Virus record (IMG/VR): IMGVR_UViG_3300049491_000529
Coordinates: 1 to 28,304 of that record
Source of the DNA: a virus
Strand: one strand, 5' to 3'
DNA: 28,304 bases
Shown: piece after piece, positions 1 through 28,304 of the stretch
How positions within the stretch are numbered: the stretch's first letter is position 1
Layout: the number at the start of each line of letters is the position of its first letter
Notes under the pieces: generated by a model
Databases searched by the model: none
Told to the model about the DNA's origin: nothing
Seen by the model: the letters and a program-made list of their open reading frames with translations, nothing else
Position numbers and translations under genes: made by a program

Positions 1-219
1 ATGAAAGCGGAAATGGAAAAACGCAAACAGGAAATCGAAGCGAAAAAAATCGCCGGGGAGGTAACGTTAATACAGTTACCAAGCGTTATCCCACTGCCCG
101 CGGACGCGCCTGTGTTACCGCCACCGCCTGAGCCGCCCGCGCCTGAGCCTGAGCCCGCGCCTAAGAAAGTAAAACCCAAAGCCGCTCCGGGTAAAGCGAG
201 TGGCAAAATTAAAAAGTAA
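1..219 (+). CDS. Pro/Lys-rich protein or C-terminal part of a gene cut by the window edge
   Basis: The frame is open from base 1, so the ATG at position 1 may be internal and the true start may lie outside the window. The visible 72 residues are a charged helix-like stretch (about 1-20), a hydrophobic patch, a Pro/Glu/Ala-rich stretch (about 33-54) and a Lys/Ala/Gly-rich tail. No family is recognised. It lies 9 bases before the scaffold-like gene, so it belongs to the head cassette; by position it could be the tail end of a portal- or minor-head-type protein, but nothing in the sequence proves this. Confidence 0.55.
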   Translation: MKAEMEKRKQEIEAKKIAGEVTLIQLPSVIPLPADAPVLPPPPEPPAPEPEPAPKKVKPKAAPGKASGKIKK

Positions 220-228
220 GTTAAAGCG

Positions 229-1086
229 ATGAAAGTTTTAGATTTTTTAAAAAGGGTTTTAGACGAGGCGAAAGCTGACCTCGCTAAAGCCGGAGTTACT
301 GAGTTAACCGCGGAAACGGATTTACCCGATGACGTTGTTAACACTTATTCAAGTAATCTGTTAACGCGGGAGCGCGCTGAGGCGGACCCGGTTATCTTTG
401 GAAAGTTACGCGGGCGTCTTTACGCTGAGGTTAACGACGGGTTCGACCGTGACTTTGTGGCGTTTGCTGAGGCTAACCTTCCAAAGGAAACAACCGAAAA
501 AATTAAAGCGGAAAAGATTACGCGCGCTAAGTGGGATTTATTACGGGGCGCGTTACCAAAGAGCGGGACCGAGACTGAGCAAATGAAAGCGGCCCGGTTG
601 GAAATTGAAAAGTTACACACGGAATTAAAAGCAAAGGACACCGCGTTTGAAACGTTTAAAGGTGAAGCGGACGGTAAGTTAAACGACTTTCAAAAAAGTT
701 ATTTACTGTCTCAGGAGGTAGCTAAACTTCCTATCGCTGACACTGCAAAGCAATTTTTAACGTTAGCCGATATACAAAATAAATTTGTCGAGGCGATAGG
801 TAAGAAAGGTATAATCCTAACGTTGGAAAACAACACGTTAACCCCTAAGGTAAAGACAGCCGAGGGTGCTTTAATGGATCATTTCGTTGGTAATGTTAAA
901 AGCACGTTACCTGATCTATTTAAAACTGAGTTAACGCAGTACCTTAAACAGTCTAACGGGGGCGGTAACCCTCCCGCACCGCCCGCGCCACCCGCGCCCG
1001 GTATACCCGCGGGCGGGCTGAGCCTTCAGGAAATGAACGCCCGCGCTGTAAAGGAAAAGTTTGAAAAAATGAAACAGGGGCAGTAA
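229..1086 (+). CDS. probable capsid scaffolding protein
   Basis: 285 residues, very rich in Lys, Glu and Ala. The central part (about 115-160) is a predicted coiled coil with regular charged heptads. Residues about 245-265 form a Pro/Ala/Gly linker, followed by a short basic helix at the C-terminus (ending KFEKMKQGQ). A helical coiled-coil protein with a short basic C-terminal tail directly before the major capsid gene is the usual layout of a phage scaffold, whose tail binds the capsid protein during prohead assembly. No protease motif is seen. An intrinsic terminator follows ten bases after the stop, so this gene and the capsid gene are probably separate transcripts. Function is inferred from composition and position. 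Confidence 0.6.
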   Translation: MKVLDFLKRVLDEAKADLAKAGVTELTAETDLPDDVVNTYSSNLLTRERAEADPVIFGKLRGRLYAEVNDGFDRDFVAFAEANLPKETTEKIKAEKITRAKWDLLRGALPKSGTETEQMKAARLEIEKLHTELKAKDTAFETFKGEADGKLNDFQKSYLLSQEVAKLPIADTAKQFLTLADIQNKFVEAIGKKGIILTLENNTLTPKVKTAEGALMDHFVGNVKSTLPDLFKTELTQYLKQSNGGGNPPAPPAPPAPGIPAGGLSLQEMNARAVKEKFEKMKQGQ

Positions 1087-1095
1087 TCACTCAGG

Positions 1096-1130
1096 GCGGG
1101 GGAGCCCGTAAGCTGTCCCGCTTTGTTTTT
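1096..1130 (+). terminator. intrinsic terminator after scaffold-like gene
   Basis: Stem 1096-1105 pairs with 1112-1121 (GCGGG/CCCGC outer part, one internal mismatch, loop CCGTAA) followed by TTTGTTTTT. The T-tract contains the -33 TTG of the next promoter, so stopping and restarting transcription are packed together. Confidence 0.7.
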
Positions 1131-1153
1131 AAAATTATTTTCGCTTATATTTG
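1123..1153 (+). promoter_or_regulatory. Bacteroidota-type promoter for the capsid gene
   Basis: TTG at 1123-1125, a 20-base spacer, and TATATTTG at 1146-1153. This matches the known Bacteroidota sigma-factor consensus (TTG, 19-21 bases, TAnnTTTG). Transcription would begin near 1160, giving a leader of about 120 bases before the ATG at 1284. The leader starts with a hairpin (TTCAGC 1162-1167 with GCTGAA 1175-1180) that could stabilise the mRNA 5' end. Confidence 0.75.
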
Positions 1154-1283
1154 GTTCTATGTTCAGCGTTTCAGGCTGAAGGAGTTTTTAAAGGGTGTCT
1201 AACACCGGATTTTTTTTCTTAGAAGCGACACAACGCTTGGCTGTCTTTCTCTTTTCGAATTTAAAAACTAAAATCTTATAACA

Positions 1284-2483
1284 ATGAAAAATCAAAAAAC
1301 TTCTTCTATGGGTACGCTGTTAGCGTTCTCAATTAATCTTTTGCTATTTACCTGCCTCATGTTATTTGTACCGCTCGGTGCTGAGTCAGGGGTGGTCCTT
1401 GCCGCGACACCTTTCGTAAACCTCGCGGGCGCGTGCTCTTCGATTTTGACTTACGTTGAAAGTATCGCGGGGCAAAATAATCCTTTCACGCTCGGAAGGA
1501 AAATCGGCGCGTTAGATTATATCACAAGCCCGATGAACGGTGGTATTAAAGCGAGTTTAATTTCGGTTGACAGCGGGCGAAAGTTAGCGCACGGTCGCGT
1601 TGTGTATAAGCAAAGAGCCAGACCTTGTGACATGGTAAGCACCCCGGTTGGTCTATGTACTACTCCCCAAACGCCACGCCCTAAAGAAGTAGATGTAACG
1701 ATTAACAATTACGTTGGGTCTAAGCCTCAGTCGTTTTCAAACTCTGATATGATTAACATTTGTCAGGACACGACCGGGTTTATTCAGGACTATGTTCTGA
1801 GCTTTATGCGCGCGGGCCGCGAGCGCGTAAGCGAATTAATCCTCGCTGATCTGAAGTCAACCGTTGGTATTAACTACCAACACAACGGTAGTGTTACAGC
1901 ACCGGGCGCGTGTGTTAGCAAAACTTTAATCGGAACGGTTAACAGCCAAAAAGTTCCGCTGTTTGGTAATTACTCAGACATCCTCCTCGATTATCAAAAT
2001 AACCAACTTAACGGTATACCCGTTATGATCGGGGACGGAAATTTTTGGCAGTTTACTCAGTTAGCCGCGCTCGCGTGTTGCAACGCGTCTATCCCGTTTG
2101 ATAACGCGGTGATGGCAGCGCAAGCGGCGATCTATATTGATCAGGCCGCGAGCCGTGTGTTAACGGCTAATCAAATTATTATGACCGGGTTCGGTATCAA
2201 TCACTTGCTGTGGTTTAATGAGAATTTGAACATTAACATTAACACCCCTATACAACAGCATATAGTGGTGCCTGACCCTCTATACCCAGCGTTATCTTGG
2301 GACATCGATTTCGTGTTTGACGAGTGTACGAAGTCATGGATTTTCAAAATCGGTGCGTGGGTTGATACGTTTAACGTTTTTCAAGCTGACTCGTTTGGAA
2401 GCGACCCTTCGCTGACCCCTGATTGTCACGATGACCTCGAAGGTATGTTAGGCAATTTCTGCTATAACATAGCCGCGGTTTAA
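1284..2483 (+). CDS. probable major capsid protein
   Basis: 399 residues. It directly follows the scaffold-like gene and sits alone between a strong promoter and a strong terminator, as expected for the most abundant virion protein. The identification rests on this context and length; no fold-defining motif can be claimed by eye. Two oddities. Residues about 10-41 form a long hydrophobic signal-like stretch (includes LLAFSINLLLF) ending in VVLAATP, unusual for a cytoplasmically assembled capsid protein. There are about eleven cysteines, several closely spaced (ACCN, RPCDM then GLCTT), so disulfides or metal binding in the shell are possible. In-frame ATGs at residues 9 and 26 are alternative starts; 1284 is chosen because it is the first ATG after the AT-rich leader. 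A secreted or membrane-anchored protein is the main alternative. Confidence 0.6.
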   Translation: MKNQKTSSMGTLLAFSINLLLFTCLMLFVPLGAESGVVLAATPFVNLAGACSSILTYVESIAGQNNPFTLGRKIGALDYITSPMNGGIKASLISVDSGRKLAHGRVVYKQRARPCDMVSTPVGLCTTPQTPRPKEVDVTINNYVGSKPQSFSNSDMINICQDTTGFIQDYVLSFMRAGRERVSELILADLKSTVGINYQHNGSVTAPGACVSKTLIGTVNSQKVPLFGNYSDILLDYQNNQLNGIPVMIGDGNFWQFTQLAALACCNASIPFDNAVMAAQAAIYIDQAASRVLTANQIIMTGFGINHLLWFNENLNININTPIQQHIVVPDPLYPALSWDIDFVFDECTKSWIFKIGAWVDTFNVFQADSFGSDPSLTPDCHDDLEGMLGNFCYNIAAV

Positions 2484-2499
2484 TTTTGCTGTAAGTGTT

Positions 2500-2536
2500 A
2501 GTCGTCGGGGTTAGCTTTGCCCCGGCGACTTTTTTT
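2500..2536 (+). terminator. strong intrinsic terminator after capsid gene
   Basis: Eleven-base arms (2500-2510 with 2520-2530, one G-T wobble) around a nine-base loop, followed by seven T. No convincing promoter is seen between here and the next structural gene, so downstream genes probably depend on read-through, giving less product than the capsid gene. Confidence 0.85.
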
Positions 2537-2585
2537 AAAAAGCACGCGTAAAGCAAGCGGGACGGAAAACATAAACACTTTAGCG

Positions 2586-3563
2586 ATGTTAATACTCATA
2601 CCTTTAGAAGGCCCCTCAGCCACCGGGTTACAAGCCAAAGAACTCATGGGCTTAACGGTTAATTCGATTAATGAGTTAGCCGACTCAGACGTAACAAACT
2701 TCGAAAAATTTTACGACGAGTTATACCTCAGGGCTTACAGGGCGTTGCTATCAGACGCACAAAAAATCCTTAGCGGTTTTTATAAGTACCCGGACGGGAC
2801 TTATGTATCAGGCAAATTTAATTTTAACAAAAAAATATCGACCCTCGAGACGTCTGAATTTATTAGCGTCTTACAGGGTAACGCGGGTTATGCCGGGGCG
2901 CGGATCACATGGCCTCCGAGTCAGTATAGCGTTGCCAACGTTGGGATAGTAAACGTGTTTATCAAAACGTTACAAAGCCCTTCGATAGTAACGTTGCGTA
3001 TATATGATAACACGCTTGATCCTTTGCTTGGCGGCTTACTCTATGAAAAAGAGTTCCCGGTAAACGCAGGGTTAAACTCGTTACCAGTTTTCTTTAACGT
3101 TAACACGGTCGATTTTTCTATACTGATCGATTTAGCTGATCAGGTTTTCTATCAGTCAAAACAAAAGTTTTATTATAACGGGGAGTGGATCGATCAGGAC
3201 ATTTCCTGTTCTATGCCTTGCGCGGGCGGTGCTATGATCAGTTACCAAATAAACGGTGGCGGTGTTAACGCGTTTGTTACCGCGCTCTGTTCTTTGGAAC
3301 GTTTCATCGAGCAAAATTTTGCGCTGTTTCAATTTCAATTATATTACTCTATCGGTCGGGAATTTATGAAAGAGCGGATTACCTCTGACCGGGTTAACCA
3401 ATATACCGTTATCAGCTTAGAACGCGCAACGCAATTACTAACGTTATACGAAACGGACTATGTAAACGCGTTAGACTCTTTGCGGTCTATTAATCAAATC
3501 CCTGAGGACTTTCAATGTTTTAATTGCAAATCAGTTTTGTCGACAAAGAATTTATTACCTTAA
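2586..3563 (+). CDS. putative virion structural protein, Cys-pair rich
   Basis: Unrecognised, 325 residues from the ATG at 2586. A longer frame begins at a TTG at 2517, but that codon lies inside the terminator hairpin, so the first ATG after it is preferred. The protein looks mixed alpha/beta and soluble and contains cysteine pairs (SCSMPC around residue 210 and QCFNC near the C-terminus). Its position, right after the capsid gene and before small neck-type genes, suggests a head or connector component. No enzyme motif is seen. Confidence 0.65.
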   Translation: MLILIPLEGPSATGLQAKELMGLTVNSINELADSDVTNFEKFYDELYLRAYRALLSDAQKILSGFYKYPDGTYVSGKFNFNKKISTLETSEFISVLQGNAGYAGARITWPPSQYSVANVGIVNVFIKTLQSPSIVTLRIYDNTLDPLLGGLLYEKEFPVNAGLNSLPVFFNVNTVDFSILIDLADQVFYQSKQKFYYNGEWIDQDISCSMPCAGGAMISYQINGGGVNAFVTALCSLERFIEQNFALFQFQLYYSIGREFMKERITSDRVNQYTVISLERATQLLTLYETDYVNALDSLRSINQIPEDFQCFNCKSVLSTKNLLP

Positions 3564-3575
3564 ACAATTTATATT

Positions 3576-3668
3576 ATGGCAAAGATTATTAAAACACCTA
3601 CTATCCCACCAAAAGCACCGCGTACTGCCGGGGGCAAAAGCGGTGGCTGCTCAAGCTGCGGACGATAA
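3576..3668 (+). CDS. 30-residue basic peptide with C-terminal CSSC motif
   Basis: ATG at 3576, stop TAA at 3666-3668, starting 13 bases after the previous stop. Basic and Pro-rich N-terminal half, Gly/Lys/Ser linker, then a C-terminal CSSCGR. The gap otherwise has no gene, spacing fits the operon, and the next gene starts 13 bases on. A CxxC pair in a tiny protein suggests metal binding or a disulfide; a structural accessory is plausible. No family recognised. Confidence 0.5.
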   Translation: MAKIIKTPTIPPKAPRTAGGKSGGCSSCGR

Positions 3669-3680
3669 CGTTTGGGTTAT

Positions 3681-4076
3681 ATGTTTAAAGACGTAACCGA
3701 AAAACTCGATAACTTTGAGCGCGAGCAACGCAAGGCCGCGCTTACGGTTTTCGCTATTCATAAGCCCCGGATATTCGAACGCGGTATAAACGCTAACGGG
3801 GGTAAGATAGGCGAGTATAAGGACGGCCCCTATAAAGCTATGAGGGCAAAGCGCGGGAGGGAGACCGCGTTTGTGAATTTAGAAATGTTCGGCTCGATGA
3901 AAAAAGATTATCAACCCACCAAAGTAGGTGTGGTCGGTTACGGTTTCAGTAATCAGAAAGAGTCGGATAAAGCTGATTTTAACGAAGAGCGTTACGGGCT
4001 GATATTTGAGTTAACACCTGAGGAGGCAGCGTTATACGCTCAGCTTTTGTCGGATCAAATTTTTGGTAAGAAATGA
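3681..4076 (+). CDS. possible virion morphogenesis / HK97 gp10-like neck protein
   Basis: 131 residues from the ATG at 3681; a TTG nine bases upstream is in frame but less likely. Pattern: charged N-terminal helix, a Gly-rich strand region (GKIGEYKDGPYKAMR), a basic segment, then a strand-rich core with VGVVGYGF and a C-terminal helix. This layout and size recall small head-tail joining proteins (gp10/virion morphogenesis type), and the position between head proteins and tail-end genes agrees. The match is weak and by eye; treat as a putative connector. The stop overlaps the next start (ATGA at 4073). Confidence 0.45.
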   Translation: MFKDVTEKLDNFEREQRKAALTVFAIHKPRIFERGINANGGKIGEYKDGPYKAMRAKRGRETAFVNLEMFGSMKKDYQPTKVGVVGYGFSNQKESDKADFNEERYGLIFELTPEEAALYAQLLSDQIFGKK

Positions 4077-4186
4077 AAAGACGCCTCGCGCTTATTTTTT
4101 TAATCGCGTTAATAACGTTACTATTAGCGGGGTGCGTGTCAGTAAATTACTCGCGGACGGTGGTACATAAAACAAAAACAAAATGA
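4073..4186 (+). CDS. 37-residue lipoprotein
   Basis: Translates to a basic start (MKRRLA), a hydrophobic core (LIFLIALITLLL) and a perfect lipobox LAGC, leaving only 17 residues after signal peptidase II cleavage, ending in Lys-rich KTKTK. It would be a lipid-anchored periplasmic or outer-membrane peptide. Both ends overlap neighbours in ATGA (start in the previous stop, stop at 4184-4186 with the next start at 4183), which supports translation. Known small phage lipoproteins include superinfection-exclusion proteins such as T5 Llp and outer-membrane spanin subunits; neither role is proven, and no partner inner spanin was recognised nearby. Confidence 0.7.
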   Translation: MKRRLALIFLIALITLLLAGCVSVNYSRTVVHKTKTK

Positions 4187-4695
4187 ATGATCCCGTTTAT
4201 GATATTATAAGAAACATAGAGGCGGCGTTGGCCAGTAAGTTTACGGGTAAGTATTACGGGCTTTGTGAATTAGTTAACGGTCAGGCTGAGCGTTACCCGG
4301 TAACTATCGCCACGAAACGTGACCGCGTTAACCCGGCAGATACGTGGCAGCTTCAGATATACCACAGACTATTAGCCGGGGTAAGGGTTCCGGAGGAAGA
4401 GTTCGGTCGTAACGTTGTCATTGATCAGACGGTCCGCTTAGTTATAATCGCTAACGTTAACATGGGCGAAACGTTACCGCACAAAATTGTAAAAGCGTTA
4501 CCGCGTAAAGTAATCGTTACAGAAGGCGCGGGGATGTTAACTGATATTATGAACTTAAACACAGACCACGAAACGATAGCGACAACCGAATTTGGTCCTA
4601 TGCCTGAGGATAAACATCGTTTAGTTAAAAATCTTTTTGTTATAGAGTACACGTTGCGCTTGCAGCTTTGTGAGCCTATACCTTTAAACCCTTAA
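4183..4695 (+). CDS. putative tail terminator/completion protein
   Basis: 170 residues, soluble, strand-rich, with an N-terminal helix (YDIIRNIEAAL) followed by a beta meander and a C-terminal strand (NLFVIEYTLRLQLCEP). Size and position after the gp10-like gene match the usual order of tail completion or terminator proteins, which cap the tail tube at the head joint. This is inferred mainly from gene order. Translationally coupled to the lipoprotein gene. Confidence 0.4.
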   Translation: MNDPVYDIIRNIEAALASKFTGKYYGLCELVNGQAERYPVTIATKRDRVNPADTWQLQIYHRLLAGVRVPEEEFGRNVVIDQTVRLVIIANVNMGETLPHKIVKALPRKVIVTEGAGMLTDIMNLNTDHETIATTEFGPMPEDKHRLVKNLFVIEYTLRLQLCEPIPLNP

Positions 4696-4699
4696 CGTT

Positions 4700-5026
4700 A
4701 TGAATATACAAATCCAAAACGAGGTTATTAATTATCTAAGCACCGGGGCGCGGGCGGATTTTTTTTATCACAAAGGAACTATCGCGGTTTACGATGTAAT
4801 ATTATTAAACCTACCGCAAGCGATCTCAGGCGTAACGATTAAAATTTACGCAAAGCAAAACGGCGATTTGTTACACACGTTTATCGGCGGGGTTACTCCT
4901 CCCGACCGTTTTGTCTGGGCAATTTTATTTACTGATTTCGCAAATGATAAGCCGTTAAACTATTGGGTTGAAGCGGTTGATCAATCATTTCAATTATTAT
5001 TTTATGGGTCCTTTACCTTAATGTAA
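4700..5026 (+). CDS. hypothetical small beta-rich virion protein
   Basis: 108 residues, unrecognised. The sequence alternates hydrophobic and polar residues through an immunoglobulin-like or jelly-roll-like stretch (VTIKIYAKQNGDLLHTF, then WVEAVDQSFQLLFYGSF). It starts four bases after the previous stop and ends six bases before the spike gene, so a baseplate, adaptor or fibre-attachment role is possible. Confidence 0.55.
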   Translation: MNIQIQNEVINYLSTGARADFFYHKGTIAVYDVILLNLPQAISGVTIKIYAKQNGDLLHTFIGGVTPPDRFVWAILFTDFANDKPLNYWVEAVDQSFQLLFYGSFTLM

Positions 5027-5032
5027 ACAGCA

Positions 5033-7828
5033 ATGAGTAATCCAAAATATACAAAAGGCGAACGCGGAAGGCGTAACGTTTTTATGATGGACCTAATCGG
5101 GTTCGGCAGCGGTAGTGATAACGGTGGGGGTACGCCTTCACCTGTGCAATTATACATTCCTATCCCGGACGCGCCTTTCTCAACCGGGTTTAATAGAGTG
5201 CAAGCGGGGCTAACGGTTGCCGGGCAATTTCGCACGTCTGATTTCGGTGGGTTCTTTGATATTATAATGGACGGTAACTTTACAGACGGGATAACGTTTG
5301 CGGGTCCCATCTTAGGTACTCAGGCGGTGCCGTATCGTTTTGTAAACAAAGCCGCGTGCGTTGTCGGTAATAATACAAAAGGGTTTGCAACGGTTAACGC
5401 GTCTATCGATTATATAGAAATTTACGGAAAGAACGCGGCCACGCCTATGATCATTTTTGCGACGGGGGCGTCCTTTAGCGCGATAGTTTGGGCGGCTCAG
5501 TCAGGCGGTACAAGTTTATTAATACAAAATATAGTGGCCAAAGACGCTGACTCCTCAGGCGTTTTAATTAATACATCCTCGGCAACGTCAACCTATCGAA
5601 ATTTAATTTTTAAGTTTTACCGAAACATCGGAAAGCTAACAGGCGAGGAAGGATTTTATTTAGGTAGTACGACCACACCCTTTGCGACCTTTGGTAGTAT
5701 AACTATACAAGATTGTTTCATCGCAAATAAGGGGTGGGACTCAGCGCAAATCGGACACTGCTTTAGCCTGAGCATGAACCGTTTTACGTCTTACAACACC
5801 GGGGTTGATAACACGAATCAGCAGGACCATTTAATACAGGTTATAGATACTAACGGCTTAATCGAAAATTCTGTTTTTGATTTGGCCCCGCGCCTGTGTA
5901 ACATCTTTACCCACGGGATAACGTTTCGTAACTGTTACTTCCGCTTTAATGATCCTACCGAGTTAGGTTTCATTGGTAGGACTGATAATTTAAGTTATTA
6001 CCCGACCCCGCGCTTTAACGGTCTGCCGATCTTATTTGAAAATTGCGTTTTCCATGACATGAGCGGGTCCGCGGTTGGCGCGTTAGTTAACGTGCAGGAG
6101 CGTATAGCAAACGTTGAATTTAAAAACTGTCAGTTTCAAACGCTTAAAACGATTTTGTTTCAGGACAGCCGCGCGGTTGGTTTTACAAACACGTTAATCG
6201 GAAACCTTACGACTAACGGTAACACACTCGTAACAAATTTAGAAGCGCCCGTGTATATGAGTCTAAGCGCGGACGCTTATGATACCCACGGCCTGATAAC
6301 AAATTCGTTTTTCCTTTCACGGGGTATGGGTTATAGAACTTACACCGCTTTTGATAACGCGTATAAAGCTGTTATTGATTACGCGGTCGCTCAGGGTTAC
6401 GCAGTACCCTCAGCGTCTGTTCAGTTATCACAAAGCAAACTCGTGTATGATTTAAAGGCCGCGGGGCTTTGGGATAAGTTAGACGTCTTTTATAATTTCC
6501 TTACTAACGGGGATCATAACTTTGCAAAAATAAATTGGAAGAGTCCGGGCGCGTTTCAGGCGGTGGGCACAGGTCACGAACCAACGTTTACCCCCTTTGT
6601 TGGTTTCAAAGCTAACGGGTCATCGCAATACCTTAGCACTCAGTGGACCCCGTCTGTTAACGGTGTTAATTATAAAATCGCTAACGCGGGATTTTTTGCG
6701 GACGTACTGATAACGGTTGAAGCGTCTTTACAGGCTATCGCCGCGGTAATCGAACCGGGTATAATAGCACAGTTATACATTGATGCCACGGGTAAAATAG
6801 TTTCTCAGCTTAACACGGGCGCGGCTGTTACCGGGAGCGTGGTTCAATTAGCTACCTTTGCGCACGCTTATCAAATGAACCCGAACGCGCGTATCTATCA
6901 AAACGGGGTGCAATCAGTTACAGGCGCGTCGACGGGCGCGACCCTTAACACCTTTCCAATATTTCTATTAGCGCGTAACAACGCGGGTGCGCCTAACCTT
7001 TTCGGTAATGATACGATTAAATGTTTCGGAGCGGGCGACGCTTTACAGGGCAGCGAGTTAGTATTATATAACATTTGGAACCGTTACAAGGCCGGGCTGA
7101 GTTCGCGGACAGCGTACGAGGCTGTTATCGCGTACGCAACGCTTCAGGGTTACGCGTTACCCTCAGACGATCAGCAAATAATTCAAAATGAGTTAGTCGA
7201 ATCTTTAATGGCCGCGGGTGTTTGGGATAAGTTAGACGTCTTTTATAATTTCCTCGGTAACGGGGACGCGGACTTTGCGCGGATTAACTGGAAGAACCCC
7301 GGTGTTAATCAGATAGACACAACGGCGAGTATATATACACCTAACGCGGGGATCAGGTTCTTATCAGATACACCGCTTAACTATTTGCCGGGCGGGGCTG
7401 ATAACTATAAACAGGACGACGCCTCTTTAGCGGTTGACTTAGTAACAGCCGGGCCGGGCGGGGACGCCTTTGATAGCACGTTAATCGATAATTTTTCCGC
7501 GGCCTTTGCTCAGGACGGAAATGATTTTCACCTGCTATGGGCGTTAAATGATCAGACGATTAAGGATACAAACTTAGGGCGTTACACGTTCGGGTTTTAC
7601 AGTCTGTTAATACAGCGGACCCCGGCAAATGATTTAACAGTATGGCGTGGCGGTTTCTTACAGGAAAGTTATAACGCGCCCGCGACCGGGTTACCTGTTA
7701 GCCCGTTTGCGTACTCAGCCGCGCCCCAAACGGTGCACCGTATGTTAGCAGCCGGGGGTTCGCTCGCGGGGGCTGAGGCTCAGTTAAACAGCGCGTGGCA
7801 GGTCTATGTGGGTTACTTCAGTCTATAA
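5033..7828 (+). CDS. tail spike/fibre with beta-helix and two repeated C-terminal domains
   Basis: 931 residues. Gly/Ser-rich N-terminus (about 1-50), then a long stretch (about 60-420) of short repeated turns such as IQDCF, FRNCYF, FENCVF and FKNCQF, the signature of a right-handed parallel beta-helix as in phage spikes and polysaccharide lyases. Two homologous modules follow (about 435-680 and 695-931), each with AAG(L/V)WDKLDVFYNFL, then (I/L)NWK(S/N)P and a strand-rich part resembling concanavalin/LamG-like receptor-binding modules. Similar DVFY...NWKNP modules occur in other Bacteroidota phage fibres. It is the last gene of the virion block. No autocleavage domain or catalytic residues can be assigned by eye, so depolymerase activity is open. 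Confidence 0.75.
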   Translation: MSNPKYTKGERGRRNVFMMDLIGFGSGSDNGGGTPSPVQLYIPIPDAPFSTGFNRVQAGLTVAGQFRTSDFGGFFDIIMDGNFTDGITFAGPILGTQAVPYRFVNKAACVVGNNTKGFATVNASIDYIEIYGKNAATPMIIFATGASFSAIVWAAQSGGTSLLIQNIVAKDADSSGVLINTSSATSTYRNLIFKFYRNIGKLTGEEGFYLGSTTTPFATFGSITIQDCFIANKGWDSAQIGHCFSLSMNRFTSYNTGVDNTNQQDHLIQVIDTNGLIENSVFDLAPRLCNIFTHGITFRNCYFRFNDPTELGFIGRTDNLSYYPTPRFNGLPILFENCVFHDMSGSAVGALVNVQERIANVEFKNCQFQTLKTILFQDSRAVGFTNTLIGNLTTNGNTLVTNLEAPVYMSLSADAYDTHGLITNSFFLSRGMGYRTYTAFDNAYKAVIDYAVAQGYAVPSASVQLSQSKLVYDLKAAGLWDKLDVFYNFLTNGDHNFAKINWKSPGAFQAVGTGHEPTFTPFVGFKANGSSQYLSTQWTPSVNGVNYKIANAGFFADVLITVEASLQAIAAVIEPGIIAQLYIDATGKIVSQLNTGAAVTGSVVQLATFAHAYQMNPNARIYQNGVQSVTGASTGATLNTFPIFLLARNNAGAPNLFGNDTIKCFGAGDALQGSELVLYNIWNRYKAGLSSRTAYEAVIAYATLQGYALPSDDQQIIQNELVESLMAAGVWDKLDVFYNFLGNGDADFARINWKNPGVNQIDTTASIYTPNAGIRFLSDTPLNYLPGGADNYKQDDASLAVDLVTAGPGGDAFDSTLIDNFSAAFAQDGNDFHLLWALNDQTIKDTNLGRYTFGFYSLLIQRTPANDLTVWRGGFLQESYNAPATGLPVSPFAYSAAPQTVHRMLAAGGSLAGAEAQLNSAWQVYVGYFSL

Positions 7829-7870
7829 AAAATCCGCCCGGTAACGTTATCAGTGTGCCGGGCGGAATTT
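7827..7870. terminator. bidirectional terminator between convergent blocks
   Basis: Nine-base perfect arms (7833-7841 with 7858-7866), A-tract on the left and T-tract on the right, so it works both ways; the minus-strand side has six T and is stronger. It ends the spike transcript and the minus-strand gene whose last codons form one arm. Confidence 0.85.
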
Positions 7871-8125
7871 TGCTTCTATTTGTTTACGCCTGTCTATCGC
7901 GGCGATTAATTTTTTTTCCTGTCTCTTTGATAACGTTAGGGTATAGAACCCGGAGTCAGCGTATTTATAAAGCTGAGCGGGTGTTAAGAACGCAGCGAGT
8001 ATTTCTGTAAAGTATGAGGCGAAGGCGTACTCCTGATAGAAACCACCGTGGCCTGTGTTATATAACTCAGCCCCGGTGGTAACATTTATAATCGTGTTAT
8101 TCCAATGATCAACCGTTACTTTCAT
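7850..8125 (-). CDS. hypothetical protein, 91 residues
   Basis: Unrecognised. N-terminal strands (MKVTVDHWNNTIINVTTG), a Gly/Tyr segment, then helices with a basic C-terminus (KRQEKKLIAAIDRRKQ). The last codons lie in the terminator stem and the stop codon in its loop. It follows the next gene upstream without a gap, so it is the distal gene of the minus-strand operon. Confidence 0.6.
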   Translation of the reverse strand: MKVTVDHWNNTIINVTTGAELYNTGHGGFYQEYAFASYFTEILAAFLTPAQLYKYADSGFYTLTLSKRQEKKLIAAIDRRKQIEAKFRPAH

Positions 8126-8479
8126 TTAATTTAAGTTTAACCCGGTCTGCTTATTAGATTTTGCGCTCATACGTTTAACGCGGGTGGTTTCATACTCTAT
8201 ATAATTCTCGTACATAGTAACCTCCTCAACAGCTAATACAAGCAAACGTTTTGCAACGTTTCTAATCGAGTGAGCCATGACATAGGAAATGTAAAACGTG
8301 GACCCCGCGTCCGGGCTCATTATAACAAAGCACTCGCGGGTGTGCGTTAGATTTACAACCGGGGTATGTTTGTTATATAACTCGTCGTAAACCTCAGGGC
8401 CTATAACGTGTTGCCCCGCTATTAACGTTATTAATTCCGGGACGTACTCTTTCAGAAAAGCGCGATTAAATTTTTTCAT
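8126..8479 (-). CDS. hypothetical protein, 117 residues
   Basis: Unrecognised. Mostly helical N-terminus (FLKEYVPELITLIAGQHVIG), a central strand region and a basic Lys/Arg/Asn tail. Its start overlaps the stop of the 145-residue gene by four bases, showing co-translation. No domain or membrane segment is evident. Confidence 0.6.
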   Translation of the reverse strand: MKKFNRAFLKEYVPELITLIAGQHVIGPEVYDELYNKHTPVVNLTHTRECFVIMSPDAGSTFYISYVMAHSIRNVAKRLLVLAVEEVTMYENYIEYETTRVKRMSAKSNKQTGLNLN

Positions 8480-8913
8480 TTAAACTTTATGATTACACCA
8501 AACATCGGGACCGGGAAAATGTAAAGCCACCGTTTCTGTCTATCCCAAAAACAGCCGACCCATAGATCATACCAAGCGAAAATAAATTTTAATTTAATCG
8601 CGCGGGTCGCTTTTGACTCAGGGAAAAAATCGTCTGTAAACTTTTGTTTTTCCGCGGCTGTTTTCTCAACCGGATAATAGTGTATGGTACATTCATCAAA
8701 CACAGCGGCCTCGTTAATGAGTAACGTTCCAACCGGGAGGCTGAAGTTACATTTTTTAAATTCCCATTTACTGATTAAGGCCGTGGCCGTTTCGGGTTTT
8801 TCATCCCCGCCTTCGATTTTGTTTTCGTGTTTGCCTAAGTACATAGGTAAATCTTTTTCATCGCCCTCGCCTGAGAAGCTCCCTATATAGGGTGGTTTTT
8901 TTTCGTTGCTCAT
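8476..8913 (-). CDS. hypothetical protein with aromatic C-terminal beta region
   Basis: 145 residues. Charged, probably disordered N-terminus (about 1-40), then a C-terminal half very rich in Trp, Phe and Tyr (KFIFAWYDLW, then RWLYIFPVPMFG). This aromatic pattern resembles a small protein often seen in phages of Gram-negative hosts, function unknown to me. It may be a membrane-facing or compact beta domain. Operon member. Confidence 0.6.
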   Translation of the reverse strand: MSNEKKPPYIGSFSGEGDEKDLPMYLGKHENKIEGGDEKPETATALISKWEFKKCNFSLPVGTLLINEAAVFDECTIHYYPVEKTAAEKQKFTDDFFPESKATRAIKLKFIFAWYDLWVGCFWDRQKRWLYIFPVPMFGVIIKFK

Positions 8914-8925
8914 AAAATTAATTGG

Positions 8926-9177
8926 TTAAAGTAAATCTTGCGCCTCTATACCGTCGAGGCTGTTAATCGTTTCTATTAAGTCAAACGGTTTACCCGCGTC
9001 GCTGAGCCACGCGGTTCCGTTCCAAACTAAGTAACCTAAATCGGCGTCCCAAACATGGTCGCCCGGCTTTAGTCTGTTATAGCGTTCCTGTAACAGGTTA
9101 ACACCTGAGCCCCGGAACTTACCGCGCTTTAATTTGTGTTTCGCGAGGAGTGCGTGTAAGTGGTTTATTTTTTTCAT
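8926..9177 (-). CDS. hypothetical protein, 83 residues
   Basis: Unrecognised. Basic helical N-terminus (HLHALLAKHKLKRGK), then a short WDADLGYLVWNGTAWLSD strand pair and an acidic C-terminus. Its start overlaps by one base the stop of the Cys-rich gene. Possibly a small nucleic-acid or protein-binding factor, but this is speculation from charge only. Confidence 0.55.
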   Translation of the reverse strand: MKKINHLHALLAKHKLKRGKFRGSGVNLLQERYNRLKPGDHVWDADLGYLVWNGTAWLSDAGKPFDLIETINSLDGIEAQDLL

Positions 9178-9395
9178 TACGGATTAAATTTATCTTTTGC
9201 CATTAAGCTATACACAACGCGTGACTTAGTACGCCACCAACAACCACACACGGTGCAATGTATTTGTGAGTAAGCCGAGGGCGTTTGTTTGTAACCGTTA
9301 AACGCTGAATGATTACATTTAAATTGTGTAACCTCCCAATTTTTCATCCGCTCAGCGCGGGGGCCTTTACACTTACAGGCGGTGCCGCTGCTCAT
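9177..9395 (-). CDS. small Cys/His-rich putative zinc-binding protein
   Basis: 72 residues containing CKC near the N-terminus, then FKCNH and HCTVCGCWW, giving Cys/His pairs arranged like a zinc ribbon (C-x-H ... H-C-x-x-C). Small zinc-ribbon proteins in phages often bind DNA or RNA polymerase, but no specific family is recognised. Start and stop both overlap neighbours, so it is a coupled operon member. Confidence 0.6.
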   Translation of the reverse strand: MSSGTACKCKGPRAERMKNWEVTQFKCNHSAFNGYKQTPSAYSQIHCTVCGCWWRTKSRVVYSLMAKDKFNP

Positions 9396-9847
9396 ATAAT
9401 AACGCTTTTAACGTTAGGGAAATACGCGCGGGCGATTAAAATTAATTCTGCCTCTGAGGGCTTTACCGCAAAATCAATCTTATGATCAAAGCGGATACCA
9501 TTATAAACGTTAAAGGAAACAGTAAACACCTCAGGCGACGCCTTCAGGTCTAAAGACATATAGAAGCCGGTGGTAATACTCGCGTTAACTGTTAGCGCTT
9601 TACCGACTATACACTTTGAAATTTCCACGCGTCTTTCGCGGGTCAGGTTTTGAAATAGGCGCGCGTACTTTCGTAACTCGCCACCGTCAACCCCGGTTTT
9701 AATTTTCCGGGCGGCTGTTTGCGCGGGTAACGTTTCGAGCGTGTACTGAAGCCGGGCCGTTGCGATATCTGATTTACAAGCGGCTTTATAGCGAGCGATT
9801 TTTTTTGCTAATTTTTCCGCGGGCGTGTACTGTGTTATTGGTTCCAT
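9392..9847 (-). CDS. hypothetical protein, 151 residues
   Basis: Unrecognised. Helical, basic N-terminal half (about 1-80, many Lys/Arg/Ala), and a strand-rich C-terminal half ending in a helix plus strand (ELILIARAYFPNVKSVII). Two bases separate it from the preceding small GAGRP gene. No catalytic motif is visible. Confidence 0.6.
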   Translation of the reverse strand: MEPITQYTPAEKLAKKIARYKAACKSDIATARLQYTLETLPAQTAARKIKTGVDGGELRKYARLFQNLTRERRVEISKCIVGKALTVNASITTGFYMSLDLKASPEVFTVSFNVYNGIRFDHKIDFAVKPSEAELILIARAYFPNVKSVII

Positions 9848-9849
9848 GT

Positions 9850-9990
9850 TTAACTGTTTATTAATTTGATTACCTCTTTAACTTTTGAAAGCGGGACCCG
9901 CATTACTTTGGTTGCCTCTTTCTTTTGCGATTTTTTTAGTTTCGGACGTCCGGCCCCTATGCGGGCCCCGCCTCTTTGTTCTTTTTTCAT
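9850..9990 (-). CDS. 46-residue basic protein with GGARxGAGRPK motif
   Basis: ATG at 9988-9990, TAA at 9850-9852. It begins MKKEQRGGARIGAGRPK, the N-terminal motif shared by many short phage and plasmid DNA-binding proteins (often before a ribbon-helix-helix core), then a Lys-rich segment and VMRVPLSKVKEVIKLI, which fits the strand and first helix of such a fold but ends early. Probably a small transcriptional regulator or a shortened version of one. The start overlaps the previous gene's stop in ATGA. Confidence 0.65.
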   Translation of the reverse strand: MKKEQRGGARIGAGRPKLKKSQKKEATKVMRVPLSKVKEVIKLINS

Positions 9991-10193
9991 TTTGTCAGTG
10001 TGTCTATAAAGTTAAATAAATCTATAAGGTGCTCCGGGTGAATCATAACTTGGTCGTTATCTGTCTCTAAAAAAAACTCCCCGTCGTTTGATATGAACCC
10101 GATTTTCATTATCATACCCGTGCGGTAAATAGTTAACGATTTTTCATCCCCCGGCTCAGCGGTAAAAAAACCTTTTTTCGATTTTGCTGTCAT
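9987..10193 (-). CDS. hypothetical protein, 68 residues
   Basis: Unrecognised; short Lys-rich start then a strand-rich body (LTIYRTGMIMKIGFI, EFFLETDNDQVMI) and a C-terminal helix. Both ends overlap neighbours by ATGA, so it is part of an unbroken chain of coupled small genes from 10572 down to 9850. Confidence 0.55.
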   Translation of the reverse strand: MTAKSKKGFFTAEPGDEKSLTIYRTGMIMKIGFISNDGEFFLETDNDQVMIHPEHLIDLFNFIDTLTK

Positions 10194-10348
10194 AATAGTA
10201 TATACAATTTATTTTTTCCTGTTAGAGTCATACCGCTAAAGGCTTTTATAAACGGCTGAGCTTGGGCGAACCTCTTTGCTTTCGTTTCGCCTGTAACCAC
10301 GTACACGCGCCTCGCGGGAAACCCGGTTAAATGTGAAAACGTTATCAT
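10190..10348 (-). CDS. 52-residue hypothetical protein
   Basis: ATG at 10346-10348, TGA at 10190-10192. Basic, with strand-like RRVYVVTGETKAKRFAQ and helical follow-up. It fills the gap between two other genes exactly, with ATGA overlaps at both ends, which is good evidence that it is translated. No family recognised. Confidence 0.6.
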   Translation of the reverse strand: MITFSHLTGFPARRVYVVTGETKAKRFAQAQPFIKAFSGMTLTGKNKLYILL

Positions 10349-10572
10349 TGCTTTTTTTCGTTAGGCGTGTTAATGTGGACCGTTATCAGGTTAACCGCTT
10401 TCACCCCGTTAGTAAAACGTTTGTTTAGCCACGCGAGTAACGTTGGGGTTATGTTTGCGGCAAAGGTTATTTGTGTATGGGTCGTGGTTCCTGCTACCGC
10501 AAAAACTCTAACGTTAAACCCGGCAGCGTCAAGCTCAGCTTGCAGCCCGCTTCTAAAATCTTTACTTGTCAT
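10345..10572 (-). CDS. hypothetical protein, 75 residues
   Basis: Unrecognised. Begins with a short helix (FRSGLQAELDAAG), then strands rich in Thr/Val/Ala and a helix plus strand at the C-terminus, compatible with a small alpha/beta fold. Four bases separate it from the stop of the 55-residue gene upstream. A long opposite-strand frame over it is a shadow. Confidence 0.55.
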   Translation of the reverse strand: MTSKDFRSGLQAELDAAGFNVRVFAVAGTTTHTQITFAANITPTLLAWLNKRFTNGVKAVNLITVHINTPNEKKQ

Positions 10573-10576
10573 TTGC

Positions 10577-10744
10577 TTAATCGTTTAAGGGTTTAATATA
10601 AACTTTCTCCCCGTGTGAGCGGTAGTTAAACGCCACGCTTTGTACCTCTATAAATGTAGGGTATTTGCAACCCCTATATGGGGGGCGATTAATATTTGAG
10701 TTAATCGCATTACCTTTACGGTCTGTTAATAGGAATTTTTTCAT
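10577..10744 (-). CDS. 55-residue hypothetical protein
   Basis: ATG at 10742-10744, TAA at 10577-10579. Begins MKKFLLTDRKGNAI and carries a central basic PPYRGCKYP segment and a strand-like C-terminus. The start overlaps the stop of the 106-residue gene in ATGA. It fills an otherwise empty 168-base gap. No known family. Confidence 0.55.
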   Translation of the reverse strand: MKKFLLTDRKGNAINSNINRPPYRGCKYPTFIEVQSVAFNYRSHGEKVYIKPLND

Positions 10745-11061
10745 TTGCTTAATTTTTTATTTTGGTCGTAAGTGTTTATTAATCGCTGATTCATTTTTTC
10801 GAGTAACATTAACGCGCGTACCCTTATAACATCTTTCTCCATGTTACTCAGCCCCGCGTTGGCAAGGTCAAATAGTAGATCGTACATGGCCGGAGCGTGA
10901 CTGATCAAAACCATGTTACCTTTGCGCTCAGCGCGGTCGGCACCCTCAGGGGCGAGCGGCTGTGTTACTATTTCGTTAAAGGGGCCGTCCGCGCTCGGCA
11001 TTACGAGGCTGTTATCATACTCTAAAAACCACGGTCCGGCTGTGTGTGTTAGTCTGTCCAT
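10741..11061 (-). CDS. phage protein of the THTxGPW type
   Basis: 106 residues beginning MDRLTHTAGPWFLEY. A THT(A/P)GPW start followed by short strands and later an ISHAPAMYDLL helix is a pattern found in many unrelated phages; its function is not known. It is the first gene after a good minus-strand promoter (11087-11121), with a leader of about 20 bases. It heads the operon that runs to 7850. Confidence 0.65.
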   Translation of the reverse strand: MDRLTHTAGPWFLEYDNSLVMPSADGPFNEIVTQPLAPEGADRAERKGNMVLISHAPAMYDLLFDLANAGLSNMEKDVIRVRALMLLEKMNQRLINTYDQNKKLSK

Positions 11062-11086
11062 TTTGTTTCTGTGTTTAAATCTGATA

Positions 11087-11121
11087 CAAATATAAACGAA
11101 AGGTTTGATTATTTGTTACAG
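11087..11121 (-). promoter_or_regulatory. minus-strand promoter P1 (twin of P2)
   Basis: Read on the minus strand: CTGTAAC, 20 bases, TATATTTG. The TATATTTG box is a perfect Bacteroidota -7 element, but the upstream element is CTGTAAC, not plain TTG. A 25-base block around and downstream of the box (11074-11098) is identical to 11748-11772 at P2, with the CTGTAAC at the same distance, so the two are co-regulated or recently duplicated. Confidence 0.7.
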
Positions 11122-11132
11122 TTAGTTAACAT

Positions 11133-11225
11133 TTATTTTTTGAAGCTCAGTACAAAGATTAACAGGGCCGCCTCCTCGGCGGTTTTGCGTTTCTTAGTGA
11201 TCAGCTTTTTAATCGTCTTTTTCAT
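11133..11225 (-). CDS. 30-residue Lys-rich peptide
   Basis: ATG at 11223-11225, TAA at 11133-11135. Starts MKKTIKKLITKKRKT, then an Ala/Leu-rich helix and a FKK end, so it would be an amphipathic basic helix. It lies between the 152-residue gene and promoter P1. Evidence is an A-rich start context and a sensible position; the short length leaves chance possible. Confidence 0.35.
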   Translation of the reverse strand: MKKTIKKLITKKRKTAEEAALLIFVLSFKK

Positions 11226-11239
11226 AGTTTTTAGTTTAG

Positions 11240-11261
11240 GCCCCGGAGGTTAGTCCGGGGC
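11240..11261. other. GC-rich hairpin between small genes
   Basis: Perfect eight-base arms (11240-11247 with 11254-11261), six-base loop. On the minus strand it lies just after the 152-residue gene and before the 30-residue peptide, without a T-tract, so it looks like an mRNA processing or stability element or a weak attenuator, not a classic terminator. Confidence 0.5.
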
Positions 11262-11269
11262 TGAGTGTC

Positions 11270-11728
11270 TTAATCGTTTGTTACAGCCACACCGTGTTTA
11301 CAGATATTATTCACTAACCAAGCCCGGCCCTCTTTGCTGTTAGTAACTCTTTGTTTACCCTCTTTACCGAAACCGTACTTGTAAGCCACCGCGTTTGAGG
11401 CTGTTAACGTTTTCAGGCGTGGTATCTGATTAAGATCAGCTAAGCCCTCAGGCGTTACATACTTACCGTAAACGATTAACATTTGGGTAAAGCCACCGTT
11501 ATGTAAACAGCTATGGTAATTGATTTCCGAAAACAGGACCAACCCCTCAGCGATTTTATACTTAACATAAAACGTTTCATCCTCTTCAGAGTCTTTAAAA
11601 AACTCAGCGCCCTCGCGTTTGTTATAAGATAACACGCGCTCCGTCCAAACGCGGGGGTTGTACTCTTTAGCTGAGGAGTTAATTACCTGCTCAGCGGTTA
11701 CTTCGGTCATTGTTATTAAGTCTTTCAT
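11270..11728 (-). CDS. hypothetical protein, 152 residues
   Basis: Unrecognised. Mixed alpha/beta; contains EEDETFYVKYKIAEG, SCLHNGGFTQMLIVYG and a C-terminal helical segment with basic residues. It follows promoter P2 closely, so it is the first gene of its transcript. An ATG five codons further in is an alternative start. Confidence 0.6.
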   Translation of the reverse strand: MKDLITMTEVTAEQVINSSAKEYNPRVWTERVLSYNKREGAEFFKDSEEDETFYVKYKIAEGLVLFSEINYHSCLHNGGFTQMLIVYGKYVTPEGLADLNQIPRLKTLTASNAVAYKYGFGKEGKQRVTNSKEGRAWLVNNICKHGVAVTND

Positions 11729-11760
11729 TGTGTGTTTTTTGTTTGTCTTTAAATCTGATA

Positions 11761-11795
11761 CAAATATAAACGGTTACTTTGAATATATGTTACAG
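11761..11795 (-). promoter_or_regulatory. minus-strand promoter P2 (twin of P1)
   Basis: On the minus strand: CTGTAAC (11789-11795), 20 bases, TATATTTG (11761-11768). Same 25-base core as P1. The predicted start is near 11754, giving a leader of about 25 bases to the ATG at 11728. Confidence 0.7.
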
Positions 11796-11799
11796 CTAA

Positions 11800-12070
11800 T
11801 CAAAAAATCTTTCAAAATACTTACGTCTATATAGCCCATAGAACCAGTAGACTAAACGGGAGCGGGCCGTACCGCTCAGAAAGGGGCTTTTTACCCCGCC
11901 CGGCTTACAGAAACCGGGTCAGGCTGAGCCCTCAGGCTTTGCCCTTATGTTTGTACGCCCGGAGCCGGGGGCCGCTGAGCGGGCCGATTTTGGGACCCCG
12001 GTTCCGGGCGGGCCGGGCTGATCTGAGCCGGGCACCTGTAACGTTATTACAGCGCTCAGCGGAAGCAAAA
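11800..12070. other. GC-rich, hairpin-dense noncoding island
   Basis: No convincing gene; the 78-residue minus-strand frame here is Pro/Arg/Gly junk crossing a terminator. From about 11850 the base composition rises well above the surroundings and many inverted repeats are packed together: 11860-11865/11872-11877, GGGG/CCCC at 11883-11897, CCCGG/CCGGG pairs near 11899, 11958 and 11997, CCGCTgAGCGG at 11972-11982, CTGTAA/TTACAG at 12036-12052. CTGAG/CTCAG recurs about six times. Candidates are a structured RNA, a replication or recombination site, or a protein-binding region. Confidence 0.6.
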
Positions 12071-12100
12071 AAGCCGGGGCAAATCGCGCCCGGCTTTCTT
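12067..12100 (-). terminator. intrinsic terminator of the 193-residue gene
   Basis: Perfect eight-base arms (12071-12078 with 12089-12096) around a ten-base loop, ending in six T on the minus strand; the plus side has TTTCTTT and could also work weakly. It closes the transcript from the left part of the DNA-handling block. Confidence 0.8.
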
Positions 12101-12118
12101 TAACATATATACTTAACG

Positions 12119-12700
12119 TTATACCGCGATGTTTTCTATTTGCTCCCATTTCCAACCCGGCACGCTTTGCCCTGACTTTAACGCCTCTTTGATAGCGGCC
12201 CGGTCCGGAACTAAAAACTCGCGCGGGGTTAACGTTTCATCAACCGGGATAGCGGTCCACACCTTTCTAACCTGAGCGGCCCCGTTAATTACCTCTAACT
12301 CTTTTTGTTTCGCGATAACGGTTGTAACCTTTTTTATCTTACCCGACTCAAAGTCAGCGAGTAACTTTGCCTCTTTCTTTTTCTGATCCGCGAGGAAGGC
12401 TAACATTTTTTGTTTTACGCTTTGCTCCGTAAGCGCGACCGTTTCCCGGAAAGGTCTAAACAATGATTTGATATCCGCGATTACTTTTGTAAGGGGGGCG
12501 GTTAAACTTTTCTCCTTTGCCTCAGCCTGAGCGCCTAAGTCTTTAAGTAATTTTAACGTTAACCCGGCATTTTCAAAATCTGTTTGATCTGTTATGCTGA
12601 GGCCCGAAAGTTTTTTAATCGGGGTCTTTGCGTCTTTCTCTAACGCCTTTAAAACGATTAAGGCGTCCGCGTTTGGTGTTTTGCTGTCTGTGTTTGCCAT
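12119..12700 (-). CDS. coiled-coil protein of phage recombination modules
   Basis: 193 residues: a helical N-terminus, a long Lys/Glu/Ala coiled coil (about 55-135) with IKSLFRPFRETVALTEQSVKQKM, then a conserved-looking C-terminus with VWTAIPVDETLTPREFLVPD and an ALKSGQSVPGW-like end. This pattern (coiled coil, then W...REFL.PD..AI...L..G....PG) matches proteins (DUF1351-like) commonly encoded next to phage single-strand annealing proteins and SSB. Biochemical role is unknown; a DNA-recombination partner is inferred from neighbours. No annealing protein was recognised in this window. Confidence 0.6.
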   Translation of the reverse strand: MANTDSKTPNADALIVLKALEKDAKTPIKKLSGLSITDQTDFENAGLTLKLLKDLGAQAEAKEKSLTAPLTKVIADIKSLFRPFRETVALTEQSVKQKMLAFLADQKKKEAKLLADFESGKIKKVTTVIAKQKELEVINGAAQVRKVWTAIPVDETLTPREFLVPDRAAIKEALKSGQSVPGWKWEQIENIAV

Positions 12701-12701
12701 G

Positions 12702-12842
12702 TTAGTTATTAGATAAAGGGATTAACGTTAACCGTAACGCGGTTACGTATCTGTTATTTAATTTACAGAAAGCCGAGGCGTCCCAATAAACAGGTTCGTA
12801 ATTCAGGCCGTGTAAATAGTGATTTCTAAAAATTTCATTCAT
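12702..12842 (-). CDS. 46-residue hypothetical protein
   Basis: ATG at 12840-12842, TAA at 12702-12704, two bases before the next gene's start. Begins MNEIFRNHYLHGLNYEPVYW and ends with a Leu/Thr/Asn-rich helix. The start lies two bases past the tRNA-like gene. Support is the tight fit in the gap; no family recognised. Confidence 0.45.
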   Translation of the reverse strand: MNEIFRNHYLHGLNYEPVYWDASAFCKLNNRYVTALRLTLIPLSNN

Positions 12843-12843
12843 G

Positions 12844-12960
12844 TACTCAGGACAGGACTCGAACCTGTATAACTGTAAAGGAAAAAATACCGCTATATCT
12901 TTACAGCTTTTAGCGGATGTTCAAAGGCCGCTAAGCGTTTACCAATTTCGCCACCTGAGT
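12844..12960 (-). tRNA. class-II tRNA-like gene with abnormal anticodon arm
   Basis: Read on the minus strand: perfect 7-bp acceptor stem (ACTCAGG/CCTGAGT), U8, D arm GCG/CGC with loop AAATTGGTAAA, perfect 5-bp T arm with loop TTCGAGT, and a discriminator A; CCA is not encoded. The D arm resembles tRNA-Leu. The anticodon stem is extended (TTAGCGG/CCGCTAA, up to 7 bp) with an 11-base loop CCTTTGAACAT instead of 7, so no anticodon is certain; UGA (Ser) in TTTGAAC is the most canonical reading. The variable arm is an 8-bp stem (CTGTAAAG/CTTTACAG) with an 18-base loop, making the RNA about 116 bases. Confidence 0.65.
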
Positions 12961-12966
12961 GTAAAA

Positions 12967-12993
12967 CCCCCGGCGATTAACCGGGGGATTTTT
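12967..12993 (-). terminator. intrinsic terminator after the Lys/Ala-rich gene
   Basis: Perfect seven-base GC arms (12967-12973 with 12981-12987), seven-base loop, TTTT on the minus strand and TTTTT two bases past the stem on the plus strand. It separates the 195-residue gene from the tRNA-like gene, which then needs read-through or its own promoter; none matching the consensus was seen. Confidence 0.75.
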
Positions 12994-13033
12994 AACCGTT
13001 ACCCGCGTGGGTAATTAAGTTACTTACTTCGGT

Positions 13034-13621
13034 TTAGTCAGTAATACCCGCGGCCTTTTTCACAAGGTCACGTACCCAACCCGACCATGAGCCCTCGCCC
13101 ACTTTCGCATTTACCTTTTTCCACTGAGCCTCGGTTAACATCATATTGTTGCCGCGGGGCACCAACACCTCTTTGCTTTTTGCGGGCTTCTCAGCCTTTG
13201 CGGTTTTACCTTTCTTTACGGGTGTTTCTTTTTTTCCTTTTGCCATGACTTCTGTTTTTAAATTGGTTTTTGTTTTTGTGTCAGCGCTTACCGGGGCTAA
13301 CTTACCGGGGTTAGATTTTGCCGCCTTAACCTTTGCGGGTTCTGTTTGCTCCTCCTCAGGAGCGGGGGCCGATTTTTTTTCTGTTACCCCGCGCGCCTTA
13401 TTTGATAGTTTTGCTAAGGCCGCGTTTGTCTTTGTAGTTTTGGGTTCGTTACTAATCGGAAGTTCGTTACCCTTACTGAAAGCGGCCATAACGTTTTCGT
13501 TATCTTTCGCGGCTGTTTCGCTTACCTCACATTCGAGCGCGCTGTTAAGATTAACGTAAACGACCCGGCTTGCTTTTTTCGATTTGGCTTGCGCCTCTTT
13601 CCGTGCTGACTGTAAATCCAT
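13034..13621 (-). CDS. Lys/Ala/Pro-rich protein with small C-terminal domain
   Basis: 195 residues. Residues about 60-150 are a low-complexity Lys/Ala/Pro/Thr stretch (such as KKGKTAKAEKPAKSK), resembling histone H1-type tails, so DNA or RNA binding by charge is likely. A short folded C-terminus follows (MMLTEAQWKKVNAKVGEGSWSGW then VRDLVKKAAG), which looks like a small helical DNA-binding end. An internal Met near residue 126 could start a shorter product. The opposite strand is open over much of the gene, an artefact of the composition. Co-transcribed with the upstream 66-residue gene. Confidence 0.6.
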   Translation of the reverse strand: MDLQSARKEAQAKSKKASRVVYVNLNSALECEVSETAAKDNENVMAAFSKGNELPISNEPKTTKTNAALAKLSNKARGVTEKKSAPAPEEEQTEPAKVKAAKSNPGKLAPVSADTKTKTNLKTEVMAKGKKETPVKKGKTAKAEKPAKSKEVLVPRGNNMMLTEAQWKKVNAKVGEGSWSGWVRDLVKKAAGITD

Positions 13622-13648
13622 ATTTATAATTGTGTTTAGTGTTTCTTA

Positions 13649-13849
13649 TTAAAACGCGAAATAGATAAGCGTTATTTTGTTAGGCGACACCAACTCAAAC
13701 TCTGAGGGGTGTAAACCCTCCGCGCTTGTACTCACAAGGTAGTAAGTGTTGCCCCCCTGTATAACTGTGTCTTCGACCGTACCTGTAACGGTTACGCTTT
13801 TACCGTTTCTGTCATTTGTGTAAAAATCGATTTTCGTTCCTGCTGTCAT
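13649..13849 (-). CDS. 66-residue small beta-barrel-like protein
   Basis: Strand-rich sequence (TKIDFYTNDRNGKSVTVTG, then VIQGGNTYYLVS and HPSEFELVSP) that looks like a small SH3/KOW-like barrel. The frame is open to an ATG at 13888, but that codon lies in the -7 box of a promoter (13888-13895), so it would not be in the mRNA; the ATG at 13847-13849 is taken as the start. First gene of the transcript that continues into the Lys/Ala-rich gene. Confidence 0.6.
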   Translation of the reverse strand: MTAGTKIDFYTNDRNGKSVTVTGTVEDTVIQGGNTYYLVSTSAEGLHPSEFELVSPNKITLIYFAF

Positions 13850-13887
13850 AGTGTGTGTGTCTTTGTTTACTTTGTTAATTGACTTCA

Positions 13888-13917
13888 CAAATGTAATTCT
13901 ATTAACGGGAACCGCAA
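13888..13917 (-). promoter_or_regulatory. minus-strand Bacteroidota-type promoter
   Basis: On the minus strand: TTG (13915-13917), 19 bases, TACATTTG (13888-13895), an excellent consensus match. It restarts transcription after the nuclease operon and decides the start of the 66-residue gene. An A/T-rich stretch at 13928-13952 lies just upstream. Confidence 0.75.
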
Positions 13918-13962
13918 GCGCGGGGATTAAATTTTTTTCAATTATTTTTTAATCGCTGTGTA

Positions 13963-14424
13963 TCAGCGAGTTACGCGGGCTTTTTTACCCCCCGCGCGCG
14001 CCTTACCCGGTAAGCGTAACTCCTCAGCCTCTAAACGTTTACGGGTTTCCCTTATACATATAGAGCGCGAGGCGTGCCACCGGAACTCTAAGTAATATTT
14101 CTTTTCAAACGTCTTAATCATTTTATCTAAACCCTCAGAGGGAAAACGACGCTCCTCCCCGCGCGGGAAGTTTTTATTAATAAAATCGTTTCGCGTGCCC
14201 TCAACGTATACGGCTAACGTTATCCCGTGGTAAGCGGCCCGGAATAACTCGTGCTTAAAACGGGCGTTGCCCTGAACCAAAGTTCCGTATAGGTCTTGCA
14301 AACTTTTTCGTTCGATGTGAAAAACATTAAGTAAGCGGGTGGTTGTATAGTCCCCGACCGTTAGAGTCTTATAATTGTTTGACCAAAAGGGGCGTTGCTC
14401 GCGCGTGTCAGTTATAATTGTCAT
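13963..14424 (-). CDS. ERCC4-family nuclease
   Basis: 153 residues from the ATG at 14422-14424, which overlaps the previous stop as ATGA; a longer form begins at 14439. Starts MTIITDTREQRPF (DTREQ motif, D6), then GD at 24-25 and ERKSLQDL at 38-45, giving the GDx(n)ERKx3D active site of the XPF/MUS81/ERCC4 nucleases. These cut branched or flap DNA with metal ions. A basic C-terminus (about 130-153) may bind DNA. It has no helicase or HhH domain, as expected for the short phage form. With the two nuclease genes before it, it probably serves recombination or replication-fork processing. Confidence 0.85.
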   Translation of the reverse strand: MTIITDTREQRPFWSNNYKTLTVGDYTTTRLLNVFHIERKSLQDLYGTLVQGNARFKHELFRAAYHGITLAVYVEGTRNDFINKNFPRGEERRFPSEGLDKMIKTFEKKYYLEFRWHASRSICIRETRKRLEAEELRLPGKARAGGKKARVTR

Positions 14425-14918
14425 TGCACGTATTGCCATTTAATACCTTTTTGTATTTTAAAAATTGTACTTATACAAACGTGGTAAATAATTGCAAGCT
14501 CCCTTAACAATAGTGTCGAGGAGCGTATTTTACGAACGTCGCCCTCTGTTAGCTTAGCGCGGGAGCGCGCAGTTTGTGACATTTTCTTACGTGTCTCGTC
14601 TGAATGTTTTCTATGTGACATTTTCTTACGTGTCTCGTCTGAATGTTTAAACCCTGACAACCCCTCGCCCCCGTCTGTTAAATTTACTAACTCAAAACCC
14701 TGCGCCCGGAACTCTTTAATCGTTTTCTTTTCTAAGTAAAGCGCGTCCCGCTCTGATAACCTAACGTGCAGTTTATAGGTTGTGAAGCCTTTGTATTTAC
14801 GTGTTACCCTTAACCACCACGCGCTTCGCTTACGGCTCAGCCATCTATCCCCGCGCCCCTTACCCACATAAAACGGTTTACCCTCGTGTGTGTGAACGTA
14901 AACATAATAATCGTTCAT
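14421..14918 (-). CDS. GIY-YIG homing endonuclease with NUMOD3 motifs
   Basis: 165 residues from the ATG at 14916-14918, which overlaps the previous stop. N-terminal GIY-YIG-type nuclease: YYVYVH then FYVGKG, a following Arg-rich segment and a Glu in LYLEKKTI. Next come two NUMOD3-type DNA-binding copies (FKHSDETRKKMS and RKHSDETRKKMS) and a C-terminal helix-turn-helix (ELAIIYHVCISTIFKI). This is the structure of free-standing homing endonucleases such as the T4 Seg proteins, which copy themselves and flanking DNA into related phages. It is inserted cleanly between two nuclease genes. The NUMOD3 copies are identical over 35 bases of DNA (14575-14609 and 14614-14648). Confidence 0.88.
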   Translation of the reverse strand: MNDYYVYVHTHEGKPFYVGKGRGDRWLSRKRSAWWLRVTRKYKGFTTYKLHVRLSERDALYLEKKTIKEFRAQGFELVNLTDGGEGLSGFKHSDETRKKMSHRKHSDETRKKMSQTARSRAKLTEGDVRKIRSSTLLLRELAIIYHVCISTIFKIQKGIKWQYVQ

Positions 14919-15502
14919 AATTTTTTTCTTATGTATGTTAACCAATATTTTAATTCACTTTGCGCGGCCATTAAACGCTCAGGGTAATCCCTGACATTAA
15001 AGATCATAACAGCGTGCGGCTTTTCCTTACATACTCCTATATAATAAAAATCCCTCAGCCCGGTAACAGCTAAATACAACGCGGCCTGTAAAAAATCCAT
15101 TTCGTTTATAAACGCTTGCTTGTTACTCAGGCGCGTTGATTTTAAGTCAGCGACATAACTGTTTAGAACGTCTATATACCCTAACACGTTAACACCGTAT
15201 AACATTAAAGAGAACGGCTGCTCAACCTTTGAGCCCTTTAATAAACGCGTTGCGATTACGTCTTTGTTTAGCGCGTTAACCATAGCGGTTAACTGCGCTT
15301 CCTCCTTAGGGCTTAACGTAAAAACGCGTTTTTTTTCCAACCACCGACTGTGTAACTCATTACCAAACGGACCCCACGGGCCTTCGGTGTAACCGGGTAA
15401 CTCAGCGTCCCGGACTTTCTTTATAGAGGAGTATGAGGCGTAACCCCGGTTCCGTATGTATCTAATCGCGGGGGCTCTATCGTTAAAATCTACTGTAGGC
15501 AT
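14915..15502 (-). CDS. PD-(D/E)XK exonuclease-like protein
   Basis: 195 residues with the RecB/Cas4-type motif order: H51 in ELHSRW, D111 in GYIDV, D119 and K121 in VADLKST, and Q139 in DFLQAALY. These residues bind two metals and cleave phosphodiester bonds. Phage versions usually act as exonucleases that make single strands for recombination, often with an SSB and an annealing protein; the SSB gene lies upstream in the same strand block. No four-cysteine Fe-S cluster of Cas4 is seen. Confidence 0.8.
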   Translation of the reverse strand: MPTVDFNDRAPAIRYIRNRGYASYSSIKKVRDAELPGYTEGPWGPFGNELHSRWLEKKRVFTLSPKEEAQLTAMVNALNKDVIATRLLKGSKVEQPFSLMLYGVNVLGYIDVLNSYVADLKSTRLSNKQAFINEMDFLQAALYLAVTGLRDFYYIGVCKEKPHAVMIFNVRDYPERLMAAQSELKYWLTYIRKKL

Positions 15503-15648
15503 TTTTCTTTTTCATAAGTTACAATTTGATTAACGGACGCTTTAATAATCGTTATAACATTTTCCGTGTAATACTGAAGCGATTTTTCATTATCGCCTAA
15601 CTCAGTAATAATAGTAATCGTTTTGGTCCTGACTGTAACGGTTGCCAT
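15490..15648 (-). CDS. 52-residue hypothetical protein
   Basis: ATG at 15646-15648, TAG at 15490-15492, overlapping the nuclease start by 13 bases. Thr/Ile/Val-rich strands at the start (TVTVRTKTITIITE), then a helix (NEKSLQYYTENVITII) and a charged end. It fills a gap in a dense operon. No family recognised. Confidence 0.5.
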   Translation of the reverse strand: MATVTVRTKTITIITELGDNEKSLQYYTENVITIIKASVNQIVTYEKEKCLQ

Positions 15649-15650
15649 AC

Positions 15651-15974
15651 TTAAAAAAATTTTATAAGGTTCTTAACTGTAATACCTAAACGCTCAGCGA
15701 GTTTAACCTCCTCAGTCATACCGGGCGAAATAACGTCCCCGGTTAGCCATAACTCTTTAACGCACCCGCTTTCCAAAATTGCTATATTATTTTTAATCCC
15801 GCGCGCCCTGTCAGCGGGGTCGCTATCGTCTAAGCTAACAACGTCTGCGTAATACGGTGCGAAAGGTACAACCCCGTCGCCCCCTTTGTTTATCTTTCTT
15901 ATTATACGCCTGAGGTCTGCGAGGTTTCCTGAAACGTTACCCCCTACCGCGTGGGCAATGTAAACTATTTTCAT
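15651..15974 (-). CDS. nucleoside deoxyribosyltransferase-fold protein (DUF4406/DUF7768-like)
   Basis: 107 residues. Starts with a strand MKIVYIAHAVGG, a helix (LADLRRIIRKIN), VVPFAPYYADV, then ILESGCVKELWLTGDVISPGMTEEVKLAERLGI. This matches the nucleoside 2-deoxyribosyltransferase-like fold of many small phage proteins, where the SPGM-E segment carries the nucleophile-type Glu (E89-E90 region). The substrate is not predictable; roles in nucleotide salvage or signalling are possible. Two bases separate it from the next gene. Confidence 0.7.
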   Translation of the reverse strand: MKIVYIAHAVGGNVSGNLADLRRIIRKINKGGDGVVPFAPYYADVVSLDDSDPADRARGIKNNIAILESGCVKELWLTGDVISPGMTEEVKLAERLGITVKNLIKFF

Positions 15975-16018
15975 TTGCGATTATTTTTTGCTTTGTAGAA
16001 TTATTTTCCCTGTGTCAT

Positions 16019-16049
16019 AAAAAAAGAGGCGGTATAACCCGCCCCCTTT
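16019..16049 (-). terminator. terminator/attenuator after the SSB gene
   Basis: On the minus strand: GGCGG/CCGCC arms (16039-16043 with 16028-16032) extended by flanking pairs, then seven T. No consensus promoter lies between it and the next gene at 15974, so it probably attenuates, leaving the SSB as the most abundant product. Confidence 0.75.
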
Positions 16050-16079
16050 AACACACAACACACAGTACCGGGCGTCCGA

Positions 16080-16661
16080 TTACTTAAATACGTACTCGGT
16101 AACCTCTTTGTCCTCAACGTCCCACGGGTCTTCATTTTCGTAAAGACTATCTAACGCACACGGTTTCTCCTGAGCCGCTTTGATCAAGTCTTTACTTAAC
16201 GCTTTTTTGGGTGAGGGTGTAACAACGTATTTCGTTTTTAACTTTTCACCTTTTTTGTTAATGTTAATATCATAACTAAAAGGCATACCCCAATCAGGAT
16301 TTGCGGTTAAGGCTTTGATCGCCTTAATGATACTTTGCTGAGTAATCTCCCAAATCTTAACCTCCCCGTCCTCATGGTCGATTACTACCACCGCCATAAA
16401 TTTTTTCGGCTGATTATCTTTTTCGTAATCGGCCTTATTTGGTTCATCGTCTATTTGAGTACGCGCGGGTTCTTTATCGCCTTCCTCATTTTCGTTCCAC
16501 GCGAGCCAGCCAATGATAGGCTTTGTAATAATACGGACTTTACTGTCCCCGGTGTCAGGTTTAAAATAATTGCCTGAGCCTGATGCGACCACATCGTCTG
16601 AAATAAAATCAGACGTTTCTGCTTTACCCTTTGCGGGTTTTACTTTTGTTTGTTTTGACAT
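16080..16661 (-). CDS. phage single-stranded DNA-binding protein
   Basis: 193 residues. Lys-rich N-terminus (1-15), then YFKPDTGDSKVRIITKPIIGW, a segment typical of phage OB-fold SSB proteins of the gp32-like core type, followed by KKFMAVVVIDHEDGEVKIWEI, NPDWGMPFSYDININKKG and an acidic C-terminal part (ENEDPWDVEDKEVTEY), the usual site for partner binding. It coats ssDNA in replication and recombination. It is the first gene of the leftward early operon, directly after a consensus promoter, which fits the need for large amounts. Confidence 0.8.
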   Translation of the reverse strand: MSKQTKVKPAKGKAETSDFISDDVVASGSGNYFKPDTGDSKVRIITKPIIGWLAWNENEEGDKEPARTQIDDEPNKADYEKDNQPKKFMAVVVIDHEDGEVKIWEITQQSIIKAIKALTANPDWGMPFSYDININKKGEKLKTKYVVTPSPKKALSKDLIKAAQEKPCALDSLYENEDPWDVEDKEVTEYVFK

Positions 16662-16715
16662 TTTGTAAATTGTTAAATTGTTAATTTGTTACTGCGGGCT
16701 TTATTACCCGGCTCA

Positions 16716-16745
16716 CAAAAGTAACAAAGTTTTTCATACTGACAA
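16716..16745 (-). promoter_or_regulatory. leftward early promoter (SSB operon)
   Basis: On the minus strand: TTG (16743-16745), 19 bases, TACTTTTG (16716-16723). Predicted start near 16709, about 48 bases before the SSB ATG. It is divergent from the rightward promoter, with 59 bases between the two -33 elements. Confidence 0.78.
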
Positions 16746-16804
16746 GCCCGGTTGTAAACTTTTTTTCCCGTTCCTATATATTAAGGAGCCGGGACCGGGG
16801 GTGT

Positions 16805-16834
16805 TTGGTTTCTAACGGTAAACGTTTATATTTG
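16805..16834 (+). promoter_or_regulatory. rightward early promoter (polymerase operon)
   Basis: TTG (16805-16807), 19 bases, TATATTTG (16827-16834), a perfect consensus. Predicted start near 16841, about 18 bases before the 48-residue gene. The GC-rich segment between the divergent -33 boxes (about 16746-16804, with GGAGCCGGGACCGGG) is the natural place for an operator. Confidence 0.8.
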
Positions 16835-16858
16835 CCCCCTTAACTTTAAAAAAACATT

Positions 16859-17005
16859 ATGACAAAGACAAAGACAAAGTCCCCAACACCGGGGCGCAAA
16901 AAAACTATTTCGTTTAAGATCAAAGACGAGGACCGCGAGGCGGTTACAGACGCGGTAAAAACGTTACTCAAAAAGAAAGGTTACAGGTTTAACGGTAAGC
17001 AATGA
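16859..17005 (+). CDS. 48-residue basic protein leading the polymerase operon
   Basis: ATG at 16859-16861, TGA at 17003-17005 overlapping the polymerase ATG as ATGA. Begins MTKTKTKSPTPGRKKTISFK and continues with an acidic helix (DEDREAVTDAVKTLLKKKG). It is the first gene after the rightward promoter and is coupled to the polymerase. The strand-then-helix layout recalls a ribbon-helix-helix start, so autoregulation is possible; this is inference. Confidence 0.65.
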   Translation: MTKTKTKSPTPGRKKTISFKIKDEDREAVTDAVKTLLKKKGYRFNGKQ

Positions 17006-18783
17006 TTAAGTACATAGCGTTAGACATAGAAACAATTAATCTGCACCCTTACGGAGGTACGATTTGGTTGATAGGTTATTGCGACGCCTCTTTAAACGTT
17101 AAGGTCGTCGCTGACCCAAACGGTATAAAAACGTGCCCGCCTGATTTGAAACGTATACTTGAGGACAAAAACATTTGCAAAGTAATTCACAACGCGCTTT
17201 TTGATATACCGTACATAGAGTTGACGTTGGGAGTGCGCTGTGTTAATGTTTGGGATACTATGGTTTGCGAAAAAGTTATTCAGGGGGTAACGGCAGACGA
17301 CCGTAAGGTTAGCGAGGAATTTAAAATCGTTCACAGCGCGAGCCTCAAACATACGTTAAAGCGTTACGGTTTCCCGGTGCCTGATAAGGACGTTACAAAA
17401 CAGTTTATTAATCGCCCGAAAGGAAAAAAATTCTCGGCTGAGGAGTTAGAGTATTTAAAAGACGATGTTAAATACCTGTTACCGCTGCGAAAGGCTCAGG
17501 AGTTTATTCTTACGCGGGATAAGCTATTAGAGGTCGCGTTATTAGATAATAAAGTTATAGAACGCGTTGCGCGTATGAGGGTCCTCGGCGTTGGTGTTGA
17601 TAAACAAAAGTGGTTAGAGGTCGCCGATCAAAATTTGCAAGAGTATAATCGCGCAAAGGCGTCGCTTCCTGACAGCGTAAAAAATTGGAATAGCCCGGCA
17701 CAGGTTAAACACTATTTTAAACAGCGGTGGAATATAGAAATTGATTCGCTGACAAACATCAAAAAAATTTTCCTTAACACCCGTAACGCTATGCTCGCCC
17801 GGTTTATCATAACGCGAGATATGTACTCAGACGCGACCGGGTACGGGGCGACATGGCTATACCGGGAGGACGGTAGCAGTACCATAGACCCGGACGGGCG
17901 TATACGCGCCGATTATGATATAAGCAAAAATACCGGACGCCTCAGTACAAGCAACCCTAATCTGTTAGGCTTACCGCGCGAGGGCTCCCAACGTTCGGCT
18001 ATCGTACCACGTAAGGGTTATGTATTTGTTATCGGCGATTTTGCCGGACAGGAAATAGGTATAATGGCCGCGGCCTCAAAAGAAAAGTTGTGGATAGACA
18101 CGTTGCTCCGCGGGGATGACGTACACAGTTTAATGGGTTATATGTTTTCACCTGAGCGGTGGATAATGACAACGCAAAAGGGCTGCGCGTTTCCAAAAAA
18201 ATGTAAGTGTGAGGGGCACGGGTCTATCAGAGCCCCGGCAAAGGAGGCTAACTTTTTACTCGCGTACGGGGGCGGTCCCGGTAAGCTGATAGAACGTATT
18301 ATAAAAAATATGTTTGCCAAAGGTATCCCAACCGAAAAAGTAATCGGCACGCTTATGAGTGAGAAAGAAGCTAAACGTTTTGTTAAGCGGCACAAAGGCG
18401 CGATTAAAAATTTAGTACGCTATTTAGATCGCAACGGTAAAGACGCGCAAAAAACTGGTGTTAGTTATTCCGCGGACCCTTATAGGCGACGTCGGGTTCT
18501 CAAAGGCGAGCAAGATTGGCAAATCAGAAATCAGGGAATGAATAACCCTATACAGTCAGCCGCGGCAAATATGATTAAGCTGGCAATGATCAGTATGCCT
18601 GAGATATATAACATCGTGTTACCCTTTCACGATGAAATTGTTTGCGAGGTTCCAAAGGCTCAGGCTAAAGCGTGTGTTAAAGCTATGATTAAAATTATGG
18701 AAGACAGCGCGGATTATATAACAGGGATTAAAGGTATTATCAAAGCAGACGTGCGCGTGCAGTCTGATTACACGAAACACTAA
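17002..18783 (+). CDS. family A DNA polymerase with 3'-5' exonuclease
   Basis: 593 residues, replicative-size phage Pol I. Exonuclease domain: D8/E10 in ALDIE, D68 in HNALFD, and YLKDD at 151-155, so proofreading residues are present. Polymerase domain: motif A GDFAGQE (D346), O-helix R410...K414...NF...Y422G and motif C HDE (543-545). All catalytic carboxylates are in place. Odd: between the fingers region and the O-helix there is an insert with Cys395, Cys401, Cys403 and His406, looking like a small metal-binding knuckle not usual in Pol I. No 5' nuclease domain. It heads the rightward replication operon. Confidence 0.93.
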   Translation: MIKYIALDIETINLHPYGGTIWLIGYCDASLNVKVVADPNGIKTCPPDLKRILEDKNICKVIHNALFDIPYIELTLGVRCVNVWDTMVCEKVIQGVTADDRKVSEEFKIVHSASLKHTLKRYGFPVPDKDVTKQFINRPKGKKFSAEELEYLKDDVKYLLPLRKAQEFILTRDKLLEVALLDNKVIERVARMRVLGVGVDKQKWLEVADQNLQEYNRAKASLPDSVKNWNSPAQVKHYFKQRWNIEIDSLTNIKKIFLNTRNAMLARFIITRDMYSDATGYGATWLYREDGSSTIDPDGRIRADYDISKNTGRLSTSNPNLLGLPREGSQRSAIVPRKGYVFVIGDFAGQEIGIMAAASKEKLWIDTLLRGDDVHSLMGYMFSPERWIMTTQKGCAFPKKCKCEGHGSIRAPAKEANFLLAYGGGPGKLIERIIKNMFAKGIPTEKVIGTLMSEKEAKRFVKRHKGAIKNLVRYLDRNGKDAQKTGVSYSADPYRRRRVLKGEQDWQIRNQGMNNPIQSAAANMIKLAMISMPEIYNIVLPFHDEIVCEVPKAQAKACVKAMIKIMEDSADYITGIKGIIKADVRVQSDYTKH

Positions 18784-18798
18784 ACAAATAAATACAAA

Positions 18799-19437
18799 AT
18801 GAAAAACGGAAGTAAAAGAATTACGTGGAAAAGTTACCGGGTTGCTTTAAAAGATATTAAGCCAACGCCTAATAACTATAAGATTAAAACAGCCTTAGGG
18901 CAAGAGCGATTAAAACATACGTTAAAAAACTTTGGCCTTGCAGGAACTGTTATCTGTAATTGGGGCGGGCGTTTCGGGGATATACACAACGTTATCCTTA
19001 TAGACGGTAACAGCCGCGTAACTGAGGAGCGGGAAGCCGGGACAACGTTTATCGAGGTCAGCTTACCGGACCGCGTGTTAACCGCTCAGCAGTATAAAGA
19101 GTTTTCTGCAATGATAGATTTTGCCAAAGCGGGCGAGGTAGACATGGAAAGAATAGAAAAAGAAATCGGGACCACAAAAAGTTTTTATGAGAATTACCAC
19201 TTAGAGCCCCCGGTTGATTTGCTTAATAAGTTAGGGGCAAACGCTCCCAAAGGACCAAAGCTAAAGGAAACAGAAACAGCCGCGCCCCCGGTAGAAACAG
19301 ACGAGCGTGCGGTAACGTTATACTTTACGATTAAAAACGAGGCTATCTTTCGTAAGATGGAGGAACGTTTAAAAGCAAAGTTTAAAACGGTTAGTACTTC
19401 GGATACAGTCTTCAAAGCGTTTAAAAAATTGTTATGA
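18799..19437 (+). CDS. ParB-like N-terminal domain protein
   Basis: 212 residues. N-terminal ParB/Srx-type domain: DIKPTPNNYKI, a helix (RLKHTLKNFGLAGTVI) and ILIDGNSRVTEE at about 66-77 (the DGxxR motif). A helical middle, a Pro-rich linker (about 150-172) and a C-terminal strand-helix region (VTLYFTIKNEAIFRKMEERL) follow. Such proteins can bind CTP or ATP and act as nucleases, regulators or methylase partners in phages, often next to a DNA methylase as here. The stop overlaps the methylase start by four bases. Confidence 0.8.
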   Translation: MKNGSKRITWKSYRVALKDIKPTPNNYKIKTALGQERLKHTLKNFGLAGTVICNWGGRFGDIHNVILIDGNSRVTEEREAGTTFIEVSLPDRVLTAQQYKEFSAMIDFAKAGEVDMERIEKEIGTTKSFYENYHLEPPVDLLNKLGANAPKGPKLKETETAAPPVETDERAVTLYFTIKNEAIFRKMEERLKAKFKTVSTSDTVFKAFKKLL

Positions 19438-20144
19438 GGTATCAGGGAGGTAAACACAGGACCGCAAAGGAATTAATTCCTATCATAACAAAAAATCGCC
19501 GCCCGGATCAAGTATATGTAGAACCGTTTTGCGGTGGGCTTAACACAGTTATACAGGTAAGCAACCCGCGGATAGCAAACGACTTTCATAGTGATCTAAT
19601 CGCTATGTATAAAAAATTACAGCAGGGGTGGGTGCCCCCTATGTATATAAACGAGGACGAGTATAGACACATCGAAAAATTCGGCGAGCCTCATTTAAAA
19701 GGTTTCGTTGGCCACGCGTTTTCGTTTGGGGCTAAGTACTTCGGGACGTTTGCCCGCGGGATCAGAGGTAGAAAAGAAAATTGGAAGGGGCACTATGAAA
19801 GTATAACGCTGAGGGGTAAGGAGTCATGGGGCGGGGTAATGAAAATGGTCCCGTTAATAGAGGGGGTGGCGTTTCATAACGTTAGTTACGAACAGCTGCG
19901 TATCCCGCCTCGCTCACTCATATACTGTGACCCCCCGTATAAGGGCACCGTTGGATACGGTAACAGCTTTAACCATAATCTTTTTTATGATTGGTGCCGC
20001 TTACAGAAAGCAAAGGGCCACGATATTTTTATATCTGAGTATCAAATGCCAAAGGATTTTAAATGCGTTTGGTCAAAGACTATACAGGTATCCTCCACCG
20101 TACACGGAAAAGGAAAAGCGACAGAAAAATTATTCACATTATGA
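19434..20144 (+). CDS. Dam-like D12-class DNA adenine methyltransferase
   Basis: 236 residues with RYQGGK at 2-7, VEPFCGG at 29-35 (AdoMet-binding FxGxG variant), an acidic N-D pair near 49-50 and the catalytic DPPY at 166-169, in the order of the alpha/D12 class. It methylates adenine N6 in a short target, which may protect phage DNA from host restriction or mark replication. The target sequence cannot be read from the protein. It is coupled to the ParB-like gene before and the 72-residue gene after. Confidence 0.88.
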   Translation: MRYQGGKHRTAKELIPIITKNRRPDQVYVEPFCGGLNTVIQVSNPRIANDFHSDLIAMYKKLQQGWVPPMYINEDEYRHIEKFGEPHLKGFVGHAFSFGAKYFGTFARGIRGRKENWKGHYESITLRGKESWGGVMKMVPLIEGVAFHNVSYEQLRIPPRSLIYCDPPYKGTVGYGNSFNHNLFYDWCRLQKAKGHDIFISEYQMPKDFKCVWSKTIQVSSTVHGKGKATEKLFTL

Positions 20145-20359
20145 GAAACAGGAAAAAAATAATCCGCGAGATGAGGGAGCGCCGATTAGCACACGACCTT
20201 AAAAATACGCTGCCGGGTAACATAACGGTGGTCCCTATTCTTTACCGTAACGAGGCGGGTACTTTAAAACCGTTTACGCAATTTGAATTACCCGCACCGG
20301 TAAATAAAAATGTTAACGTTAAGAGATCGTTAAAAAATATCCAAATTCTATATAAATAA
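20141..20359 (+). CDS. 72-residue basic hypothetical protein
   Basis: Start chosen at the ATG overlapping the methylase stop (ATGA at 20141); a longer frame inside the methylase is a shadow. Very basic helical start (MRNRKKIIREMRERRLAHDL), then strands with TQFELPAPV and a Lys/Asn-rich end. The 30 bases 20275-20304 that encode TQFELPAPV recur exactly in the next gene. Function unknown; nucleic-acid binding by charge is possible. Confidence 0.55.
   Translation: MRNRKKIIREMRERRLAHDLKNTLPGNITVVPILYRNEAGTLKPFTQFELPAPVNKNVNVKRSLKNIQILYK
20275..20304 (+). repeat. donor copy A (30 bases) of mosaic repeat
   Basis: Exact 30-base match to 20428-20457. Both copies are read in the same frame (TQFELPAPV). 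This is the copy embedded in the 72-residue gene. Confidence 0.9.
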
Positions 20360-20371
20360 ACAATTAACAAA

Positions 20372-20698
20372 ATGAAAAAAATTATTGATTCACGTAATGG
20401 TAAGCCGTGGGACGAGGTCCCTTCCGATACGCAATTTGAATTACCCGCACCGGTAAAAATTATTGATTCACGTACTCACATTAACACGCTCAGCGATCTA
20501 TGCTGTTACACGAGCAAAACGTTTTCTATTATCTTAGACGGTAATAACCTTAACGTTATCCGGGAGCGCGATAAGCAAATTATAGAAACGGTCGAAATAG
20601 GCGAGAATTTTCTTGTGATCGATGTACGCGAGGACGCTTTGGAAAAGTTCCGCGCGTTAAAGGAAAAATATATTTTCGATTACGATAACGTTTTATAA
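20372..20698 (+). CDS. 108-residue protein with mosaic N-terminus
   Basis: Unrecognised; the body (about 36-108) looks like a folded small domain (TFSIILDGNNLNVIRERD, then IGENFLVIDVREDALEKF). The first 35 residues are assembled from copied pieces: KIIDSR, then GKPWDEVPSD (as in the downstream helicase), then TQFELPAPV (as in the upstream gene), then KIIDSR again. Removing the 78-base insertion (26 codons) restores a continuous simpler N-terminus, MKKIIDSRTHINTL. The insertion keeps the frame and all copied segments keep their original reading frame. Confidence 0.65.
   Translation: MKKIIDSRNGKPWDEVPSDTQFELPAPVKIIDSRTHINTLSDLCCYTSKTFSIILDGNNLNVIRERDKQIIETVEIGENFLVIDVREDALEKFRALKEKYIFDYDNVL
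20377..20474 (+). repeat. composite mosaic insertion B-C-A-B
   Basis: B1 at 20377-20396, C at 20397-20428, A at 20428-20457, B2 at 20455-20474. B1 and B2 are identical over 20 bases. C is identical to 20738-20769 (32 bases) and A to 20275-20304 (30 bases). The pieces abut with only 0, 1 and 3 bases of overlap at the joints, which look like microhomologies. Confidence 0.9.
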
Positions 20699-20700
20699 CT

Positions 20701-22128
20701 ATGAATTTAAATATTTGTAGATTCGGCAAGGCTCACTATGGTAAGCCGTGGGACGAGGTCCCTTCCGATTATTTGCGTTGGATGTTAGAAAACACAGCCG
20801 GGTATAATACAGACATTGCCCGCGCTGAGTTAGCCCGGAGAACGCGTACGCTGTTTAACTTTCAAACGCTTACACCTGAGCAGCTTAAAGCCGGGACCCC
20901 TATGATAGCCGGGGATAACGTTGGTATCATAGGCGCAGCGGGCTGCGGAAAGAGTTACATAATAAAGCAAACGGATAACAAGTTACTCCTCTGTCCCACG
21001 GGTATAAGCGCTATTAACGCGGGGGGCCAAACGTTCCACAGCTTTTTCCGTATAGACCCCGCGGACCCGTTAGTGATGATTAAAGTTAATATTAACATAA
21101 CGGAAAACATGGTTGTGTTCGATGAAATCTTTTTTACGTCCCCGGTCCTGTTAGATAGTATTTTAACACAGTACCCAGCGTTATTGTCTAAACAATTAAT
21201 TTTTACCGGGGACCCGTATCAGTTACCCCCGGTTAAGTATAAGAAAGAGGAGGACGACGACTCTGAGTATACGGAAGAAGAGGAAGAGTTAATCGCCTCT
21301 AATATCAAAACGTCAAAGGGTACGTTGTTTGACGTATTAAAGAAACATGACATTAAGGTGCGGTGGGTTGAGTTACATAACTCGGTCCGTCATAAAAACG
21401 ATTTAGTTTTCGCAGACGCCCTTAGCCGTATAAGAGTCGGTGGCGCGACCCCGGATGACTTAACGTTACTAAACACCCGCGTAAGCGTGCCGCCTGATAA
21501 CGCGTTAGTGCTGACCTTTCGCAAAGCGTTAGTTAAACGCTATAACGAGGCATACCTCAGCGGGTTTGATAACGTGGTAAGTTATGAGGCCGTGGCGTTT
21601 GACTTAGTACCTGAGGAGAAACGCGAACTCCCGTGGTACATTAAAGAAAAAAAATCGTTACGTAAACCCCCCGCGCCTTTCCGGGTCGCGCTTAACTGTA
21701 ACGTTGTAGTTTTGTATAATGATTTACAGGCTGAGGGTAACCGATTTGTGAACGGAGACTTGGGCGAGGTTACCGGGTACGATGCAAAACATATTTTCGT
21801 TAAACTGTTACGTAACGGGGAGACGATAGCGTTCGGGCAAGATCATATTTGCAAAGGGAAAAAATACATGGGGTACAAAAATTTTGGCTTAGCCATAGCA
21901 AAGGCGATGACAATACATAAGTCACAGGGGTGCACTATATACGGTAACGTTCACATTCACATTGACGAGTACCTCGCAAAAAAATGGCCCGGTGCTTTAT
22001 ACACAGCTATAAGCCGCTGCGGGACCTTAGCGCAGGTAACATTTAATCAGGCAGTTAAGAAAGCGTTTTTAAAACAAAAACCTTTTGCTTACTTTAACAG
22101 TCCGGAAAACGAAAAAATTAATTCTTAA
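20701..22128 (+). CDS. DUF3820-like domain fused to SF1 (RecD/Dda/Pif1-type) helicase
   Basis: 475 residues. Residues about 8-48 (FGKAHYGKPWDEVPSDYLRWML) resemble the DUF3820 small domain. The rest is an SF1 5'-3' helicase: Walker A GAAGCGKS (78-85), a Q-like ATP-binding start, TFHSFF motif Ia, VFDE (139-142), GDPYQLPP motif III (170-177), MTIHKSQGCT motif V and ALYTAISRC motif VI. It probably unwinds DNA at forks or in recombination, like T4 Dda. An acidic loop (about 183-202) interrupts the core after motif III. Part of the N-terminal domain (20738-20769) is the source of repeat C. Confidence 0.88.
   Translation: MNLNICRFGKAHYGKPWDEVPSDYLRWMLENTAGYNTDIARAELARRTRTLFNFQTLTPEQLKAGTPMIAGDNVGIIGAAGCGKSYIIKQTDNKLLLCPTGISAINAGGQTFHSFFRIDPADPLVMIKVNINITENMVVFDEIFFTSPVLLDSILTQYPALLSKQLIFTGDPYQLPPVKYKKEEDDDSEYTEEEEELIASNIKTSKGTLFDVLKKHDIKVRWVELHNSVRHKNDLVFADALSRIRVGGATPDDLTLLNTRVSVPPDNALVLTFRKALVKRYNEAYLSGFDNVVSYEAVAFDLVPEEKRELPWYIKEKKSLRKPPAPFRVALNCNVVVLYNDLQAEGNRFVNGDLGEVTGYDAKHIFVKLLRNGETIAFGQDHICKGKKYMGYKNFGLAIAKAMTIHKSQGCTIYGNVHIHIDEYLAKKWPGALYTAISRCGTLAQVTFNQAVKKAFLKQKPFAYFNSPENEKINS
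20738..20769 (+). repeat. donor copy C (32 bases) of mosaic repeat
   Basis: Exact match to 20397-20428. It encodes the YGKPWDEVPSD part of the DUF3820-like domain, whose resemblance to a known family makes this the likely original. Confidence 0.9.
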
Positions 22129-22143
22129 AAAATAAATTCGCTT

Positions 22144-24438
22144 ATGAAAGTAGCAATGTTTAGAAAGACTGATAAAGGTTATTACCGGGCGAAGGCCCTC
22201 GACCTGTTTCGGTTTCTACAAAACCACACCGAGGACGAGAAAATAAAAGCGTACCGCAAAACGAAAACCAAAAAAAATCCTAAAGGCGATCAGGAATTAA
22301 AAAGGAGTATAAAAGCGTTCATGCCCTCAGGGGATTACGGGGCGGGCGTGGCCCGGTCAAAAAATAGTAAGTTAGAAATTGAAACCGGGTTAGTTCAGTT
22401 AGACTTCGATATAACAATTACACGCGCTGAGGTTGAGAAAATTTTTAACAGTTACAAAATCATAGCGGTCGCGGGTGTAAGCTGTGGCGGTAACGGTTTT
22501 TATTTGCTGATCCAAACGCCCGGTGCTGAGGGTTACGAGGAGTATTGGCAAGCGTTATGCGCGTACTTTAAAAGCGAGACAGGTTATAACGCGGACCCGT
22601 CCGTATCCTCAGTAAATGAAATACGTTACGTTTCATTAACAACCGATGTTTTAATTCGCGAGAAGCCCACCGTTTGGAAAAAGAAAAGTAAGAAAGACGT
22701 AAGCCGTTTTGATGCGGTACGTATACCTCGGAACGGTACGCTGATAGAACCGGATACGTTTAATTTGCACTACGTTGATTTAGTTTCCATCATAGGTTTA
22801 AATAACAGTAACGGCACGCCCTTAGAGGCGGTGCAAAATTATTTTAAATCGTCTATGTTTGCGCCTGACTCACATTTAAGGAAAGCAAAGCCCGCGGAAA
22901 TTTCTGCAATCTGTGAACGTATTTACACCCGGTACGCTGAGCAACACGGCGAGGCGATCATACCTTTGTTATTAACGGATCATAAAGTTAGCCTTCCAAA
23001 GTTAGACATACCTAAGGACGCCACGCAAAGATACATCGCGTTGCTTGTAGTAAAAAATATGTTCGAGTCATATATGATTAAGACAGACGCAAAAACACGG
23101 GTAACATATAAGTTCACGGGGGCGTTTTGGGAAGAGATAAGCGACCATGACTTACGAAATTTTTTATCCTCATGCGCTGACGCCTCAAACGCGCCCCGCG
23201 ATATAATTGAGTTAAAAGATTTCCGCGACCTTATGTTAAACCAATTAAAGGACACCACCTCTATAACGTTTACCACCCCGGCTGATATGTTTAACTTAAG
23301 TAACGGGGTTTTAAAATTTTCCGGGGGCAACGTTACTTTCGTTGAGCACTCAGCCGAGTACCTGTTTACATATATTTTAGATTATGAGTACCTCCCGGAC
23401 GCCCCCGCGTCTGATTTGTTAGAAGCGTTTTTGGAACGTACTATTCCGGACGAGGCCTCGCTCGTTTCGCTCTTTCAGTACATAGGCTCGGCGTTCTCTG
23501 ATATAAGGGTGGAGTTGTTTCTGATTATTTTAGGTGGCGGGGCTAACGGAAAGAGTACACTCGTAAACCTGTTAACCTCATGCTTAGGCGGGGCGGTGGG
23601 CCGCTATAACTTAGATACACTAACGGACGTAAACCCTGAGATCGCGGCAAAGGAAGCCCGTAACATTTACAACCGGGTCCTCGCGGTAGATACTGAGTCG
23701 TCGCGTATTAAGGACCCCCGGCTGTGGCGTAAGCTGATAAGCAAGGAGCCTGTAAGTGTTAAATTTCTTTATAAGGACATTTTTGAAACTACAAATTACG
23801 CCCGGCTTATTTCCTGTATGAATGAAACGCCTTTCATTGACACCTTAGAGGGCAGCGCGAGGCGTGTGTTAGCTATACAAACAGGGCGGTCCCTTAAGCG
23901 GGAGGAGTACGATTTAGAAATAGATAAAAAATTAAATCGCGAGCGACCCGCTATGCTTAACCGTATTATAACCGGGTATAAAGAATTTCATAAGCAACGC
24001 GGGGTGCTCAGCGTTTCCGATGAAAGTAAAACGCAGACGATTGAAATCTTAGACGAGTTTAACTTAGTAATACAGTTTATGAAACATAAGCGTTACTTCC
24101 TGATCGCCCCGGTGGCCGATACCTCGAATAAAACTACAAAGCCTGAGAAATATTTAAGCACAAACGCAAAGCACCTAAAACGTTTAGAGAAAGATGGCGC
24201 GGTGGGTGGTATAAAGCATTTAACCCTTGCGGAGTTATATACTCAATTTGTAGATTTTTGCGAGGACGAGGGCATACATAAAACAAAAATTTATACTAAG
24301 CGATTATTTGTAAGACGATTAAAAACCGTTTCGCGTGTACCTTACAGCAGCGAGGAGGGTGTTATACATAACTATTTAGATTGGGAAACCGGGACGGAAC
24401 GTTACCCGTTAGGTCAGATAACAAAATTTAACGACTAA
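22144..24438 (+). CDS. primase-helicase: BT4734/VirE-type N-terminus plus D5/SF3 helicase
   Basis: 764 residues. N-terminal AEP-like primase domain with VQLDFDI (D87, D89) and ICYV-like later strand NEIRYVSLTTD, as in BT4734/VirE_N proteins of Bacteroidota and their phages. Middle D5_N-type helical region with TYKFTGAFWEEI (about 321-333). C-terminal SF3/P4-type ATPase: Walker A GGGANGKST (464-472), Walker B VLAVDTES (512-519) and LISCMNETP (556-564) with N560. Together it primes and unwinds at the replication fork. The gene is followed after four bases by the 171-residue gene and, 530 bases on, by an origin-like iteron region. Confidence 0.88.
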   Translation: MKVAMFRKTDKGYYRAKALDLFRFLQNHTEDEKIKAYRKTKTKKNPKGDQELKRSIKAFMPSGDYGAGVARSKNSKLEIETGLVQLDFDITITRAEVEKIFNSYKIIAVAGVSCGGNGFYLLIQTPGAEGYEEYWQALCAYFKSETGYNADPSVSSVNEIRYVSLTTDVLIREKPTVWKKKSKKDVSRFDAVRIPRNGTLIEPDTFNLHYVDLVSIIGLNNSNGTPLEAVQNYFKSSMFAPDSHLRKAKPAEISAICERIYTRYAEQHGEAIIPLLLTDHKVSLPKLDIPKDATQRYIALLVVKNMFESYMIKTDAKTRVTYKFTGAFWEEISDHDLRNFLSSCADASNAPRDIIELKDFRDLMLNQLKDTTSITFTTPADMFNLSNGVLKFSGGNVTFVEHSAEYLFTYILDYEYLPDAPASDLLEAFLERTIPDEASLVSLFQYIGSAFSDIRVELFLIILGGGANGKSTLVNLLTSCLGGAVGRYNLDTLTDVNPEIAAKEARNIYNRVLAVDTESSRIKDPRLWRKLISKEPVSVKFLYKDIFETTNYARLISCMNETPFIDTLEGSARRVLAIQTGRSLKREEYDLEIDKKLNRERPAMLNRIITGYKEFHKQRGVLSVSDESKTQTIEILDEFNLVIQFMKHKRYFLIAPVADTSNKTTKPEKYLSTNAKHLKRLEKDGAVGGIKHLTLAELYTQFVDFCEDEGIHKTKIYTKRLFVRRLKTVSRVPYSSEEGVIHNYLDWETGTERYPLGQITKFND

Positions 24439-24442
24439 CAGT

Positions 24443-24958
24443 ATGAGAAAATTAACGAAAGCGGAAAAAGAAAATTTCATCGCGTGGTTTCTTACCACCG
24501 CGGTGCGCTCAGACGACCCGGAGGCTGAGTCAGTTTATAGACATACCGTTGCTATCATTAAGCGAAAGCAGGACGAGGGGTTTAAGATGAAAACAAAAAT
24601 AGATTTATTCAAGCACCGCTTACCCGGCACCGCCTTTGCTGATATAAATTTTATGTTTGCGGTTTACTCATATTATGTAACCACACCACCCCCGCCTGAC
24701 ATTCAGGAACGCTTGGATGAAATACAAGGCGATTATGAGGAGGCGGTTGCGTACGCTGAGGTGGTACGCGATAACGCTTTAGACAGCGCGCGGCAAAAAC
24801 TTAACACCTTAGCAAGGGAAGCCGCTGTTCGTAACGGGGTTAAAGTACCCGCGCTCGGCCCGGTTACGTTAGAGGCGATTAAAAACTTTGACGCTTCTAA
24901 GTGGCCAACGCGCAAACAGATAGAGAAAATGATGGCCGAAAAACGGGGGCGGCTATGA
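24443..24958 (+). CDS. hypothetical helical protein, 171 residues
   Basis: Unrecognised, mostly helical. N-terminal AEKENFIAWFLTTAV, a short Pro-rich spacer (TPPPPDIQER around 96-105), a coiled coil (about 100-135) and a basic end (WPTRKQIEKMMAEKRGR). Directly downstream of the primase-helicase; a helicase-loader or replication accessory role is conceivable from position only. Confidence 0.6.
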   Translation: MRKLTKAEKENFIAWFLTTAVRSDDPEAESVYRHTVAIIKRKQDEGFKMKTKIDLFKHRLPGTAFADINFMFAVYSYYVTTPPPPDIQERLDEIQGDYEEAVAYAEVVRDNALDSARQKLNTLAREAAVRNGVKVPALGPVTLEAIKNFDASKWPTRKQIEKMMAEKRGRL

Positions 24959-24966
24959 TGTTAGAA

Positions 24967-25397
24967 CATATACCCAACGTTATGAAAACTCGCGCCCTTT
25001 ACACACTAAACCGAAAACAAAAAAGCGGGTTTTTAGGGGCTCTGAGGGTTAGGCATTTCGCTTTAGGGAGGCGGTTTTTCGGTTTAGCAGCCGCGCGCGC
25101 TGAAATGTGTATTTTTAATCGTGGTTTCGGGGGGCGGTTTTTCGGTTTAGCCAACCCCCTTTCGATTTAGGGTTTAGGGCTTAACTGCCTGATAATCTGA
25201 GTCGCAAAACCCTAAACCCATTTTTCTTAAACTTTTAGAAAAAAAGAATAGTAAGTAAGTAATCACATATTTACCACTGGTATAAAGATTAGCGGCCTGT
25301 TTTTTAGATTTCGGTTTATGACTGCTTTTTTGCCTTACGGCTGTCTGACACGTTTTCCGGGAAACATCGCGATAAAAATCATATACCCAACGTTATG
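24967..25397 (+). other. 413-base segment bounded by 18-base direct repeats, iteron- and AT-rich (origin-like)
   Basis: An identical 18-base sequence occurs at 24967-24984 and 25380-25397. Between the copies no supported gene is seen; the 71-codon frame running to 25170 is made of repeat-derived residues (RRFFGLA/GRFFGLA). Contents: CTAAACCGAAAA at 25006-25017 and its inverse TTTTCGGTTTAG at 25076-25087 and 25139-25150 (part of 19-base repeats 63 bases apart), a fourth partial copy near 25305, several TTTAGGG units with an inverted CCCTAAACCC near 25210, then an A/T-rich stretch (about 25215-25280). Iterons, inverted repeat and AT-rich DNA next to a primase-helicase gene look like a replication origin. 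Confidence 0.6.
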
Positions 25398-25492
25398 TTA
25401 TGTATCGCGCCTTGCGCTTTCGCGTTATACACGTTACAGCCGGGGGTGCCGGGGGATGTTTTAAAATCGTATTTAAATTATTAAGTTTGCGT

Positions 25493-25705
25493 ATGAATAG
25501 AAAGTTGTTAAGCCCTGAAGAGTTAGTTACAGTACGCGCGTTAATCAAGCGGCACCTGTGTACTATGTACGAGGTTAAGCGGGGCGTGGTGTATCTGTTA
25601 TTTAAACATTGGTGTTACATACGCCCGGAGGCAGACGCAGGGCGAATTAAATTGTTTGTTAATAAAAAATTAAAGGACGGTTACTATTATTTAACTGAGA
25701 TATGA
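25493..25705 (+). CDS. 70-residue hypothetical protein
   Basis: Start at ATG 25493; a longer frame from 25400 reads through the GC-rich repeat edge and has an unlikely Arg/Gly-rich start. Basic, aromatic-rich: LSPEELVTVRALIKRHL, then VVYLLFKHWCYIRPEA and a Tyr-rich end. The stop overlaps the next start (ATGA at 25702). No family recognised. Confidence 0.5.
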   Translation: MNRKLLSPEELVTVRALIKRHLCTMYEVKRGVVYLLFKHWCYIRPEADAGRIKLFVNKKLKDGYYYLTEI

Positions 25706-26091
25706 GCAAAAAGAAAAAGCCAACGCGCGATGAAAAGGTTTTCAAAGCGCGCCTCGACAAACAGTTAGATCGTTACGGTTATTACGCGGGCACGTTTCTA
25801 CCGGGTACTGAGTTAACGGAAGGGTTGCCCGATGACCCTAAGATCGAAACAGTTATTAAACAGGTGTTACGCGCTCACACACGTTCATCGCCTGACCCAA
25901 CCGTTGTTAAGATCATAAAGAAACAGGTGCGCAAAGCTGAGGCGGGCGATAGAAAGGCCGCGGAGTTTTTGTTTGACCGGGCTTACGGTAAGCCTCAGCA
26001 AACGGTTCATGTAGACACGCCCGCCCCTGTAACTATTAATCACATGGTTATAAGTATAGAGGAGGCAAAGGTTATGAGGGGCGACGGGTAA
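25702..26091 (+). CDS. DUF5681-like protein, candidate small terminase
   Basis: 129 residues. Lys-rich start, then a helical body with VVKIIKKQVRKAEAGDRKAAEFLFDRAYGKPQQTV at about 74-107, matching the A.AGD..A.E.L.DR.YGKP.Q pattern of DUF5681-type proteins common beside phage terminases in Bacteroidota. By context (two genes before the large terminase) it may be the small terminase that recognises the packaging site, but no HTH can be shown. Confidence 0.55.
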   Translation: MSKKKKPTRDEKVFKARLDKQLDRYGYYAGTFLPGTELTEGLPDDPKIETVIKQVLRAHTRSSPDPTVVKIIKKQVRKAEAGDRKAAEFLFDRAYGKPQQTVHVDTPAPVTINHMVISIEEAKVMRGDG

Positions 26092-26260
26092 ACGTTATCC
26101 GGGTTACTGTTACGGGCTCCGGGCAAATTTCCGGGGGCTCAGGTAAAAAAAGTCCGCAAATGTTTTGTAGGTCCTAATTATTTTGTACTTTTATTTTATG
26201 GTAAACCCCCAAGTTAATGGGCAAAAAATAACCGGGTGCGGCTGTAAGGCCACACCGTAT

Positions 26261-26285
26261 AAGGCAACGTTAATCGCGTTGCCTT
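26261..26285. other. intergenic hairpin in the 26092-26317 gap
   Basis: Nine-base perfect arms (26261-26269 with 26277-26285), seven-base loop, then TTAACGTTTT. The T-tract is broken, so it is a weak terminator or an mRNA 5' element of the 74-residue gene. No consensus promoter was found in the gap (225 bases). Confidence 0.5.
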
Positions 26286-26317
26286 TAACGTTTTATAACA
26301 CTTAAAGCAAAAGCAAA

Positions 26318-26542
26318 ATGAAAGAGCCTAAACAATTACAGCGCGCCCTCGGTATGGTAGGGGTTAGCGTTAACGAAGAGCAAAGCGCGTTAGTCTTAGC
26401 GTTTATGGAAGTCTTAGATCGCAAAGGTCAGGCGACCACGTTAGGGGATATAGAGTTAATCGGGCAGCGTATACGAGGCGAGTACGCAGCTAAAGAGTCT
26501 ATCGTTAAGCCCGGAGCGGGCGGTCGGACGCTTAGTATATAG
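26318..26542 (+). CDS. hypothetical protein, 74 residues
   Basis: Unrecognised helical protein: LQRALGMVGVSVNEEQ, then LVLAFMEVLDRKG and a C-terminal IELIGQRIRGEYA helix with a Gly-rich tail. It lies six bases before terL, so it is another candidate for a small packaging factor. No domain evident. Confidence 0.55.
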   Translation: MKEPKQLQRALGMVGVSVNEEQSALVLAFMEVLDRKGQATTLGDIELIGQRIRGEYAAKESIVKPGAGGRTLSI

Positions 26543-26548
26543 GCCGAC

Positions 26549-27892
26549 ATGGGCGCGATTAATTTTTCCTATACACCCGCGCAGGACTTAGTATTTTTCA
26601 AATCGAATAAACGGTTCACGGTTGTAACGAAAGGTCGCCGGGCGGGTTTAACACGCGGGGCTGCTCAGGCGTTCATTGAGTGGTCCCACGGTAGTAACCC
26701 CAAGCGTTTGCTTTGGGGTGAAACGATTTATAGTAACGTGCAACGGTATTTTGATTTATACTTTAAGCCGTATTTAGATTTACTCGCGCCAAGCTCATGG
26801 TCATGGTCACAGAAAATAATGCAGCTGACTATTAACGGGACCGTTATAGATTTCCGGTCCGCTGATAATCCGGAAACATGGGAGGGCTTTGGTTACCACG
26901 TTATCTATTTAAACGAGGCCGGGATTATTTTACGCAACCCTGATCTGTATAAAAAAACTGTGTTACCTATGTTAATGGATTACCCTGATAGTAGGTTAAT
27001 CGCCGCGGGTGTGCCTAAGGGAAAAAAATTGCGTAACGGGGAGCCGCACCCGTTTTATGAACTTTGGGAGCGCGCGTTAAACGACCCCGCGTATATACGT
27101 TATAACTTTAGTTCATACGATAACCCGTTTCTTACAGCCTCAGACATAGACGAGCTTGTAAGATCATTTGATGAACAAACAAAGTTACAGGAAATCGACG
27201 GGCAGTTTATAGACCTGACAGACAACCCGTACTTATACGCCTTTGAGTCAGTTAAACACGTTGTTAAAAGTTATACGCCCAACCCCTCGCAACCTATATG
27301 GCTGGCGTTTGATTTTAACATCGAGCCTAATAGCTGTATTGTAGGACAGCAGCCCGATTATTACAGCGGGGTGGTATTTGACGAGGTAAGCGTTAAGGGG
27401 TCGACCACCGAAGTTTGCAATCAGATCATAGCTAAATATTCTCATTGGCTTAACAAGGGTTTGGTATTTGTTACCGGGGACGCCACGGGAAAAAATCGTA
27501 ATGCTATGAGTGGCGAGACGACTAACTACCTGCTAATTAAAAAGGCTCTTAACCTCAGGGACTATAACTTAAAGGTTTCGCAATTTAACATGGTGTTAAA
27601 AACATCGCGTATCCTGTGTAACTCTATACTAAGCAAAGGCGAGGTGCGTATTACGGAAAACTGTAAACAGGTTATTGCGGACTGTTTGTTAGCTAACGTT
27701 GATACAGGGGGCGAACTCATAAAGGACAGCGGCTTACACAAGTTTGACTGTTTGCGTTATCTATTAGAAAAATGGTTTCCTGATTTCGTTGATAAAGGAC
27801 ATAAGTATACCCGGCCCGGTAAACCACCACCGCCCTCAGCGTTGGAGCGGTCTGTAAGTGAAAAAGAAAAATTAAAACCTGTTATAAGATGA
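26549..27892 (+). CDS. terL: terminase large subunit
   Basis: 447 residues. ATPase: KGRRAGLT (28-35), a deviant Walker A with the Lys at the front and no Lys before the Thr, similar in layout to lambda gpA's KSARVGYS; Walker B VIYLNEAG with E123. RNase H-like nuclease: D255 in AFDFN, D311 in VTGDATG and D400 in HKFDC, the three metal-binding acids. It cuts and pumps DNA into the prohead through the portal, which is not in this window. The 22 bases 27329-27350 recur inverted in the next gene. The stop overlaps the next start. Confidence 0.92.
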   Translation: MGAINFSYTPAQDLVFFKSNKRFTVVTKGRRAGLTRGAAQAFIEWSHGSNPKRLLWGETIYSNVQRYFDLYFKPYLDLLAPSSWSWSQKIMQLTINGTVIDFRSADNPETWEGFGYHVIYLNEAGIILRNPDLYKKTVLPMLMDYPDSRLIAAGVPKGKKLRNGEPHPFYELWERALNDPAYIRYNFSSYDNPFLTASDIDELVRSFDEQTKLQEIDGQFIDLTDNPYLYAFESVKHVVKSYTPNPSQPIWLAFDFNIEPNSCIVGQQPDYYSGVVFDEVSVKGSTTEVCNQIIAKYSHWLNKGLVFVTGDATGKNRNAMSGETTNYLLIKKALNLRDYNLKVSQFNMVLKTSRILCNSILSKGEVRITENCKQVIADCLLANVDTGGELIKDSGLHKFDCLRYLLEKWFPDFVDKGHKYTRPGKPPPPSALERSVSEKEKLKPVIR

Positions 27893-28110
27893 ACGCGATT
27901 AAATTAAAATTACTAACGGATGAATTAAAAGTTGCTGACCGGGACGTGGCCGCGTTGACTAAAGAGAAAGCGCAGCTTGAGCTGTCCTACAATACAGCTA
28001 TTGTGGCTGCGCTGACTAAAGAGAAAGCGCAGCTTGAAAGGGCGTTAGAGAAATTAAATGCTAAACGGGTTAAGTTACTTGATAAACTCGCAAAAGAAAA
28101 CGGATGTTAA
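27889..28110 (+). CDS. 73-residue coiled-coil protein with internal duplication
   Basis: Helical, Lys/Leu/Glu-rich (a single coiled coil). VAALTKEKAQLE occurs twice, at about residues 20-31 and 39-50, separated by LSYNTAI. At DNA level the copies (27946-27980 and 28003-28037) are 35 bases with two synonymous differences, and the DNA between them is an inverted copy of terL (see repeat). The start overlaps terL's stop. Function unknown; a head or packaging accessory by position. Confidence 0.65.
   Translation: MNAIKLKLLTDELKVADRDVAALTKEKAQLELSYNTAIVAALTKEKAQLERALEKLNAKRVKLLDKLAKENGC
27946..28037 (+). repeat. 35-base duplication enclosing an inverted 22-base copy of terL
   Basis: Copies at 27946-27980 and 28003-28037; the 22 bases between (27981-28002) are the exact reverse complement of 27329-27350. 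The period is 57 bases (19 codons), preserving the frame. The two differences between copies are both synonymous. Confidence 0.9.
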
Positions 28111-28304
28111 CTGAGGTTATATTAAAACGGTGGCGGGCGTTGGGGTTAGTGGCGGATATACCCTCAGCGTTGGAAAGGGAAATGGCACACGAGGCTGCGG
28201 TTGCTTTGCGTATATTGCAGGACTCAGAGCGCGTGTTTGAGATTAGCTGGCGATTTGTTTTTTGTTTCATCGCGTTGAGCGCGTTTGTTATTTGGTGTAT
28301 GTTT
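28104..28304 (+). CDS. hypothetical membrane protein, partial (cut by window end)
   Basis: ATG at 28104, overlapping the previous stop by seven bases; 67 codons are open to the last base. Amphipathic start (MLTEVILKRWRALGLVAD), an Ala/Glu helix, then a hydrophobic segment (WRFVFCFIALSAFVIWCMF) that is probably membrane spanning. Placed after terL where a portal might be expected, so it is an extra gene. No family recognised. Confidence 0.6.
   Translation, partial: MLTEVILKRWRALGLVADIPSALEREMAHEAAVALRILQDSERVFEISWRFVFCFIALSAFVIWCMF

Follow-up and report, generated by a model that had tools for sequence, protein, structure and literature searches.

Short-range template switching is already well documented, phage T4 included. 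Schultz and Drake (2008) reportedly described templated mutagenesis in bacteriophage T4, the templates being imperfect direct or indirect repeats, which, to judge from its title, resembles the present locus in that a phage mutation is templated by a nearby direct or inverted sequence. In great apes, a class of short-range template switches has been reported under a four-point model in which point 4 lies before point 1 (PMC7954356). As at the locus described here, a short opposite-strand copy is made from nearby, the strand returns, and the position of point 4 upstream of point 1 results in a net insertion; here, in contrast, the genome is that of a phage, the donor lies 630 bp away in the neighbouring gene, and the sequence before the event is reconstructed rather than observed. 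Quasipalindrome correction is the traditional prokaryotic product of template switching, and its first descriptions came from phage T4 and yeast (PMC7202029), the mutations in T4 rIIB being attributed to Ripley (1982) as quoted in that article. In the quasipalindrome mutations of E. coli and T4 rIIB, as in the present case, clustered changes perfect an imperfect hairpin, whereas here they occur alongside a larger duplication and a distant inverted insert.

Further comparisons come from yeast and from phage T7. Breaks in yeast give rise to templated inverted insertions, mostly of 5-34 bp (PMC11724301), which are likewise very short, inverted, and templated; those insertions are local fold-backs with microhomology beside the break, whereas here 0 nt of microhomology and a 35-nt duplication were observed. 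In rad27 yeast, palindrome-mediated insertions have been described in which a return upstream of the exit point duplicates the flanking DNA (PMC5677150). The nascent strand in that system, as proposed below, copies in the other direction and returns, and flanking DNA is duplicated; however, that strand folds back on itself at a palindrome, whereas the template considered here lies in another gene, at a distance of 630 nt. In vitro, the replisome of T7 changes templates at inverted repeats, and this is promoted by its exonuclease (PMC9484634). Against this background, the locus described below is, for a natural phage example, unusually clean, and a second case is found in the same contig.

The window, i.e., the whole stretch of DNA analysed, is an entire IMG/VR virus record of 28,304 bases classed as linear. 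The donor gene, terL, is located at 26549-27892 (plus strand, as are all elements of the two events described below) and codes for a terminase large subunit of 447 aa (PHROG phrog_2, E=2.9e-30; Pfam Terminase_6N; 71% identical to the protein of contig L008). The end of terL overlaps, in an ATGA, the start of the next gene in the list of open reading frames (27889-28110), which codes for a 73-aa protein predicted to be all-helical and is the recipient of the addition; no family was matched when this protein was searched against PHROG and Pfam. Sequence comparison revealed a 35-nt direct repeat in the recipient gene, copy 1 at 27946-27980 and copy 2 at 28003-28037, with a spacing of 57 and 33 of the 35 positions identical. 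The 22 nt between the copies (27981-28002; GCTGTCCTACAATACAGCTATT) and a segment of terL (27329-27350; AATAGCTGTATTGTAGGACAGC) are exact reverse complements over 22/22 positions, and the inverted arms are 630 nt apart. The insert directly adjoins copy 1 on one side and copy 2 on the other, so that the gap is filled with 0 bases left over. The addition of 57 nt corresponds to 19 codons and is in frame; the protein reads VAALTKEKAQLE-LSYNTAI-VAALTKEKAQLE, in which LSYNTAI is coded by the insert together with its junction codons. A preliminary description of this DNA had claimed a perfect inverted copy of an upstream terL segment, a gap filled to the base, and a period of 57 bases that keeps the frame; each of these was confirmed by base-level comparison, including the open reading frame.

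Genes for coiled coils often contain internal repeats, and the arrangement might accordingly be ascribed to a chance similarity combined with an ordinary tandem duplication of a coiled-coil segment. This explanation is essentially ruled out by the 22/22 identity that fills the gap exactly and by the shuffled sequences: when the window was shuffled 100 times with its dinucleotides preserved, inverted pairs of at least 18 nt within 1 kb never arose, and the longest such pair without overlap reached 17 nt, as compared with the 22 nt observed. A CRISPR-like repeat-spacer-repeat arrangement was also rejected, given that just two copies of the repeat are present in the record and that they lie inside a coding frame; no cas genes were found among the nine proteins searched.

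The direction of copying was indicated by the terL of L008 (71% protein identity), in which the homologous donor site, AACTCTTGCATCATTGGACAGC, codes NSCIIGQ where the present terL codes NSCIVGQ. The donor site being homologous there, the sequence is ancestral in terL, and the small gene carries the derived copy. The L008 contig stops at the end of terL, and the genes that follow terL in relatives at about 45-49% are unrelated. Relatives were sought in viral contigs with the terL, DNA polymerase, helicase, and capsid proteins and with a degenerate pattern of the repeat, and in genome contigs with terL. One relative of the polymerase (77%) was obtained, and terL was not found in the same record. 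In the other records scanned, no homologue of the 73-aa gene was observed; a weak match to its protein (39%, E=0.011; 40 relative records) lay inside an open frame of 662 residues and was not counted as a homologue. In known phages, no DNA match was found. Since the search yielded no close relative, whether with the insert or lacking it, we infer the small gene before the event from the duplication itself.

These findings suggest that the main event is most likely the scar of a template switch during replication in which the strand returned 35 nt upstream of its exit. At the end of the 35-nt segment, the nascent strand would have dissociated from its template and paired with the complementary terL strand some 630 bases upstream; after 22 bases had been copied there, it would have gone back to its own template 35 bases before the exit, giving a duplication, an inverted templated insert, and a duplication. 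The four points would then be ordered on the genome as 3 (27329), 2 (27350), 4 (27946), and 1 (27980). When the locus was examined under the four-point model, the insert was the reverse complement of nearby sequence, and the segments L-1, 2-3, and 4-R covered the derived sequence apart from two substitutions, which are explained by the hairpin correction described below. The phage codes for a DNA polymerase of family A with a 3'-5' exonuclease (proofreading) domain, and this polymerase may have been the agent. T7 gp5 is a family A polymerase.

Neither junction of the main event shares bases with the donor (0 nt at both). The microhomology that serves as a criterion for MMBIR/FoSTeS is thus absent and the usual support is missing; for the same reason, templated repair of a break stays the chief rival, although we regard it as improbable. 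In that case, the small gene would have suffered a double-strand break that was closed by end joining, with a 22-nt patch of terL copied or captured and the staggered ends duplicated; the product would be the same as that of a template switch, and the trigger would be a break rather than a stalled fork. Junctions sharing 0 bases are typical of end-joining capture, and yeast breaks yield templated inverted insertions in the very short range of 5-34 bp (PMC11724301). On the other hand, a stagger of 35 nt is long, and two further observations, given below, fit polymerase switching better.

The first of these concerns the mismatches between the repeat copies, which fall at repeat positions 6 (GCC/GCT, Ala) and 10 (TTG/CTG, Leu). 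The preliminary description had stated that the copies differ only at two synonymous positions, and indeed only these two were found; however, they do not look as if they had arisen as silent changes independently of each other. In copy 2, GCTGCGCT (28006-28013) and AGCGCAGC (28026-28033) form the 5' and 3' arms of a perfect 8-bp stem (8/8 pairs), and they are perfectly complementary through the two synonymous differences. The 3' arm is identical in copy 1 (27969-27976), in which the 5' arm reads GCCGCGTT (27949-27956), with 6/8 positions complementary to AGCGCAGC and a longest stem of 4 bp. A stem of at least 8 was produced by one of the 258 synonymous double changes in copy 1, namely the observed pair, and by 0.075% of random double changes; the hairpin test was chosen after the sequence had been seen, and both values are therefore strong hints and not formal probabilities. 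Because only 1/258 of the synonymous double changes perfects the stem, a single quasipalindrome correction accounts for both differences. Clustered changes that perfect an imperfect inverted repeat were thus found, and we infer that the change ran from copy 1 to copy 2. In the same event or a separate one, fold-back at the quasipalindrome would have converted GCCGCGTT...AGCGCAGC into GCTGCGCT...AGCGCAGC, making both synonymous changes. The insert also lies between AGCGCAGC of copy 1 (27969-27976) and GCTGCGCT of copy 2 (28006-28013); with the plus strand as the one under synthesis, copy 1 could thus have provided the template. If copy 2 was ancestral instead, a perfect hairpin would have been present at the switch site, and stalling there would likewise fit. 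A correction of this kind is better accommodated by polymerase switching than by break repair.

The second observation is another event, at 20377-20474, within an open reading frame of 108 aa. By sequence comparison, a 20-nt direct repeat was located at 20377-20396 (copy A1) and 20455-20474 (copy A2), and the 58 nt between the copies are exact copies of two local donors, both in direct orientation. Part B (20397-20428) is a 32-nt exact copy of 20738-20769, 341 bp downstream, which codes GKPWDEVPSD in a helicase-like gene (20701-22128). Part C (20428-20457) is a 30-nt exact copy of 20275-20304, 153 bp upstream, which codes TQFELPAPV in the open reading frame 20063-20359; it shares 1 nt with part B and 3 nt with copy A2, so that the three junctions share 0, 1, and 3 nt. 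The addition amounts to 78 nt and is in frame, and both parts stay in the frame of their donor genes. Since every match is exact, the event looks recent. It constitutes independent support for local serial copying in this phage, and serial copying from two donors with 1 and 3 shared bases again fits polymerase switching better than break repair. Taken together, the hairpin correction, the second event, and the donor site in L008 support the template or strand switching from an inverted donor that had been proposed beforehand, as the most parsimonious explanation.

Two events in one contig could also hint at a shared technical cause, i.e., a chimera formed during amplification or a misassembly of the single metagenomic contig. 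The record is one unverified IMG/VR contig for which no close relative was found, and strand-displacement amplification in vitro yields inverted chimeras (PMC9484634). However, both insertions (57 and 78 nt) are in frame and open, the donors of the second event are all direct, and a chimera would need to dominate the read consensus. Furthermore, the two synonymous differences between the repeat copies argue against a fresh duplication in vitro, unless the hairpin correction was simultaneous. An artefact is hence considered quite unlikely.

To place the two events among other phage DNA, 65 records (1.23 Mb of phage DNA, the window included) were scanned for a repeat, a templated gap, and a repeat. 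No clean case was found outside the window in the 1.2 Mb of other phage DNA; hits in L104, L127, and L138 were judged to be tandem repeat arrays and not counted. Inverted exact matches of at least 16 nt with a loop of 60-1000 nt numbered one in the window, as compared with just three in the remaining 1.2 Mb of phage DNA. Two clean events in 28 kb as compared with none in 1.2 Mb might tentatively be read as a sign that serial local template switching repeatedly remodels small genes in this phage lineage, turning bits of neighbouring genes, sense or antisense, into new in-frame peptide, with a replication machinery that is maybe unusually prone to it; the window was chosen for the first event, so the second alone carries weight (1 in 28 kb as compared with 0 in 1.2 Mb), and most of the surveyed records are relatives in terL or polymerase and hence not a random sample of phages. 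We hold this reading to be doubtful. In an unrelated phage (L133, MW202621), a 23-nt exact inverted pair, CGTTGTAAACAACTATTTTCAAC, was noted at 35411-35433 and 36056-36078, which is probably a regulatory site.

As for the consequence of the main event, AlphaFold2 with a single sequence as the input predicted the 73-aa protein to be one uninterrupted helix (residues 3-72, mean pLDDT 95.6). In this model, the antisense-derived LSYNTAI and the repeated VAALTKEKAQLE would only extend the helix by 19 residues. Single-sequence helical models tend to score as confident, and the helix is accordingly taken as mild support for tolerance. The product of the switch would then have been retained as an in-frame addition amounting to merely 19 residues more of helix.

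The predicted fold of the message of terL and the small gene is dominated by the 22-bp inverted duplex, because the inverted copy itself creates the pairing. It might be supposed that the antisense copy was kept for this duplex, or for nested hairpins, in the shared message, which would be cut or would regulate translation. The fold of 27280-28060 contained a continuous helix of 22 bp plus one G-U pair (z = -3.39), and 27936-28050 folded with z = -2.55. However, any inverted copy folds in this way by construction, and the origin of the copy would still need template switching; selection for structure is regarded as highly unlikely.

With replication template switching as the preferred origin, the locus presents a case in which antisense DNA of a conserved gene has been recruited as sense coding sequence of its neighbour, and the donor, the junctions, and the hairpin correction are still readable. 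With two events in one contig, phage genomes would be practical for measuring how often template switching, as opposed to point mutation or exchange between phages, gives rise to small new proteins, and the scan for a repeat, a templated gap, and a repeat is easily applied to large phage collections.

Several other repeats were observed in the window. An identical 14-nt sequence, CCCTCAGCGTTGGA, is present in the same frame (PSALE) at 27833-27846, in the variable tail of terL, and at 28161-28174, in the gene after next. According to the shuffles, 0.13 pairs of exactly 14 nt would be expected by chance, as compared with two observed, and the pair at 27833-27846/28161-28174 is not significant alone; it is possibly a third local copy. 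An exact 35-nt repeat with a period of 39 (14575-14609 and 14614-14648) in the NUMOD3 region of a homing-endonuclease-like gene is a recent tandem duplication; like the repeats at 6359-7302, these NUMOD3 repeats (14575-14648) were regarded as domain repeats of an ordinary kind. Between larger genes, at 25006-25151, GGCGGTTTTTCGGTTTAGC repeats and an inverted CTAAACCGAAAA were found, which may represent structured RNA or terminators. Finally, repeats lying outside or at the edges of larger genes were observed at 11061-11138 and 11735-11812 (TTTAAATCTGATACAAATATAAACG) and at 24967-24984 and 25380-25397 (CATATACCCAACGTTATG); these are perhaps promoters or operators.
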